Shown here piece after piece: positions 1 through 64,000 of a DNA stretch of 64,000 nt (position 1 is its first letter; each line of letters begins with the position of its first letter). This DNA is from an uncultured Bacteroidales bacterium (GTDB taxonomy: Bacteria; Bacteroidota; Bacteroidia; Bacteroidales; UBA4417). A program made the translations under genes and the position numbers. The DNA lies in contig CAIRMR010000102.1 of assembly GCA_903879715.1 (NCBI GenBank), positions 1 to 64,000 on the forward strand. Reading direction: 5' to 3'. The notes below the pieces were generated by a model. The model had not been told where the DNA came from and searched no databases. It saw only the letters and a program-made list of their open reading frames with translations.

Positions 1-79
1 ACGCCCCTTACTTTAGTGTTTATTATTCTGTTTTATATGTTTTTCATTACTTTTTAATTCTGGCTTGTCCAGGTTAGGT

Positions 80-117
80 GTTATAAGTTATAAGTTATAA
101 GTTTTAAGTTTTAAGTA
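80..117. repeat. heptamer tandem array
   Basis: Three copies of GTTATAA are followed by two copies of GTTTTAA, a tandem array of 7-base units. It lies downstream (3') of mtaB. It is similar in style, though not in sequence, to the CGTAAAT heptamer array before argF. The rest of bases 1-188 is AT-rich with no convincing gene. Confidence 0.8.
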
Positions 118-188
118 AGGTAGTTAGATTTTTAAGCTGTTTGGTAGAGATATGCACTTTGAAACTAAAATCATCGGAATTCAGAAGT

Positions 189-1499
189 TCACATAAAATC
201 AACGCTACAAGTATCATCATCATTTAGATTATTAATTTTTACATTGGTGATCTTATTTATAAGTGAAGCATCAAAAGGAGTACATACTTTAACATAATTC
301 CCTGTAAATCCATGCATAAAGCCTTTTATATTATCCGATTCCCATAGAACATCAGCCCTTTTTCCAATTTGCTGAATGTAAAACTGTTTCTTTTTCGTTT
401 CAGAAAGTTCGTGCAGCAGTTGACTACGACGGCGTTTTTCACGTTCGTCAACTTTACCTTCCATCTGCAGCGCTTTTGTACCGGGGCGTTCTGAGTAAGT
501 AAAAACATGCAGGTTTGTTACATCCAGCTTATTGATAAAATTATACGCATCCTCAAAGTCTTCATTTGTTTCCCCAGGAAAACCAACAATTACATCAGCC
601 GCAATAAATGCGTCAGGCATAAGTTCCTTAATTCTGTTCACACGGCTTGCAAACACTTCACGCAGGTATTTGCGCTTCATAAGCAGCAAAATCTTATCAC
701 TGCCACTTTGCAGCGGAATATGGAAATGAGGCAGCAATTTTTCGGAAACAGAAACCATCATAATAATATCATCATTAAGTAGTTCAGGTTCAATTGAGGA
801 TATTCTGATACGTTCAATTCCCTCAAGAATAGCCAGTTGGCCTAGCAAATCAATAAATGACTCCTCGTTCTGACGACCAAAATCGCCAATATTGACTCCT
901 GTAAGTATAATTTCTTTCAGTTCGGTAGCAGCAATTTCACGGGCAACTTTCATCGTATTTTCAACACTTTCGCTGCGGCTTCGCCCTCGCATAAATGGAA
1001 TGCTGCAATACGTACAGAAATAATCACATCCATCCTGCACCTTGAAAAACGAACGCGTACGATCACCCATTGAATAAGATGGAATAAATTCCCGGGTTTT
1101 GTTCACATCCGAAACATACGATTCGTGATGCCCGTAAGCAGGGATTTCATTATTCTGGCTTTTGATTACTTCGCCCAGCCTGAATTTATCATTATTCCCG
1201 AACACCCAGCTTACACCTTCCATATTGCTGAACATTTCCGGATTTGCCTGGACAGCACATCCAATCACAGCTACCTGGGCTTCAGGATTTCGCTTATGAG
1301 CCTGTTTAACAGCTGTTTTACATTTTTTTTCAGCAATTGCAGTTACCGAACACGTATGAACCACATAAAAATCAGCTTGTTCGTCAAAATCAACTACATC
1401 AAAATCATCAATTCCAAATTGCTTTGAAATGGTACTGGTTTCCGAAAAATTAAGTTTACAGCCTAAGGTATGAAATGCTATGCGTTTTCTGGGAGTCAT
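189..1499 (-). CDS. mtaB: tRNA t(6)A37 methylthiotransferase MtaB
   Basis: Radical-SAM enzyme that adds a methylthio group to N6-threonylcarbamoyladenosine at position 37 of ANN-decoding tRNAs, acting in the cytoplasm. The 436-residue protein has the family architecture. The N-terminal UPF0004 domain has its three cluster cysteines (C14, C50, C81). The radical-SAM motif CDYFCTYC (C158, C162, C165) follows, then a C-terminal TRAM-like stretch. The start TLGCKLN is typical of MtaB and differs from MiaB and RimO. An ATG start and an upstream TACCTTTG element fit a single-gene unit. Length and motifs are normal, and nothing appears degraded. Confidence 0.95.
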   Translation of the reverse strand: MTPRKRIAFHTLGCKLNFSETSTISKQFGIDDFDVVDFDEQADFYVVHTCSVTAIAEKKCKTAVKQAHKRNPEAQVAVIGCAVQANPEMFSNMEGVSWVFGNNDKFRLGEVIKSQNNEIPAYGHHESYVSDVNKTREFIPSYSMGDRTRSFFKVQDGCDYFCTYCSIPFMRGRSRSESVENTMKVAREIAATELKEIILTGVNIGDFGRQNEESFIDLLGQLAILEGIERIRISSIEPELLNDDIIMMVSVSEKLLPHFHIPLQSGSDKILLLMKRKYLREVFASRVNRIKELMPDAFIAADVIVGFPGETNEDFEDAYNFINKLDVTNLHVFTYSERPGTKALQMEGKVDEREKRRRSQLLHELSETKKKQFYIQQIGKRADVLWESDNIKGFMHGFTGNYVKVCTPFDASLINKITNVKINNLNDDDTCSVDFM

Positions 1500-1503
1500 A
1501 ATG

Positions 1504-1511
1504 CAAAGGTA
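1504..1511 (-). promoter_or_regulatory. -7 promoter element of mtaB
   Basis: On the minus strand this reads TACCTTTG, matching the Bacteroidota sigma-A -7 consensus TAnnTTTG. It lies only 4 bases upstream of the mtaB ATG, so the transcript would have almost no leader. No clear -33 TTTG was seen at the right spacing. Confidence 0.45.
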
Positions 1512-1520
1512 AGCAAATAA

Positions 1521-1644
1521 GGAATGTTGGATAGAGGATGTATGATGTCGGATGTGCGATGTCGGATGTGCGATGTGAGATGTTGGAAAGCGGAAGTACT
1601 TACTATTTTCTATTTTCTATTCACTTTTCATTATTCATTATTCA
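1521..1644. repeat. low-complexity word repeats
   Basis: Variants of the word GGATGTGCGATGTC (about 1521-1586) are followed by pyrimidine-rich words built on CTATTTT and ATTCATT (about 1602-1644). Both word families recur elsewhere: the GGATGT type at 7827-7862 and 18196-18230, the CTATTTT/CTATTAA type at 7911-7946, 13160-13350 and 55345-55396. The array runs into the last codons of the EamA gene at 1631. Confidence 0.75.
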
Positions 1645-2536
1645 CGATTCTCCTTTCCTGCCACTGGCTGTATTGCTGAATAACAATCCCGGCCACTATA
1701 ATAGCTAGTCCGACAACAGTTGAAAGAAGAATTTTTTCTCCGACAAAAAAAGAAACCAGTATCAGCGAAATAAAGGGCGAAATGAAAACCAGGTTGGAAA
1801 CCCGGGCAGTATGAGTTGATAATTTCAGCGCTGTGAGCCATAAAACAAAAGTCAGGCCCATTTCGAAAATGCCTATATAAAGGGCCCCGGCTAATCCCTG
1901 AATCGGAGGCTCAATAATATTATGTTTGTATATATTCCAGCCAAGAATATAAATTGCACCAAATGCAAAATTGACAAACATCTTAACAATGGCTTCGCGT
2001 GGATCTTTCATATTGATAATCCAGAAAGTTGCCCAAAAAAAAGCGCTGCTAATGGCAAGAATTACGCCTGTGGTATTTGAAAATTTAAATTCCGTAAAAC
2101 TCCCATGTAAGGCAATCACAACAGTTCCCGCAAAGCTGACTATAATTGCCAGAACACTTAGCATGGTAATATGTTGCTTTAAGAATATTATGGAGAAAAT
2201 CACAAGTATCACAGGCCAAATATAGTTTAGAGCAACACCTTCCTGGGCCGGGATCCGCTTGTAAGCTTCGAATAAAACAAGGTAATACAGAAATGGATTA
2301 AAAAGTCCCATTAAAGCAGAGTTGAGCGCTTGTTTAGGGGTTATTTTTTTAAGGATTTGCAACTTGCCCTTGAAAACAACAACAATTCCAAGGAAAATAA
2401 AAGCGGTGAAGGTTGCGATTAATAACAGCATACCCGGATTTAAGTAGTCGAGAGTGAGTTTAAAAGCGGTACCCATTGTTGACCAGAATACGATTGAAAT
2501 GAGGGCAAAGCTGTAGGCTTTTGATTGATTGTGCAT
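1631..2536 (-). CDS. EamA-family (DMT) transporter
   Basis: Inner-membrane drug/metabolite-superfamily exporter with about ten predicted membrane helices in two EamA halves. The substrate cannot be read from sequence. I place the start at the ATG of MHNQSKAYSFALISIVF. The upstream open frame (to 2602) adds a polar N-terminus not expected in this family. The chosen protein is about 301 residues, the usual EamA length. The final codons (IVNNE) and the stop lie inside a low-complexity repeat of ATTCATT words, so the exact C-terminus may have drifted. It is separated from mtaB by repeat DNA and is probably transcribed on its own. Confidence 0.85.
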   Translation of the reverse strand: MHNQSKAYSFALISIVFWSTMGTAFKLTLDYLNPGMLLLIATFTAFIFLGIVVVFKGKLQILKKITPKQALNSALMGLFNPFLYYLVLFEAYKRIPAQEGVALNYIWPVILVIFSIIFLKQHITMLSVLAIIVSFAGTVVIALHGSFTEFKFSNTTGVILAISSAFFWATFWIINMKDPREAIVKMFVNFAFGAIYILGWNIYKHNIIEPPIQGLAGALYIGIFEMGLTFVLWLTALKLSTHTARVSNLVFISPFISLILVSFFVGEKILLSTVVGLAIIVAGIVIQQYSQWQERRIVNNE

Positions 2537-2710
2537 TAATACTTTATTTTGGCTGAACAAGGAAATATTCCGGCTGTAAAAATACAAGCTATATTTCAAC
2601 AATCATAACATGCTTTTTTAATAGCAGAGGATTTACGACATGTTTTTCCAGATGTTTTAAACGACTATTATTCAGAGAGTTTATTGATAATATCATGAAA
2701 CTTCAAAGAA

Positions 2711-2741
2711 CTTGCACAGGAAGTTTAAATCACTAATTTTG
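2711..2741 (+). promoter_or_regulatory. Bacteroidota-type promoter of arcC
   Basis: CTTG at about 2711-2714 and TAATTTTG at 2734-2741 match the -33 (TTTG) and -7 (TAnnTTTG) elements with 19 bases between them, the usual spacing. The arcC ATG is about 20 bases downstream. Confidence 0.6.
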
Positions 2742-2761
2742 CGCCCTCATTTGAAGAAACT

Positions 2762-3712
2762 ATGTACATGAAAAAACTTGCAGTAATTGCATTTGGTGGA
2801 AACGCTTTACTTCGTGGAGACCAGGTAGGCACTATTGAAGAACAGGAAAAAAATGCATTTGACACATGTGAACGGATGCTTACCCTTATCGACAGGGGAT
2901 ACAATGTAGTTCTCACGCACGGCAACGGCCCGCAGGTGGGTAACATTCTGTTGGCAAATGCTGCCGGAAACCAGGTTTATAATCTGCCTGAAATGCCACT
3001 TGATATTTGTGTTGCATATTCACAGGGATTTATTGGTTATATCCTTGAGCAACAAATGCGCAACGTGCTTCGTGCACACGACCTCGACAGGGATGTAATT
3101 ACCATAATAACCCAGGTATTGGTTGACAGGGATGATCCTGCATTCGATAACCCGGTAAAACCAATCGGCCCATATTATACCAAAGAAAATGCTGACCGTA
3201 TGGCTGCCGAAAACGGGAGTATTTTCAGAGAAGACGCCCGCGGACGTGGATGGCGCAAAGTTGTAGCATCACCCAAACCTTTGGTAATCAGTAACCAACG
3301 TTCAATAGAACGCATAGCTCGTGATGGACAAATTGTAATTGCCGTTGGAGGCGGGGGAATTCCTGCTTTCTATGTAGCCGAAAATAAACTTCAGGGTATT
3401 GATGCCGTTATCGACAAAGATCTCGCTTCGGCGCTTCTTGGTGGCAATATCAATGCGGATAAGCTTTTCATCTTAACTGATGTTCCAAAAGTTTGCATCA
3501 ATTATAATACACCACAGGAAAAAGCTATTGATCGCATGAGTGTTCGCCAGGCTAAGCAGTACCTGGCAGAAGGACAATTTGCAGAAGGCAGCATGGCACC
3601 AAAAATCCGTGCCGCTATTCACTTTGTGAAACACACCAGCCGCGATGCCATCATCACTTCAGCCAATTTATTGGGTATTGATGATGGAGGAACCCGCATT
3701 TCAATTGTTTAA
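2762..3712 (+). CDS. arcC: carbamate kinase
   Basis: Catalyses carbamoyl phosphate + ADP = carbamate + ATP, the ATP-yielding step of citrulline breakdown. The 316-residue protein starts with the amino-acid-kinase phosphate loop (AFGGNALLR) and has the family's long insertions. A second ATG two codons in (MKKLAV) is equally plausible. The next gene encodes ornithine carbamoyltransferase. The two together can convert citrulline + phosphate + ADP to ornithine + ATP. No arginine deiminase (arcA) or arginine/ornithine antiporter is present within the window, so the citrulline source is unknown. Length and motifs are typical for ArcC. Confidence 0.95.
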   Translation: MYMKKLAVIAFGGNALLRGDQVGTIEEQEKNAFDTCERMLTLIDRGYNVVLTHGNGPQVGNILLANAAGNQVYNLPEMPLDICVAYSQGFIGYILEQQMRNVLRAHDLDRDVITIITQVLVDRDDPAFDNPVKPIGPYYTKENADRMAAENGSIFREDARGRGWRKVVASPKPLVISNQRSIERIARDGQIVIAVGGGGIPAFYVAENKLQGIDAVIDKDLASALLGGNINADKLFILTDVPKVCINYNTPQEKAIDRMSVRQAKQYLAEGQFAEGSMAPKIRAAIHFVKHTSRDAIITSANLLGIDDGGTRISIV

Positions 3713-3734
3713 TATATTTACGATTGACGAATTA

Positions 3735-3845
3735 CGAGGTACGAATTTTATGTCGCGCATCACTTAGTAATCGTTATTCGTTAATCGTTAAACGTTAATC
3801 GTAAATCGTAAATCGTAAATCGTAAATCATAAATCGTAAATATCT
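3735..3845. repeat. CGTAAAT heptamer array and related words
   Basis: The arcC-argF gap contains ACGAGGTACGAAT, then TAATCGTTATTCGTTAATCG words, then about six tandem CGTAAAT heptamers (one degenerate) ending at the argF start. The reverse complement of ACGAGGTACGAAT and the same CGTAAAT unit recur at 18288-18420, so both sites belong to one dispersed family. Confidence 0.8.
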
Positions 3846-4847
3846 ATGGCATTCAATTTAAGAAACCGTCATTTTCTGAAAGAACTTGATTTTACTCCTC
3901 AGGAGATAAAGTTCTTCCTCGACCTGGCTTTCGAACTAAAAAAATCGAAATATGCAGGCACCGAACAACCTCGATTAAAAGGCAAGAATATTGCGTTGAT
4001 TTTTGAAAAAGATTCAACCCGCACACGTTGTGCCTTCGAAGTGGCAGCGCTAGACCAGGGAGCGCATGTTACCTACCTTGGACCTTCAGGATCGCAGATT
4101 GGCAAAAAAGAATCCATGAAAGATACCGCCCGCGTTCTGGGTCGTATGTTTGATGGAATTGAGTACCGTGGTTATGCTCAGACCATTGTTGAAGACCTGG
4201 CTAAATATTCAGGAGTGCCTGTTTGGAATGGTTTAACCAACGAATTCCATCCGACACAAATGCTTGCTGACTTTATGACAATGATGGAGCATATCGACAA
4301 ACCACTGAACCAGGTTAGTTTCGCTTTCCTTGGCGATGCCAAAAACAATGTTGGGAATTCACTTATGGTAGGTGCCGCAAAAATGGGTATGGATTTCCGC
4401 GCAGTAGCTCCTGAAAGTTGCCAGCCGGATGCCGATCTCGTAGCTCAATGTCAGCAAATTGCTAAAGAAACCGGTGCAAAAATCACAATTACGGATAATG
4501 TTGAAGAGGGTGTTAAAGGTTGTGACTTCCTTTATACAGATGTATGGGTTAGTATGGGCGAGCCTACCGAGGTTTGGGCTGAACGTATCAAATTACTCAA
4601 ACCTTACCAGGTAAATATGGATGTTATAAATAAAACGGGTAATTCTAAAGTTAAATTCCTTCATTGCCTGCCTGCTTTCCACAATCGCCAGACTACAGTA
4701 GGAGAAGATATTTTCCAAAAATTCGGGCTCGATGGTTTGGAAGTTACTGATGATGTTTTTGAATCAGAAATGTCAATCGTTTTTGATGAAGCTGAAAACC
4801 GCCTGCACACTATTAAAGCTGTGATGGTAGCAACATTGGGAAGCTAA
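3846..4847 (+). CDS. argF: ornithine carbamoyltransferase
   Basis: Transfers a carbamoyl group between carbamoyl phosphate and ornithine/citrulline. The 333-residue protein carries the carbamoyl-phosphate motif STRTR (57-61), HPTQ near 137-140 and the ornithine-site HCLP at 273-276. It is therefore a true OTCase and not the acetyl/succinyl-ornithine variant found in many Bacteroidota. Its position next to carbamate kinase suggests a catabolic (ArcB-like) role, but an anabolic arginine role cannot be excluded from sequence. The 133-base gap to arcC is filled by a heptamer repeat, so cotranscription is possible but unproven. A hairpin terminator follows. Confidence 0.92.
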
Positions 4848-4866
4848 AATTTTAAATATTTCACAT

Positions 4867-4897
4867 AAAAAAGCTACTTTCGGGTGGCTTTTTTTTT
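4867..4897 (+). terminator. intrinsic terminator after argF
   Basis: AAAAGCTAC and GTGGCTTTT pair around a short TTTCGG loop, followed by a run of T. It lies 20 bases after the argF stop. A GTG codon inside this hairpin begins an open frame into the next gene but should not be taken as a start. Confidence 0.8.
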
Positions 4898-4922
4898 GAC
4901 ATTTGCATTTTCTACAGACTTT

Positions 4923-6047
4923 ATGGTATTATCTGATTTCACAAGTAAGAAGTTTAAATTCTGGTCGTTTATTTCGATGGTATTGCTTGTGTTTGTGCAT
5001 GGATACAACCTGGATGTGCGCTATATGCAGCCATGGACAATTCCCGGGCAAAACATGAGCCTGACTGCCTTTACAGAATATTTTCTTGCCAATGGAATAT
5101 TCCGGTTCAGAATCCCGATGTTATTTATTATTTCCGGATATCTCTTTGCACTCCATGACCAAAAACCGTATAAACAAAGAACGAACAAACGACTGCGAAC
5201 TTTATTATTGCCTTACTTAATCTGGAGTGCAATTGGGATCATTTTCACATACCTTTTAGAATCATTTCAGTTCGGAAGTGCCCTGGTTGCTGATTCTCAT
5301 ATTGTTCAGATAGATGCTACCCGACAGTTGCTACACGACTATCATTGGTATGAACTTTTATTTAAATGGATTTTGATGCCCGTACCTTATCAATTATGGT
5401 TCATCAGGGTATTACTGATTTATAATATTGCTTATCCGGCTATTCGCTGGTGTGTTACAAATCGTATTGCAAAATGGATTTTCATTTCAATTGCCTTTCT
5501 CATGTGGTTAGGAACAATGAATTTTGTCTTATTTGAAGGAGAAGGCCTTTTGTTTTTCTCATTGGGAATATGGATTCAAAAAACGAATTTTTCTATTGAT
5601 ATACCAGACCGCTGGTTCCATCCACGCTGGTGGGGAGTGGCTTTTGTAATGCTGGCTGCGATAAAAACATTCCTTGCTTTCAAAGGTGTGGCATTTCTGG
5701 ATAATGCAACCTATCCTATACTGGTGATTCTCCATAAAATGGTTATAATGAGCGGACTAATTGCCTGTTGGTACGGACTTGACGGCCTTGTGAATTGGGT
5801 TATGAACAAACGATGGTTTGTTTGGCTAAGCTCATTTGCTTTTATGATTTATGCCATGCACGCGCCTGTAGTAGCTTTCCTTATAAACCCAGCTCTGGCA
5901 ATTTTAAATCCATTACCAGGAACACATCTATTAGCGTTCATTTTATTACCAATAAGCATTATCGTGATTGCAGTCGGAACCGGAGCTCTTTTACGAAAAA
6001 CTCTTCCCGGAATTTATGGTTTGCTAACTGGCGGAAGAGGGATGTAG
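4923..6047 (+). CDS. acyltransferase-3 family membrane protein
   Basis: Predicted integral membrane O-acyltransferase (OafA/YrhL/Acyl_transf_3 type), about 374 residues with around ten hydrophobic segments. These proteins usually move acetyl or other acyl groups from the cytoplasm onto extracytoplasmic sugars. Residues consistent with the family include the early HGYN stretch following the first helix and the FRIPMLFIISGYLFA segment. I start at ATG 4923 (MVLSDFTSKK), because the longer frame begins with a GTG inside the argF terminator. The substrate is unknown; no glycan genes are adjacent. The following 200 bases are low-complexity repeat words. Confidence 0.8.
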   Translation: MVLSDFTSKKFKFWSFISMVLLVFVHGYNLDVRYMQPWTIPGQNMSLTAFTEYFLANGIFRFRIPMLFIISGYLFALHDQKPYKQRTNKRLRTLLLPYLIWSAIGIIFTYLLESFQFGSALVADSHIVQIDATRQLLHDYHWYELLFKWILMPVPYQLWFIRVLLIYNIAYPAIRWCVTNRIAKWIFISIAFLMWLGTMNFVLFEGEGLLFFSLGIWIQKTNFSIDIPDRWFHPRWWGVAFVMLAAIKTFLAFKGVAFLDNATYPILVILHKMVIMSGLIACWYGLDGLVNWVMNKRWFVWLSSFAFMIYAMHAPVVAFLINPALAILNPLPGTHLLAFILLPISIIVIAVGTGALLRKTLPGIYGLLTGGRGM

Positions 6048-6252
6048 AAGAGAGATGTAATGGTTTAGTTCTGGTTCCTGGTTCCTCATTTCAGGTACCT
6101 AATTCCAAATCACAGCAACATTGCCGATTCCCAATTCCCGGTTTCTGGTTGCCTATTGCCAGTTGAAATCCCGAAAGTTTAAAAAACCTTGAATCTGATT
6201 TTTGATCAGAACATTTCCCATTTAAACCTTACTTTTACCTCAAATTTCAATA

Positions 6253-7155
6253 ATGAGTTTAAGCGTTCAGCAGCAAAAGTTATATAAATCAGGATTAGTC
6301 TATGCGTTAATAAGTTATGGAATATGGGGTATTTTTCCGCTATACTGGAAAATGCTATTGGATGTTCCACCGCCACAGATTTTGGCTCACCGTGTTATTT
6401 GGTCCCTGATTTTCCTTTTTCTAATGCTTGTTTGGCGACGCGACAGAATTTTTCTTCAGTACCTGTCGTCTCCTAAAATTCTGGGTACCTTACTTTTATC
6501 AGGAGCCTTAATAGGGGGAAACTGGTTTACATATATTTATGCTGTTAACAACAACCATATTGTTGATGCTAGCCTTGGATATTATATTAACCCAATGGTA
6601 AACGTTTTATTGGGAGTGGTTTTCATGAAGGAACGGCTATCGAGAATACAGATAATTGCGGTAGCGTTTGCGTTTGCAGGCGTTGCCTATCTCACATTTC
6701 ATTATGGGAGAATTCCGATACTATCACTGGTACTTGCATTTTCATTCGGCCTCTATGGATTGATCAGGAAAAAGGCCAATTTGCAATCCATGCCAGGATT
6801 AATGGTTGAAACTTTACTTCTTGCCCCTGTGGCACTATGGTATCTTTGGCATGTTAACACACTGGGAGCCGGTTCATTTGGTCATTCTTCTAGGCTTAGC
6901 GATATATTGCTTATGCTGGGCGGACCAGTAACGGCCATTCCTCTTTTCTGGTTTGGGATTGCAGCCACACGAATTCCTTTGTCGACACTTGGATTTATAC
7001 AATATCTATCGCCCACTATACAGTTGCTGATAGGAATACTTGTTTTCAGCGAGCCTTTTAATACGGCTTATATGGTTAGCTTTGGACTGGTGTGGATTGG
7101 CCTTGGAATTTACACGTACAGTGTTATCCTGGCAATAAAACGGAGAAATGCGTGA
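6253..7155 (+). CDS. rarD: RarD-type EamA transporter
   Basis: Inner-membrane protein of 300 residues with about ten helices. The N-terminal GLVYALISYGIWGIFPLYWK and PPPQILAHRVIWS stretches are characteristic of RarD (chloramphenicol-sensitive protein), a branch of the drug/metabolite transporter superfamily. The physiological substrate of RarD is not established. Single gene, flanked by repeat words on both sides. Confidence 0.88.
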   Translation: MSLSVQQQKLYKSGLVYALISYGIWGIFPLYWKMLLDVPPPQILAHRVIWSLIFLFLMLVWRRDRIFLQYLSSPKILGTLLLSGALIGGNWFTYIYAVNNNHIVDASLGYYINPMVNVLLGVVFMKERLSRIQIIAVAFAFAGVAYLTFHYGRIPILSLVLAFSFGLYGLIRKKANLQSMPGLMVETLLLAPVALWYLWHVNTLGAGSFGHSSRLSDILLMLGGPVTAIPLFWFGIAATRIPLSTLGFIQYLSPTIQLLIGILVFSEPFNTAYMVSFGLVWIGLGIYTYSVILAIKRRNA

Positions 7156-7189
7156 ACTATACTGAAAACGAGATAAATTTCCGCATTCA

Positions 7190-7276
7190 TTAAATCTCAA
7201 ATTCCAAATCCCAAGTTCCAAATTCCAAGTAAGGATTTAGAGCAAGTCTTGGTTCTTGAGATTTGAGATTTGGGTC
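7190..7276. repeat. imperfect inverted repeat between convergent genes
   Basis: AAATCTCAAATTCCAAATCC on the left is echoed in reverse complement by CTTGAGATTTGAGATTTGGG on the right. This forms a long imperfect hairpin between rarD (+) and folA (-). It may act as a two-way terminator, but it is built from the same low-complexity words (TTCCAA, GAGATTTG) that recur around 6090-6160 and 7870-7905. Confidence 0.5.
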
Positions 7277-7349
7277 TTTTAAAAATGTGTGATTTTACCC
7301 CACTCATAGAATCTCTGCCTGAGGTACTAAATAGTTATAGTCAGAACTA

Positions 7350-7826
7350 TTACTGTTTCAGATTTATATAGTAGTAAGGCAGTTCTTCTTCCGGATGATC
7401 TTCGCGTTCAATAGTTTCCCACTCTGATAGATCAATCTCCAGGAATGTATCTGCTTCAAAATCTTTCTGAACAATGGTAAGATATAATTGCTGCGCCAGG
7501 GGCAAAAACTGGCGGTAAACCGAACCTCCGCCGATAATAAAGTTTTCTTTATTGTCATCCATCTTTTCAATGGCATCTTCTATTGAATATGCCATGGTGC
7601 ATCCTTCAATTACCTCGCCGGGAATATCCGTAATTACAATACTTCTCCTGTTTGGCAGTGGGCGGATTGGCAAGGAATAAAAAGTGCGTTTCCCCATTAC
7701 GATGGTATGGGAAGTAGTAAGTTGTTTGAACCTTTTCAGATCAGCCGGAATATGCCAGAGTAATTGGTTATCTTTCCCGATGGCATTATTTTGAGCAATG
7801 GCAACTATGATGGAGATGGGTTTCAT
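7350..7826 (-). CDS. folA: dihydrofolate reductase
   Basis: NADPH-dependent reduction of dihydrofolate to tetrahydrofolate, 158 residues, the usual size of bacterial DHFR. It has the IIVAIAQNNAIGKDNQLLW N-terminal strand, W24 and acidic D29 (E. coli D27 equivalent) in HIPADLKRFK, and the GGGSVYRQFL nucleotide loop. It lies downstream of thyA on the same strand, the usual pairing because ThyA makes the dihydrofolate this enzyme recycles. The 120-base gap to thyA is filled by repeat words. Confidence 0.96.
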   Translation of the reverse strand: MKPISIIVAIAQNNAIGKDNQLLWHIPADLKRFKQLTTSHTIVMGKRTFYSLPIRPLPNRRSIVITDIPGEVIEGCTMAYSIEDAIEKMDDNKENFIIGGGSVYRQFLPLAQQLYLTIVQKDFEADTFLEIDLSEWETIEREDHPEEELPYYYINLKQ

Positions 7827-7946
7827 TGGATGTTGGATGTTGGATGTCGGATGTCGGAACTGCGATTTTGAATTCTATACTTGGAATTTGAGATTTGGAA
7901 TTTCCATAGACCATTTCCCATTTTCTATTAACTATTAACTATTCCC
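7827..7946. repeat. low-complexity word repeats between thyA and folA
   Basis: Contains GGATGTTGGATGTCGGATGT words (7828-7856), GAGATTTGGAATTTCC words (7885-7905), then TTTCTATTAACTATTAACTA reaching the thyA stop. All three word types recur in other intergenic gaps of the window. Confidence 0.75.
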
Positions 7947-8741
7947 TTAAACTGCCACCGGCGCTTTAATTCCCGGATGCGGATCATATCCTGTTAGTTC
8001 AAAATCTTCATATTTGAAATCAAAAATATCTTTTACTTCCGGATTTATCTTCATCTGAGGAAGCGGCCTGAACTCGCGCGCAAGCTGCAGATTAACCTGG
8101 TCCATGTGATTCAGGTAAATATGCGCATCACCAAAAGTATGAACAAAATCACCTAATTGCAGACCAGTTACCTGTGCTATCATCATTGTCAGCAATGCAT
8201 AAGAAGCAATATTAAATGGTACACCCAGGAAAATATCAGCACTGCGTTGGTAAAGCTGGCACGAAAGTTTGCCGTCGGCAACGTAAAACTGGAACAATAA
8301 ATGACAAGGCGGCAAAGCCATATCTTTGATCATTCCTACATTCCAGGCACTGATAATCAGCCGGCGTGAATCCGGATTTTTCTTTATCATTTCTATTACC
8401 TGGCTTACCTGGTCGATATATGTTCCATCCGCAGCAGGCCACGAGCGCCACTGGTACCCATAAACAGGTCCAAGGTTTCCCTGTGGATCAGCCCATTCGT
8501 CCCAAATACTCACTTTATTTTCGTGCAGGTACTGAACATTGGTTTCTCCTTTCAGGAACCACAACAATTCGTGAATGATGGAACGCAAATGAAGTTTCTT
8601 GGTGGTGACAGCCGGAAATCCATCGGCAAGGTTAAAACGCATCTGGTATCCAAACACGCTTACAGTACCGGTGCCGGTGCGGTCTTCTTTTTTTACACCC
8701 TTTGAAAGTACATGATTTAACAAGTCGTGATATTGTTTCAT
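7947..8741 (-). CDS. thyA: thymidylate synthase
   Basis: Methylates dUMP to dTMP using methylenetetrahydrofolate, yielding dihydrofolate for FolA. Starting at ATG 8741 ([10 protein letters not shown]) gives 264 residues and puts the catalytic cysteine of PPCH at C146, the same length and position as E. coli ThyA. The longer frame from 8765 begins inside a hairpin and is rejected. The DRTGTGT, R-rich phosphate loops and the C-terminal [10 protein letters not shown] are all present. Probable transcription unit with folA downstream. Confidence 0.97.
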
Positions 8742-8756
8742 TTCCAAGATATTATT

Positions 8757-8788
8757 AAAAATCATCTCCTTTTAAGAAGATGATTTTT
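8757..8788 (-). terminator. hairpin between nucleoside permease gene and thyA
   Basis: AAAAATCATCT pairs perfectly with AGATGATTTTT (11 bp) around a 10-base loop, and the minus-strand 3' arm ends in a T run. It fits a terminator for the upstream permease gene or an attenuator before thyA. It also rules out the upstream ATG at 8765 as the thyA start. Confidence 0.65.
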
Positions 8789-8852
8789 AGTATTAAACAA
8801 TTAAATGAGCAGTTTACTAAAGTCGGACAATAAATTCCTATTCATTGATACG

Positions 8853-10106
8853 TCAATGAGCCAGGTTTTCAATTGCTTTCGGATTGTGTTTATGTTTAAA
8901 GAAAATGGCAAATAAAATTGTCACTATCAATGCATAAACCGCAAACGCAAGCCATATCCCATGCCAGTCTTTTCCTTCAGCGCTGGTATAATACTTGTCA
9001 ATCACAAAGCCACTAACTTTGCTGCCAGTAAAGGCACCAAAACCGTTTGTCATCATCATAAATAATCCCTGGGCACTCGACCTGATTTTAGGATCTGTTG
9101 TAGTTTCAACAAACAAGGAGCCTGAAATGTTGAAAAAATCGAAAGCCATTCCATACACAACACACGATAAAATGATCATCCACAATCCCTCAGCCGGGTT
9201 ACCATAGGCAAACAAGCCAAAACGTAATACCCAGGCAATCATCGAAAATAACATCACTTTCTTAATCCCAAAACGTCTCAGGAAAAATGGAATTGTCAGG
9301 ATAAATAAAGTTTCTGACATTTGTGATATTGACATTATAATAGTTGAATATTTTACAACAAACGAATCCGCGTAGATCGGGATATTTTTAAAATCGTCAA
9401 GGAAGGAATCGCCATACATATTGGTTAACTGTAATGCAGCACCCAAAAACATAGCGAAAATAAAGAACAGAGCCATTTTGTAATTGGCAAATAGCTTAAA
9501 AGCATTCAAGCCTAATACCTCTATTAGTGACGAATCTTTTGAAATTGATTTCTGTGGCTTGCAGGCAGGAAGTGTAAACGAATAAATACCCAGTGCAATC
9601 GCAGCTACCGCCCCAATAATAAATTGGTTAGCATTCGCTTTACTACCGGTAAGATTAGTTATCCACATAGCCACAATAAATCCGATTGTTCCCCAAACTC
9701 GGATAGGAGGAAATACTTTTATCACATCGTAGTTATTGTTTTTCAGTATGGTGTATGAAATTGAGTTTGATAATGATATTGTCGGCATATAGAAAATCAT
9801 TGCCAGCAAAATCACGTAATAAAGTGTATCAGGATCGTTCACCTGGGGAACATACAACAAAACCAACCCATACAAAATGTGCAGAATCCCATAAAGTTTT
9901 TCTGTATTTATCCATTTATCAGCAATAATTCCGGTGATAGCGGGCATAAAAATTGAAGCAATGGCAAGTGTTGAAAAAATAGCACCAAATTGTGCGCCGG
10001 TCCAACCTTTCGCGTTAAAGCAATACGTGCCGATGGTGATAAGCCAGGCTCCCCAAACAAAGAATTGCAGGAAACTCATGACGGTTAAGCGATACTTGAT
10101 AGTCAT
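8853..10106 (-). CDS. NupG-type nucleoside permease (MFS)
   Basis: Twelve-helix major-facilitator protein of 417 residues. The start (RLTVMSFLQFFVWGAWLIT) and the internal PPIRVWGTIGFI segment resemble nucleoside:proton symporters of the NupG/XapB family. It probably imports nucleosides across the inner membrane. Lying directly upstream of thyA and folA it suggests a link to thymidine/pyrimidine salvage; that is inference from position. Most Bacteroidota carry such permeases. No truncation seen. Confidence 0.85.
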   Translation of the reverse strand: MTIKYRLTVMSFLQFFVWGAWLITIGTYCFNAKGWTGAQFGAIFSTLAIASIFMPAITGIIADKWINTEKLYGILHILYGLVLLYVPQVNDPDTLYYVILLAMIFYMPTISLSNSISYTILKNNNYDVIKVFPPIRVWGTIGFIVAMWITNLTGSKANANQFIIGAVAAIALGIYSFTLPACKPQKSISKDSSLIEVLGLNAFKLFANYKMALFFIFAMFLGAALQLTNMYGDSFLDDFKNIPIYADSFVVKYSTIIMSISQMSETLFILTIPFFLRRFGIKKVMLFSMIAWVLRFGLFAYGNPAEGLWMIILSCVVYGMAFDFFNISGSLFVETTTDPKIRSSAQGLFMMMTNGFGAFTGSKVSGFVIDKYYTSAEGKDWHGIWLAFAVYALIVTILFAIFFKHKHNPKAIENLAH

Positions 10107-10247
10107 GTTAAAATTTTTGAGATTTATGAGTCGTTAATTGTAATTCAGTACTATTGTTCCTATACAAATCTGAAAAGGGATTTGATAATAAATTCCTATT
10201 TCCAATTAATGCCTGATAAAAAAAATAACCAGGCTTAATCATTGATT

Positions 10248-10826
10248 TTATTTTCTTCTTCTGATTTCATCCCGGATCAGTGAAGCTTTTTCATAATCCT
10301 CAGCATCAACTGCCTTTTGGAGTTCATCTTCAAGCTCAGTAATTGTGAGATTTCTGAAATCAGAATAAATTTCATCATCAGATGCAGAATCAAGACTATC
10401 AGCAGATGGTTCTTCTTCTTCAAACAGAATACCGGCCTGCGACATAATTTCTTCGGTAGTGAATATCGGGCAATGAAACCTGATAGATAAAGCTACAGCA
10501 TCCGAAGTGCGCGAATCAATTTCATGAATACTTATTCCATTGTCGCACACAAGTGTCGCATAAAAAATACCTTCATGAAACTTTGTGATCTGAACTTCAA
10601 CAACATTGATCCCGTATGTTTTAGCGAAATTGTAAAACAAATCGTGCGTCAATGGCCGTGATGGCTTCATTTTTTCAAGCTCAAGGGCTATTGCCTGCGC
10701 TTCATAATGGCCTATAACAATAGGCAACCTGCGCTTACCATTCGTTTCGCCCAATACAAGGGCATATGAATTGGACTGAGCCTGGCTATAGCTTAGCCCT
10801 ACAATATTTAGTTCTATTTTTTTCAA
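10248..10826 (-). CDS. bifunctional nuclease (DUF151) with C-terminal UVR motif
   Basis: Protein of 192 residues. Residues 1-135 form a DUF151 domain (LNIVGLSYSQAQSNSYALVL, LPIVIGHYEAQAIALELE), related to plant and bacterial bifunctional DNase/RNases. Residues from about 155 hold a UvrB/UvrC-type coiled motif (ELEDELQKAVDAEDYEKA). The start codon is TTG, the only initiator that gives the conserved KKIELNIVG N-terminus. It precedes the nucleoside permease gene on the same strand, with a 141-base gap. The biological role of this family in Bacteroidota is poorly defined. Confidence 0.88.
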   Translation of the reverse strand: MKKIELNIVGLSYSQAQSNSYALVLGETNGKRRLPIVIGHYEAQAIALELEKMKPSRPLTHDLFYNFAKTYGINVVEVQITKFHEGIFYATLVCDNGISIHEIDSRTSDAVALSIRFHCPIFTTEEIMSQAGILFEEEEPSADSLDSASDDEIYSDFRNLTITELEDELQKAVDAEDYEKASLIRDEIRRRK

Positions 10827-11192
10827 AGCAAGATTGTCAGTAATTGCAAATCAATAAATTATGGGGATAATTCTTATTTTTACCCGTTTTATTAAAGATA
10901 CGTAAAAATATAAATAAATGTTGAAACTTAACCAGGAAGTGCTATAAATTTAAACATTTAAAGAAAAGAAAAGTTAAATGGGTGTAAAACAGTTTTAAAA
11001 TTGAGTGTCAATTACTAGTTCAGTTAAGTTATAATGCATGTTCCAGCTTAAGAGTAAAGTTGTATATTTGGTCATGGCATGCACGATGATGATTTTGGTT
11101 ATTAAATCGGGAAATCAGTTTCCTTAATTGAATAGTATTAGCCTAAATAGTTCGTGGTTAACGAAAAATTTATAAGTATAAAACTTCAATTT
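10827..11192. other. AT-rich divergent intergenic region
   Basis: 366 bases between the divergent DUF151 nuclease gene and the cytochrome b gene. No RNA gene, repeat or small ORF was recognised. One TATATTTG at 11063-11070 matches the TAnnTTTG -7 element and could drive the cytochrome gene, leaving a leader of about 115 bases. No -33 element was seen with it. Confidence 0.5.
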
Positions 11193-11777
11193 ATGAAAAA
11201 CAGAGACTACACCATTGTGTTCAGAATGATGCATTGGGCAATAGCAATTTGCATGCTTTTAATGCTTGGAACTATATTTCTCAGGTTAACTTGGTTGAAC
11301 AAAGATCATATGGCTCTTATCATTCAGAACTACCTGGCAACAACAGATCAGACATTATCACAGGATCAACTTATTATACTGGCCAAACAGATCCGAAAGC
11401 CGATGTGGGAATGGCATATTTATTTGGGTTATGTGTTGGTTGGATTGTATTGTATAAGAATGACTCTCCCTTTATTGGGACAAATGAAATTTTCGAATCC
11501 TTTCAATAAAACACTTACTTTAAAAGAAAAATTTCAGTACGGAGTATATTTCGTTTTTTATGGATGTGTTGCCATTTCATTGCTCACCGGTTTGGTTATA
11601 GAATTTGGTCCTAAAGACATGAAAAATACCATGGAGGAAATACATGTTCTTTCCATTTATTATTTAATAGCTTTCATCGTAATTCATTTTGGCGGCATTT
11701 TAAAAGCCGAATTGACCAACCAGCAAGGGATAATATCTAAAATTGTGAGTGGATCGAAAATGGTAAAAGAAATCTGA
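11193..11777 (+). CDS. cytochrome b561-like membrane protein
   Basis: Four-helix membrane protein of 194 residues from ATG 11193 (MKNRDYTIVF); a GTG 13 codons upstream is a less likely start. Four histidines lie in or next to membrane helices: H14 (MHWA), H75 (EWHIYLG), H151 (EEIHVL) and H165 (IVIHFGG). This is the pattern of two axial heme pairs in b561/b-type cytochromes. It may pass electrons between a quinone and a periplasmic or membrane partner. The partner is unknown; no dehydrogenase or hydrogenase subunit adjoins. Confidence 0.8.
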   Translation: MKNRDYTIVFRMMHWAIAICMLLMLGTIFLRLTWLNKDHMALIIQNYLATTDQTLSQDQLIILAKQIRKPMWEWHIYLGYVLVGLYCIRMTLPLLGQMKFSNPFNKTLTLKEKFQYGVYFVFYGCVAISLLTGLVIEFGPKDMKNTMEEIHVLSIYYLIAFIVIHFGGILKAELTNQQGIISKIVSGSKMVKEI

Positions 11778-11814
11778 TAATCGGAATTAATTCGCCAGGC
11801 GAAATGAATGGATA

Positions 11815-12990
11815 ATGAAAAACACAGTCTTACTTTCTATATTTCTGTTTATTTACTCAAATAATACTTTTGCACAGCAGACTATTTTTGGTAATAAGAA
11901 TTATATAGAATACCAGGCGGGGAATTTACCCATTGTAATTTCGGTTCCACATGACGGCAATTTAAATCCGGCAAGCATACCGGACAGAACCTGCAATAAT
12001 CCGGTTTATACCACCGATGCATTTTCTATTGAAACAGCAGAAAAAATAAAAGTATCTCTTTATCAACTAACCGGATGCTATCCTCATATCATAATTTGTC
12101 TTTTAGATCGCTTAAAATTAGATTGTAACAGAAATCTTGCTGAAGGTGCATGTGGAAATGCAGAATCTATTCCTGCATGGAATGAATTTCATTCTTTTAT
12201 TGAAACTGCTCAAAATTCAGCAAATAATACCTTTAATAACAAAACGTTCTTTATTGATTTACATGGTCACGGTAATCCTATCCAACGCATAGAATTGGGT
12301 TATCTGCTTTATGATGATGAGTTGGAGCTATCCGACCATATTTTGAACACAAACCAATATCTGAATTTAAGCTCTATAAAGAATCTGGTATTAAATAACA
12401 CGAATAATTACACGCACGCTTAACTCCTGAGAGGCGAAAAATCACTTGGCACATTGCTCTCCACGAATGGTTTTACGGCTCTGCCCAGCACACAAATTCC
12501 ATTTCCGGGAACATCAATAAATTATTTCAGTGGTGGATATATAACTGCAAATCATACATGTTATGCTCAAAATAACAATACGAATGGCGTTCAAATGGAA
12601 TTAAATTACCAGGGGATCAGGGATAATTCCACCAACAGGCAGCTATTCGCCAAAAAGTTTTCATCCGTTATTATGGAATATCTCGTTACGCACACTGATG
12701 TAGCTTTAGGGCAATGTTCTACAGAAACAGGGACAAATAAATATCAACCTAGTCCGCTTATCATTTATCCAAATCCATTAAAGGAAGGCAAACGAATTTT
12801 TATCGAAGGATCGGATTCTGATAATGTTGCATATTTATTGGTAGATGCTGCTGGGCGAACTGTTTCGAAAGGAATGGTTTTAAACAACGAAATCAGTTTT
12901 CATGAAAATCCACCTAAAGGATTTTATATGCTTATTCTTATCAATCCTCAGAATAAAAAGTCCCATTTAAGCAAATTTATTGTAGAATAA
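11815..12990 (+). pseudogene. T9SS-sorted N-formylglutamate amidohydrolase-like protein, interrupted by an in-frame stop
   Basis: One reading frame of about 391 codons is broken by a single TAA at 12421-12423. The first part (202 residues) has a signal peptide (MKNTVLLSIFLFIYSNNTFA) and amidohydrolase-like motifs: ISVPHDG, DRLKLDCNRNLAEG and FIDLHGHG. The second part continues in the same frame (LLRGEKSLGTLL, then QMELNYQGIRDN, the usual C-terminal catalytic-fold strand). It ends with a T9SS type A sorting domain (IIYPNPLKEG to KFIVE). The catalytic fold spans the stop, so neither half should work alone. Either a recent nonsense mutation, a sequencing error or readthrough. Apart from that codon the frame is intact, which suggests a very recent event. 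Confidence 0.75.
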
Positions 12991-13059
12991 ACTCTTGCAA
13001 AAATCTAGATTCTTAAGGTCAACAGAACTAGTTTATATTTCCCAATTTTCAATTTTTCA

Positions 13060-13352
13060 ATGTTAAAGGTCCGGGGTTCAAATGCCTGCGGAGTTTAACA
13101 CTTTAGTTTCGCTCAGTTTGACAGGGTTCAAAGTTGTTCAATACTTCGTGTTCAAGGGTAACGTGACTATTTTCTATTTCCCTATTTCCAATTTTCTATT
13201 TTTCAATGTTAAAGGTCCGGGGTTCAAATGCCTGCGGAGTTCAACACTTCGGTTTCGCTCAGTTTGACTGGGTTCAAAGTTGTTCAATACTTCGTGTTCA
13301 AGGTTAACGTGACTATTTTCTATTTCCCTATTTCCAATTTTCTATTTTTCAA
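13060..13352. repeat. two exact-length 146-bp direct repeats
   Basis: A 146-base unit starting TGTTAAAGGTCCGGGGTTCA occurs at about 13061 and again at 13207, with a third copy of only its first bases (TGTTAAA) at 13353. The copies differ at a few bases. Each unit ends in CTATTTCC/CAATTTTC words and contains CACTTCGGTTTCGCTCAGT-type sequence. Open frames of 61 and 71 codons cross the units but start at the same repeat position and have no gene-like features. The surrounding 12991-13559 holds nothing else I recognise. Confidence 0.9.
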
Positions 13353-13559
13353 TGTTAAAAACCTGACAAACAGCAAGATTCTCTCAATGAGGAAAAATAA
13401 TAATTTCCCCACCTTAAATCCGGATCAATATAATGACTATTAATCCCCGAATACGTTTGTTCGTAAAACGGCTAAATGGAGGAATGGATACATAAACTAT
13501 AGGAAAACCAACAGAAGTGCTGCCAGGATCGGGCCTTCAATAAACGAAAAAACAATTGC

Positions 13560-14648
13560 TTATACGTTAAACCGGATATTCAGACAATCCCCGTCGCAAA
13601 CCACATAATTTTTTCCTTCAATGGCCAATTTACCGGCTTCTTTGCAGGCATGTTCTGTTTTCAAAGTAATAAAGTCGTTGTATTTAATTACTTCGGCACG
13701 TATAAAACCACGTTCCAGATCGCTATGAATAACCCCGGCAGCTTGTGGTGCGGTCATCCCTCTATGGATCGTCCATGCACGCACTTCTTTTACACCAACC
13801 GTAAAAAAAGACATCAGGTTAAGTAATTTGTAAGCTGACTGAACTACTTTATTAACACCAGGCTCAACAAGACCGGCATCAGCTAAAAATATTTCACGGT
13901 CTTCTTTGCTTTCGAGTTCTGCTATTTCAGCTTCAAGTGCGGCAGCCATAACCAATACCTCTGCATTTTCGTCTTTAACAGATTCTTTTAGCTTTTCGGA
14001 GTATTTATTCCCCGTAGCGGCGGAAGCATCGTCAACATTACAAACATATATTACAGGTTTGTCGGTAATCAGGTACATATCAGCGATATGTTTATGTTCG
14101 TCTTCCGAAACCACAGCTGTTCGTGCGGGCTTAAAATCCTCGAGGTGAGCTTTATACATCTGCAACACTTCCATCGCTTTTTTTGCGTCCTTATCACCTA
14201 ATTTGATCAGCTTTTCGGTACGCTGGATTTTGCGCTCTACCATATTCAAATCGCGGATACAAAGTTCCAGGTCAACAATCTCCCTGTCACGAACAGGATT
14301 AACATTACCTTCGATATGTGGAACTGTATCACTGTCAAAACAACGAAGAACATGAATCAGCGCATCAGTCTGCTGTATTTCGGACAGGAATTTACTGGAA
14401 GTACTTTCTGCTTGTCCCGAACCTTTGGTTAATCCCGGAATATCAACCAGGTCGACAGTTGCCTGTTGAACACGTTGTGCATGTATAAGGCCATCAAGTA
14501 CATCGAGCCTGCTGTCCGGGACATTAATCTGACCCAAATGAGACTTCTGCGCACCAGGCTGGTCATGGATTTTAGTATTTGCAACACAATTGAACAGAGT
14601 GGTCTTGCCAGTATTAGCCAAACCTATAATTCCACATTTCAGAGCCAT
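13560..14648 (-). CDS. ychF: redox-regulated ATPase/GTPase YchF (OBG family)
   Basis: Ribosome-associated P-loop NTPase of 362 residues. The Walker A is GLANTGKTTLFN; the G3 region is VDIPGL; a coiled insertion follows; and the C-terminal TGS domain holds the family's VKEVRAWTIHRGMTAPQAAGVIHSD region. The family acts in translation and stress responses, often with ATP preference. Bacteroidota variants carry NTGKT in the P-loop in place of NVGKS. Monocistronic, with its own TACCTTTG promoter element upstream. Confidence 0.96.
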   Translation of the reverse strand: MALKCGIIGLANTGKTTLFNCVANTKIHDQPGAQKSHLGQINVPDSRLDVLDGLIHAQRVQQATVDLVDIPGLTKGSGQAESTSSKFLSEIQQTDALIHVLRCFDSDTVPHIEGNVNPVRDREIVDLELCIRDLNMVERKIQRTEKLIKLGDKDAKKAMEVLQMYKAHLEDFKPARTAVVSEDEHKHIADMYLITDKPVIYVCNVDDASAATGNKYSEKLKESVKDENAEVLVMAAALEAEIAELESKEDREIFLADAGLVEPGVNKVVQSAYKLLNLMSFFTVGVKEVRAWTIHRGMTAPQAAGVIHSDLERGFIRAEVIKYNDFITLKTEHACKEAGKLAIEGKNYVVCDGDCLNIRFNV

Positions 14649-14668
14649 TTTCCTTATTTTTAGGGGTG

Positions 14669-14676
14669 CAAAGGTA
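14669..14676 (-). promoter_or_regulatory. -7 promoter element of ychF
   Basis: Minus-strand TACCTTTG, 20 bases upstream of the ychF ATG, matches TAnnTTTG. No good -33 TTTG at the expected distance. Confidence 0.5.
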
Positions 14677-14762
14677 GTGACTAGTCAGGTTAAAAAAAAG
14701 GGTTTATGACTGCATGCCAAAAATTAGGAAAACTGTCCTGTTAAACGGTTCTACAAGTTAAA

Positions 14763-15149
14763 TCAATAGAATAGCCTTATTTTATATGTTTCTTCAATAA
14801 ATTTAAAATACCAGTAGAGCTTACGGTTGACTTCCATACCGTAATCTATCGAATTATTAAAATAAATATAATCTTCAATTATGCGGTGATAGCGATTTCT
14901 GGTAAAATAACCATTCCAGGCAACAACCGCAGCCTGGTTCTTATTACGATAATACTCATTCCTATGATCTTTTGCGGGAGAGAAATTCAGCAAATACCAA
15001 TGATCAAATTCATTGTCGATAATTGTAATTTCATACTCAGCGCTATCACTTTTAATGGTAGATTGCCTATCGGAAGATCCGGCTTTTTGCGTTGGAGAAC
15101 AAGACCAGGCAAGTAGCAAAAGAACTATTGCACTTATAATTTCTCTCAT
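14763..15149 (-). CDS. small lipoprotein, DUF6146-like
   Basis: 128 residues with a lipoprotein signal (LLLLAWSCS, lipobox cysteine at about residue 17). The mature part is polar and rich in Tyr, Asn and Arg, including YEITIIDNEFDHWYLLNFSP and EVNRKLYWYFKFIEETYKIR near the C-terminus. This matches my memory of the DUF6146 family found in Bacteroidota, whose function is unknown. Probably exported to the outer membrane or periplasm. It stands alone between ychF and the LexA-like regulator. Confidence 0.7.
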   Translation of the reverse strand: MREIISAIVLLLLAWSCSPTQKAGSSDRQSTIKSDSAEYEITIIDNEFDHWYLLNFSPAKDHRNEYYRNKNQAAVVAWNGYFTRNRYHRIIEDYIYFNNSIDYGMEVNRKLYWYFKFIEETYKIRLFY

Positions 15150-15256
15150 AACAATAACCTTTAGATGAACGAAATAGATGAATCTGAAAGAAAATCAGCT
15201 AAGAATGATTAATCACAAATTTTGTGCCGTAAACCAGCTGAAATCCATTGATTTAA

Positions 15257-16093
15257 CTATTGAAGTTCATCATCAAATAGTTTGCCCTGTGTAGCCATTT
15301 TTGCTTTAATTCCGGCAACTTCATTCTGAAGGGCAGCCAGGGCACCCGCCATCTGATTCACGGGAAGGTTAGGCTCAGGAAGTTCCGAACTGATGTAATG
15401 CACAAAACGCCAGACTTCGCGTAAATCATTCAGATCAACGGAATAAGATTCGTAAAGCGGATTTAGCGAGTGTAATACGAGCCTTCCTTCTGTTTTCAAA
15501 CGATTTTCGGCCACTTTAAACATTATGCCATCGTTTAATGTAAGAATGATATATGCCTGGTGGTCGCGGATCAGATCCCAGTTCTGCACAAACTCGCCGG
15601 TAACCCACGACTTGTCAGGTATAGGCAGCATGGAGTCGCCGGTAATCTGGAAGGTGCGGTACTTGCGGTCGGCCGAAAGAAACGGCAATTGAAAAGTAGG
15701 TAATACCTTAATATATTCAGGGTCAGCGAAACCGGTCCGATAACCGGCTGAGGCTTTCTGGTTTATCACTTCGATATTCTCCTTGTTTTTGCTGTCTACA
15801 GTAGTGGTAAGTACCCGAAGGTTTCCGCCGTTTACAAAAATATCGTATCCATGTTCCAACTGGTATAATTCGCTGTCGCGAAGCTCGCTCAGGTCCACAG
15901 TAAGCAGGGTATCCACCGATATTTTGAAATATTTGGCCAATGCCAGCAATGCTTCGATGCCCGGCTCGGCAACACCGTTTTCGTATCCGCTCAATGTGGA
16001 GCGTTTCAAATTGAGAGCAATAGCAATATCGTCCTGTGTGCGGCCTCGTCGTTTACGCAGCAGTTTAATGTTTTTTCCGAAGGTTGGTTCCAT
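15257..16093 (-). CDS. XRE/LexA-like self-cleaving transcriptional regulator (S24)
   Basis: 278 residues. Residues 6-62 are an XRE helix-turn-helix (LRKRRGRTQDDIAIALNLKR). Residues from about 110 form a LexA/UmuD-type S24 domain. A candidate Ala-Gly cleavage site lies at A116-G117 (KASAGY), the nucleophile is S154 in TGDSM and the general base is K193 in IMFKV. The Ser-Lys spacing (39) and site-Ser spacing (38) are close to those of LexA. The C-terminus has a coiled-coil-like tail. It reads away from dinB and a DnaE-like polymerase, so it probably represses them until DNA damage triggers self-cleavage. That link is inference from context and family knowledge. Confidence 0.85.
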   Translation of the reverse strand: MEPTFGKNIKLLRKRRGRTQDDIAIALNLKRSTLSGYENGVAEPGIEALLALAKYFKISVDTLLTVDLSELRDSELYQLEHGYDIFVNGGNLRVLTTTVDSKNKENIEVINQKASAGYRTGFADPEYIKVLPTFQLPFLSADRKYRTFQITGDSMLPIPDKSWVTGEFVQNWDLIRDHQAYIILTLNDGIMFKVAENRLKTEGRLVLHSLNPLYESYSVDLNDLREVWRFVHYISSELPEPNLPVNQMAGALAALQNEVAGIKAKMATQGKLFDDELQ

Positions 16094-16104
16094 GATATAT
16101 TATT

Positions 16105-16325
16105 TTAAAAAAACTCACCCCCTGCCCCCTCTCTTAACCTCATCTGCCCTTCGGGCATCTTCTCCTTTTCAGGAGAAGGAAAAAGGTATTTTTTTTGAAA
16201 GAGAGGGGGTGGAGACGAGGAAATTAGTTATTTAAGGGCACTTTTAAACATGGTAATGGTCGGTTAAAGTTTGATCAGGGAGTCACCCCCTCTCTTCGTG
16301 AAGAGAGGGGGCCGGGGGGGAGAGT
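16105..16325. repeat. palindrome-spacer-palindrome module, copy A
   Basis: Copy A of a module that also occurs at 16707-16880. Its first palindrome has arms CCCCCTCTCTT (16125-16135) and AAGAGAGGGGG (16199-16209). Between the arms lie about 63 extra bases with two further hairpins (TGCCCttcGGGCA and TTCTCCTtttcAGGAGAA). A spacer starting GACGAGGAAATTAGTTATTT follows at 16214. The second palindrome is CCCCCTCTCTTC-GT-GAAGAGAGGGGG (16286-16311, 12-bp stem). That palindrome encodes the last residues of the DUF559 protein. Confidence 0.9.
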
Positions 16326-16700
16326 TTTCAAGAACATTTTCCGAATTTTTTCTTTGACTTGTTCTACATTAATTGTCTCTTCATTTTTAATTCTCAAAAC
16401 ACGAAATCCCAGGTCATTTAATACTGAAGTTCGCCAAAGGTCATATTCCTTTTGCGAGTCATGTATTTTTCCGTCGATTTCAAGTATCAGCTTTTCTTCT
16501 GCACAGTAAAAATCAACAACAAAGAATTGAAATGAATCAAACGAATTTTCATGAATTATTTTGTGCTGCCTCAGAAACTTCTTTCCATCAAGCCTTCTGT
16601 TTCTGACTAATTCCCATACAATTCTTTCTGCCTCCGTCATGTTTTTACGGTTCTCCCTGCAAATTTCAACAACAAATTTCTTTCGCGAAACTGGTTTCAT
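16275..16700 (-). CDS. DUF559 endonuclease-like protein
   Basis: 141-residue protein of the DUF559 family, which has a Vsr-like PD-(D/E)xK nuclease fold. Visible family features are MTEAERIVW (E25), DFYCAEEKLILEIDG (D63, E74, D76) and the C-terminal GFRVLRIKNEE strand. The last 17 or so residues (LPPGPLSSRREGVTP) are encoded by a repeated palindrome and are probably not part of the fold. The gene lies between two copies of a palindrome-spacer-palindrome module and sits between the LexA-like regulator and dinB, reading away from dinB. Function in the cell is unknown. A mobile or repeat-associated role is inference. Confidence 0.85.
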   Translation of the reverse strand: MKPVSRKKFVVEICRENRKNMTEAERIVWELVRNRRLDGKKFLRQHKIIHENSFDSFQFFVVDFYCAEEKLILEIDGKIHDSQKEYDLWRTSVLNDLGFRVLRIKNEETINVEQVKEKIRKMFLKTLPPGPLSSRREGVTP

Positions 16701-16706
16701 GGCTTG

Positions 16707-16880
16707 TAAAAACTCACCCCCTGCCCCCTCTCTTTGAAGAAAAGAGAGGGGGTGTGGACGAGGAAATTAGTTATTTAAGGACATCTGTAAACATGGTAAT
16801 GAGTGATTAAAGGTAATTTCTGTTCGGTGATTCACCCCCTCTCTTCGTGAAGAGAGGGGGCCGGGGGGTGAGTTTTTTTT
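16707..16880. repeat. palindrome-spacer-palindrome module, copy B
   Basis: Copy B of the module at 16105-16325, in the same orientation and 543-549 bases away. Palindrome one: CCCCCTCTCTTT-GAAGA-AAAGAGAGGGGG (16724-16752). Spacer: GACGAGGAAATTAGTTATTT (from 16757), followed by AAACATGGTAAT. Palindrome two: CCCCCTCTCTTC-GT-GAAGAGAGGGGG (16835-16860), identical to that in copy A, with the same CCGGGGGG tail. Here palindrome one is uninterrupted. Confidence 0.9.
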
Positions 16881-16930
16881 TACTTCTGTCATCCTCAATT
16901 CAAAAATTATGATTATATTGTAGTCAGATT

Positions 16931-16951
16931 TTTGATTAGTTTTTAATCAAA
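16931..16951. promoter_or_regulatory. perfect inverted repeat upstream of dinB (candidate operator)
   Basis: TTTGATTA, a 5-base spacer (GTTTT) and TAATCAAA form a perfect 8-5-8 dyad ending 21 bases before the dinB ATG. It overlaps the place where the -7 element would fall. This size and position suit a dimeric repressor such as the nearby LexA-like protein. I did not find a second good copy before the regulator gene. Confidence 0.55.
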
Positions 16952-16972
16952 GGTAATGCATTTTTAATAGTA

Positions 16973-18193
16973 ATGTACAACGAACTGAAAATAATTTCAC
17001 CGCAGGGGTTTCCAGATAGTCTCCGCAGGACGGGCCGCACCATTGTGCATATGGATCTGGACACGTTTTTCGTAGCTGTGGAGCGGCTTATGAACAGCCA
17101 GCTTATCGGGAAGCCTGTGATTGTAGGCGGTTTTTCGGACCGCAGCGTGGTATCGAGTTGCAGCTACGAGGCGCGCACTTACGGCGTTCATTCGGCCATG
17201 CCTATGAAAATGGCCCGCATGCTATGCCCCGACGCCATCGTAGTACGTGGCGATATGGAGCAATACACAAAATACTCCAACCTGGTAACCGATGTTATTG
17301 CCGAAAGCGCGCCTGTGTACGAAAAAGCCAGTATCGACGAGCATTACCTCGATATTACCGGCATGGACCGCTTTTTTGGCAGCGTGAAATGGACACACGA
17401 CCTCCGGCAACGTATTATCAGCGAAACAGGTTTGCCGATTTCGCTGGGACTTTCGGTAAACAAAACGGTATGCAAAATAGCCACCGGCGTAGCCAAGCCC
17501 AACGGAGAACTGGAAATTCCCGCCGAACGGGTAATTCCTTTCCTGGGGCCGCTTTCGATAAGCAAAATTCCCGGTATAGGCGAAAAAACCTACCGGCTGC
17601 TGCGTTCCATGGGAATAGCCAGCATTGATACCCTCGGACATATGCCTCCCGAAATGATGGTGAAAGTGCTGGGGCAAAACGGATTAGTCATCTGGAAGAA
17701 AGCCAACGGCATCGATACCACGCCGGTTATCCCCTATTCCGAGCGGAAATCGATAAGTACCGAAACTACTTTTGAGCAGGATACTATTGATATTCATATG
17801 ATCAATGAACTGCTGGTGCAGATGGTAGAGAAAATTGCTTTTACGCTTCGCAAAAAACAAAAACTCACTTCCTGCGTAACGTTAAAAATCCGCTACTCCA
17901 ATTTCGATACGCATACCATACAACAACGCATTGGCTACACTTCGTTCGATCATGTGCTGATACCTGTGGCCAAGGAACTGTTCCGCAAACTGTACCAGCG
18001 CCGCATGTTGATACGCCTGGTTGGCGTGAAATTCAGCTACCTGGTAACCGGCGTGCAGCAAATCGACCTCTTCGACCAGACGCCCGAACTTATCAACCTC
18101 TACCAGGCCGTGGATCGTATGCGGCTACGCTACGGGCGGAAATCGGTAATACGGGCTGTGGGCGTAGATGCGAAGGATGAGGAGGAGGAATGA
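16973..18193 (+). CDS. dinB: Y-family DNA polymerase IV (DinB)
   Basis: Translesion DNA polymerase of 406 residues. The palm has HMDLDTFFVAVE (D28 and D30) and SIDEHYLDITG (D122-E123), the two metal-binding sites. Helix-hairpin-helix (KIPGIGEKTYRLL) and little-finger domains follow. A near-C-terminal QIDLF at 363-367 matches the beta-clamp binding consensus, so it should be recruited to the sliding clamp. The local G+C is higher than in neighbouring genes. With the DnaE-like polymerase downstream and the LexA-like regulator nearby it forms a typical damage-inducible mutagenesis set. Confidence 0.95.
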   Translation: MYNELKIISPQGFPDSLRRTGRTIVHMDLDTFFVAVERLMNSQLIGKPVIVGGFSDRSVVSSCSYEARTYGVHSAMPMKMARMLCPDAIVVRGDMEQYTKYSNLVTDVIAESAPVYEKASIDEHYLDITGMDRFFGSVKWTHDLRQRIISETGLPISLGLSVNKTVCKIATGVAKPNGELEIPAERVIPFLGPLSISKIPGIGEKTYRLLRSMGIASIDTLGHMPPEMMVKVLGQNGLVIWKKANGIDTTPVIPYSERKSISTETTFEQDTIDIHMINELLVQMVEKIAFTLRKKQKLTSCVTLKIRYSNFDTHTIQQRIGYTSFDHVLIPVAKELFRKLYQRRMLIRLVGVKFSYLVTGVQQIDLFDQTPELINLYQAVDRMRLRYGRKSVIRAVGVDAKDEEEE

Positions 18194-18440
18194 TGTGGAA
18201 TGTGCGATGTCGGATGTGCGATGTCGGAAGTAAATCATGAACAGCAGAAATGTCAAGTTTCAAATTCCAAGCACCAAGCCCCAAATCGTAAATCGTAAAT
18301 CGGCATTCGTAAATCGTAAATCGGCATTCGTAAATCGTAAATCGGCATTCGTAAATCGTCATTCGGCATTCGTAAATCGTCATTCGTACCTCGTACCTCG
18401 TCATTCGTCATTCGTAAATCGCACATCCCCCATCCGACAT
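18194..18440. repeat. GGATGTGCGATGTC words and a 21-bp tandem array
   Basis: After dinB come GGATGTGCGATGTC words (18196-18230), then from about 18288 to 18420 a tandem array of a 21-base unit made of two GTAAATC words plus GGCATTC. About three units are near-perfect and two or three are degenerate, ending in GTACCTCGTACCTCG. The unit is a multiple of three, so frames stay open across it in several frames on both strands. These are not genes. There are no unique spacers, so it is not a CRISPR array. Confidence 0.85.
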
Positions 18441-18444
18441 TAAA

Positions 18445-21387
18445 ATGTACCTCAACTGCCACTCCTACTACAGCCTTCGCTACGGCACGCTTCCCGTTGA
18501 CAAACTGGTGGAAATGGCTGTAGCAAATGGCATTGATACACTTACACTTACCGATATCAACAATAGCATGGGTGTGGTTGATTTTGTGAAAGCCTGTAAC
18601 AAAAACAATATAAAACCGGTGGCCGGAATCGAATTCCGCGACGGGAATGAACTCTTATATATAGGTATAGCCCGGAACAATGAAGGATTTATGGAATTGA
18701 ACGAATTCCTGAGTCATCACAATATCAATAAACTCCCTTTGCCACTGCAGGCACCGGCATTCAGTCACTGCTATGTTATTTATCCTTTCGGGGAAAAGTC
18801 ACCGAAGAGGCTGCGCGATAATGAATATACCGGAATCCGGAGTACAGAACTAAACAAACTACTTTCGGCAGAAAACCGAAACCGGCTGCAAAAACTCGTA
18901 GCGTTGTGCCCGGTAACTTTTGATAGTGAACCTGGATACGAACTGCACCGCAACCTTCGCGCCATCGACAACAATATTTTATTGAGCATGTTGATTCCGT
19001 CGCAGGTAGCTGCTCCCGACGAACTTTTCAGCCCGCCTGCAGAACTGGAAAAACTTTTTGAATACTATCCGCAGATTATTTCCAACACCCGTAAATTGCT
19101 GGATGATTGCAGTATCAATTTTGATTTTACTAACCCCAAAAACAAAAAAACATTCTCGGCAAGCGCATATGATGACAATCTGCTGCTTGAAAAGCTGGCT
19201 CTCGATGGTATGGTTTATCGCTATGGCAAAAACAATAAGGAAGCAAAACAGCGGATAAAACATGAGCTCGGGATTATCGACAAACAGGGTTTCTCCTCGT
19301 ACTTCCTGATTACCTGGGATATTATCCGTTATACCATGGGTCGCGGATTTTACCATGTTGGCCGTGGCAGCGGCGCCAACAGTATTGTAGCATACTGCCT
19401 TCGGATTACGGATGTAGACCCTATTGAATTAAATCTCTATTTCGAACGTTTCCTGAATCCAAAACGAAGTAGCCCTCCGGATTTTGATATCGACTATTCG
19501 TGGAAAGACCGCGACGAAGTGTTTGATTATATTTTCAAACGCTACGGGCATAAACATACTGCTTTATTAGGTGCAACTTCAACATTTAAAGGGAAATCGA
19601 CATTGCGCGAACTGGGAAAAGTATATGGTTTACCCAAAGAAGAAATTGACCTGCTTGTAGAAGAACCCAATAACCCACTCAACAATAATGATATTGCCCA
19701 TCATATTGTAAAGCTTGCTACGCGCATGACGGACTTCCCGAACATCCGCAGCATACATGCCGGTGGTGTGCTGATTTCGGAAGAACCACTTACTGCGTAC
19801 GCCGCACTCGATATGCCACCCAAGGCTTTTCCAACCACACAATGGGATATGTATGTGGCTGAAGATCTGCGATACGAAAAACTCGATATCCTGAGCCAAC
19901 GCGGCCTCGGCCATATACAGGAGGCAGTGGAAATTATCAAACAAAACCGGGGAATAAATATTGATATTCATCGTGTCAGCGATTTTAAGAAAGATAAAAA
20001 AATCAAACAGCAACTGAAATCGGCCGAAACCATAGGGTGTTTTTATATTGAAAGTCCTGCTATGCGCGGGCTGCTGAAAAAGCTCAAATGCGACAATTAC
20101 CTCACGCTGGTCGCAGCGAGCAGCATTATTCGTCCGGGAGTTGCACGCTCGGGAATGATGAAGGAATACATTTGGCGGTTCCATAATCCGGATAAATTCA
20201 AATACCTGCATCCCATTATGGAAGAACAATTGGGCGAAACCTACGGCGTAATGGTGTACCAGGAGGATGTACTCAAAATATGTCACCACTTTGCCGGCCT
20301 CGATCTTGCCGATGCCGATGTGCTTCGCCGTGCCATGAGCGGAAAATACCGCTCGCGGATTGAGTTTCAGAAAATCGTGGATAAGTATTTCGAGAGTTGT
20401 TATGAGCAGGGACATTCCGAAGAAGTTACCAAAGAAGTATGGCGGCAGATTGAGTCGTTTGCAGGATATTCATTTTCAAAAGCACATTCGGCTTCGTTTG
20501 CAGTTGAGAGTTACCAAAGCCTTTTCCTGAAATCGTACTACCCGCTCGAATTTATGACTGCCGTGCTCAATAATTTCGGTGGATTTTACCAGGCATGGGT
20601 GTATATCAACGAAGCCAAGCGATGCGGAGCTGCTATTGAATTACCCTGCATCAACCGGAGCAATCATACGACAACAATTTCAGGAAGTACAATCTGGCTG
20701 GGATTTGTATATATTGCCAACCTCGAAATCAATACAGTGAATGCCATAATTGACGAACGAACACACAATGGTCCTTATCTGAGCCTGGCTGATTTTGTTA
20801 ACCGCGTTCCACTTACACTGGATCAGGCTGTTCTGCTTATCCGGCTTAACGCGTTGCGGTTTACCGGTACCAGTAAGCAACAATTATTATGGGAAGTACA
20901 CCTTTTATTACGGAAATCTGCGCCCGCTCCTACCGATGGTTCTTTGTTTGCCACACCAGCCAGGCAGTTTCGCATGCCTGATCTGGATCATTCAATCGTT
21001 GATGATGCCTTCGATGAAATTGAACTGCTTGGATTCCCGGTAACGATGGGCTATTTCGATCTGCTTCAAACTCAATTCCGAGGTGAATTCAGGGCACAGG
21101 ATATTGCCTCACATATTGGCGAAACGGTGAGAATGCTGGGATCGCTGGTTACCATAAAATACGTGCGGACGATCCGGAACGAGATTATGCATTTTGGAAC
21201 TTTCTTCGATGTGGATGGCGAGTTTTTCGATACGGTTCATTTTCCGCAATCGTCAAAGCAATATCCTTTTAAAGGTCGGGGAGTTTATTTATTGAAAGGG
21301 AAAATTGTGGAGGAATTTGGTTTCCCTAGTATTGAGGTAGAGAAAATGGCGAAACTGCCGTTTGTGAAGGATAGAAGGTATTTGTAA
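18445..21387 (+). CDS. DnaE-family DNA polymerase III alpha subunit (probable error-prone second copy)
   Basis: 980 residues, shorter than a replicative DnaE (about 1,150 or more). Order: PHP domain from residue 1 (CHSYYSLRYGT, TLTDINN); palm and thumb with the catalytic PDFDID (D346, D348, D350); fingers with GRGSGANS and the GVARSGMM segment; helix-hairpin-helix region near 790-820; C-terminal OB-fold-like part (ETVRMLGSLVTIKYVRT). Bacteria often place a shorter DnaE2/ImuC-like enzyme with DinB under LexA-type control, and the neighbours here match that. Whether this is the only alpha subunit in the genome cannot be seen from the window. A G-rich repeat follows the stop codon directly. Confidence 0.9.
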   Translation: MYLNCHSYYSLRYGTLPVDKLVEMAVANGIDTLTLTDINNSMGVVDFVKACNKNNIKPVAGIEFRDGNELLYIGIARNNEGFMELNEFLSHHNINKLPLPLQAPAFSHCYVIYPFGEKSPKRLRDNEYTGIRSTELNKLLSAENRNRLQKLVALCPVTFDSEPGYELHRNLRAIDNNILLSMLIPSQVAAPDELFSPPAELEKLFEYYPQIISNTRKLLDDCSINFDFTNPKNKKTFSASAYDDNLLLEKLALDGMVYRYGKNNKEAKQRIKHELGIIDKQGFSSYFLITWDIIRYTMGRGFYHVGRGSGANSIVAYCLRITDVDPIELNLYFERFLNPKRSSPPDFDIDYSWKDRDEVFDYIFKRYGHKHTALLGATSTFKGKSTLRELGKVYGLPKEEIDLLVEEPNNPLNNNDIAHHIVKLATRMTDFPNIRSIHAGGVLISEEPLTAYAALDMPPKAFPTTQWDMYVAEDLRYEKLDILSQRGLGHIQEAVEIIKQNRGINIDIHRVSDFKKDKKIKQQLKSAETIGCFYIESPAMRGLLKKLKCDNYLTLVAASSIIRPGVARSGMMKEYIWRFHNPDKFKYLHPIMEEQLGETYGVMVYQEDVLKICHHFAGLDLADADVLRRAMSGKYRSRIEFQKIVDKYFESCYEQGHSEEVTKEVWRQIESFAGYSFSKAHSASFAVESYQSLFLKSYYPLEFMTAVLNNFGGFYQAWVYINEAKRCGAAIELPCINRSNHTTTISGSTIWLGFVYIANLEINTVNAIIDERTHNGPYLSLADFVNRVPLTLDQAVLLIRLNALRFTGTSKQQLLWEVHLLLRKSAPAPTDGSLFATPARQFRMPDLDHSIVDDAFDEIELLGFPVTMGYFDLLQTQFRGEFRAQDIASHIGETVRMLGSLVTIKYVRTIRNEIMHFGTFFDVDGEFFDTVHFPQSSKQYPFKGRGVYLLKGKIVEEFGFPSIEVEKMAKLPFVKDRRYL

Positions 21388-21390
21388 AAA

Positions 21391-21442
21391 GGGGGTTAGG
21401 GGTTGGGGGTTGGGGGTTAGGGGTTGGGGGTTAGGGGTTGGG
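21391..21442 (+). repeat. telomere-like G-rich tract (potential G-quadruplex)
   Basis: Eight runs of three to five G separated by TT or TTA begin four bases after the DnaE-like stop codon. The tract resembles eukaryotic telomere repeats (GGGGTT and GGGGTTA). It could fold into G-quadruplexes in the coding-strand DNA or the mRNA tail. Confidence 0.9.
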
Positions 21443-21446
21443 AGCA

Positions 21447-21536
21447 TTTTTTCTTGAGCATCAGGATGAAACTGATTTTACAAATCAGGATATTCCACTA
21501 TTGAGACGGCTTACTCAACTCATTATGTTGTTGTAA
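21447..21536 (+). pseudogene. possible C-terminal gene remnant
   Basis: An open stretch of about 29 codons ending in TAA reads FFLEHQDETDFTNQDI and then PLLRRLTQLIMLL. It has a protein-like mix of residues but no start codon, because the G-rich tract cuts it off upstream. It could be the tail of a lost gene or chance. I do not recognise the family. Confidence 0.2.
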
Positions 21537-21583
21537 AACAGCAAGATGAAAAGGTTCAAAATTAAACCAACACAACTCCAATG

Positions 21584-23740
21584 CTACAAATTATTATCCG
21601 GCTTAAACCCGCAATAAGGACACACAACCCATAGGTTTTCCATCTGGCTGTAACAGTTTTGACATAAAACTACTTTTTCAGTCACCGGCAAGGCCGTTGC
21701 ACTGGTTTTAACTGTAAAAGTATCAGGGATTTCGCGCAGGAAACTCGATTCATTCCCCTTTTCGGTAATAAGGAATAGTTTATCCTTCGCCCTGGTAATG
21801 GCTACATAAAACAGCCTGCGTTCTTCTTCAAGCAGGAGGTCGTGGTTGGCTTTTTTTATAACCTGGAAAATCCGGTCTTCAAGCCAAATATCAGGAAAAC
21901 CGCCATATCCTTCCGTAAGGCCAATAATAAAAACCACTTTAGCTTCAAGACCTTTTGCCGCATGAATTGTTTTGCCCTGCACACGCATCCCCTCAATCCT
22001 GAACCTCGAAAAATACGGGGCGAACATTTTACTCCTGCGGTACAGGAACAAAACATCGTCATAGCTATAGCCTTCGGCAAATAACCGGCGCACAGTTTCC
22101 ACACAAAACAATACATTGTCATCGTCGTTATCGCCGGCATAAACCACTATCTTATGTTCCGACTTTTTTGAAGCAACTATTTCTTTCTCAACTTTATACT
22201 TATTATAGCTGATTACTTCGTTGCTGGCACCCACAATATGTTGCGTACTGCGGTAATTAAGGTTCAGTTTGAATATTTTTGATGCAGGAAAATGCTTCGC
22301 AAAATCAATAATATAACTCACATTGGAGCCTCTGAAACCATAAATGCTCTGCCAATCGTCGCCGACACAGAATAATTGCGATTTATCCGACAGCAAGAGT
22401 TTCACCAGTTCAACCTGAAGATTGTTAACATCCTGAAATTCATCCACCAGGATATAATGGTATTTATTATTGTATTTGTTGGCTATGTCAGGTTGATTTT
22501 TAAACAGAGTAATGGTTCTGGATATCAGGTCGTTAAAATCGAGGTACGATTTATCAACGCAGTATTCGTTGTATAATTTCACGATCGGGATGGCCAGCTC
22601 ATAAAAGCTACGCACCCGCTCGTGCTGATCGGCAGCGGCATTGTCAGCAACCAACTTCAGATCAATATTTTCAACCTTTATCATATCGGTAATCCGCATT
22701 ACCTGGCCAACAAAATCTCTTACATCATCAAAATAACCATTAAATTCTTCCTTGTAAGTGAGAACAATTTCTTTGTGATAATTGGCTGGAAGCCGGTTTT
22801 TGATAATCCTGTCTAAGGTATGATTGAAGAGCGAAGAATCCTTGGTCATAGCCTCATACGTCTTCACAAAGAGTAGTTTACCTTTTTCGAACTGTTCTTC
22901 CTTTTGCCTGGTTGAGTAACTTTTATCGCTAACATGTTCGATATACAGATTCGCTTCCGGAATATAAAAATCGGGATGGAAATAAAAATCTGTCACATTG
23001 AGTAAAGGCTCATACTCATATTTTATGCTGTGCCGATAGAGCCAGTCGGCTATATACTGTTCCGATTTTGAACGTACCTTTGTGCCATCGAGCGTGGTAA
23101 AATATCGTCCATCCCTGACCAATGCAGGATCGAACTTGCGCTCAATATGAATTTTATCAATAAGATAATCAAGGATATACCGCTTCAGATTCAACAAATA
23201 CTCTGTATCAGAGCAATGTGTTATAAGCAGTTTGTGAACCACTTCAAAAACAGTTTCAGGCGCCACATACCGGTTTAGTTCGTCTTCCTCATCGCGTTTC
23301 TGGTCGCTGATAATACGGAATTTATTATCGAATTCATTTACCCCGTCAGTCCGCATCACCGAGTAACAAAGGCTGTGAAAGGTGCGGATAGTAAGCGAAT
23401 CAATCCACTTATATTGTTTTTGAAAGTTATACCGTTCGGAGTCGAGTTTGGCCTTCGATAGTTTTTTGTCAGAAAGTAATGTTTTGTATGCATTGGATTT
23501 ATCAGCTGAAAGTATAAGCCTGTCAACCATTTCGTTAGCCGCATTTTTGGTAAAGGTAACAGCGAGAATAGACGATGGGCTTACATTTTTTTCTTCGATC
23601 AGGTAAATGATTTTTTGCAATAAAGTTTTGGTTTTTCCCGATCCTGCTCCAGCCAATACCAGAACCTCCTTTTGCGAACTTTCGACCGCTTCGCGCTGGT
23701 TCACATTTAAATTTCCGAGGTGAGTGTGTTCTGTTTTCAA
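21584..23740 (-). CDS. UvrD/Rep-type helicase with internal nuclease-like domain and zinc ribbon
   Basis: 718-residue superfamily 1 DNA helicase: Walker A AGAGSGKT (30-37), Walker B DEFQDVNNLQ, QSIYGFRGS and a C-terminal VAITRAKDKLFLIT motif. Inserted at about 215-300 is a PD-(D/E)xK-like segment: SEQYIADWL (E227), HPDFYI (D257) and YIEH (E268). This arrangement is known from the E. coli HelD (helicase IV) group. The last 35 residues have two CxxC pairs (LCQNC and CPYC), a likely zinc ribbon. The start appears to be TTG. It follows the SNF2 gene by 29 bases, so the two are almost certainly cotranscribed. Confidence 0.88.
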   Translation of the reverse strand: MKTEHTHLGNLNVNQREAVESSQKEVLVLAGAGSGKTKTLLQKIIYLIEEKNVSPSSILAVTFTKNAANEMVDRLILSADKSNAYKTLLSDKKLSKAKLDSERYNFQKQYKWIDSLTIRTFHSLCYSVMRTDGVNEFDNKFRIISDQKRDEEDELNRYVAPETVFEVVHKLLITHCSDTEYLLNLKRYILDYLIDKIHIERKFDPALVRDGRYFTTLDGTKVRSKSEQYIADWLYRHSIKYEYEPLLNVTDFYFHPDFYIPEANLYIEHVSDKSYSTRQKEEQFEKGKLLFVKTYEAMTKDSSLFNHTLDRIIKNRLPANYHKEIVLTYKEEFNGYFDDVRDFVGQVMRITDMIKVENIDLKLVADNAAADQHERVRSFYELAIPIVKLYNEYCVDKSYLDFNDLISRTITLFKNQPDIANKYNNKYHYILVDEFQDVNNLQVELVKLLLSDKSQLFCVGDDWQSIYGFRGSNVSYIIDFAKHFPASKIFKLNLNYRSTQHIVGASNEVISYNKYKVEKEIVASKKSEHKIVVYAGDNDDDNVLFCVETVRRLFAEGYSYDDVLFLYRRSKMFAPYFSRFRIEGMRVQGKTIHAAKGLEAKVVFIIGLTEGYGGFPDIWLEDRIFQVIKKANHDLLLEEERRLFYVAITRAKDKLFLITEKGNESSFLREIPDTFTVKTSATALPVTEKVVLCQNCYSQMENLWVVCPYCGFKPDNNL

Positions 23741-23769
23741 GTAGGCAGCTTGGTTTATAAAATCATTAA

Positions 23770-26700
23770 TTACCCAAAAATCTCTCTCAACTCCTTGTTG
23801 CTGAGTTTCCCTATCCAGTTTTCGCCGGTAGCGACCGAAATATCAGCCAGGTGCTTTTTATTCTGGATCATTTCATCAATTCGTTCTTCAAAGGTATTCT
23901 TTGTTATAAAACGATGAACCATCACATTGTTTTTTTGCCCGATGCGGAATGCACGGTCGGTGGCCTGGTTTTCAACTGCCGGATTCCACCATAAGTCGTA
24001 ATGGATTACATGCGAAGCAGCTGTGAGGTTTAACCCAGTGCCGGCAGCTTTGAGCGACAGAATGAAAATTTTATCGGCATGGTTCGTCTGGAAACGCTCA
24101 ACCATTTGTTTGCGTTGGGTGAGGCTGCTCCCGCCGTGGTAATAAAGTGGTTCTTCGTTGTACCTTTCGGTAATAAAATGTTTCAGCAAGTTGCCCATTT
24201 CAGTAAACTGTGTGAATATCAGCACTTTCTCACTGCTATCGACGATGCTGTCCAATTTATCAAACAACAGTTCCATTTTACCACTCATTGATGCATCCAT
24301 TTTCTTGTTTTTAAGAAATTGGGTTGGATGGTTGCAAATCTGTTTTAGCGCCAAAATCATTTGTAAAACCAATCCTTGCCTCACAAAAAGATCCTGATGA
24401 TCTTTTGCTTCAATTCCTTCAATGGCATTCATGCACTCTTCAAGCGTTTTAGCGTATAAGCTAGCCTGGTCCTTGGTAAGGCTTGCAAAACAGTTCATCT
24501 CGATTTTATCGGGCAGGTCCGAAATAATGGATTTGTCCGTCTTCATGCGGCGCATCATAAAAGGACTTGTCACTTTTTTCAGTTTGTCAGCAACTGAGGC
24601 ATCATTAAGTTGCTCGATCGGATAACTGTAGGTTTCGGCAAATTCCTTCAAATTACCTAATAAACCGCGGTTGCAGTAGTCCATGATGCTCCAGAGTTCG
24701 CTGAGCCGGTTCTCGACCGGTGTGCCACTCATGGCAACAAAATTGTTTGATCTAATGGATTTGATTGCCTTGGTTTGCGCGGTATCCTGGTTTTTTATAT
24801 TCTGGGCCTCATCAATAATTAATGAGTGCCATTTGAGTTTCTTGATTTTCTCGGCATCGCTGCGCATTATTCCGTACGAAGAAATCATCACATCATATTC
24901 ACCCAGGGTGTTCAGACTGCGATTGGTTCCATGGTAAATAACTGCTTTCAGCGAAGGTGTAAATTTTTCAATTTCAGCCATCCAGTTAGTGAGCAGACCA
25001 GTAGGAGCAATTACAAGTATTTTCTGCGCTTCCAGAAAGCCCTGTTCCTTAAATTTGAGTATGGTAGCGAGCACCTGCAAGGTTTTCCCTAATCCCATAT
25101 CATCGGCAATTACCGATCCAATCCCGATCTGCGCGTTGCGGAACATCCACGAAAATCCACGGTGCTGGTAAGGCCGTAAATCAGCCTTAAGTTCCACAGG
25201 TAGAGTAACTTCTTCAAAACTGTTCAGCTGCTTTATTAAATCCTTAACTTCATCGCTCAGATTAATTGCCGCCCCAAAATATTCACCACTCAGTGCCGTG
25301 CGCAACATCTGGAACGATGTCATTTCTTTTGTTGAAGTGAAGTGCTTATGCAGCTTTTCCAATTCATCTTTCCCAACGTAAATATAATTTGCCTTAAACC
25401 GGATAAGTCCTTCGGAATTGCGCAATAACTTCCTGAACTCATCTTCTCCTAAAACACGATCGCCAATAGCCACCTGCCACTCGAAATCAAGCAGTTCGTT
25501 GAGGCGGAGGAAGGATTTGCCGCTTGTTTTCTTTTTAATTTTTACACTTGCCTTCGGCTTGAGGATGTTTTGCAGAGCTTTGGGCAACAAAATAGTAATG
25601 TCGAGCAATTGCAAAGCCGGGATAATCTGCATCAGAAATGGCGCAAATTCACTGTTCTCCATCACAATTTCTGCTTTGCCATTTGAATTGATGTATTCAT
25701 CGAGTCCTGGAACAAAAGGGCTTAACTGCATGAGCGACTGAAGTATCTCAAAGCGGGTATTATTGTAGATTTCGGAAGTAAGAATTTCGTTCAGAGTAAT
25801 CGGTGATGAATCTGGATTGCCAACTTGCTGTACGCTGAACGAAACAGTAAAGCGCTCATCCCTGAGTTCTTCAACAACCATTGTATGCTGATAGTTTCCT
25901 TGCGAGATATAAAATTTTTGTAGCCAGGCCATAATGCCTCCCGCCAAACCTTCTTCTCCGGGTTTAGTGAATGGGTATGGAATATCGTTGAAAAACAAGT
26001 CAGCAAAGTGATCGCCGTATTCGCGCTCAACCGACAAGCGGACAAGTTCTGTTACGAATACCGATAACAGGTTGAGCCCGACATCTTTTGAAACAGGAAA
26101 CGCCTTATTCCTATCCTGCCAAACAAATGCGTCCGGCGGAACCATCTGATCCAGGCGGCTGACCAGTTTTTTCACTTCCTTGCTCAGCATGGCGGGCAAC
26201 CAACGGATGGAATAGGTTTTATCCTGAAACTGTACAATCTGCGGAACTATTGCCCCATTTGCCACGAGTTGAACCGAAAATTGCAGGGCTGTTTGTAATA
26301 ACGCAGTCGATGGCTGATAATCATACGATTGTGAAACAGGAATCAAGGAAAGCTGATATAAAAACTCAGTCAACGGAAGTGATTTATCATTAACCAACAC
26401 TTTTACAGCCACAGAATCATCAATAACAAGCGTATTCGTTGTATGTGTTTTAATGATTTGTCCCGAAAATTGAGATTGTTGAAGAAACTGCGAAAGAGGC
26501 ATTTTCCCGGTCGAAACCCTTCCGATTGCTTTGACCGCCTTGTTGATCCGCCATCGGTATTTATCTTTAAAATCGCCGGAAAGTGTGTAAAAAGCAGGCA
26601 AAGCTGTTAAAAGCGAGGTTAATGCTTCGTGTAGCGACGATAAGTTTGAAAAGTTCAGTTTTTCATAGGCCAGTTCAGGATCAAAGGACTGATCGGGTTT

Positions 26701-27273
26701 GGCTTTATCAAGGAAAAGACTTTTAATTCCGGGGATTTCGAAATTTTTCTTGTTGACAACTATTCCCAGTTTCTCCATTTCTTTGAGCAAATCCACGTTA
26801 TGCAAGGCGAAAACAAGGAAGGGATTGTTATCAATTTCAGCGCTCACTTTATAGATTACCGCTGCAAGATGTTTACAGGGTACGGCCCAGTCGGGGCATG
26901 AACACTGCATTTTGAGGTCGTTCCATTGTTTTGGAAATACTTTCAGTTTATAATGTTCAGCCAATGACAGAACGCTTGTGTCCAACTCGCGGTTTAACAA
27001 TTTTGACAGGATAACCGGTCGGCGTTTAATCTCATGAAGGAATTCGCCCAATTCCGGATCAAAAAACGGTGGCATGATCAAATCCACACTGTATGGCCGT
27101 GGCCGGCTTCCCTGAACCTTGGCCGAGATATGGTTCCCGTTGGTATTTATTTTTACAACATGACCACTCCGCGCATAACTTGCCCCGCGGGGCAGGCGAT
27201 TGCTGTAGTCGATATTATTGAGTGAGTTGAGCCATTGTTCGCCCCACCATGTTTTTCCGAAAGTTGTTGCCAT
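23770..27273 (-). CDS. SWIM-domain SNF2-family ATPase
   Basis: 1,167-residue DNA translocase. A SWIM zinc finger lies near the N-terminus: C124, C126, C133 and H135 (CSCPDWAVPCKH). Residues about 200-650 are a divergent SNF2-N-terminal accessory region. The SNF2 ATPase begins near 700 with DDMGLGKT (724-731) and DEAQ (821-824). The helicase C-terminal half follows, with SLKAAGTGLNL and ATDRAFRIGQ. Related RapA/HepA-like and SWIM-SNF2 proteins remodel nucleoprotein or RNA polymerase complexes. The gene leads a two-gene operon with a nuclease-bearing UvrD helicase. The pairing suggests joint work on damaged or foreign DNA; that is inference. Confidence 0.9.
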   Translation of the reverse strand: MATTFGKTWWGEQWLNSLNNIDYSNRLPRGASYARSGHVVKINTNGNHISAKVQGSRPRPYSVDLIMPPFFDPELGEFLHEIKRRPVILSKLLNRELDTSVLSLAEHYKLKVFPKQWNDLKMQCSCPDWAVPCKHLAAVIYKVSAEIDNNPFLVFALHNVDLLKEMEKLGIVVNKKNFEIPGIKSLFLDKAKPDQSFDPELAYEKLNFSNLSSLHEALTSLLTALPAFYTLSGDFKDKYRWRINKAVKAIGRVSTGKMPLSQFLQQSQFSGQIIKTHTTNTLVIDDSVAVKVLVNDKSLPLTEFLYQLSLIPVSQSYDYQPSTALLQTALQFSVQLVANGAIVPQIVQFQDKTYSIRWLPAMLSKEVKKLVSRLDQMVPPDAFVWQDRNKAFPVSKDVGLNLLSVFVTELVRLSVEREYGDHFADLFFNDIPYPFTKPGEEGLAGGIMAWLQKFYISQGNYQHTMVVEELRDERFTVSFSVQQVGNPDSSPITLNEILTSEIYNNTRFEILQSLMQLSPFVPGLDEYINSNGKAEIVMENSEFAPFLMQIIPALQLLDITILLPKALQNILKPKASVKIKKKTSGKSFLRLNELLDFEWQVAIGDRVLGEDEFRKLLRNSEGLIRFKANYIYVGKDELEKLHKHFTSTKEMTSFQMLRTALSGEYFGAAINLSDEVKDLIKQLNSFEEVTLPVELKADLRPYQHRGFSWMFRNAQIGIGSVIADDMGLGKTLQVLATILKFKEQGFLEAQKILVIAPTGLLTNWMAEIEKFTPSLKAVIYHGTNRSLNTLGEYDVMISSYGIMRSDAEKIKKLKWHSLIIDEAQNIKNQDTAQTKAIKSIRSNNFVAMSGTPVENRLSELWSIMDYCNRGLLGNLKEFAETYSYPIEQLNDASVADKLKKVTSPFMMRRMKTDKSIISDLPDKIEMNCFASLTKDQASLYAKTLEECMNAIEGIEAKDHQDLFVRQGLVLQMILALKQICNHPTQFLKNKKMDASMSGKMELLFDKLDSIVDSSEKVLIFTQFTEMGNLLKHFITERYNEEPLYYHGGSSLTQRKQMVERFQTNHADKIFILSLKAAGTGLNLTAASHVIHYDLWWNPAVENQATDRAFRIGQKNNVMVHRFITKNTFEERIDEMIQNKKHLADISVATGENWIGKLSNKELREIFG

Positions 27274-27419
27274 ACCCTAATTTAGGGTACCAAATTTCCA
27301 AAAAAAAACAGACTATGCATTTTTTGTTGAAAAGTATGTACACTTTTTTAATAAGTTTTAACTCATAATAACCAAACATAAGTTATCAACTTTCGATAAC
27401 TAACAAACTGAATTTATCC

Positions 27420-27427
27420 TACTTTTG
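27420..27427 (+). promoter_or_regulatory. -7 promoter element of the MutS-like gene
   Basis: TACTTTTG matches TAnnTTTG and lies 18 bases upstream of the ATG at 27445. The divergent SNF2 gene starts 172 bases away, so this gap carries promoters in both directions. Confidence 0.5.
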
Positions 27428-27444
27428 CGCCACATCCTTTTATT

Positions 27445-29253
27445 ATGAACGATACTTTATCCGAATATACCACCCGCATCACCACCTATTCCACCGAAAA
27501 ACTGAACCTGGAAAAGAAACAAAAAAATCTGCCTCTGCTCCGGCTTGGGTTATTTACATTGTTTGCCTTCCTGGTTTACAGATATCTAACGATACAGTCA
27601 CTTTGGTCAGGAATGCTTGCAATTTCAGCTTTTGTTGCTTTTGTGATAGTCAGTTTACTCGACAGCAGGCTGAAAAAAAATATAAAACGTATCCAGATTC
27701 TCATTCATATAAATGAGAAAGAAGTGAAAGCCTTAGCCGGTGATTACACGTCATTTGATCCTGGTAACGAGTTTATTGACCAAACGCATGATTATACCCA
27801 CGACCTGGATATTTTTGGCGAAGGATCACTGTTCCAGTTTATAAACCGAACATCAACTATTTTCGGAAAACTCCGGCTTGCTGAATATTTCAGCAATGCA
27901 TTCGGGCAAAGCGATAAGGTAACCGAACGGCAGCAATCGGTAAAAGAATTAGCTAAAATGGTTGAGCTGCGTCAGAACCTCCAATTGATATTTCACGACG
28001 AAAAAAGCAATGAATCGGATAAAACTGAAATGACTACCTGGCTTGGCAGTGAAAGTCCGGTTAAAAACCTGAAATTGGTAATGATACTTGCATACGGACT
28101 TCCGGCCATCACTTTAACTTCCCTTCTGCTTTCCATTGCAGGGATTATCGCTTTCCCGTCATTTATGATTGTATTGCAGCTGATAATCGTATTTCTGTAT
28201 GTAAAGCAAACAATGCATACTCAGAATATTATCACATCAAAAACTAAAATCCTTAACAAGTTTGCACAGAGCCTGCTTCTGATAGAAAATACAAATTTAA
28301 AATCCGAATATCTTACTGATATTCAGAAACAACTGGTGACTGAAGAAGGCAAAACCCCATCTAAAGCCATCCACCAACTTTCAGTGATATTGAACTACAT
28401 GGATTCAAATCTGAACATACTTGTTTCGATAATTCTGAATGGTCTTTTCATGTTCAACCTTCATCTCTTACTTAAAGTTGAAAAATGGAAAAAACTAAAC
28501 CAGGAGAATGTCCCAAACTGGTTTGAATCCATTGCCACCATTGATGCCATAAGCAGCCTGGCCAATTTTGCATATAATAATCCGGATTTTGTCTATCCTG
28601 AGTTGTTAAGCGATGATTTCGGATTTATAGCAGAAAACTTAGGCCATCCGCTTATTGATGCAGAACAGCGTGTAGTAAACGATATCGAAATAAAAGGCTG
28701 GAACCAGTTTGCAATTATTACCGGCGCAAATATGTCAGGAAAAAGCACTTTTCTGAGAACCATTGGTGTAAACTATATACTGGCTATGGCCGGAGCGCCG
28801 GTTTGCGCATCAAAATTAAGCTTCTACCCTATTCAGATTCACAGCAGTATCCGCACCAGCGATTCGCTTGTGAAAAACGAATCCTATTTTTATGCCGAAT
28901 TGAAACGACTGAAACAAATTATTGATGAACTGGAAAGCGGCAAGAAAAAACTGATATTATTGGATGAGATTCTGAAAGGAACCAACTCCAAAGACAAACA
29001 AGCAGGATCAATTGCATTAATTGAGCAATTACTTCATTACAAGTCTGTCGGGCTTTTTGCGACACATGATTTAATGCTTGGTGAACTTGCAAGCCGTTTC
29101 CCCGGACAGGTAAATAACCTCTGTTTCGAAATACAGATTGAAAACGATAAAATGCTTATCGATTATAAACTAAATGATGGAGTTTGCAAAAACCTGAATG
29201 CTACTTTCCTGATGAAGAATATGGGAATACTGTTCGCTAAATCAGCCGATTAA
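27445..29253 (+). CDS. membrane-anchored MutS-like ATPase
   Basis: 602-residue protein of the MutS ATPase superfamily that lacks the mismatch-reading N-terminal domains. The ATPase has GANMSGKS (427-434), Walker B LILLDEILKGTNSKDK near 505-520 and the ATHD switch. Unusually, hydrophobic helices are predicted at about 32-72, 210-250 and 330-350, so the core should sit on the inner membrane facing the cytoplasm. Such proteins are common in Bacteroidota and usually annotated simply as MutS, but their role is not established and mismatch repair seems unlikely without domain I. Its stop codon overlaps the TonB-receptor stop codon in a convergent arrangement. Confidence 0.85.
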   Translation: MNDTLSEYTTRITTYSTEKLNLEKKQKNLPLLRLGLFTLFAFLVYRYLTIQSLWSGMLAISAFVAFVIVSLLDSRLKKNIKRIQILIHINEKEVKALAGDYTSFDPGNEFIDQTHDYTHDLDIFGEGSLFQFINRTSTIFGKLRLAEYFSNAFGQSDKVTERQQSVKELAKMVELRQNLQLIFHDEKSNESDKTEMTTWLGSESPVKNLKLVMILAYGLPAITLTSLLLSIAGIIAFPSFMIVLQLIIVFLYVKQTMHTQNIITSKTKILNKFAQSLLLIENTNLKSEYLTDIQKQLVTEEGKTPSKAIHQLSVILNYMDSNLNILVSIILNGLFMFNLHLLLKVEKWKKLNQENVPNWFESIATIDAISSLANFAYNNPDFVYPELLSDDFGFIAENLGHPLIDAEQRVVNDIEIKGWNQFAIITGANMSGKSTFLRTIGVNYILAMAGAPVCASKLSFYPIQIHSSIRTSDSLVKNESYFYAELKRLKQIIDELESGKKKLILLDEILKGTNSKDKQAGSIALIEQLLHYKSVGLFATHDLMLGELASRFPGQVNNLCFEIQIENDKMLIDYKLNDGVCKNLNATFLMKNMGILFAKSAD

Positions 29254-31649
29254 ATTTCAACAATTATTCCAATAGTCGGTAATACTGTCCCTGATTCGCT
29301 TGGCAAGTACTTTAGCTCATAATTCAAAGGATCTTTAATAACAGGCTGACCATTTGCATCCAGCATCTGGACAAGTACATCGGGTTGCCGTGCTTTAAAG
29401 TTATACAGATTTTGAATATCAAGGTAAAGGTTGAGCGACCATTTCTTAAAATAATACTCTTTGTCAATCCTTAAATCGAGCTGATGAAAAACTGTGAGCC
29501 TTTGCGTATTATACTGATTGTAATCGAGGTATCCCTGCCCGCTGGCATCCCATGCCTCCATTAATGATGAACGGTTGAAATCATACGGAGTATAAGGTGC
29601 ACCGCCAACAAAACGCCATTTAATACCGATATCCCAGTTTCGTTTAAGTGTGGCAAGTGCTGTAATATTCAGAATATTTCTGTTATCCCAGGCCGATGGA
29701 ATAAAATCGCCATGTTTATCCTGAAATGAAGATCGAACCCATGTATAAGAAACGGTTACATCAAAGATTCGGCTTAGTTTTTCGCGAAAGTATAACTCAG
29801 CTCCCCAGGCTTTCCCTTTTGAATCAGGAATTACACCTTCGGCACCTGAAACTCCAAAATCAGCACCTTTACTGGCAAGTGAAACAGAATCGCGAAGCGA
29901 GAAAGGATAATAATTGTACATTTTATAGAAGCCTTCGAGCGTGATTTTCGATTTTTCGTTGCGCCTGAAATCGATACCCGCCACAATATGATCAGCCTGG
30001 ATGTATCTTAATCCATTGGTTTTGTTTAACAATTCTCCATCGGGCAGCCTGTAACCCATTGTTGTATATGCCGGCAGCTGGAAATACCTTCCGACATTAA
30101 AATTTAACATCAGCTTTGGGGTAAGCGAATAGGAAGCTGAAAATCTGGGCGAAAACTGGGCGAGCAAGTTTGACATTTCTGATGAATAACTATTTGCATC
30201 AGAACGGACTCCCAGCGAAAGCATAAGCTTTTCATTCAGGTAACCTCTACTGATTTGACCGAAAAGATTCCATTTGAATAGATCCAGGTCAGAAGAGTAA
30301 TTAATTTCAGTAATGGTATCCTCGCCTGATGGAATGAAAACTTTCTGGTTTGTCCGATTGCTGTATTTGGCATATTCCATTCCTGCACCATACGTTAATT
30401 TGTATCCATTTTTACGGGCAACTTCTTCGTACCTGATTTTATTCTCAGTTTCGTAGGAAGAATAATCCAGTATCTTGGCTTTGCTCTCGTCGTTATTTTC
30501 ATACTTATATGCTTCGTTATACAACATATTACGACTGATTACCAGTGTACTGTACGAATTATCGCGGTAATGACGGTAGTTAGCGCCGATGGCATAATTC
30601 CACTGGTTATTGTATGGGAGGTAATTAAGGATGTATTGCTGTTCTTCGGTTGGGTTTTTAATGCCTGTATTAAGCACACTTTTGTCAAGCGCTCCGATAC
30701 TAATTATAGTCAGTTCATTATGAACATTGAACTTGGTTTTCACTTTTATGGTGTAATCGCTGAAGGTGGGAAGGAACGGCAACCCGATCGCACTAAAAAG
30801 AAATTGCAGGTATGATCTCCTTACCGAAAACAGAACATTTGTTTTTTCGCTGACCGGACCGTTAAGACTGAACGCCGTTTCGCTTGCGCCAAGGGTTGCA
30901 CGGTAAACCATACGATCAGGGTTGCCATCAATAAGTTTCATATCAATTACTGAACTTAATGTATTTCCCTTACTGGCTGGAAATGCTCCTGAATAAAAGT
31001 CAACGTCGCGCAGAAAATCTGTATTTATAATGCCGACAGGCCCGCCAGAAGCTCCCTGGGTTGCAAAGTGGTTGAGATTAGGGATTTCAATTCCATCGAG
31101 TAGAAATTTATTTTCTGATGGTCCGCCTCCCCTTACAATAATATCGTTTCGAAATGATACAGATGAAGCTACACCTGGCAACGATTGAATTACTTTGGAA
31201 ATATCACGGCCTGAACCAGGGCTTTTTTCGATCTGAGAAATTCCAAGGGATTTTAGAGACACCGGGCTTTCCTCAACGCGTTTGAAAACCGAAGCGGTAA
31301 TTTCAACGCCGCTGATTTGCACAGCTACTTCTTTCATTGGAATATCCAACGAAGCAGTTTTTGAATTTGTGACCAGAATTTCTTCAGTCATTATTTTATC
31401 AAAACCTATTGCCGAAGCCTCAAGCTTGACATATCCCGGATTTAAACCGGTAAAAGTGAAGTTGCCATCCAAATCACTAACGGAACCTATTGTGGTTCCA
31501 CTGATAATTATGTTTGTAAATGGAAGTGGATCATTGTTTTTAATGTTAAAAACTCTTCCTTTAATTGAACCGGTCTGGGCCGATAAAGCCACAGAAAAGC
31601 AAAGGAAGAGACTAAAAAAAACTGTTTTAAAGAGCTTATTGTGACTCAT
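29250..31649 (-). CDS. TonB-dependent outer-membrane receptor with carboxypeptidase-regulatory-like domain
   Basis: About 799 residues from ATG 31649 (MSHNKLFKTVF); two in-frame ATG codons just upstream are possible but give a worse signal peptide. The signal peptide ends near VALSAQ. Residues about 25-105 are a carboxypeptidase-regulatory-like beta fold, followed by a plug domain with LPGVASSVSFRNDIIVRGG and then a 22-strand barrel region. The SusC-specific NGRP-type motifs are absent, and no SusD gene follows, so it is probably a siderophore, cobalamin or peptide receptor and not a glycan importer. The ligand is unknown. Convergent with the MutS-like gene, with overlapping stop codons. Confidence 0.88.
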   Translation of the reverse strand: MSHNKLFKTVFFSLFLCFSVALSAQTGSIKGRVFNIKNNDPLPFTNIIISGTTIGSVSDLDGNFTFTGLNPGYVKLEASAIGFDKIMTEEILVTNSKTASLDIPMKEVAVQISGVEITASVFKRVEESPVSLKSLGISQIEKSPGSGRDISKVIQSLPGVASSVSFRNDIIVRGGGPSENKFLLDGIEIPNLNHFATQGASGGPVGIINTDFLRDVDFYSGAFPASKGNTLSSVIDMKLIDGNPDRMVYRATLGASETAFSLNGPVSEKTNVLFSVRRSYLQFLFSAIGLPFLPTFSDYTIKVKTKFNVHNELTIISIGALDKSVLNTGIKNPTEEQQYILNYLPYNNQWNYAIGANYRHYRDNSYSTLVISRNMLYNEAYKYENNDESKAKILDYSSYETENKIRYEEVARKNGYKLTYGAGMEYAKYSNRTNQKVFIPSGEDTITEINYSSDLDLFKWNLFGQISRGYLNEKLMLSLGVRSDANSYSSEMSNLLAQFSPRFSASYSLTPKLMLNFNVGRYFQLPAYTTMGYRLPDGELLNKTNGLRYIQADHIVAGIDFRRNEKSKITLEGFYKMYNYYPFSLRDSVSLASKGADFGVSGAEGVIPDSKGKAWGAELYFREKLSRIFDVTVSYTWVRSSFQDKHGDFIPSAWDNRNILNITALATLKRNWDIGIKWRFVGGAPYTPYDFNRSSLMEAWDASGQGYLDYNQYNTQRLTVFHQLDLRIDKEYYFKKWSLNLYLDIQNLYNFKARQPDVLVQMLDANGQPVIKDPLNYELKYLPSESGTVLPTIGIIVEI

Positions 31650-31768
31650 GTTTAATGTATTCATAAAAAGATTAGACAATATATAAACATTGAAAAAATG
31701 AAAATGTTTAACTAAGAATGAAAATTCAGTTCAGAATGAACGGATTTCTGTAATTCTGATTTAAAAAA

Positions 31769-32692
31769 CTATTCTGATTTCAGTTGATTTATTGCTTTGT
31801 AGAGGTTCTTTTGTAATCCTTCTTCTCCTTCAAGCCAGTAAATTTTTATCCCTTTATTTTCCATCCGCCTGAACCAGGTCATTTGCCTCTTGGCAAATTG
31901 ATGAATAGCCGTATTTAGTAATCTGAACATTTCATTATACGTCAGCTCACCGGTGAGGTACAGTGTCACGTATTTATATTCCAGACCGTAAAACGTAAGC
32001 TGATCTTTAGTTAAACCACTATTAAGTAAATGTTGAATTTCTTCCAGCATTCCTTCATTCAATCGTTGAGTGAGCCTGGCTGTAATTCGCTCACGCACAA
32101 TTTTGCGATCAAAGCGGATTCCAAAAACTGGTGAATGACTGAAATCGTTTTCCAATTGTTGGTTTCTATTCTGAAGCTTGAAACTTTCTATTTCAATGGC
32201 TCTTATCAGACGTTCCCGATCAAGCGTATCTGTTGTATTATGAAGTGGCCGATAGGATGAAATTCTATTTATTAATTCATCATTAGTAAGTTCATTTAAT
32301 TGAAGTCTTAGTGTTTCATTCTCCGGAACTTCGACAAGATTATAACCCAGGAGCACAGATTCGAGATACAATCCCGTTCCACCGCATAATAATGGCGTTT
32401 TCCCTTTTGCAATAATCGTGTCGCAGGCAACCTGGAAATCCCGTTGAAACTGAAAAACATTATATTCCGTTCCAGGCTCAGCTATATCAATAAGATGTGC
32501 TGGAATAATTTTACCCTCTACGCTATAATCTGCAAGGTCTTTTCCTGTTCCAATATCCATTCCTCTGAAAACCTGGCGCGAATCAGCACTTATGATTTCT
32601 GCATCTAGTTCTGAAGCCAGATGAGCTGCAAACGTTGTTTTCCCAACGGCAGTAGGGCCAAGAATAGTTATTAATGGAATTTTAGGACTCAT
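31769..32692 (-). CDS. miaA: tRNA dimethylallyltransferase
   Basis: Adds an isoprenyl group to A37 of tRNAs reading UNN codons. The start is placed at ATG 32692 (MSPKIPLITILGPTAVGKTT), giving 307 residues, normal for MiaA. The longer frame to 32914 runs back through repeat words and the divergent rsmG gene. The P-loop GPTAVGKT, the DSRQVF and GGTGLY motifs and the C-terminal tRNA-binding part (FAKRQMTWFRRM) are present. Divergent from rsmG with 127 bases between, partly low-complexity words. Confidence 0.95.
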   Translation of the reverse strand: MSPKIPLITILGPTAVGKTTFAAHLASELDAEIISADSRQVFRGMDIGTGKDLADYSVEGKIIPAHLIDIAEPGTEYNVFQFQRDFQVACDTIIAKGKTPLLCGGTGLYLESVLLGYNLVEVPENETLRLQLNELTNDELINRISSYRPLHNTTDTLDRERLIRAIEIESFKLQNRNQQLENDFSHSPVFGIRFDRKIVRERITARLTQRLNEGMLEEIQHLLNSGLTKDQLTFYGLEYKYVTLYLTGELTYNEMFRLLNTAIHQFAKRQMTWFRRMENKGIKIYWLEGEEGLQKNLYKAINQLKSE

Positions 32693-32819
32693 TCTGCAAA
32701 GATGAGGAAAATATGGGCATAATGGAAAATGGGAACTAGGGAATTGGAAAATAAGGAAATAGAATACTAGAACAATTGAATTAAGAATCATATTTTTGCG
32801 CCTGCAAACACAACTCAAA

Positions 32820-33440
32820 ATGGAGCTTATCACGAAATACTTTCCCGACCTTACCAATGACCAACTTGATAAATTTCGGCTGTTAGAAGAATTGTATCTT
32901 GACTGGAATGGCAAGATAAATGTGATTTCACGAAAAGATATGGAACATTTTTACGAGCGGCATGTTTTACATTCGTTAGGAATTGCAAAAGTGATACAAT
33001 TTACTTCCGGCGCTCAGGTTATAGATGTAGGAACAGGTGGAGGATTTCCTGGAATTCCGCTTGCTATTTTGTTTCCGGAGACTAAATTTCTTCTAATTGA
33101 TTCAATAGGCAAGAAAATTAAGGTTGTTCAGGAAGTTGCTGATGCTGCGGGCATTAAAAATGTGGAAGCTATTAAGGCACGGGCAGAGGAAGTGAAAGGG
33201 AAATTTGATTTTGTAGTCAGCCGGGCTGTTACAACACTGCCTGACTTTATTAAATGGATTGAAAACAAAATAAAAAGAGAAAGCAGAAATACTATGCAAA
33301 ATGGAATCCTATATCTTAAAGGTGGTGATCTGGTCACTGAACTTGCTCCAGTACAGAATAAATGCCAGGTTTATAACCTGAGTAATTATTTTGAGGAGGA
33401 GTTTTTCGAGACGAAAAAAGTGGTTCATGTTGCTTTGTGA
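32820..33440 (+). CDS. rsmG: 16S rRNA (guanine527-N7)-methyltransferase
   Basis: Methylates G527 of 16S rRNA using S-adenosylmethionine. 206 residues from ATG 32820 (MELITKYFPD). The longer frame starts at a TTG lying in TATTTTTG (32791-32798), which fits a -7 promoter element, so the upstream start is rejected. The SAM motif is VIDVGTGGGFPGIPLAI, followed by VEAIKARAEEV and SRAVTTL. Length is normal for RsmG. It stands alone on the plus strand between miaA and pepD. Confidence 0.95.
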   Translation: MELITKYFPDLTNDQLDKFRLLEELYLDWNGKINVISRKDMEHFYERHVLHSLGIAKVIQFTSGAQVIDVGTGGGFPGIPLAILFPETKFLLIDSIGKKIKVVQEVADAAGIKNVEAIKARAEEVKGKFDFVVSRAVTTLPDFIKWIENKIKRESRNTMQNGILYLKGGDLVTELAPVQNKCQVYNLSNYFEEEFFETKKVVHVAL

Positions 33441-33605
33441 AAATTCACAAGATTTAACATATCAAATCGTAATATATATTCCTACCATAGTTTTTTCACT
33501 ACTTTTGACATATCTAAAATTCAGAAAACTGAACCAATAAGCCACAACAAATTAAACCATATCACACTGAAATACTGTAACATAAACTATAATATATAAA
33601 AACTA

Positions 33606-35081
33606 ATGAATAAAGAAATCTTTAAACTGGAACCCACTGCTGTTTGGAAGAACTTTTACAGCCTCACACAAATTCCGCGTCCTTCGCATCACGAAGATCG
33701 TATTCAGCAATTTATGTTTGATTTTGGTAAAAATCTCGGCCTAGAAACTATTAAGGACGAAGTCGGAAACATTATCATCCGCAAACCGGCAACAGCTGGA
33801 ATGGAAAACCGCAAAGGAATTGTTCTGCAAACCCATCTTGACATGGTTCCGCAGAAAAACAGCGACAAAGCACACGATTTTGCAAAAGATCCAATCGAAG
33901 CCTATGTTGATGGCGACTGGGTAACAGCCAACGGAACTACACTTGGCGCTGACAATGGTATGGGTGTTGCTGCTGCAATGGCCGTTCTGGAAGCCACCAG
34001 CCTGGTTCACGGACCGGTTGAAGCCTTATTTACCTGTGATGAAGAAACCGGCATGACCGGAGCTTTTGGATTAAAAGGCGGAATATTAAAAGGAGACATC
34101 CTCCTGAACCTGGATTCAGAAGATGAAGGTGAATTGTATGTGGGCTGCGCCGGTGGAACAAACGCCAATGCATCTTTTACTTACAAAGAAGAAGCAGTTC
34201 AACAGGGATTAGCTTCTTTCAAACTGGCTATCACCGGACTGAAAGGCGGTCACTCCGGACTCGAAATTATTTTACAACGCGGCAACAGCAACAAACTGAT
34301 GAACCGCTTTTTACAGCATTCAGTTGTTGAACATGGTTTGCGTTTAGCCTCTATCGAGGGCGGTAGTCTTCGCAATGCCATCCCACGTGAATCCTTTGCT
34401 GTTGTATCAGTTCCTCCTTCAGAAGCTGATGCTCTGGTAAAATGTGTTGCTGATTATGAAAAATCATATCGCAGCGAACTTTCAGCAACTGAACCGGATT
34501 TAAAATTTACCATTTCTGCAACTTCAACTCCTCAGTCGTTAATTGATGCTGCTTCTCTGGATAAAGTGATGAAAGCCATCAACGCCTGTCCTAATGGTGT
34601 TATGCGTATGAGCGATGATATGATCGGGCTGGTAGAAACATCAACTAACCTCGCCAGTGTGAAATCAGGTGACGGTAAAATTCTCATCCAGTGCTTACTT
34701 CGCAGTTCAGTTGATTCAGCTCAGGAAGACCTGGGTGGAATGATAAAAGATGTATTCGAATTGGCCGGAGCAGATGTTGTTCTTAACGGAACATATCCAG
34801 GTTGGAAACCCAATATGCAATCAGCCATCCTGATCACTATGCAGGAAGTATATCAGAAATTATATGGTCGTATTCCGGAGATAAAAGCTATTCATGCCGG
34901 CCTCGAATGCGGGTTATTAGGCGGTGTTTATCCTAACTGGGATATGATTTCCTTTGGTCCAACCATTCGTTACCCACATTCACCGGACGAAAAAGTGCAT
35001 ATCGCTTCGGTCGAAAAATTCTGGAATTATTTAGTTAATACGCTGAAAGATGCACCTTTAAAAGCAGGCGCAGTTGCCTAA
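33606..35081 (+). CDS. pepD: aminoacyl-histidine dipeptidase (M20)
   Basis: Cytosolic non-specific dipeptidase, a zinc metallopeptidase of family M20, 491 residues. Zinc-site segments are visible: QTHLDMVPQ (HxD), LGADNGMGVA (first bridging D), FTCDEETGM (EE catalytic pair), NLDSEDEGE and the C-terminal HAGLECG. The family cleaves Xaa-His and other dipeptides during peptide catabolism. It has a strong terminator directly after it, so it is a single-gene unit. Family symbol pepD is used loosely for such proteins in Bacteroidota. Confidence 0.92.
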   Translation: MNKEIFKLEPTAVWKNFYSLTQIPRPSHHEDRIQQFMFDFGKNLGLETIKDEVGNIIIRKPATAGMENRKGIVLQTHLDMVPQKNSDKAHDFAKDPIEAYVDGDWVTANGTTLGADNGMGVAAAMAVLEATSLVHGPVEALFTCDEETGMTGAFGLKGGILKGDILLNLDSEDEGELYVGCAGGTNANASFTYKEEAVQQGLASFKLAITGLKGGHSGLEIILQRGNSNKLMNRFLQHSVVEHGLRLASIEGGSLRNAIPRESFAVVSVPPSEADALVKCVADYEKSYRSELSATEPDLKFTISATSTPQSLIDAASLDKVMKAINACPNGVMRMSDDMIGLVETSTNLASVKSGDGKILIQCLLRSSVDSAQEDLGGMIKDVFELAGADVVLNGTYPGWKPNMQSAILITMQEVYQKLYGRIPEIKAIHAGLECGLLGGVYPNWDMISFGPTIRYPHSPDEKVHIASVEKFWNYLVNTLKDAPLKAGAVA

Positions 35082-35092
35082 ATTCCATTAAA

Positions 35093-35137
35093 AATCCTTG
35101 CTTTCTGTTAAAAATGCAGTAAGCAGGGATTTTTTTT
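35093..35137 (+). terminator. intrinsic terminator after pepD
   Basis: AATCCTTGCTTTCTG pairs with CAGTAAGCAGGGATT with one T-T mismatch and one wobble, followed by seven or eight T. It ends just upstream of the rpmH promoter. Confidence 0.85.
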
Positions 35138-35145
35138 ACAAACCA

Positions 35146-35176
35146 TTTGGATATTAGCTTACTTTTCCTACCTTTG
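35146..35176 (+). promoter_or_regulatory. rpmH promoter
   Basis: TTTG at 35146-35149 and TACCTTTG at 35169-35176, 19 bases apart, are a complete Bacteroidota sigma-A promoter. The rpmH ATG is 22 bases further on. Confidence 0.75.
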
Positions 35177-35197
35177 CACCCCTAAAAACAACCAATC

Positions 35198-35347
35198 ATG
35201 AAGAGGACTTTCCAACCATCAGTAAGGAAAAGAAAAAATAAACACGGATTCAGACTAAGAATGTCGACTGTTAACGGACGTAGAGTTTTAGCTGCCCGCA
35301 GAGCTCGTGGAAGAAAGAAATTAACTACTTCTGACGAAGGAAAGTAA
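35198..35347 (+). CDS. rpmH: 50S ribosomal protein L34
   Basis: A 49-codon gene whose product begins [18 protein letters not shown] and continues with [20 protein letters not shown], the nearly invariant L34 sequence, plus a short acidic tail. It has a clear promoter before it and a hairpin after it. The replication initiation gene dnaA, often next to rpmH in other phyla, is not nearby. Confidence 0.97.
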
Positions 35348-35404
35348 TTTTCATCTGACAGTACTTTTGCTTTCGCAAAAATATTTTATAGAATAATTGC
35401 ATTC

Positions 35405-35438
35405 GGAGGAGGCTTTCAAGCCTGCCTCCTTTTCTTTT
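35405..35438 (+). terminator. probable terminator after rpmH
   Basis: GGAGGAGGC pairs with GCCTGCCTCC, with one bulged base, around TTTCAA, followed by TTTTCTTTTTG. It lies 57 bases after the rpmH stop. It may also be read from the other strand to stop the toxin-antitoxin transcript. Confidence 0.75.
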
Positions 35439-35549
35439 TGTGGTATTCACTGATTAAATACCTAATCTAATTCCCCGCAGATACTAATTAGCGCACTTCC
35501 TTAAGTATAGTTATATCAGAGAAGATTGAATCAAATCATAATACAGTTT

Positions 35550-36002
35550 TCACAGCAACCTTTTATCCCAAAAATAATCCTCAATCCTTACCAGTTTCAC
35601 GTTCAGGTTAAAATCCGGGTGTTCGCTGTTCAAAACATAATTATATTCGAAAGGAATAACAGCAGAGGGAACTTTTAAAATTAATGTTTTTCGGGTTGTG
35701 TACCATTTTGAACCGATTTCCTGCAGCCTTGAGTATGCTGCTAATGTCCTCCAGTTTTGGGGCAATCCGCTGCTGTGGACTTGTGTAATTATATTATCAT
35801 CATCCGGAACAGAAATCACCATAACCTTATAATTAAGGACCGGGATAATGGATGCCCGCCGAACAACCAATTCGAGCGTAGACAATGACCTTGACGATCC
35901 GGCATAAATAACATTATGTCCCTGAACGTTCCACCTGTTGGCACTACCTGATGCTTTTATCAGTCCAGAGTACTCTTCTTTACAAATTCGGAATACTTCC
36001 AT
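35550..36002 (-). CDS. RES-domain toxin (NAD+ phosphorylase type)
   Basis: 150-residue toxin of a RES/Xre type II pair. RES toxins deplete NAD+ and so stop growth. The motif residues are visible: R23 in ANRWN, Y33, E44 in STLELV, S113 in KVPSAVIPFEYN and the NSEHPDF stretch that follows. It follows the Xre antitoxin gene after 8 bases on the same strand, the standard antitoxin-first order. Length is normal for the family. Confidence 0.9.
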   Translation of the reverse strand: MEVFRICKEEYSGLIKASGSANRWNVQGHNVIYAGSSRSLSTLELVVRRASIIPVLNYKVMVISVPDDDNIITQVHSSGLPQNWRTLAAYSRLQEIGSKWYTTRKTLILKVPSAVIPFEYNYVLNSEHPDFNLNVKLVRIEDYFWDKRLL

Positions 36003-36010
36003 AATTTAAA

Positions 36011-36448
36011 TCACACGTTATCACCATATTCCATAGCGGTTAAACTGTCGTCAACAAACCGTATTCCTGTAACCGTATTTAAAAACACATTCGGAGTTTT
36101 GCCATCAAAATAAAAGTTTTCGCTATGAAGCCATTTGTCAAATTCTTTGGAAGATCCAAACACTTTAATCCCATGATTAATAAGTGATAACAATAGAATG
36201 ATTTGCTCCTTGGTATTTTCCTTAAATTTATTTTCGGGTTGCCGGTAAGACCGGAAGGTACGCACACTAATATTTAACCAATCCGAAATAACCTCGTCGT
36301 TGAAGTTAGTAAGTGATTTAATAGTCTTTACATGCTTCCAGTTAACATCTTTTGTTTGAAGAAAATTCAATACATCTGTGTCAGATATCTGGCCAGGGAT
36401 CTCATATAAAACAGATGGTTCTTCAATTTGATTTTTTTTGCCTTTCAT
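36011..36448 (-). CDS. Xre/MbcA/ParS-type antitoxin (DUF2384)
   Basis: 145-residue antitoxin partner of the RES toxin, from ATG 36448 (MKGKKNQIEEPS). The frame to 36502 adds a Cys-rich segment that does not suit the family. The N-terminal half has a helix-turn-helix-like segment (TDVLNFLQTKDVNWKHVKT, SDWLNISVRTFRSYRQ). The C-terminal half is DUF2384 with the EFDKWLHSENFYFDGKTP and FLNTVTGIRFV signature that blocks the toxin's active site. It probably represses its own operon. Confidence 0.88.
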   Translation of the reverse strand: MKGKKNQIEEPSVLYEIPGQISDTDVLNFLQTKDVNWKHVKTIKSLTNFNDEVISDWLNISVRTFRSYRQPENKFKENTKEQIILLLSLINHGIKVFGSSKEFDKWLHSENFYFDGKTPNVFLNTVTGIRFVDDSLTAMEYGDNV

Positions 36449-36617
36449 TAAACTAATATTTGCATCACAAAAATAGGCAATATTTCCTGTACAAGCAAGC
36501 AATATTGCCTTTTTTGATTTTTTTTTAATCTGATGCCATCAAAATTTCATCTAACCCGAATCCAGCCACATCCAATTCAGGAAAAAACAGTAATTTAGCC
36601 CCTCTTTTTAAAATACA

Positions 36618-36908
36618 ATGAACTTCATTATTCAAGAAGCGAATCTTCCAAAAGCGCTAGTAATTATTCTGATAATTCTGATTATTTACTATGTGTTTTC
36701 CTTTCTCATGCGATACATTCTGCCAAGGGTAATGCGTAAATATGTTAATGACTTCCAGAAACAATTTACAGAAGAGAACATACGTTCGCAGGAAGAAATG
36801 AACAAAAAAAAAGAAGGTGAAGTCTCGATCAAATTTGTTGAAAAGGATAAAAAAAACAGCCAACATCCTGATGATGGCGAATACGTTGACTACGAAGAAA
36901 TTAAATAA
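36618..36908 (+). CDS. small membrane protein, DUF4834-like
   Basis: 96 residues. One N-terminal membrane helix (LVIILIILIIYYVFSFLMRY) is followed by a cytoplasmic basic then acidic tail ending DGEYVDYEEIK. This matches the DUF4834 type found in Bacteroidota, function unknown. It is 46 bases before the YfhO gene on the same strand and may share its transcript. Confidence 0.7.
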   Translation: MNFIIQEANLPKALVIILIILIIYYVFSFLMRYILPRVMRKYVNDFQKQFTEENIRSQEEMNKKKEGEVSIKFVEKDKKNSQHPDDGEYVDYEEIK

Positions 36909-36954
36909 TTGACTGTCCATTTTATACACTAAAACCAACATTAAAGCCATTCCC

Positions 36955-39402
36955 ATGAAGAACATCCGTTTCAAACAGGTTCTCCCCTATCTTTCAGCAG
37001 TTGTAATATTTGTTGTTATTTCAATTGCCTATTTCAGCCCGCTGCTTGAAGGTAAAAAGATGAAACAGTCAGATATCACACAATTCCTGGGTATGTCGAA
37101 AGAAATTTCTGATTTCCGCGACGCAACCGGCCAGGAAGCCTTATGGACGAACAGTATGTTCGGCGGGATGCCTGCTTACCAGATATCGGTTCAATATAAA
37201 GGGAATGTGCTGCGTTACCTCGATCAACTGATGCAATTGTATCTCCCACAACCTGCAGGAATGGTTTTCCTTTATATGATAGGATTCTTTATCTTACTCC
37301 TGGTTCTGAAAGTCGATAAATGGCTGGCGATAGCCGGGGCAATCGCTTTTGCGTTTTCTTCGTATCTGTTTATCATTTTCGAAGCCGGGCACAACAGTAA
37401 AGCCCATGCTATTGGTTATATGGCGCCGGTGTTGGCAGGTATTATTCTTACCTACCGCGGCCGCTACCTGGCAGGCGGGATAATGGCAGCCATCGCGCTT
37501 TCGCTTGAGTTGTTAACAAACCACCTCCAGATAACCTATTACCTGATGATGATAGCCGGTGTGTTTGTTGTTACCGAATTAATAAGCAGTATCAGGGAGA
37601 AAAAACTTCCCGTCTTTGCAAAAGCTACCGGAGTATTACTGATAGCATCCATTTTTGCCCTGTTAACCAACATCACGAGCATATGGGCAACCTATGAATA
37701 CGGGAAAGAGACCATTCGCGGTAAAACCGAACTAACCTCCGAAAAATCAAACCGGACCAGTGGCCTGGATAAAGATTACGCAACGGGCTGGAGTTATGGC
37801 AAAATGGAAACCTTTACAATGCTTATTCCAAACTTTAACGGAGGATCATCACAAGGCGCGTTATCAGAAACATCAAACACATATAAAGCGCTCAAAGCAA
37901 ACAACATAGATGACACCCAGGCCAATAAAATAATTAAAGCGCTACCTCTCTATTGGGGAACCCAACCAGGAGTTTCAGGTCCTGTTTACATAGGAGCAAT
38001 TATTATGTTCCTGTTTGTTTTTGCGTTGTTTGTGGTTGACAACAAATATAAATGGTGGCTGTTAGCTGCAACTATACTATCAATACTATTGGCCTGGGGG
38101 AAAAACCTTATGCCTTTTACTGATTTTTTCATGCACTATGTTCCGGGTTATAATAAATTCAGGGCTGTTTCAATGACTCTTGTAATAGCCGAGTTATGCA
38201 TTCCGTTACTCGCCGTCTTAGGTTTGCAGAAAGCATTTTCCGGCGAAGTTGACAAGAAAAAATTATTGAAATACCTTTATTATTCACTTGGAATTGCCGG
38301 AGGAATTTCATTATTCTTTGCTTTGTTTGGCAGCAGCCTGTTTGATTTCATTTCTCCTGCCGATGAACAATACAAATCCTATTTCCCTGACTGGCTTATG
38401 GCCGCTTTACGCGAAGACCGTGCTGCCATTTTAAGCGCTGATGCATTCCGGTCGCTGGCATTCATTCTTCTCGCAGGTGCTGCGATATGGGCTATGATCA
38501 ATCAAAAAATCAAGAAACCGGTTTTCTTCACTGCTTTGATTTTGCTGGTATTGATTGATATGTGGTCGGTAAACCGACGTTATGTAAACAACGATAGTTT
38601 TGTCAGTAAACGCGTTGCGGCTGTTCCTTTTCAACCTACACTTGCCGACCAGGTAATCATGAAAGATAAAGATCCGAATTTCAGGGTATTTAACCAGTCT
38701 GTAGGGAATCCGTTTGCTGATGCCAGTACTTCCTATTTCCATAAATCACTCGGAGGTTATCACGGCGCTAAACTACGCCGCTACCAGGAGTTGATTGACA
38801 ACCAGCTAGCTAAAGGCAACATGAATGTTTACAATATGCTGAATACCAAGTATTTTATCGTTCCTGATGAAAAAGGCGGGCAACCACAGATGCAGATCAA
38901 TATGCAGGCAATGGGCAATGCTTGGTTTGTAAATAATGCGCATATGGTAAATAATGCAGATGAGGAAATTGGTGCACTCACCGACTTTGTTCCTTCTGAG
39001 ACAGCAGTTTACGATAAACGATTTGAAGACCAGGTTAAAGGGCATATGATCAGCAAAGATTCACTGGCTACTATAGAGCTTACTGATTACAAACCTAACC
39101 ATCTTACCTACAAATCAGAAACCAGCAAAGAGCAACTGGCAGTTCTCTCGGAAATATACTACGAAAAGGGTTGGAATGCTTTTATTGACGGGAAACCAGC
39201 GCCTTACTTCCGTGCCAATTACGTGCTTAGGGCCATGATAGTTCCGGCAGGTACTCATACCATTGAGTATAAATTTGAACCACAGGTTTATAAAACAGGT
39301 GAAAAAATATCGTACGCCTCATCTATACTCCTGGTTTTATTAGCTTTAGGAAGCATTGGATTCATGCTGAAACGCAGGTACGAAACCAGCCCAAAGGCAT
39401 AA
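36955..39402 (+). CDS. YfhO-family membrane protein
   Basis: 815-residue protein with about 12-13 membrane helices in the first 560 residues and an extracytoplasmic C-terminal domain before a final helix. It belongs to the YfhO family. Members are GT-C fold glycosyltransferase-like proteins, some of which decorate teichoic or lipid-linked glycans. The early acidic segment (DITQFLGMSKEISDF) lies in the expected extracytoplasmic loop. It heads a plus-strand run of glycan genes, which fits a glycan-transfer role. Confidence 0.85.
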   Translation: MKNIRFKQVLPYLSAVVIFVVISIAYFSPLLEGKKMKQSDITQFLGMSKEISDFRDATGQEALWTNSMFGGMPAYQISVQYKGNVLRYLDQLMQLYLPQPAGMVFLYMIGFFILLLVLKVDKWLAIAGAIAFAFSSYLFIIFEAGHNSKAHAIGYMAPVLAGIILTYRGRYLAGGIMAAIALSLELLTNHLQITYYLMMIAGVFVVTELISSIREKKLPVFAKATGVLLIASIFALLTNITSIWATYEYGKETIRGKTELTSEKSNRTSGLDKDYATGWSYGKMETFTMLIPNFNGGSSQGALSETSNTYKALKANNIDDTQANKIIKALPLYWGTQPGVSGPVYIGAIIMFLFVFALFVVDNKYKWWLLAATILSILLAWGKNLMPFTDFFMHYVPGYNKFRAVSMTLVIAELCIPLLAVLGLQKAFSGEVDKKKLLKYLYYSLGIAGGISLFFALFGSSLFDFISPADEQYKSYFPDWLMAALREDRAAILSADAFRSLAFILLAGAAIWAMINQKIKKPVFFTALILLVLIDMWSVNRRYVNNDSFVSKRVAAVPFQPTLADQVIMKDKDPNFRVFNQSVGNPFADASTSYFHKSLGGYHGAKLRRYQELIDNQLAKGNMNVYNMLNTKYFIVPDEKGGQPQMQINMQAMGNAWFVNNAHMVNNADEEIGALTDFVPSETAVYDKRFEDQVKGHMISKDSLATIELTDYKPNHLTYKSETSKEQLAVLSEIYYEKGWNAFIDGKPAPYFRANYVLRAMIVPAGTHTIEYKFEPQVYKTGEKISYASSILLVLLALGSIGFMLKRRYETSPKA

Positions 39403-39412
39403 GGTCTGAGTC

Positions 39413-40741
39413 ATGAGCACTCCAGGCGCACGAAAAGTACTGATAATCACGTATTACTGGCCTCCCAGCGGGGGCGCAGGCGTACAGCGATGGCTTAAAT
39501 TCAGCAAATACCTGAGAGAATTTGGATGGGAGCCGGTTATTTATACTCCGGAAAACCTTGAAGCGCCGGCAATTGACAATTCGCTTGAAAAGGATATTCC
39601 TGAAGGAATTTCGGTTATTAAAAGACCCATTATCGAACCGTACTCTGTTTACAAACGTTTTGTAGGCATGAAGCCCGGCGAAAAGGTAAATGCCGGATTT
39701 CTGCAGGAAAAAGAAAAACCCGGTATAGCCGAAGGCATCGCTGTTTGGCTGAGAGGTAATTTTTTCATTCCTGACGCGCGACGTTTCTGGATTCGTCCTT
39801 CTGTAAGATTCCTGAATGATTACCTGTGCGCTAATCCTGTAGATGCAATTGTTTCAACCGGCCCACCACATTCAATGCATTTGATTGCATGGCAGATTCA
39901 TAAAAAACTTCATATTCCCTGGTTAGCTGATTTCCGCGATCCATGGACAGGAATTGATTTTTATCATCAGCTTAAACTTACTTCGCTAGCCGACAGGATT
40001 CATCATAATCTTGAAAAAAAAGTACTCTCTTTGGCCACTGCTGTTACTGTTGTAAGCCAGGATATGGCAGATGAGTTTAACGGGATTGTAAAACGGGATT
40101 ATAAACTGGTAACTAATGGGTATGATGAAGAGGATATCAGCCCGTTACCCCGGCATGAATTGGATTCAAAATTCACGATTGCTCATATTGGAAGTATAAA
40201 CACTTCCAGAAATCCAATTAAACTTTGGAAGGTGCTTTCTGAAATAGTAAAAGTAAATCCTGAATTTGCCAACAAATTGCAGATTAAACTTGTCGGCAAA
40301 GTGGATATTGGCGTTTTGAAAAGTATCGAAGAAAACGGATTGACTGCCTATTTATCCCGCATTGAATATATGCCGCACCAGGATGTAATGCATGAAATCC
40401 GGAAATCACAGGTGCTATTGCTTCTTATCAACAACACGCCTAACGCTAAAGGAATTCTGACAGGTAAGATTTTTGAATACCTTGGATCGGGAAGGCCAAT
40501 ACTGAGCATTGGACCTGAAGATGGTGAAGCCGCCGTTATCCTTCAGGAAGCTGATGCCGGACAAACAGCCGGTTATGAAAATGAAGAAGAAATGCGTCGG
40601 GTTTTGACCGGATATTTTACCAAATACAGCGAACAACGGCTCGAGAGCAATACCGGTAACCAAACAAAATATTCGCGAAAAGCACTTACCCAAAAAATTG
40701 CAGGCATTCTGGATTCTATCATTGCTCCGGGACAAGAATAA
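39413..40741 (+). CDS. glycosyltransferase family 4
   Basis: Cytoplasmic GT-B glycosyltransferase of 442 residues. The N-terminus has the sugar-acceptor loop YYWPPSGGAGVQRWLKF. The C-terminal half has FTIAHIGSINTSRNP, KLVGKVD and the ILTGKIFEYLGSGRPILSIG stretch (donor-binding EX7E-like region). The acceptor and donor sugars are not identified. It starts 10 bases after YfhO, so cotranscribed, and precedes the nucleotidyltransferase by 29 bases. Confidence 0.85.
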   Translation: MSTPGARKVLIITYYWPPSGGAGVQRWLKFSKYLREFGWEPVIYTPENLEAPAIDNSLEKDIPEGISVIKRPIIEPYSVYKRFVGMKPGEKVNAGFLQEKEKPGIAEGIAVWLRGNFFIPDARRFWIRPSVRFLNDYLCANPVDAIVSTGPPHSMHLIAWQIHKKLHIPWLADFRDPWTGIDFYHQLKLTSLADRIHHNLEKKVLSLATAVTVVSQDMADEFNGIVKRDYKLVTNGYDEEDISPLPRHELDSKFTIAHIGSINTSRNPIKLWKVLSEIVKVNPEFANKLQIKLVGKVDIGVLKSIEENGLTAYLSRIEYMPHQDVMHEIRKSQVLLLLINNTPNAKGILTGKIFEYLGSGRPILSIGPEDGEAAVILQEADAGQTAGYENEEEMRRVLTGYFTKYSEQRLESNTGNQTKYSRKALTQKIAGILDSIIAPGQE

Positions 40742-40770
40742 TCTAAGTAAATACAAATCTGATAGTTATA

Positions 40771-41487
40771 ATGTATAAAAGAGCTGTAATACTGGCGGGT
40801 GGAAAAGGAACAAGATTACGTCCATATACCGTGGTTCTTCCAAAACCGCTTATGCCAATAGGAGATTACCCGGTTTTGGAAATCATTATCCGCCAGCTGG
40901 CATTTTATGGTTTTGAGCATATTACATTAACGGTGAACCACCAGGCTGAGATCATTAAAGCGTTTTTTGGTGATGGGTCAAAATGGAATATCAAAATAGA
41001 TTATTCCTTCGAGGATAAGCCTTTGAGTACCATGGGACCATTAAAACTGATACATGATCTGCCTGAGGATTTCCTGATTATGAATGGAGATGTTCTGACT
41101 GATCTTGATTTCGATTGGTTTTACAATTTTCATAAGAATAACGGCAAGCTATTTTCCATTTCAGCTTTTAGCCGGACGGAAGTCAGTGAATACGGTGTTT
41201 TATTTTCGAATAACGACGATATATTAACGGGTTTTGTCGAAAAGCCAAAAAATGATTACACCGTAAGCATGGGAATTTATATGGCTAACCGGGAAATTTT
41301 AAACCATATTCCGGAAAACGTTGCCTATGGTTTTGACCACCTGATGCTTGCCCTTATTGCAAAAAAGCAGGAAGTTCTTATCCACAGGCATCCAGGCTAT
41401 TGGCTCGATATCGGTCGTCCGGATGATTATATACAAGCTATTGATGAACTGGAACTCCTGAAAGAAAAACTGATGCCATGGGAATAA
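40771..41487 (+). CDS. sugar-phosphate nucleotidyltransferase
   Basis: 238-residue cytoplasmic enzyme of the nucleotidyltransferase family that makes NDP-sugars. The N-terminus VILAGGKGTRLRPYT and the PKPLMPIG loop form the nucleotide and sugar-phosphate sites; NGDVLTDLDF is the metal-binding region. Which sugar (glucose, mannose or another) cannot be told. Its end overlaps the start of the epimerase gene by 10 bases, implying translational coupling. It probably makes the substrate that the epimerase modifies. Confidence 0.85.
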   Translation: MYKRAVILAGGKGTRLRPYTVVLPKPLMPIGDYPVLEIIIRQLAFYGFEHITLTVNHQAEIIKAFFGDGSKWNIKIDYSFEDKPLSTMGPLKLIHDLPEDFLIMNGDVLTDLDFDWFYNFHKNNGKLFSISAFSRTEVSEYGVLFSNNDDILTGFVEKPKNDYTVSMGIYMANREILNHIPENVAYGFDHLMLALIAKKQEVLIHRHPGYWLDIGRPDDYIQAIDELELLKEKLMPWE

Positions 41488-42347
41488 AAACAGCGAAACA
41501 TGTGTTAGTTACCGGAAGCGACGGATTTATCGGGAGAAGACTGGTTAAATCACTGCATAACGATGGTTTTATTGTAGAAGAATTTGACCGTTCTATTGGT
41601 GACATTTCAACTTACGATTTCAATTATGCCGAACTTGATCATGTAATTCACCTGGCATCCATGATATTTGTTCCGGCAAGCTGGGACGATACAAAATCAT
41701 TTTACCAGACTAACGTTATCGGAACCATTAACCTGCTGGAATTATGCAGGAAAATGAACTGTCCGCTTACGTACATAAGCTCTTATGTTTACGGAACGCC
41801 TCAATATTTGCCGGTGGATGAAAATCATCCTATCAGCCCATTAAGTCCTTACAATCACAGCAAATTACTCGCCGAGGAAGCCTGCAGGTATTATTCCAAT
41901 ACTTTTAATTTTCCTGTAACCGTTTTCAGACCGGTAAATGTATACGGGCCAGGTCAGAATCCGATTTTCCTGATCCCTAAAATTATACAACAAACGTTTG
42001 ACCCTTCTGTTGAATCTATCGAAGTGATGGATCTCAGGCCGAAACGGGACTTTTTATTTATCGATGATTTTATTAAAGCCATCCGCTTAAGTTTTGACCA
42101 GCCAAATTTCGACATTTACAATATCGGAACTGGCTATTCGGTAAGTGTTGAGGAAATCATAAAAACAATTCTCAGGGAATCAGGAATTAATAAACCCTAT
42201 TCAGCTAAAGGCGAAGAACGTAAAAATGAAACATGGGATGTATATGCCGGTATCTCGAAAATAAAAAACCAACTTTCGTGGGAACCAGGTACCACTTTCG
42301 AAGAAGGAATCAGGAAGTGCATTGAAGAATACAAAGAGAGTTTATAA
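41478..42347 (+). CDS. NAD-dependent epimerase/dehydratase
   Basis: 289-residue short-chain dehydrogenase/reductase acting on NDP-sugars. The Rossmann motif is VTGSDGFIGRRL, and the catalytic YNHSK (Y-x3-K type, near 130) sits in the expected place. The substrate is not known; GDP- or CDP-sugar epimerases and dehydratases look alike here. It overlaps the nucleotidyltransferase gene and is 16 bases from the next glycosyltransferase, so this is one operon. Confidence 0.85.
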   Translation: MGIKTAKHVLVTGSDGFIGRRLVKSLHNDGFIVEEFDRSIGDISTYDFNYAELDHVIHLASMIFVPASWDDTKSFYQTNVIGTINLLELCRKMNCPLTYISSYVYGTPQYLPVDENHPISPLSPYNHSKLLAEEACRYYSNTFNFPVTVFRPVNVYGPGQNPIFLIPKIIQQTFDPSVESIEVMDLRPKRDFLFIDDFIKAIRLSFDQPNFDIYNIGTGYSVSVEEIIKTILRESGINKPYSAKGEERKNETWDVYAGISKIKNQLSWEPGTTFEEGIRKCIEEYKESL

Positions 42348-42363
42348 CCTTACAGCCTTGTTG

Positions 42364-43446
42364 ATGGAAAAACAAAAAACACTTCTTTATATAAAGCCGG
42401 CTAATTCGTCGTTTATTGTTTCCGATCAGAAATTGCTTGAAAAGTATTACCACGTAATTCCTTTTCTGGTAAAACAATCGGGCAGGAAATGGAAATTCTT
42501 CCTTGATTTGTTTTCACTGGCATTCTTTCTCATTGGCAGGGCTGGTAAAAGTGAAGTTTTCGTTTGCTGGTTTGGCGATTACCATGCCGCGGTAATGGTA
42601 CTGATTGCACGAATATCCGGAAAAAAATCCGTCGTTATTGCCGGCGGACAGGAAGCAATTTGTTACAAGGAGTTAGGCAAAGGAGTGTATTTGAAAAGTT
42701 TCAGAGGATGGTGCGTAAAATATGCTTTGCGTAACGCGGCTTTAATACTCCCCAATCACGCTTCGCTGATTTACCACGAAAACTATTTCTATAATGCTGA
42801 TAATCCGCATATTGACGGAATACGTCATTATGTGAAAGATATAAAAGGAGAAATAATTGTTGTTCCGAATGGAATCGACTTTTCGCGTATTGACCGGAAT
42901 CCGGAGATTAAAAAAATACCAAATCTTGTTCTGACGGTAGGAACCATGAATAAAGAGGCGGACTTTTACAATAAAGGATTTGATCTTTTTATAAATTTAT
43001 CACGCTTGCATGCTGATAAAGAGTTTGTTCTGATTGGCGTAAAAAAGGCATATCTTGCATGGATTGAAGAAAAGTACAAAGTATCAGAAATCAAAAACCT
43101 CAAAATAATTCCATCTTTCTGCCCTGACGAAATCCTTGTGGATTATTTTAATAAAGCAACTGTGTATCTGCAAGTATCAATTACCGAAGGAATGCCGGTC
43201 AGCCTGGGCGAAGCCATGTTATGCGAGTGTATACCGGTAGGTTCGGATGTAAACGGTATTCCCGATGCGATTGCCGATACCGGCGTACTTGTTTACAAGA
43301 GAGATATCAATGAGTTGTCGGAAGCTCTAATAAAGGCGTTTACACTAAATACAGGAGCGAAAGCCCGAATCCATACGCTGGAACATTTTTCGATGAAACA
43401 AAGGGAAGAAAAGCTGATCGCTGCCATACGAAGTATAACTGGCTAA
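42364..43446 (+). CDS. glycosyltransferase (GT-B fold)
   Basis: 360 residues from ATG 42364 (MEKQKTLLYIKPANSS). The frame from 42322 overlaps the epimerase gene. N-terminal Rossmann part; then a C-terminal donor-binding domain with NLVLTVGTMNKEADFYNKGF and the VSITEGMPVSLGEAMLCECIPVG stretch, the classic GT4-type donor motif. Substrate unknown. It is the last gene of the plus-strand glycan run and is convergent with a minus-strand glycosyltransferase. Confidence 0.82.
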   Translation: MEKQKTLLYIKPANSSFIVSDQKLLEKYYHVIPFLVKQSGRKWKFFLDLFSLAFFLIGRAGKSEVFVCWFGDYHAAVMVLIARISGKKSVVIAGGQEAICYKELGKGVYLKSFRGWCVKYALRNAALILPNHASLIYHENYFYNADNPHIDGIRHYVKDIKGEIIVVPNGIDFSRIDRNPEIKKIPNLVLTVGTMNKEADFYNKGFDLFINLSRLHADKEFVLIGVKKAYLAWIEEKYKVSEIKNLKIIPSFCPDEILVDYFNKATVYLQVSITEGMPVSLGEAMLCECIPVGSDVNGIPDAIADTGVLVYKRDINELSEALIKAFTLNTGAKARIHTLEHFSMKQREEKLIAAIRSITG

Positions 43447-43448
43447 AA

Positions 43449-44474
43449 TCAGTTTTTGTAGCTTGGCCGATTAAGAAACTTAGCCAATCCTTCCACATCA
43501 AGGTGAAACAAACTCAGGAAAAGTCCAACCAGGGCCCGGAGTTTCCATACATACTCTCCTCCTTTTGAAAAGATGGCTTTAATATACCTTTTCCGGGCTT
43601 CTTTATACTGCTTTTTAATCAAAAGGTAGCGGCCTTCTCTTGCATAGGCCATAATCATTACCTTATCAAAATGGATTTTTATGGCTTTTTGCTTTACGGA
43701 AAATGACAATGAAGGATCAGAAGAGAATTTCCTGAAATTATCCAGCGAAAGCGCATAAAATCCTGAAAATATTTTCACAAGATGCGTTTTTGTCGTTTGC
43801 CCGGGATATACGCGCCATCGGCCGGTTGGTTCAGGATCGTAAACAAACGCTCCCAGTGTGCTTAGCAGTTGCCAGGTGGGCAAATCAACCAAGGGCAATC
43901 CGTAACCCTGCTGAAAACCGCCAATCTTCTCTAGAGCTTCTTTTCTGATGCAAGCTGTTAGTGCCGGAATGCAGTTCCTGAATAATAGGATATCCAGGAA
44001 ACTACCTACAGGATTATTTGTAAATAATTTGATATCCTCAGGTTTTAGTTCAGGAGAAACTTCAAAAACCTGGCTTTGATCAATATTCACCTGCCGGGCA
44101 CTGCTCCAGGCCATAACAGCCAATGGATTGCTTTCAAGTGCTGCAACCTGCCGGCTCAGTTTGTCGGTTTCCCATATATCGTCGCCTTCGAGAATGGTAA
44201 TATACTTGCCCTTTGCGTGTTGAAGCGCCAAATTGTAACTTTCGGCAAGCCTGAATATTCCGATGTTCTGTTGGTTAAACAAGGTGATTCTTGGATCAGC
44301 GGCGGCATAGCGGGCAGCGATTTCAGCGGTTTGATCGGTGCTTCCATCATTGATTATCAGCATCTCCCAATCTGTAAATGTCTGGCTTAAAGCCGACTGA
44401 ATACATTCGGCAATAAAACCAGCATGATTAAAGGTTGGGGTAATTATTGTAACAATTACTGGTTTATTTACCAT
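43449..44474 (-). CDS. glycosyltransferase family 2
   Basis: About 341-residue GT-A enzyme: VTIITPTFNHAGFIAEC at the N-terminus, the DGSTDQTAEIA loop, the DDIW metal-binding motif near residue 98, and a C-terminal alpha-helical tail. The start is uncertain between a GTG at 44480 and the ATG at 44474; both follow AGGTGG. The GTG would abut the stop codon of the upstream gene. Same strand as the GT/methyltransferase fusion, so cotranscribed. Confidence 0.85.
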   Translation of the reverse strand: MVNKPVIVTIITPTFNHAGFIAECIQSALSQTFTDWEMLIINDGSTDQTAEIAARYAAADPRITLFNQQNIGIFRLAESYNLALQHAKGKYITILEGDDIWETDKLSRQVAALESNPLAVMAWSSARQVNIDQSQVFEVSPELKPEDIKLFTNNPVGSFLDILLFRNCIPALTACIRKEALEKIGGFQQGYGLPLVDLPTWQLLSTLGAFVYDPEPTGRWRVYPGQTTKTHLVKIFSGFYALSLDNFRKFSSDPSLSFSVKQKAIKIHFDKVMIMAYAREGRYLLIKKQYKEARKRYIKAIFSKGGEYVWKLRALVGLFLSLFHLDVEGLAKFLNRPSYKN

Positions 44475-44480
44475 ATCCAC

Positions 44481-46142
44481 CTATTTTGAGGCAACAAAGA
44501 CCATATTATTAGAATATTCAAAATGTTCTGTTGCTATAATATATTCTGACTTTAGAGGATAAATTTTTCGTTTATACAAAAGCATAGATATTACGTTCTT
44601 AATCCAGAACGGCAAAATCAGCATTATTTTTTTCTTCAGCGATAATCTCGTTTTTATTTCCGGATTTACATTAACAACCGTATTTATTTGTTGTCTTATA
44701 GGGTTGAAAAGTCCATTCGTTTCAATAGTTTTAAAATGCCGGAGTAAAATATCAACAAATTCGGTATGAGTCAATTCCCACAAATGAAAATAATTTTTTG
44801 GGGCAATTCCATTTGGATTTAATACACTTTTATTGGGTGTTGAAATAATTAGTTTCCCACCAGGTTTAAGAACGCGGTGAAATTCCTCTATACATTTTTC
44901 CTGAAGTTTTTGAGGAATATGTTCTAATGTCTCCATGCTGGTTATTACATCAAAATAATCATCGTTAAATGGAAGTTCTGTAGCGGAACCATGATTAAGA
45001 ATAGCGTTGTTATATTTGATATTTTTTCTTGCTGTTTTGAAAGTATTTTCATCAATATCCACACCATAAACGGTTTTTGCAGTTTTACAAAGAATATTGA
45101 CCCCTATACCTTCACCACTGGCACAATCCAACACTATTTTGCCTTCACAAAACTTTGCAGCGTATTCATATCTCACAAAGTGCTCTGCAATAGAAGGCTG
45201 CCTGAAATCAGAATAATCCAGACGCTCAAGATATAAAGGCAAAGTGTAATTCCGCAAAAAGATAATCTCGGCAAATCCTTTTAACGCTCCAGAGAGTGCT
45301 TTAAAAGATTTTTTACAAAATATTGTTTTGAGAATTAATCCTTTTAATGATAAATAATGTGCCAGCCTGGAATTGATTCCTGCTCTGAAATTCTTTTTGA
45401 AAATGTAATGGAAATTGGTGATTTTCAGATATAACTCTTCCTTTAAATTTGCTATCGTGGCAAAATCAAAATCGGTAAATATAGCACCTGGCAAATAGAA
45501 GAGTTTGTACTTTTTCGATATTCTGATTGAAAAATCCAAATCATCAAAACATGAGTTGTTTTTCAGATTTTCGTCAAACCAATCAAAATCAAACACTTCT
45601 TTTCGAAAAAACATATTGGTTTTAGGCAGCCAATCAATTTCACCTGCCTTCATTTCAGAATAATCAATTTTATTTCCGAAACCGGATTTCAGAATTTCAC
45701 CATTTGAATTATTCGGCAGGTAAAAACACCTGTTCAGAAATTCAACCAAAGAATTTTTCCTGTGTTTATAATCAGCCTGGCAACCTGTTATGCCACCGAT
45801 CTTTTTCGAAGAGTCACTGTTGAGCAATTTTAATGCTTCTTCAAAATATAAATTATCAAGTTTAATGTTTCCTTCGGCAAAAAAAACATAATCACAAGAC
45901 ATATTTTTTATCCCAATATTTTTCTGAAATGACGAATGTGAAACGGACGGGATAATCTTAAAGTCAATATTTCTGGATGCGAAATCAGGACTAAATGATT
46001 CATACTCATTAATAAGATGATCTTCACCAATGAGTGACACTTTTGATGGCAATCTGCTTTGTGACAAAACAGAGACTAAAAACGCATTTAAGTTTTTTGA
46101 GTTCTCCCGGGCAATAATTACTACTTCCAACGAAATTGACAT
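44481..46142 (-). CDS. glycosyltransferase-like/SAM methyltransferase fusion
   Basis: 553-residue two-domain protein. Residues 1-300 resemble GT2 glycosyltransferases (LEVVIIARENSKNLNAFLVS), but the usual acidic metal motif is replaced (AEGNIKLD), so activity is uncertain. Residues about 300-553 are a class I methyltransferase with VLDCASGEGIGVNIL, GVDIDENTF and FDVITSMETLEHIPQKL. Such fusions often methylate a sugar that the transferase adds. It is immediately upstream of a GT2 gene with no gap, and divergent from the flippase gene. Confidence 0.8.
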   Translation of the reverse strand: MSISLEVVIIARENSKNLNAFLVSVLSQSRLPSKVSLIGEDHLINEYESFSPDFASRNIDFKIIPSVSHSSFQKNIGIKNMSCDYVFFAEGNIKLDNLYFEEALKLLNSDSSKKIGGITGCQADYKHRKNSLVEFLNRCFYLPNNSNGEILKSGFGNKIDYSEMKAGEIDWLPKTNMFFRKEVFDFDWFDENLKNNSCFDDLDFSIRISKKYKLFYLPGAIFTDFDFATIANLKEELYLKITNFHYIFKKNFRAGINSRLAHYLSLKGLILKTIFCKKSFKALSGALKGFAEIIFLRNYTLPLYLERLDYSDFRQPSIAEHFVRYEYAAKFCEGKIVLDCASGEGIGVNILCKTAKTVYGVDIDENTFKTARKNIKYNNAILNHGSATELPFNDDYFDVITSMETLEHIPQKLQEKCIEEFHRVLKPGGKLIISTPNKSVLNPNGIAPKNYFHLWELTHTEFVDILLRHFKTIETNGLFNPIRQQINTVVNVNPEIKTRLSLKKKIMLILPFWIKNVISMLLYKRKIYPLKSEYIIATEHFEYSNNMVFVASK

Positions 46143-46205
46143 AGATTTTTACTTGTTAAAAACACAAAAGTAGAAAAGGAAAACCGTAAGTGTGCTATAG
46201 TTCGC

Positions 46206-46213
46206 TATTTTTG
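46206..46213 (+). promoter_or_regulatory. -7 promoter element of the first flippase gene
   Basis: TATTTTTG matches TAnnTTTG, 28 bases before the ATG at 46242, in the divergent gap after the GT/methyltransferase fusion gene. Confidence 0.4.
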
Positions 46214-46241
46214 CCAAACATTATTGAACATAATTTAAATA

Positions 46242-47726
46242 ATGATATCGAAAAACCTGATAAAATCATCCTTAATCTATACTATTTTTGGTGCGCTTCC
46301 AATGGTATCGGGTTTCATTTTACTGCTTTTTTATACTAATGTAAATTATATCAGCAAACCTGATTTTGGAGCATTTATTATTTATATAAGTTTCACTCTT
46401 TTCGTTCAAACCCTTATAAATCTTGGGTTGGATACATATATAGGAGTCAGTTATTTCGAAAATAAGCATGATAAGCTGATTAACAAATCAAAAATTGGTG
46501 CCCTTACAGGTTATTTAGTACTTTGGGGAATAATAATAATAGCCATTTTCAGCCTGACCGGTGAAAGCATTTTCAAATTAGTGTTTCAGTCGAAGGATAT
46601 ATTTTTCTATCCCTACGGATTTATGGCTATCATTACTGCGTTTTGTAACAGCTATTTTAAAACATATACCAACTTACTTATAAATCAGCAACGGGCAACA
46701 AGATTTGCTTTAGTGAATTCAATTAATTTCATTGCAACTTTAGGCTTTTCCTTATCGGGCTTATTTCTGTATCCTTTAACACTTACAGGCCCTATGTGGG
46801 GCAGAATGTTATCAGGAATCGTTATTTTTATTATTGCGTTTTTTTCATTCTCGGTTGAATTTCCTTTACGCATTTCATTAGGAAAAGAATTAAAACAAAC
46901 GCTTCACTTTTCATTGCCGGTTCTTTTATTCTTATTGATTTCCTGGAGTATTTCAAACATATATCCTTTTATTATGAAGTACTTCATGACTTTAAATGAT
47001 GTAGCTATTTTCGGCCTTGTACTACAACTCACTCTTTTAGTTGAATTTTTGTTGAATGGTATGAGCAGCGCCATTATTCCAAAAGTTTTTGGACTGATTA
47101 CCGATAAAAAGCTAACAGGATCAACACCGGAACTCAATAAGTATTTTAGTGGATTTAATGCTTTTGCACTCATTGTTATACCAGCTTCTACATTCTTTAT
47201 CCCTCTCTTTTTACCACTATTGATCAGTAAAGACTATGAAGCTAGTTTCATCTTCCTTGCGATGCTAAATATTGGTTTTGCATCCAGAGGTTTATATAAT
47301 TATTTTCTTACTCCTATTTACCTTTTTAAAAAGACCAGTGTTTTACCTAAAATGTATCTGATCACGGCCTTTCTTCAAATCATTATTTCTGTTGTGCTAA
47401 TAAAACATTTTGGCATATGGGGAGCCGTAGCGGCTAATTTCATCACCAAGGTGATTCAAAACCTTCTGTTATTCCTTGCCTCACGGAAATTCTTTAATTA
47501 TGAATTCAATGTTTTTAAATTTATCTGGTTGCCACTTATAGTTACATTAGTTATCATTTTCAGTGAATACTTTGTTACTGAAAGTAATCTGGATTTAATC
47601 AGACTGGTGCAAATGGTTTTCTCTTACCTGATGGTATACATTTTTTACAGGAATGAGGCTGTCGCATTATTTAAAGATTTGTTAAGCAAATCTAATATAC
47701 ACTTAAAATCTATAACTAATATTTGA
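46242..47726 (+). CDS. Wzx-like polysaccharide flippase (MATE/MOP superfamily)
   Basis: 494-residue protein with about 12-14 membrane helices, typical of oligosaccharide flippases that move undecaprenyl-linked units across the inner membrane. Start GALPMVSGFILLLFYTN and the family-wide hydrophobic pattern agree. Divergent from the GT/methyltransferase gene. Probably exports the product of the glycan genes around it. The substrate is unknown. A second flippase lies at 52270-53769. Confidence 0.85.
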   Translation: MISKNLIKSSLIYTIFGALPMVSGFILLLFYTNVNYISKPDFGAFIIYISFTLFVQTLINLGLDTYIGVSYFENKHDKLINKSKIGALTGYLVLWGIIIIAIFSLTGESIFKLVFQSKDIFFYPYGFMAIITAFCNSYFKTYTNLLINQQRATRFALVNSINFIATLGFSLSGLFLYPLTLTGPMWGRMLSGIVIFIIAFFSFSVEFPLRISLGKELKQTLHFSLPVLLFLLISWSISNIYPFIMKYFMTLNDVAIFGLVLQLTLLVEFLLNGMSSAIIPKVFGLITDKKLTGSTPELNKYFSGFNAFALIVIPASTFFIPLFLPLLISKDYEASFIFLAMLNIGFASRGLYNYFLTPIYLFKKTSVLPKMYLITAFLQIIISVVLIKHFGIWGAVAANFITKVIQNLLLFLASRKFFNYEFNVFKFIWLPLIVTLVIIFSEYFVTESNLDLIRLVQMVFSYLMVYIFYRNEAVALFKDLLSKSNIHLKSITNI

Positions 47727-47841
47727 AGAACCAACCTGTTTCATTATATCATTCATGCATATTTTCAGGCAATTTGAATTCAATTTTACGATCACTAGAA
47801 AATTTACAAATAGAAGGCAGGAATCTAAATTAGCAGGAAAT

Positions 47842-50800
47842 CTACCTTAAAAGAGTTATAGCCCCACGCTTAAAGTTCTGATTTGAAGAGGTACTCTGAC
47901 TACCTAAAATATATTCAGCAATATAATAATAGACACCATCAGGGCACATGTTTCCATTATAAGTTCCGTCCCAACCGGTATAAGGATCGTTTGACTCATA
48001 CAACTGCTGTCCCCACCTGTTAAAAATGAGAATTTGAAATGATCCTATTACTCTTAAGCTTACGGGTCTGAATCGGTCATTTAGTCCATCTTTATTAGGT
48101 GTGAAAACATTAGGAAACCAAAGTTCAGATCCACAATTATCAATAAAAATATCATCATTGGCACTACACAAACCTTTTGATACATTTACTGAAAAAGTTC
48201 CTGGTTTTTCGATAGTTATTGTTTGTGAGCTTTCCCCGGTATTCCATTCATATTTACTACCGGAATTACCTGCATTTAAAATTAGTATTGATCCCTGACA
48301 AATAATTGTATCATTACCCAAGTTTACTAATGGGTTTGGAGCAATACTAATGATTTTATTAACTGATGCATTCGTGCAACCACCAAATGTAAAAGTATAT
48401 CTGCCAACCTGATTTTCACTAAAATTTAAAATAACCAAATCTGGGTTTACAGAGGAATAACCATTTGGGCCTGTCCACAAGAAAGAATCAACATGAGCAG
48501 CACTAGAAATCAAATGTAATGTATCGCCAACACATATTGAAGTATCACCCGAAACAGTGGGACTGGTTAAAACATTAACTATTTTTTTTGCCTCCACATT
48601 TGGACATCCACTCAATGTAAGCGTATATTCACCTTCATTAATGGCAGATATGACTGGAATTGTTAGAATTTGACTAGTAGAAGTGAAACCGTTCGGTCCA
48701 GACCACAGAAATGTATCTCCAGAAGTAGAATTTGAGCTCAAACTTAATACTTCCCCAACACAAACATTTGTATCACCAGTTATTGCCGGATTTGTGGATA
48801 TTTTAACTGTACTGTAAAATGAGGCACTTATACATCCATTTATCATCAAGGCATATGCACCTGAATTACTGACGGAAACATTTGGGATTGATAAGTTTTG
48901 ACTTGTTGATGAAAAACCATTTGGACCAGTCCATAAATAAGAATTACCTGTAGTAGCGCTTGAAATCAAACGAAGAGTGTCTCCTTCACATACCGAAGTA
49001 TCACCTAAAACTGTAGGTCTAGATATAACATTAACAATCCTAGTTGATGCTACATTGGCACAACCACCTAAATGAAGAGTATAAACTCCAGCATCATTGA
49101 TAGTTATACCAGTAATAGTTAAATTCTGACTTGTTGAAGTGTAACCATTCGGACCAGTCCACAGATAGGTATTTCCAGGAGCAGCATTAGAACTCAAATT
49201 TAATGTACCTCCATCACAGATTGTTGTATCACCAATTATTGTAGGATTTGTGGCAACTATAACCAAACTGCTGAAAGCTGGATTTAAACAACCACTAACA
49301 GTAAGGGTATAATTACCCGAGTTGTTCTGACCAGCATTAGGAATTGATATATTTTGACTAGTTGATGTAAATCCATCAGGGCCTGTCCATAAATAGGCAT
49401 TAGCCGGAGAAGAGCTTGCGCTCAGATGTAAAGTATCGCCAAAGCAAATGAAAGCATCACCTGTAACAGTTGGATTTACAGCAACACTTACGAGCTTATC
49501 AACTACCGCATTTGCACAACCACTTACTGTAAGGGTGTATTTACCGGCATTATTTAAATTAACACTTGGGATTATCAAATTCCGGCTTGTAGAGAAAAAT
49601 CCGTTTGGACCTGTCCATAAAAAAGAATCACCTATACTCTCAGTTGAAATCAGATTTAATGGATCACCCACGCATAAGCTAGTATCTCCAGTAACTGTAG
49701 GTAGAGTAGAACCTTTCACATAAATATCTTTGCAAATATTTGATTGTGAAGGCGAACCTTCGTTAACAACCAGGCTAATGTTATAAATGCCGGGAGTATT
49801 ATAAGAGAAGGAAGGTGGATTCTGAAGATTTGAAGATGGAATTGAAGAATTATTACAACTGGCAAAACATAGTCTTGAAATTGTATTATTGTTAACGTTC
49901 ATAATGAAGGTATACAAAGAATCTCCAACCCTAAATAGCTCAGAAATATGATGAGGGAATGAAAAGTTTGCTATGTTTCCTAATGAAGTTCCTTCTGGAG
50001 TACTTAACAAACCATTCGGAAAGGTTAATCTTACAATGTCATTTGTGCTTTCATTAACAACGAAGCCATAAACCTTTCCACAATCTCTGATAACAGTTAT
50101 TGATCTTGGAAGGTCAATAGTACCGTGAACGTTTCCTAAATTAATCCCGGTTGGTGCATTTATTAAAGAACTACCGAAATTTAGACGCGATAAACTATTA
50201 CTATTTCGGTTTACAACGAAGAGGTACCATATTCCACTCTCTTCCACAGGGTAGAAGCCTACAGGGCCGTTAAGGTTTCCGACATTACCGAGACTGGTTG
50301 CATGGGGTAAATTGGCTAAGCTATTGCCAAAGTTCATTCGGATAAGTGTATTATTATAATAATTGCCGATCAAACTATACCAATTGCCATTTTCATAAAA
50401 GGTATAAATAGTATGCGGATAATCCATTAAATTATCAATATTGAATAAATTAGAAGCTACAGGAATATTATTTAAACTACTACCAAAACTCAACCTGACT
50501 AAATTATTAACTGTTCCACCAATTACAATCAATCCAAACCAATTACCTGTTAAAACATCTTTCTTTATTTGAATCCCTTCGGCACCAGTTTGTAAAACAC
50601 CCATATTCCCAAGATTTGTAGCTATAGGTGTGTTTGTTAGGTTATTACCAAAAGCAAGTCTTATAATTCTACCATCAATATTATTAGATATGAAAACAAA
50701 ATAATTATCTTCATCCTTCGCAATAGATGAATATACGGGGCGATCAAATGGCCCAAGATTTCCCATATTTAGCCCAACAGGTGTTGAAGATAAGTTACCA

Positions 50801-50961
50801 GAGCAGAAATTCCAATAATAAGATGTGCCACCAGTTGACATGTTTTGAGCAAATATGCTCTGATTTACACAGACTGTATCTGGAATAGTGAAATTTGCGA
50901 CTTGACTTAAAACCAATAAATTTATAATCAGGAAACCTGCTAATAAGTAGAATCTTCTCAT
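47842..50961 (-). CDS. large T9SS type B surface protein with propeller-like and Ig-like repeats
   Basis: 1,039 residues. Signal peptide (MRRFYLLAGFLIINLLVLSQ); a beta-propeller-like region at about 60-400 with roughly six LGN-centred repeats (NLGNVGNL, FGSSL); six near-identical units of about 76 residues from about 420 to 876 (PTVTGDTSLCVGD ... YLWTGPNGF ... GCAN) with a degenerate seventh; and a C-terminal gliding-motility-type T9SS type B sorting domain from about 944 (FPNVFTPNKDGLND, DGVYYYIAEY). The Cys in GD..IC and GC repeats may pair. It is exported through the outer membrane. It probably acts as an adhesin or surface anchor; the binding partner is unknown. No adjacent partner gene. 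Confidence 0.9.
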   Translation of the reverse strand: MRRFYLLAGFLIINLLVLSQVANFTIPDTVCVNQSIFAQNMSTGGTSYYWNFCSGNLSSTPVGLNMGNLGPFDRPVYSSIAKDEDNYFVFISNNIDGRIIRLAFGNNLTNTPIATNLGNMGVLQTGAEGIQIKKDVLTGNWFGLIVIGGTVNNLVRLSFGSSLNNIPVASNLFNIDNLMDYPHTIYTFYENGNWYSLIGNYYNNTLIRMNFGNSLANLPHATSLGNVGNLNGPVGFYPVEESGIWYLFVVNRNSNSLSRLNFGSSLINAPTGINLGNVHGTIDLPRSITVIRDCGKVYGFVVNESTNDIVRLTFPNGLLSTPEGTSLGNIANFSFPHHISELFRVGDSLYTFIMNVNNNTISRLCFASCNNSSIPSSNLQNPPSFSYNTPGIYNISLVVNEGSPSQSNICKDIYVKGSTLPTVTGDTSLCVGDPLNLISTESIGDSFLWTGPNGFFSTSRNLIIPSVNLNNAGKYTLTVSGCANAVVDKLVSVAVNPTVTGDAFICFGDTLHLSASSSPANAYLWTGPDGFTSTSQNISIPNAGQNNSGNYTLTVSGCLNPAFSSLVIVATNPTIIGDTTICDGGTLNLSSNAAPGNTYLWTGPNGYTSTSQNLTITGITINDAGVYTLHLGGCANVASTRIVNVISRPTVLGDTSVCEGDTLRLISSATTGNSYLWTGPNGFSSTSQNLSIPNVSVSNSGAYALMINGCISASFYSTVKISTNPAITGDTNVCVGEVLSLSSNSTSGDTFLWSGPNGFTSTSQILTIPVISAINEGEYTLTLSGCPNVEAKKIVNVLTSPTVSGDTSICVGDTLHLISSAAHVDSFLWTGPNGYSSVNPDLVILNFSENQVGRYTFTFGGCTNASVNKIISIAPNPLVNLGNDTIICQGSILILNAGNSGSKYEWNTGESSQTITIEKPGTFSVNVSKGLCSANDDIFIDNCGSELWFPNVFTPNKDGLNDRFRPVSLRVIGSFQILIFNRWGQQLYESNDPYTGWDGTYNGNMCPDGVYYYIAEYILGSQSTSSNQNFKRGAITLLR

Positions 50962-51275
50962 AAATACATTTTAAAATTCGAATCACTAAGTAATCACTAA
51001 AATTAGCATAAAAAACAAATGCAAAATACATTAGTAATATTTTTTTTCTATTTCATATATTTTCTCATTATTCATCCTGTTTAAAGTAAAATAAATACTC
51101 TTTAAAGTAAAACAATACTCTGATGAAATATTTTCATTTAAAAATATAAAAGCTATAAACTGTTGTTACAATTTGATATTCGATCCCAGATAAAAGTATT
51201 GCTATCCTTGAATACCACAATTTATCAATTTAAAATTAGCTTATTTAAATAATTATCCGACATTAGCCATCCCAA
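50962..51275. other. AT-rich gap
   Basis: 314 bases between the T9SS type B gene and gpsA, both on the minus strand. Very AT-rich. I saw no RNA gene, inverted repeat, or tandem array. It presumably contains the promoter for the T9SS gene, but no TAnnTTTG was evident. Confidence 0.5.
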
Positions 51276-52262
51276 TCAATACCTCTCATTAATCAACTTA
51301 TTCACAAACTCAGCAATATCCGTATCGCCTGCAAATACTTTATCGAGTTGCAGCATCATATGATACCCGCTTTCGGGCAAATCGCTTTCCGATAATTTTT
51401 TAAGAATAATACTCATGGCAATCCGGCCTTCGAGAACTACTTTATTGGGAATACCTTCATTAAAAAAACCTTTGCCGATAAGCAATCCAAGTGTACGGTT
51501 GCGACTCAGGTCGTTGAGGGCTGTTAGTCCGAAATCGCCTATACCGCAATAGTGGAACATGGTTTCCTCATGACCGCCAAAATGAATCAGTATCTTGCGC
51601 ATTTCGTTAAAAGCCCTGGTAAACATCATAAACCTGAGATTAGGCGAGTTAAAATGAGCGTCTACGATTCCAATCAGGATGGCATAAATATTTTTCAGAA
51701 TACTGACAATTTCAACTCCCAGAAGATCAGTTGTTGTGTCAATAAATATGTTGGTCTCATCAAACAAAGGCTCCAGCAATTTGCAGAGCTCACCATCGGT
51801 CGATGCCAGGGTAAAAGCAGTTGGACTATTATTTACAATTTCGCGGGCAAAGGAAGGTCCCTTAAGCGCGCAAACCGGGTTAGGAAGATGCTCAGCAAGG
51901 CAGTGTGAAATAATCTGATCGTGGCAACCGAATCCTTTTGCAAGATTCACCAATATGGCTTTTTCAGGAAGTAATAACCTGATAACATGCATGTAATCAA
52001 CTACAGCTACAGATGGGATGGCAATAAAAACCACGTCAGCGTCTTTCAGAATATTCTGATCCGTAGTAGCTTTCAATTCATGGGTCAGGCGGATATTCGG
52101 GAAATATTTCTGGTTAATATGTGATGTGGTTATCGTTTCGACCACATCTGTTTCAATGGATAATAAGCTGACATTCAAATTCTGTCGAACAGCCAGGGAA
52201 TTGCCTAATGCTGTGCCAATAGCACCGGCGCCCAGAAAAACAATATTCTGCATTTTCCTCAT
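51276..52262 (-). CDS. gpsA: glycerol-3-phosphate dehydrogenase [NAD(P)+]
   Basis: Reduces dihydroxyacetone phosphate to glycerol 3-phosphate for phospholipid synthesis; about 328 residues. N-terminal FLGAGAIGTALG Rossmann motif, conserved LKGPSFAREI, and the LKNIYAI and GIGDFGLTALND active-site and substrate segments. The start is ambiguous: TTG at 52268, ATG at 52262 or ATG at 52253; I list 52262. It almost abuts the second flippase gene upstream on the same strand, so the two share a transcript. The pairing may be chance or may reflect membrane-lipid supply. Confidence 0.9.
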   Translation of the reverse strand: MRKMQNIVFLGAGAIGTALGNSLAVRQNLNVSLLSIETDVVETITTSHINQKYFPNIRLTHELKATTDQNILKDADVVFIAIPSVAVVDYMHVIRLLLPEKAILVNLAKGFGCHDQIISHCLAEHLPNPVCALKGPSFAREIVNNSPTAFTLASTDGELCKLLEPLFDETNIFIDTTTDLLGVEIVSILKNIYAILIGIVDAHFNSPNLRFMMFTRAFNEMRKILIHFGGHEETMFHYCGIGDFGLTALNDLSRNRTLGLLIGKGFFNEGIPNKVVLEGRIAMSIILKKLSESDLPESGYHMMLQLDKVFAGDTDIAEFVNKLINERY

Positions 52263-52269
52263 AGTCAAT

Positions 52270-53769
52270 TTACTTTTTAATCAATCGAAGTATATTCTGT
52301 TTAAATTCTGCGGGATTGCTCCATTTGTTCCATCCGCTATGCAGCACTGAGAGTTCAACAGGATTATAAAACCTGAACAGGAACAACACAAACGGATAGG
52401 ACAAGATAACAATTGATTTGGCAGCCAGACGTGGAATTAAATCCCACGAATTGAAAAATACCGATATCCCGTACAACCCGGCTGCAATTATAAGCATTAT
52501 TGCAATCCGTTTCATCTCGTAAGAAATAGGGTAATTTCTTTGAGCATAATACAGGGTTAGCGCAAAGAAAACCAACATCGACAGCATTTTTGAAAGTGCT
52601 GCTCCCTGGTTACCCCACAAACGGATAAGTACAATATTAAGAACTAAATTTAAAACTGCCGTAACAATAACCGTAAAGGCAATTACTTTCGTTTTCTTGG
52701 AAATGCTCAGCCCGGTAGTGACAACATCTTTCATCATCCCGAAAACAATAGAATAAATTATGAACGGGAAAATATACCAGGCATCGAAATACTCAACCCG
52801 CCTTGCAAAAAGCTTTGTAATTTCCATCCCGAAAACCATCATGGCCAGGGCAACCAGCATCGTTCCATAGGTATAATAGGTTAGCAACCTGGCATAAAAT
52901 TTCTTGTTGTCAGGATCGTTCATCATGCGGTAAATCATGGGCTGAATGGCAAAATTTACAGAAGTAATAAGAAACACATTCAAGGTATTCGCAAGCTTAT
53001 ACCCATATGAATATAATCCTACATCAGCCATATTACCCAGGACCTTTAATGAATACCGATCGGTAACATTGAGAAAAACCAGTGCTACTCCTGAAAAAAA
53101 TAAGGGCAAACAATACACAAGTATATCCCTTAACATTGCAGTTTCGAATCTGAAAACCATATTTCTGATCGAGTAGCGTATTAAAACTGCAGCGAACGCA
53201 AGACTTCCGGCCATCTGACCGTAATAAATACCTTCGATACCGGAATGGCGGAAAACAATAAAATAGATTGTTACCGACAAGCTAAAAACCAGTTGCAGCA
53301 AGTTGGCAAGTGTAAAAAGCCAGGGTTTTTCCTGTAATCGCAATAAGGTATTAGGCATCAGCAGCACTGTCTGCATCAGCGCCGATATCAGCATCAGCCG
53401 TAAAAGGTAAGCATAATCAGGTGTATCAAGAATAAGCTGCGAAAAGCCTTTCAGGAAAGGCAGCATAGCAAAGTAGGCAAGAATTACTACCCCGATCTGA
53501 AAAACAGTAACAGTAAAAAACAAGGATTCCTTTTTATCTTCGGCGCTTTTATCCCAGTACCAGCGGAAAAATCCGGAATACAGTGAGAATCCGAAAAATG
53601 ATATTATAACTACAGCGCTAACTTCGAGCAGGCCAAGCACCCCGAACTGGGCTACCGAAAAACTCCTGGTGTACAATGGAATAAGTACAAAGCCAGCCAA
53701 TTTGGTCGACAAAGTGCCTAATCCATAAATCGCCGACAGGCGGAAAAGTTTTCGGAAATCAGCTAACAT
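52270..53769 (-). CDS. second polysaccharide flippase (MOP superfamily)
   Basis: 499-residue integral membrane protein, about 14 helices, similar in kind to the flippase at 46242 but distinct in sequence. The start (AIYGLGTLSTKLAGFVLIPLYTR) is the Wzx/RfbX pattern. Its stop overlaps the region of the gpsA start. It has its own upstream TACCTTTG element (53794-53801). Substrate unknown. Confidence 0.88.
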   Translation of the reverse strand: MLADFRKLFRLSAIYGLGTLSTKLAGFVLIPLYTRSFSVAQFGVLGLLEVSAVVIISFFGFSLYSGFFRWYWDKSAEDKKESLFFTVTVFQIGVVILAYFAMLPFLKGFSQLILDTPDYAYLLRLMLISALMQTVLLMPNTLLRLQEKPWLFTLANLLQLVFSLSVTIYFIVFRHSGIEGIYYGQMAGSLAFAAVLIRYSIRNMVFRFETAMLRDILVYCLPLFFSGVALVFLNVTDRYSLKVLGNMADVGLYSYGYKLANTLNVFLITSVNFAIQPMIYRMMNDPDNKKFYARLLTYYTYGTMLVALAMMVFGMEITKLFARRVEYFDAWYIFPFIIYSIVFGMMKDVVTTGLSISKKTKVIAFTVIVTAVLNLVLNIVLIRLWGNQGAALSKMLSMLVFFALTLYYAQRNYPISYEMKRIAIMLIIAAGLYGISVFFNSWDLIPRLAAKSIVILSYPFVLFLFRFYNPVELSVLHSGWNKWSNPAEFKQNILRLIKK

Positions 53770-53793
53770 TTACTCATATAATGTTGAAGGGCG

Positions 53794-53801
53794 CAAAGGT
53801 A
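53794..53801 (-). promoter_or_regulatory. -7 promoter element of the second flippase gene
   Basis: Minus-strand TACCTTTG, 24 bases upstream of the flippase ATG, matches TAnnTTTG. Confidence 0.5.
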
Positions 53802-53997
53802 TAAGAAATTTTGGGCTAAATTTTATTTAGATATGCCGACAAACCTAAAGGGGAAAAGGGATAATGCAAAGCAAGTTTAAGCTGCCGGATGTCAGGAAAT
53901 ATTGAAAAATATAAATCGGTATAACATTTAGCTAAAATCGGGGTTTTTTTTTAAAAACAGGTCTGAATCATTCTAACAAATAATTGGACCTTCTTTT

Positions 53998-54999
53998 CTA
54001 ACGGCGGACAACCGACTTTTTAGCATGCCCTATACGTGGAAGCCTGCCAAATTTTCTTTTGGCGTTGCGTATGCTCACATTCAGTTCAAAACCAATCAGA
54101 ACAATCATAGCGTTAAAGTATATCCAAACCATGATAATGATCAGGGTTCCGATTGATCCATACAACGAATTGTATTGCGAAATGCTGTTAACATAATAAT
54201 TAAAACCAACTGAAGCCAGAATGGTGAGTATTGTAGAAAGAGTGCTTCCGGCTGAAAAAAAACTGAACCTCGATTCAGCAGCCGGAGCCAGAAAATAAAG
54301 AAATGAGAACGCAAAAAATAACATCGCCGAGGATATCAGCCATTTCCCGGCTATAAGCAGGTAATACGTGAAACTACCGCGCAGCATATTATGCTTTACC
54401 AGGAAATCAAGAGCTGCAGGGCCAAGTGTAATCAATACAATAGCTATAATTATCAATAGTGAGAGAATTACAACCAGCACAATAGCAATTAGTCGCTGTT
54501 TGACCCAGGAACGGGTTTCCACCGTGTGACGGGATTGGTTAAATGCAACTATAAGGCTGTGGATTCCATTGGTTGAGAAATACAATGCCATTACGAATCC
54601 GATTGACAAGAGTCCGCCACGAGGTCTTTTAACAATATCAAACAGGGTTCCCTCTACAGCATCAAATGCTTTTTTAGGAATAAAGTTTTGCAGCAATTCC
54701 AGCAAATTATCCTGAAAACCGGCAATCGGAATGTACGGGATAATGGTAAAGAAGAAAATTATAGTTGGGAAAAGAGCCAGGAAGAAATTGTACGAAAAAG
54801 CGGCTGCCCGCATCGAAATGGCACCTTTTTGCAATCCCCTGGCAAAAAACACAGCTACATCATAAACCGGCATACCATCGAAGCCGGGAATTATAAGCTT
54901 TCGCAGGAACTTTTCCACCGAAGTTACCTGGGAACTATTTAACAGCAGGTTGCGCCTGATTTGAAAATAATTGTTCAGCCTGACTGATAGTTTTGTCAT
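53998..54999 (-). CDS. YihY/BrkB-family membrane protein
   Basis: 333-residue inner-membrane protein with about six helices. The AISMRAAAFSYNFFLALFPTI segment and LYGSIGTLIIIMVWIYFNAMIVLIG segment identify the YihY family. It was once called ribonuclease BN, but that activity belongs to another protein; its role is unknown. The C-terminus is basic and cytoplasmic. Stand-alone gene. Confidence 0.9.
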   Translation of the reverse strand: MTKLSVRLNNYFQIRRNLLLNSSQVTSVEKFLRKLIIPGFDGMPVYDVAVFFARGLQKGAISMRAAAFSYNFFLALFPTIIFFFTIIPYIPIAGFQDNLLELLQNFIPKKAFDAVEGTLFDIVKRPRGGLLSIGFVMALYFSTNGIHSLIVAFNQSRHTVETRSWVKQRLIAIVLVVILSLLIIIAIVLITLGPAALDFLVKHNMLRGSFTYYLLIAGKWLISSAMLFFAFSFLYFLAPAAESRFSFFSAGSTLSTILTILASVGFNYYVNSISQYNSLYGSIGTLIIIMVWIYFNAMIVLIGFELNVSIRNAKRKFGRLPRIGHAKKSVVRR

Positions 55000-55018
55000 T
55001 TATTTTTAAAATTTTATT

Positions 55019-55345
55019 CCCTGCCTGAAGGTCGGGGCAAATGATTCCTTTTTTATCCCCGGCCTGAAGGTCGGGGCAAGAAATTGCGCTATTCCCTATT
55101 TAACCTGGGCAGGAAATTTTACTTTTCCCCGGCCTCAAGGCTGGGGAAAATGATTCTTTTTTATCCCCGACCTGAAGGTCGGGGCAATAAATTGCACTAT
55201 TCCCTGATTTAACCTGGGCAGGAAATCTTACTTTTTCCCCGGCCTCCAGGCTGGGGAAAATGATTCTTTTTTATCCCCGACCTGAAGGTCGGGGCAATAA
55301 ATTGCACTATTCCCTGATTTAACCTGGGCTAGAAATTTTACAGTT
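55019..55345. repeat. three tandem units of 108-110 bp with paired palindromes
   Basis: Three copies begin near 55019, 55127 and 55237. Each holds two inverted repeats: CCCCGGCCTCAAGGCTGGGG (variable) and CCCCGACCTGAAGGTCGGGG (a perfect palindrome in copies two and three), then a shared CACTATTCCCTGATTTAACC and GGGCAGGAAATTTTAC linker. Copy one differs most. The rest of 55000-55393 is CTATTTTC/CTATTAAC words running into the nadC stop. Confidence 0.9.
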
Positions 55346-55393
55346 TCTATTCCTATTTTCTATTAACTATTTTCTATTACCTATTTCTACTAA

Positions 55394-56230
55394 CTATTTA
55401 ACCGCTTTCAAGCTCAAATCAAGACTATTGATATGATGAGTAAGGGCTCCTACCGAAATAAAATCAACGCCACATTCAGCATATTGACGTATGGTTTGTA
55501 AAGTGATACCTCCGGATGCTTCAGTTTCATATTTTGAACCTATCAGGTTAACAGCCTGACGCAACATCTGGAAAGAGAAATTATCGAGCATAATACGGTT
55601 TACACCACCATGCTCAAGCACCTGGTTCACTTCGTCGAGATTGCGGGTTTCAATTTCAACCGCCAGGTGCAAACCTTTATGATGCATATATTCCTGGCAG
55701 GCTGCTATTGCTTTGGCTATTCCACCCGCAAAATCCACGTGATTATCTTTTATCAGAATCATATCGTAAAGCCCGAAACGGTGATTAAAACCACCACCCA
55801 ACCTTACTGCCATTTTCTCGAATTCACGGAGCAAAGGAGTTGTCTTACGGGTATCAAGTATTCGGGTTGGCAAGCCTTCGATGGCATCCACCATTAAACG
55901 GGTTTGCGTAGCAATTCCGCTCATCCGCTGCATAAAATTAAGCGCTGTCCGCTCGGCGGTAAGCAAAGCGATAGAAGGTCCGCTCACTTCGAAAGCTACA
56001 TCCCCGATTTTTACACGCGAACCGTCCTGGATAAACTGCTCCAGTACAATCCGGTCATCAGTCTGGTAAAATACTTTTCGCGCAATGTCAACACCTGCCA
56101 GCACACCGGCTTCTTTTACCAGCAGGCGTGCTTTGCCAACAGCATTTGCCGGAATAGTTGATAAGGAAGTATGATCACCTTCGCCTATATCTTCACGAAG
56201 TGCCTTGGTTATAATTTCATCAATAGTCAC
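55394..56230 (-). CDS. nadC: quinolinate phosphoribosyltransferase (carboxylating)
   Basis: Converts quinolinate and PRPP to nicotinate mononucleotide in NAD synthesis; 278 residues. GTG start. Motifs: ALREDIGEGDHT, TERTALNFMQRMSGIAT, LDTRKTTP, RLGGGFNHR and VEIETRNLDE, the substrate-binding set. The stop TAG falls in the CTATTT repeat words downstream. It follows a DUF4783 gene after 21 bases on the same strand. Confidence 0.96.
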   Translation of the reverse strand: MTIDEIITKALREDIGEGDHTSLSTIPANAVGKARLLVKEAGVLAGVDIARKVFYQTDDRIVLEQFIQDGSRVKIGDVAFEVSGPSIALLTAERTALNFMQRMSGIATQTRLMVDAIEGLPTRILDTRKTTPLLREFEKMAVRLGGGFNHRFGLYDMILIKDNHVDFAGGIAKAIAACQEYMHHKGLHLAVEIETRNLDEVNQVLEHGGVNRIMLDNFSFQMLRQAVNLIGSKYETEASGGITLQTIRQYAECGVDFISVGALTHHINSLDLSLKAVK

Positions 56231-56251
56231 GTAAAACAGGATTTTGCCTGA

Positions 56252-56659
56252 TCAATCCGTTTCGAAATGAATCTGCTGTATCATCAGCTGATTTGAAACC
56301 GGTTTCAGAAGGATATAAACATTTAATTTTTCCGTTTTGCTTTTATAAGTACCAATTATAAATTGTGCTCCACCTGCCGAATTACGATTCTGATTAACTA
56401 CAAAGGAAACAGGCGCAGATTTTGCAAAAAAAGCTTTCATTATCATTTCGGCCTGGGCTTTACTGAATGCCCCATCGCTTCCAGGCAGGATAATTTCCAC
56501 CGTTGGACCAAAATATTTCGATAAATCCTTTGAATTTCCGGCTCTGATAGCTGCTGCAACATCTTCAACTATTCCAGCTGGCTCTAAAGGTACAGCTGAA
56601 CTGGAACTGAAAATAATTACAGAAAAACAGAAGATTATAATTCTTAATGCATTTTTCAT
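56252..56659 (-). CDS. DUF4783 exported protein
   Basis: 135 residues with an N-terminal signal peptide (LRIIIFCFSVIIFSSSS) and an NTF2-like/DUF4783 fold: VAAAIRAGNSKDLSKYFGPT, ILPGSDGAFSKAQAEMIMKAFF and a final IQQIHFETD strand. Its role is unknown. In Bacteroidota it often precedes nadC, as here, and the two probably share a transcript. Confidence 0.88.
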   Translation of the reverse strand: MKNALRIIIFCFSVIIFSSSSAVPLEPAGIVEDVAAAIRAGNSKDLSKYFGPTVEIILPGSDGAFSKAQAEMIMKAFFAKSAPVSFVVNQNRNSAGGAQFIIGTYKSKTEKLNVYILLKPVSNQLMIQQIHFETD

Positions 56660-56822
56660 CTCATTGCTTTAACAACACTGTAAAGGTACAAAAATCAAAC
56701 CAAAAAATTCCACAATGATTTATCTTCCGAAAATTAAAGAGTGTAACTATCTTTGAAGCGCGATAAACCAACTCCTTTTCAACAAGCACGCAGCCTGCGA
56801 AGAATCACAAATAACTGGTTAA

Positions 56823-57296
56823 ATGAACATTACACTCCTTATGATCGGAAACACTTCGGAAGCTTTTGTGCTTGAAGGTTTTGACGTATTTATGAAAAGG
56901 CTGAAACATTATGTTAAAGTAAAAGAAGTAGTTATTCCGGATATAAAAGACAGAAAACATCTGAATCCTGAGCAGATAAAGGAAAAAGAAGGTGTATTGA
57001 TCCTGGAAAAATTAAATTCGGCCAACTTTTCGGTTCTGCTTGACGAACATGGAAAAGAATTCAGCTCCGTTGAATTTGCGGGATTTCTACAGAAGACAAT
57101 GAACGCTGGAACCCGTGAACTATTTTTTATCATCGGCGGGGCTTATGGAGTTGCAGAAAGTGTAAAACAAAAAGCTAATATCACCGTTTCGCTTTCGCGC
57201 ATGACTTTTACGCACCAATTCATCCGCCTGCTTTTTGCCGAACAATTGTACCGCGCAATGACAATACTTAAAAATGAACCATACCACAACGAATAA
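56823..57296 (+). CDS. rlmH: 23S rRNA (pseudouridine1915-N3)-methyltransferase
   Basis: SPOUT-family methyltransferase of 157 residues acting on pseudouridine 1915 of 23S rRNA in the assembled ribosome. The SAM knot is [10 protein letters not shown] and the C-terminal [20 protein letters not shown] and LKNEPYHN are the family's near-invariant tail. Length is standard. The next gene begins five bases after the stop or overlaps it by 23, so they form an operon. Confidence 0.96.
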
Positions 57297-57300
57297 CGAA

Positions 57301-57885
57301 ATGACCCACGAACTTATCTTTGCGACCAACAATCTTCATAAACTTTCTGAAATACAATCCATAGTTGGTAAGAATTTCACGATTAAAAGCCTTCAGGAAA
57401 TTGGTTGCACCGAAGATATACCGGAAACCGCACCTACACTCGAAGGCAATGCTTTGCTTAAAGCACAATATATTTACGACAGGTTTGGCAAAAATTGTTT
57501 TGCCGACGATACCGGGCTTGAGGTTGAAGCGCTGGATGGCCGACCAGGAGTATTTTCGGCCAGGTATGCTACCGATGGCCACGATTTTGAGGCTAATATT
57601 GATAAAGTTCTCGAAGAGCTAACGGGAGTTGAAAACCGCAAAGCTCGTTTCCGTACCGTAATAGCGTTGATTTTAGATGGATCGGTCCGATATTTCGAAG
57701 GAATCGTAAATGGCGAAATTATTTCGGAGAGAAAAGGGATAAAAGGCTTTGGCTATGATCCGGTATTTCTTCCTGATGGATATGAGCAAACATTTGCTGA
57801 GATGCCGCTAGATGAGAAGAATAAAATCAGCCACCGGGCAAGAGCGGTAAGCAAATTGGTTGAATTTCTGAATTTGAAAATTTGA
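57301..57885 (+). CDS. rdgB: non-canonical purine NTP pyrophosphatase
   Basis: Removes ITP, dITP and XTP from the nucleotide pool, 194 residues. From ATG 57301 ([15 protein letters not shown]). The ATG at 57274 overlaps the rlmH stop and is less likely. Motifs: [28 protein letters not shown] and SHRARA, the full Ham1/RdgB set. It follows rlmH directly. Its stop lies within an 8-base tandem repeat. Confidence 0.92.
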
Positions 57886-57912
57886 TGATTTGATGATTTG
57901 ATGATTTGAAAA
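57877..57912. repeat. 8-bp tandem repeat over the rdgB stop
   Basis: Three GATGATTT units, with a diverged TGAAAA at each end, begin at the rdgB stop codon and lie in a convergent gap with the DUF1287 gene. Confidence 0.85.
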
Positions 57913-58001
57913 TGAATAAAAAAAACATACATTGAGTGAAAATACGTTTTGGATATTCAATGGTAAATATTATTCAAAAAGGTATAACATCAGTTTTGGA
58001 T

Positions 58002-58589
58002 TCACTTCTTTTCATACGTATAATGCCCGATAATCTTAAACTCAAATAAACAATCGGCCAGCACTTGTCCGCCACCAATGTTGTGGACAATTAAATTCCG
58101 GTTTCCGCCGGATATTTTTTTTTCGACAACAATCCCTATATGAGTAATTCCTCCTCCCAAATCCCAGCAAACAATATCTCCTGGTAAATAATCTCCCGGT
58201 TTATCAGTTATTGGTTTAACCTGGCCATTTCGTGAAAAGAACCTCATTAAATTCGGAACCCGGCGGTGATCAATATTTTTGTCGGGGCCTGATAATCCCC
58301 ATTTCTGAGGGTATTTTCTGAAATTAGCTTTAATATCCTCATGCACTTCCTTTTGCAGGTCAATTCCCAGTTTCCGATAGGCTCGGATTACAACATCAGT
58401 GCAGACTCCTTTGTTGGCAGGAATATCACCATTGGGGTAATCGATAGTAAAGTAAGCCGGATCATAACTCACTTTTTGTTTTGTTAATTCAAGAGCTGCG
58501 TCTGAAAGTCTTTTATTAAAACCAGTTTGCCCAACGACAAGCATGTTTGATAAAAGCAAAACCAGGAAACAGGTTATTATCTTATTCAT
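58002..58589 (-). CDS. DUF1287 exported NlpC/P60-like protein
   Basis: 195 residues with a signal peptide (MNKIITCFLVLLLSNMLVVG). The papain-like core has GVCTDVVIRAYR (candidate nucleophile cysteine), GDIVCWDLGGGITHIGIVV (His) and VHNIGGG (third residue). DUF1287 proteins are thought to cleave a peptide or murein link in the periplasm, but the substrate is unknown. Reads in the same direction as ddl. Confidence 0.85.
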   Translation of the reverse strand: MNKIITCFLVLLLSNMLVVGQTGFNKRLSDAALELTKQKVSYDPAYFTIDYPNGDIPANKGVCTDVVIRAYRKLGIDLQKEVHEDIKANFRKYPQKWGLSGPDKNIDHRRVPNLMRFFSRNGQVKPITDKPGDYLPGDIVCWDLGGGITHIGIVVEKKISGGNRNLIVHNIGGGQVLADCLFEFKIIGHYTYEKK

Positions 58590-58702
58590 TATTAGAGCAA
58601 TATCAATTCAATTTAAAAACCAGCTAATCGCTGCACAAAATCTATTTTATTATGAAAAGTTTAAATTTGGACGAACCGTGATCAATCCAGTTAGTGTTGC
58701 TT

Positions 58703-59701
58703 TTAAAGATTCGGGGTATTTTCCCTCATAGCTTCGTCAACCAGAGCGCCAAAGAATTGCTTCAGTTCATAGCCTGCCGCTTTTGCCTGCTTGGGAATAA
58801 TACTTTCGGATGAGAATCCGGGAACTGTATTTACTTCCAGGAACCACCATTCGTTATCCGTCAGAAAATAATCGAACCTGACAACACCTTTGCAATTGAA
58901 CTTGCGGTACATGTATTCCGTAAGCTGCCTGCATTCGGATGATTGTTCTTTGGTAATCGGGGCCGGTGTAATCTCGCTGGCAAGTCCTTCAGTATATTTG
59001 GCCTGGTAATCAAAGAAATCGTTTTTAGAAACAACTTCCGTTACAGGAAAAACCTCCACTTCTCCCTTATTAGTAAATACGCCGCAAGCCATCTCACGGC
59101 CTTTGATAAATTGCTGAACCAGCACTTCATCATCTTCGGCAAATGCTTTGTTTATAGCAATTTCAAATCCGGCAATGTCGTAAACCTTCGAAACACCAAC
59201 ACTTGATCCAGCTTTATTAGGTTTTATAAAACAGGGTAATCCTACTTCTTTTACAAGCAAGTCAGCATTCCAGGTTTCGCCTTGCCTGATAATTATAGTT
59301 GCTGCTACTTTAACGCCATATTGCTTTGCAAGGTCGTTGCAGAAATACTTGTTAAATGTGAGAGCCGAAGTTGTTACATCGCATGTTGTGTATGGAATTC
59401 CAGCAATATCGAGATAACCCTGGAGTTTGCCGTCTTCGCCAGGTGTACCATGAATAGCAATAAACGCGCAATCAAATTTCACATGTTCGCCTCCAATCAT
59501 TAAGCTATGAGTATTCCTGTCGAAAGGAATCTGTTCACCGCTTTCATTGGTATATAGCCAGTTGCCACCGCGTATCAGCACGGGGTAAACCTTATATTTT
59601 TCAGGATCGAGGTGATTTTTGATCTGCTTAGAACTGGCCATTGAAACTTCATATTCGCCCGAATCACCGCCCATGAACAACACAACTTTGATTTTACTCA
59701 T
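58703..59701 (-). CDS. ddl: D-alanine--D-alanine ligase
   Basis: ATP-grasp enzyme that joins two D-alanines for peptidoglycan, 332 residues. Motifs: FMGGDSGEYEVSMAS near the start, PCFIKPNKAGSSVGVSKV (ATP-binding loop), and the C-terminal FLEVNTVPGFSSESIIPK. It sits divergent from a PASTA protein gene and a T9SS gene, in a ddl-PASTA-RluD neighbourhood common in Bacteroidota. Its minus-strand TAACTTTG element (59732-59739) fits TAnnTTTG. Confidence 0.95.
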   Translation of the reverse strand: MSKIKVVLFMGGDSGEYEVSMASSKQIKNHLDPEKYKVYPVLIRGGNWLYTNESGEQIPFDRNTHSLMIGGEHVKFDCAFIAIHGTPGEDGKLQGYLDIAGIPYTTCDVTTSALTFNKYFCNDLAKQYGVKVAATIIIRQGETWNADLLVKEVGLPCFIKPNKAGSSVGVSKVYDIAGFEIAINKAFAEDDEVLVQQFIKGREMACGVFTNKGEVEVFPVTEVVSKNDFFDYQAKYTEGLASEITPAPITKEQSSECRQLTEYMYRKFNCKGVVRFDYFLTDNEWWFLEVNTVPGFSSESIIPKQAKAAGYELKQFFGALVDEAMRENTPNL

Positions 59702-59731
59702 AGCATTGAAATTTTATTCCCTTAAAAAGTG

Positions 59732-59739
59732 CAAAGTTA
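59732..59739 (-). promoter_or_regulatory. -7 promoter element of ddl
   Basis: Minus-strand TAACTTTG, about 30 bases upstream of the ddl ATG, matches TAnnTTTG. The opposite strand carries TATCTTTG at 59777-59784 for the divergent PASTA gene. Confidence 0.45.
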
Positions 59740-59776
59740 AAGAACCTTTATATACCAACACTGCCATGTAAATTTA

Positions 59777-59784
59777 TATCTTTG
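59777..59784 (+). promoter_or_regulatory. -7 promoter element of the PASTA-protein gene
   Basis: TATCTTTG matches TAnnTTTG; the ATG is about 80 bases downstream. No -33 TTTG at the expected spacing. Confidence 0.4.
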
Positions 59785-59865
59785 CAAAACAGAAACAATA
59801 ATTACGCTCTCTTTTAGTTTATATAAATAAGGGCTAACCAGCATAATTCTGGCACAGAAAGGCTT

Positions 59866-60696
59866 ATGAACTTTATTCAATTCATTACAACTCGGCGGTT
59901 TTTAAAACACCTGGCATATTCAATTCTGCTTTTTATAGTAATTGCGTGGGTAACACTGATGATTCTGAAGATGTATACCCGTCACGACCAGGTTGCGGTA
60001 ACTCCAAATTTTGTCGGACTTTCTATGGAACAGGTGAACAGCCTGGAAACCAGCAAAGATTTTGAGCTTGTGATTGTTGATTCAATTTATGATTACACCC
60101 GAACACCGGGAAGTGTAATTTCCCAGGACCCCTTGCCTGATACCAAAGTAAAACCTGGCAGATCAATTTATCTTTCCCTAGTTTCTTATGTTCCTGAACA
60201 GGTGAGCATGCCTGCATTAACAGACCTTTCACTTCGGCGTGCCAAAGCTTTATTACAAACCTATGGTCTGAAACTTGGAAGTATCCGGGTTGTTGCCGAT
60301 ATGGCTGAAAACGCTGTGCTCAAGGTTACGGTTAAAGGACGAAATGTGAAACCGGGAACTCCTATCCGTAAAGGTTCAGTTGTTGACCTTGTGATCGGAT
60401 CAGGTAAAGGAGCAGGTGAAGCATCCATACCTTTCCTTATCGGGAAAAGCCGTGAAGCTGCCCGTATTGAGCTTACCCGGCTTGGTTTTGTTATTACTGA
60501 CGAATTTTATTCCGAAGGATGCGACAGCACTAATGCCAGTGTTTACGAACAAACCCCGGTTTATATTTACGGAAAACGTATTGTAGGTGGCACCGGGTTT
60601 TCACTTACTTACAAATCGGGTGAAGATTTCAACTTCGATGAATATATCAGTAAGCTGATAATTGACACCATCCCACCTGAAACACCATTACCTTAA
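59866..60696 (+). CDS. membrane-anchored PASTA-domain protein without kinase
   Basis: 276 residues: a single N-terminal membrane helix (LLFIVIAWVTLMILKMYTRH) and three extracytoplasmic PASTA modules at about 40-110, 111-185 and 186-260 (e.g. PDTKVKPGRSIYLSL, PGTPIRKGSVVDLVIG). PASTA domains bind peptidoglycan stem peptides. In Firmicutes and Actinobacteria they are attached to a Ser/Thr kinase or PBP; here no kinase is fused. Next to ddl it likely works in cell-wall sensing or division. Confidence 0.88.
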   Translation: MNFIQFITTRRFLKHLAYSILLFIVIAWVTLMILKMYTRHDQVAVTPNFVGLSMEQVNSLETSKDFELVIVDSIYDYTRTPGSVISQDPLPDTKVKPGRSIYLSLVSYVPEQVSMPALTDLSLRRAKALLQTYGLKLGSIRVVADMAENAVLKVTVKGRNVKPGTPIRKGSVVDLVIGSGKGAGEASIPFLIGKSREAARIELTRLGFVITDEFYSEGCDSTNASVYEQTPVYIYGKRIVGGTGFSLTYKSGEDFNFDEYISKLIIDTIPPETPLP

Positions 60697-60708
60697 CTTA
60701 AACCTTGA

Positions 60709-62673
60709 ATGACAAAACCCATTTTTGCCATACTAATTCTTATACTTGTCAGCATTACTGCTTTAGCTCAGGAAATGCTGACTATGCCCGCGTATAATCC
60801 GGCAGTAGCCCGTCAACATCAATTAAAAAGAGCATCAGCGGTATCCACATCCACTGAGGCAATTACACTTCCTTTTTATGATGATTTCTCCGAAATCACC
60901 GTATTACCTTCTCCTTTGCGATGGGCTGATTCGTCAGTATTTATAAATACTGACTATGCCAAATTTCCACCCAGTATAGGTGTAGCAACTTTGGATGCTC
61001 TCGATAAACTAGGATCTCTTTATACAAATGCCGGCCCAAATCCATTTGACGCGGATAACCTGACTTCGCTTCCCATCCGGCTCGATTCAGTGTTTTCTCC
61101 TTCCCTGAATGCTATAACACCTGCAGATTCAGTATTTTTCAGTTTCTACTATCAGCCACAAGGCCGTAGCATTAGTCCACCTACGAATGTATCTTCATTA
61201 ATTCTTGAATTCTATTCACCGGTTGCTAACGACACCGTGCATAAATGGGACCTAATATGGACAACTGATGGGGGTGTTTCTGTTGATGCTTTCGCATCGG
61301 CCAACGGCAGCTATTTTAAGCAGGTACTTATTCCTATAACGGATACTTCCTATTTCAAAAAAGGTTTCCGATTCAGGTTTCGTAACATTGCGGCCCTGGC
61401 AGGTAACTCACAAGCTGACTGGCGCAGTAATGGCAGCCATTGGAACATTGATATTGTGAATCTCGCTACTGGTGGCAGTAAGAAGGGTATTCGTATAGAA
61501 GATGTTGCTTTTGGAGACCAGGCACCATCGATGCTGGTTAACTACGAAGCTATGCCTTTCCGACAGTACGCAAAGAATTTCACGGATGAAATGAAAGACA
61601 CTCTGGATATTAAAATTGCAAATCTTGATACTATAGCCCAGAGCAGGACCTACAAATACAGCATAAGTAAAAACTCCCTCGCTCCTTTTAAAGAGTACAA
61701 CGGATCACCCTATACTGTTAATCCATTTCTAACTGACGGATATTTAACCTATGCACCCTGGGCCAGGCCGGCTGTTAACTTTTTTTTCGATCCTACAACG
61801 ATCGAAAAAAATCTTGTTTTCCATATCACGCACTCACTTTCGCCTGATCCGGAATCAAAATACCGTTCGAATGATACAATACGATTTACGCAGGTATTCA
61901 GTAATTACTATGCCTACGATAACGGAACATCGGAAGCCGGAATCGGGATAAACGGAGCAGCAGGATCGTACGCTGTTCAGTTTAAACTCAACTTAGCAGA
62001 TACCCTTAGGGGGATGCAGATATATTTCAACCCGGTAATTGGCGGTAGTAATCAGAAAGCAGTTGACCTGAAAGTTTGGAATGATTCAAACGGGAAACCT
62101 GGCCGGATTGTCAAAACTCTTGGCGGAGTTACCCCGATTTACACCAGTAAACTGAACGAATTTAATTCATACTGGTTTGACACACCCATGATCGTTGAGC
62201 CTGCTGAATTCCCGGGTCTGATTTTTTACATCGGCTGGTCACAATCATTCGTTGACAATCTGAATGTTGGTTTCGACAGGTATAAGGACAGCCACACCAG
62301 GCGATTTTTTAATGTAAACGGATACTGGGAAATGAGTAGTGATACATCCAACTATGGTTCCCTTATGTTCCGGCCCATTGTCGGACCGGTAGATCCGCTC
62401 GGAGTGGAGAAACCTTTGGCAGTTGAGCATCTCAGCATACAGCCCAACCCGGTAACTGATGGCAATCTTATTATCAGGCTTCCTGAATCCTGGACTGATA
62501 ATTCAAATAACGAAATTGATATCAATATCATTTCTGCAACCGGAAGTCGTGTACTATCCGAAACATTTAATAATCCTGTGAATGTGAGTACACTGGCGCC
62601 TGGTTTTTATATGGTAATTCTTTCTGATGAAAATAACGGCCGAAAAGCTACCGGTAAATTGATAATCAGGTAA
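60709..62673 (+). CDS. T9SS type A secreted protein
   Basis: 654 residues, signal peptide (FAILILILVSITALAQ), a large beta-rich extracellular region with no domain I recognise (a SGNH- or laminin-like fold cannot be told), and a C-terminal type A sorting domain (LSIQPNPVTDGNLIIRLP, SATGSRVLS, LAPGFYMVIL, GKLIIR). It lies 12 bases after the PASTA gene, so it shares its operon. The same order is common in Bacteroidota. Function unknown. Confidence 0.85.
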   Translation: MTKPIFAILILILVSITALAQEMLTMPAYNPAVARQHQLKRASAVSTSTEAITLPFYDDFSEITVLPSPLRWADSSVFINTDYAKFPPSIGVATLDALDKLGSLYTNAGPNPFDADNLTSLPIRLDSVFSPSLNAITPADSVFFSFYYQPQGRSISPPTNVSSLILEFYSPVANDTVHKWDLIWTTDGGVSVDAFASANGSYFKQVLIPITDTSYFKKGFRFRFRNIAALAGNSQADWRSNGSHWNIDIVNLATGGSKKGIRIEDVAFGDQAPSMLVNYEAMPFRQYAKNFTDEMKDTLDIKIANLDTIAQSRTYKYSISKNSLAPFKEYNGSPYTVNPFLTDGYLTYAPWARPAVNFFFDPTTIEKNLVFHITHSLSPDPESKYRSNDTIRFTQVFSNYYAYDNGTSEAGIGINGAAGSYAVQFKLNLADTLRGMQIYFNPVIGGSNQKAVDLKVWNDSNGKPGRIVKTLGGVTPIYTSKLNEFNSYWFDTPMIVEPAEFPGLIFYIGWSQSFVDNLNVGFDRYKDSHTRRFFNVNGYWEMSSDTSNYGSLMFRPIVGPVDPLGVEKPLAVEHLSIQPNPVTDGNLIIRLPESWTDNSNNEIDINIISATGSRVLSETFNNPVNVSTLAPGFYMVILSDENNGRKATGKLIIR

Positions 62674-62844
62674 AACCATCTTACAGTACTTTTCAGATTT
62701 TACATTCTGTCAAAATCATTGTATACATTTGCCCATAGGGTTATTAATCTGATTCAGGCATCTTATGTTGCTATCGCTGAACAACATAAAAATTGTATCA
62801 GAAAACAATTTGCCATCAGCCCATCAAAACCGATATTTAATCAC

Positions 62845-63903
62845 ATGGAAGAAGAAGAAGAATTAGAAGATACCTCTGCAACAGCAGAAGAAAACGACCT
62901 TTACGAACATTTTAGGTTTGAAGTGGATAAAGGACAGGCTATGTTACGCATCGATAAGTTCCTGATGGGACGCATACAGAATGCTTCGCGTAACAAGATA
63001 CAGAATGCTGCCCGCGCTGAGAATATCCTTGTTAACGATAAGCCGGTAAAGCCAAATTACCGTGTAAAACCACTGGATATAATTTCCATTGTGCTGGCCT
63101 ATCCGCCGCGTGAAACAGAAATTCTGGCAGAAGATATTCCGCTTACTATTGTGTATGAAGATGACGATGTACTGGTGATAAACAAAGTTCCAGGTATGGT
63201 GGTGCATCCGGCGCATGGTAATTATACGGGCACGCTTGTAAATGCTCTTGCGTATCGTTTTCAGCAACAAGGTATTGTGAGCGAAACAGGCCCTTACCTG
63301 GTTCACAGGATTGATAAAGATACTTCGGGATTAATACTGGTGGCGAAGAACGAGCTTGCTCAAAGTAAACTGGCACGAGGCTTTTTCGAACACAAGGTCG
63401 ACCGTAAATACCAGGCACTGGTTTGGGGTGATTTTAAAGAAGAAGAAGGAACCGTTACCGGCCATATCGGCCGTTGCCTGCGCGACAGGCTGATCATGGA
63501 TGTATTTCCGGATGGCAGCCATGGCAAGGAAGCGATAACACACTACCGCGTGATCCGCAGGTTTCATTATATCACGCTTATTGAATGTACCCTGGAAACA
63601 GGCCGTACACACCAGATACGCGCTCATATGCAGCACATCGGGCATACTTTATTTAACGACGCGCGCTATAACGGCAACCAGGTTTTGAAAGGCACCACAT
63701 TTACCCGGTACAAGCAGTTTATCCAAAATTGCTTTGATTTATGCCCCCGGCAGGCATTGCACGCGCAATCGCTGGGTTTCGCGCATCCGGCAGATGGAAG
63801 GAAAATGTATTTTGAAACAGAATTGCCGGCTGATATGCTGGCCGTTATTGAAAAATGGGATCGGTATGTGTTGAAACTTGATCCTGATGACGAAATGGAA
63901 TAA
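62845..63903 (+). CDS. RluD-type pseudouridine synthase
   Basis: Makes pseudouridines in rRNA (RluD acts on positions 1911, 1915 and 1917 of 23S). 352 residues from ATG 62845 (MEEEEELED); the frame to 62719 is AT-rich leader. An N-terminal S4 domain (LRIDKFLMGRIQNASRNKIQ) is followed by the catalytic domain with HRIDKDTSGL (D157) and a conserved GRTHQIRAH. Last gene of the ddl-PASTA cluster. A strong bidirectional hairpin follows. Confidence 0.9.
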   Translation: MEEEEELEDTSATAEENDLYEHFRFEVDKGQAMLRIDKFLMGRIQNASRNKIQNAARAENILVNDKPVKPNYRVKPLDIISIVLAYPPRETEILAEDIPLTIVYEDDDVLVINKVPGMVVHPAHGNYTGTLVNALAYRFQQQGIVSETGPYLVHRIDKDTSGLILVAKNELAQSKLARGFFEHKVDRKYQALVWGDFKEEEGTVTGHIGRCLRDRLIMDVFPDGSHGKEAITHYRVIRRFHYITLIECTLETGRTHQIRAHMQHIGHTLFNDARYNGNQVLKGTTFTRYKQFIQNCFDLCPRQALHAQSLGFAHPADGRKMYFETELPADMLAVIEKWDRYVLKLDPDDEME

Positions 63904-63906
63904 AAT

Positions 63907-63937
63907 AAAAAAGGCCTGAAAAATCAGGCCTTTTTTA
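63907..63937. terminator. bidirectional terminator after the pseudouridine synthase gene
   Basis: AAAAGGCCTGA pairs with TCAGGCCTTTT around AAAA, with T runs on both strands. It serves the plus-strand gene ending at 63903 and probably the minus-strand gene ending at 63935. Confidence 0.85.
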
Positions 63938-64000
63938 TTTGAGAATTAGTATGTTTTCCGACTTGATATATTCATTATAATCGGATAGATATTCCGATTT
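63935..64000 (-). CDS. partial C-terminus of an unknown minus-strand gene
   Basis: Reading in from the window edge, one minus-strand frame stays open for 21 codons (ends YIKSENILILK) and stops with TAA at the edge of the terminator hairpin. The placement of stop and terminator suits a real gene end. Too short to identify. Confidence 0.4.
   Translation of the reverse strand, partial: KSEYLSDYNEYIKSENILILK

Follow-up and report, generated by a model that had tools for sequence, protein, structure and literature searches.

DUF559 is a widespread protein family for which, to our knowledge, no cellular role has been agreed. The repeats that accompany the DUF559 gene described here have their closest described counterpart in the BoxC/PIT/TM repeats, which have been known since the 1990s. 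According to the portions of Holder et al. 2015 (PMC4666352) available to us, these repeats occur in more than 260 genomes, with 23 in E. coli MG1655, where they form inverted pairs and fall into types A and B. The E. coli copies fold into an intrastrand triplex in vitro. The same portions state that a stable triplex could not be shown in vivo, that no clear function and no mobility activities near the E. coli repeats were found, and that TM sites are unstable in E. coli. We also drew on the accessible parts of PMC12817139, PMC1189080, PMC12907096, PMC12306157, PMC3116915, PMC2869309 and PMC3733652. In the literature within our scope, which leaves out most subscription journals and preprints, no link between DUF559 and these repeats was found, the part of PMC12907096 that we had included.

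Here we compare a locus in a 64-kb stretch of DNA (the whole of which we call the window) with these systems. We read it as a small mobile element, a DUF559 nuclease gene bracketed by paired BoxC/PIT/TM intrastrand-triplex repeats, and put the probability of this reading at roughly 0.68.

A DUF559 gene between two hairpin modules

A module made up of a hairpin, a spacer and an inverted hairpin is present in two direct copies, with the DUF559 gene (16275-16700, minus strand) between them. The features are as follows.

16108-16332, no strand: left module (repeat L1, spacer, inverted repeat L2)
16114-16209, minus strand: repeat L1; third strand 16114-16122, arms 16125-16135 and 16199-16209, loop enlarged by an insertion at 16136-16197
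16136-16197, no strand: insertion in the L1 loop, 62 bases against a loop of about 6; harbours a second triplex-type repeat
Third strand 16138-16145, arms 16158-16165 and 16172-16179: triplex-type repeat inside the L1 loop; whole-genome pattern count 4
16275-16700, minus strand: DUF559 (YcjD-like, Vsr-fold) nuclease gene, 141 aa; last codons inside the left module
16286-16324, plus strand: repeat L2; arms 16286-16297 and 16300-16311, loop CCG, third strand 16315-16324
16707-16878, no strand: right module (repeat R1, spacer at 16755-16832, inverted repeat R2)
16713-16752, minus strand: repeat R1; third strand 16713-16721, arms 16724-16735 and 16741-16752
16835-16872, plus strand: repeat R2; arms 16835-16846 and 16849-16860, loop CCG, third strand 16864-16872

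The two modules are 86-87% identical, with spacers of 72 bases on the left and 78 on the right, and their offset is 543 and 549 bases, one figure for each module half. These coordinates and identities bear out the preliminary description of this DNA, in which a module was duplicated in direct orientation, 543-549 bases apart, with the DUF559 reading frame between the copies. That the last codons of the gene are formed from a palindrome also agrees with what we found, since the reading frame does run into the left module. The same description treated the hairpins as plain 12-bp palindromes. This held for the arms of L2, R1 and R2, which are perfect over 12 bp (CCCCCTCTCTTC/GAAGAGAGGGGG at 16286-16311 and 16835-16860, CCCCCTCTCTTT/AAAGAGAGGGGG at 16724-16752). 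It did not hold for L1, with its 62-base loop, nor for the hairpins as a whole, all of which have an additional third segment beside the stem that mirrors the arm (CTCACCCC on the pyrimidine strand, GGGGTGAG or GGGGAGAG on the purine strand).

Each module combines one CCG-loop repeat with one repeat of a second type, and the hairpin heads, of type AACTCACCCCC, point outward. The tag at the window repeats is CTCA, contained in CTCACCCC; in L2 the corresponding segment reads CTCTCCCC. The insertion in the L1 loop differs from L1 in sequence and resembles it in repeat design. Among six orthologues it occurs only in the source genome (G000), the left outer hairpin being uninterrupted in the 5 others.

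Around the element, positions 15257-21387 of the window encode a helix-turn-helix regulator, a Y-family polymerase with IMS domains and a DnaE-type polymerase, which likely form an SOS mutagenesis cassette. The window also has tandem repeats: a 146-base unit in 2.2 copies with 96% matches (13036-13359) and a 21-base unit repeated 6.5 times between the Y-family polymerase and DnaE-type genes (18283-18421). Short tandem repeats also precede the Y-family polymerase gene in a related genome (G002).

The encoded protein matches Pfam PF04480 (DUF559) with an E value of 6e-28 and 97.3 bits, against a gathering score of 20.6. Its structure model (pLDDT 85) superposes on the DUF559/YcjD structure 3hrl (VIA Z 14.4, rmsd 1.1, 92 residues), on the homing endonuclease I-Bth0305I (PDB 3r3p; VIA Z 11.9, rmsd 2.2, 92 residues), which is the nearest characterised fold, and on Vsr (VIA Z 9.6, rmsd 2.1, 96 residues). 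Some mitochondrial ribosome chains reach Z scores of 8.6-9.5, near that of Vsr, at an rmsd of 5-7. We take I-Bth0305I to belong to the EDxHD family. It is also matched weakly at the sequence level (E 3.5e-4), and PADLOC gave weak matches to a homing endonuclease (E 3e-6) and to a type II methyl-directed restriction enzyme (E 1e-5). Catalytic-type residues are retained in nearly all of the 81 aligned DUF559 proteins (D in 81/81, E in 81/81, D in 77/81, H in 79/81). For 15 pairs among the six orthologues at the polymerase site, dN/dS ranges from 0.07 to 0.18, and the gene is thus under purifying selection.

Repeats and DUF559 genes across genomes

The exact palindrome pattern occurs 3 times in the 64-kb window, against 0 expected from 100 shuffles, and 7 times in the 6.07-Mb source genome, always at one of its two short DUF559 genes (7/7). 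With a looser pattern that allows a shorter stem, the genome has 11 matching places, of which 7 are at DUF559 and the remaining 4 are solo hairpins at other positions, with similar heads. Five pyrimidine-arm hairpins are present in the whole window, 4 of them at the DUF559 locus. For the dispersed and solo repeats, we viewed 14 of the 20 loci fetched, leaving out L126, L128, L130, L131, L132 and L133.

The second short DUF559 gene of the source genome (contig C55) shows the same order of module, gene and module, with the modules oriented relative to the gene as in the window. The palindromes of the two loci are nearly identical and the spacers are not. Spacer identity is 81% within the C55 locus and 44-61% between C55 and the spacers at the window's site (the dinB site), in a comparison that leaves out 3 of the 12 dinB-site spacers, which did not fit the search pattern. 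Concerted evolution of the left and right modules was considered and rejected, as left and right copies at the dinB site are not consistently closest to each other.

DUF559 is present in 78 of 148 Bacteroidota genomes, and several copies occur in one genome. We sampled 60 stand-alone loci, defined by an open frame no longer than about 220 aa and taken with at most 4 kb of flanking sequence per side. They comprise one gene from each of 48 genomes and 12 further genes from the same genomes. GC-rich hairpins with a stem of at least 8 were found at 44 of the 60 loci; their density is 1.26 per kb in the nearest 450 bp and 0.12 per kb at distances above 1 kb. A pyrimidine-arm hairpin lies within 450 bp of DUF559 at 53 of the 60 loci, compared with 4 of 108 control windows 2.7 kb away, and such hairpins lie on both sides at 30 loci and in none of the 108 control windows; the homopyrimidine-arm rule was chosen after the GC-rich hairpin result on those same loci. 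Seven loci have no qualifying hairpin and 30 are not bracketed. The preliminary description had proposed to look for palindromes near DUF559 genes elsewhere, and this enrichment is what it anticipated.

These figures also settle whether the arrangement is a chance duplication around an ordinary gene, which the preliminary description had left standing and which has its general possibility alone in its favour. The exclusivity of the exact pattern in the source genome (7/7), the 53/60 versus 4/108 enrichment, the zero count in shuffles, the recurrence of the layout at a second locus and the hairpins at DUF559 in other genomes refute it, and we regard its probability as negligible.

The loci behind the count of 53 of 60 had been selected for DUF559; separate counts start from the repeats. 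In ten genomes of the genus, 26 of 76 repeats lie within 500 bp of DUF559 and 50 lie far from it (a hand tally that excludes G012-G015). Another variant, followed in six genomes, gave 10 of 20 at DUF559 and 10 far. For individual genomes, the repeats at DUF559 number 3/3 in G139, 5/11 in G147, 1/2 in G155 and 1/4 in G046, and no repeats were found in G118 and G074. The other 6 repeats of G147 are modules arrayed in tandem at intervals of about 199 bases (contig C1, about 199150-200170, L329), with no DUF559 nearby among the matches listed, which are two of the three in that genome.

In another view, the repeats are miniature elements of REP type whose mobility comes from an unrelated Y1 (HUH) transposase of the RAYT/TIRYT kind, and DUF559 is a passenger inserted between them. 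With inverted hairpins on either side of a spacer, the modules do follow the REPIN layout, and the TIR motif GGGGWSAS, given for some tyrosine transposases in the accessible text of Di Nocera et al. (PMC3733652), fits GGGGTGAG. However, counted from the repeat side, too, repeats lie at DUF559, both in these four genomes and in the source genome (7/7 exact, 7/11 looser), the window tag is CTCA and not GTAG, and what is inserted in frame in other genes (described below) is DUF559 with repeats at its edges. We consider a Y1 enzyme quite unlikely.

Co-evolution of DUF559 and the palindromes was not clearly supported (Mantel r 0.09, p 0.06), resemblance being confined to pairs with more than 50% identity.

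A text query with the repeat core CCCTCTCCC led to the BoxC/PIT/TM repeats (PMC4666352). Judged by sequence, the palindromes match this intrastrand-triplex motif, that is, a repeat that already has a name: the window copies contain a pyrimidine arm, a purine arm, a short loop and a mirror purine third strand. The assignment rests on this three-part design, the exact E. coli consensus having been applied only in E. coli. Three of the four window repeats, all except L2, have an A to T change in the third strand.

We assessed the third strand on 141 pyrimidine-arm hairpins from 62 loci (the 60 stand-alone loci and the two of the source genome). A mirror third strand with at least 75% match accompanies 103 of the 141 hairpins (mean 22, maximum 34 in 200 flank shuffles), and one with at least 87% accompanies 63 (mean 2.7, maximum 7); because the hairpins are not independent of one another, these figures convey strength and not an exact probability. 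For the 70 hairpins whose arm is not its own mirror image, the mirror arrangement matched better than a direct repeat in 45, worse in 8 and equally in 17. In near-perfect third strands, 47 of 53 mismatches replace A by T, which an antiparallel purine triplex should tolerate. The second loop usually has 3 bases (41/67). TGAG within 30 bases of the stem is in modest excess (60/141; mean 36, maximum 49 in shuffled sequence). Since the third strand follows changes in the arms, the potential to form a triplex appears to be conserved as the letters of the repeat change, and the mirror statistics argue that the folded form, and not merely a binding sequence, is kept.

This result bears on the possibility that the repeats serve the nuclease gene, which might be autoregulated or addictive, as terminators or regulatory hairpins, its mobility being no more than ordinary horizontal transfer. 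The hairpins often lie at gene ends, and similar repeats are interpreted as terminators in the part of the Enterobacter sp. 638 paper available to us. A terminator needs no mirror third strand, however, and solo repeats occur away from DUF559 and within open reading frames. Earlier work cited in the accessible part of PMC4666352 also reports PIT to be without promoter or terminator activity. We think this explanation very unlikely.

Outside Bacteroidota, 16 records of a plasmid collection match DUF559, and we examined 10 loci. Eight of the 10 have at least one hairpin by the arm rule within 400 bp, some on both sides, in a count made without control windows; they belong to Synechocystis (two), Picosynechococcus, Pseudanabaena, Deinococcus, Sphingomonas, Photobacterium and Azospirillum. 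Two E. coli records of the collection have a TM motif downstream of DUF559 instead. In the two Synechocystis plasmids (L306, L313), DUF559 adjoins coding stretches annotated as DUF1156 protein or BREX PglX methylase, perhaps further in-frame or gene-splitting insertions. A phage origin was not indicated, as no match was found in 50,697 phage records at an E value of 1e-5.

In E. coli K-12 MG1655, the published TM no. 9 lies 168 bp from ycjD, a DUF559 gene, and a ycjD query has a match in 3,365 of 5,426 E. coli genomes. At ycjD we obtained no clean pair of empty and filled alleles, because the eef operon occupies the alternative allele in the four strains compared. The alx-sstT pair was likewise rejected as an empty/filled case, as it showed only loss inside the repeat pair and an unrelated longer allele. 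There (L320, L322, L323), the TM pair of K-12 corresponds to one hairpin in another strain, as if reduced by recombination between the arms, and to the longer allele in a third.

Filled, solo and empty sites

At the dinB site, which is flanked by the regulator gene and the Y-family polymerase gene, six genomes of the genus (G000, G008, G011, G013, G014 and G015) carry the full element and four others (G009, G012, G005 and G003) have none. In one of the latter, G012, one solo repeat lies where the polymerase gene begins. The site was unusable in G010, where the contig starts inside a module, in G001, with two unknown bases at the junction, and in G002, where the contig stops short; G007 gave only a distant match, and G004 and G006 gave none.

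The site behind tatD was compared at 10 of 17 loci. It holds the full element in the source genome and a solo module without the gene in G014. In G008 a truncated head is followed by unrelated sequence, and in G012 a hairpin lies at the contig end. G009 and G005 have short intergenic stretches with no repeats, and by eye no such repeat was seen in G013, G015, G011 and G003. Neither a target-site duplication nor an exact junction was resolved at the sites compared.

The element also occurs in frame within conserved genes, which goes beyond what the preliminary description had proposed. Twenty DUF559 domains lie in long reading frames: leuS (6), recG (2), metH (2), pheT (1), type I restriction subunits (5) and other restriction-methylase genes (4). 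We rejected these frames as a negative control, since most of them are insertions. In 15 of the 20, host sequence is present on both sides of DUF559, as established by alignment for leuS and recG and by Pfam domains for metH, pheT, two HsdR, an Eco57I-type gene and a type ISP gene. Pfam was run on 12 of the long frames and recognised host domains on both sides in 9; for L205, L207 and L211 a host domain was recognised on just one side, and L210 and L222 were judged by eye. GC-rich hairpins lie close to 13 of the 20 domains, and the in-frame insertions have repeats at their edges.

The recG site is filled in two genera (G099 and G118) and empty in the 9 other aligned genomes, five of which belong to the genus of G099; the alignment excludes G149, whose open frame of 708 aa has the uninterrupted size. 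For leuS, we aligned 14 of 18 genomes, leaving out G036, G040, G083 and G157, some of which have long leuS frames. Two insertion sites were found, with filled and empty alleles. At site 1 the insertion is present in G118, G044 and G068 and absent from G103, which is of the same genus as G044; at site 2 it is present in G064, G095 and G153. In addition, leuS carries a solo in-frame hairpin at site 1 in the source genome and at site 2 in G118. The former (L281, contig C151) therefore lies at a site where other genera carry a full DUF559 insertion. The leuS gene of G099 (L282) has a different palindromic repeat, TCGAGCGGAGTCGAG, at site 1.

In a tree, copies from the same site group together (support 0.96 for leuS site 1, 0.88 for recG and 0.99 for metH), and all ten leuS, recG and metH copies form one clade with weak support (0.57). 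The presence of same-site copies in different genera could reflect vertical descent with loss rather than homing.

The preliminary description had suggested that orthologous loci without the insert should be sought, and such loci were found at the dinB and tatD sites as well as at the recG and leuS sites. Together with the enrichment near DUF559 genes, these insert-free sites speak for its proposal that the nuclease and the palindromes form a REP/nuclease element of an undescribed kind. The enrichment and occupancy data gave none of the outcomes that it had named as contrary: DUF559 genes elsewhere lacking palindromes, palindromes distributed independently of DUF559, or the arrangement fixed without any empty site.

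A further explanation is that DUF559 is a Vsr-like nuclease of repair or maintenance and that the triplex repeats are fragile sites that attract insertions, so that the two are neighbours without a partnership. This would fit the Vsr fold (Z 9.6), the position of the window element between a helix-turn-helix regulator and a Y-family polymerase gene, the instability of TM sites in E. coli (PMC4666352, in the portions available) and the ties of Caulobacter VsrA, a DUF559 protein, to a cytosine methyltransferase and DNA damage in the literature accessible to us. It leaves unexplained, however, the matching flanking modules with locus-specific spacers, the repeat-bounded in-frame insertions and the several DUF559 copies per genome, and we consider it unlikely.

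The proposed element and known systems

The best reading of these data is a REPIN-like mobile element with a non-HUH nuclease, in which the nuclease would cut and the element would move. At the level of sequence comparison, the pairing of DUF559 with triplex repeats and the mobility of this pair are well supported; how the nuclease would recognise, cut and copy is something we infer. In the mechanism that we propose, the repeats would be the ends of the element and would spread as non-autonomous copies, so that single hairpins, inverted pairs, tandem arrays and the full module-gene-module unit would all be spreading forms. The nuclease would recognise the repeat, perhaps while one strand is folded during replication or transcription, and would cut at or beside it. 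Through break repair or template switching, the broken site could then receive a copy of one repeat, of a module or of the entire unit. If the direct modules recombined with each other, the gene could be lost and a solo module left behind.

The link between DUF559 and these repeats may explain the spread of a long-known orphan repeat, and joining BoxC/PIT/TM and DUF559 makes both testable at once, in E. coli K-12 via ycjD and the repeat next to it. It would add a kind of mobile element outside the HUH, DDE and recombinase enzymes, propose a role for the DUF559/YcjD family (PF04480) and account for the DUF559 domains inside LeuS, RecG, MetH and PheT. The change of the third strand along with the arms would give an evolutionary argument that intrastrand triplexes matter in cells. 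A broader version of the proposal, which we advance tentatively and with more doubt than belief, is a new class of mobile element in which the ends are recognised as three-stranded DNA: DUF559 would read the folded triplex as well as its sequence, cut, drive BoxC/PIT/TM repeats across several phyla and invade essential genes in frame.

The repeats of the window share with BoxC/PIT/TM, as described in the accessible portions of PMC4666352, the three-segment design, the frequent A to T change, the inverted pairs and the wide spread. They differ in that no mobility activities are reported there near the E. coli repeats, whereas here a nuclease gene is tied to the repeats, arm sequence varies from genome to genome and the unit is in many cases bracketed.

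With REPIN-RAYT systems (REPtrons), in the literature available to us, the element shares inverted doublets of REP type with a spacer, a repeat-flanked gene, dispersed non-autonomous copies and clusters. The enzyme of those systems is an HUH tyrosine (Y1) transposase beside the repeats, whereas the gene between the modules here is DUF559, with a PD-(D/E)XK/Vsr-like nuclease fold. Their palindromes have a GTAG or CGTC tag next to them, in contrast to CTCA in the window copies. Here, moreover, the repeats have a triplex design and full units occur in frame within genes. We reject membership in REPIN-RAYT because the enzyme fold and the tag differ.

The modelled protein resembles I-Bth0305I in the fold of its catalytic domain (Z 11.9), as expected of an EDxHD fold, and the element resembles it in its insertion at recurring sites in conserved genes; here, unlike I-Bth0305I, the protein is a single small domain and is flanked by repeats. 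The likeness to the Vsr mismatch endonuclease lies in the fold (Z 9.6), and Caulobacter VsrA contains DUF559 according to the part of that literature we had, whereas the nuclease here is associated with triplex repeats. By its Pfam match, its predicted Vsr-like fold and its D/E/D/H residues, the window protein is a member of DUF559/YcjD (PF04480; 3hrl).
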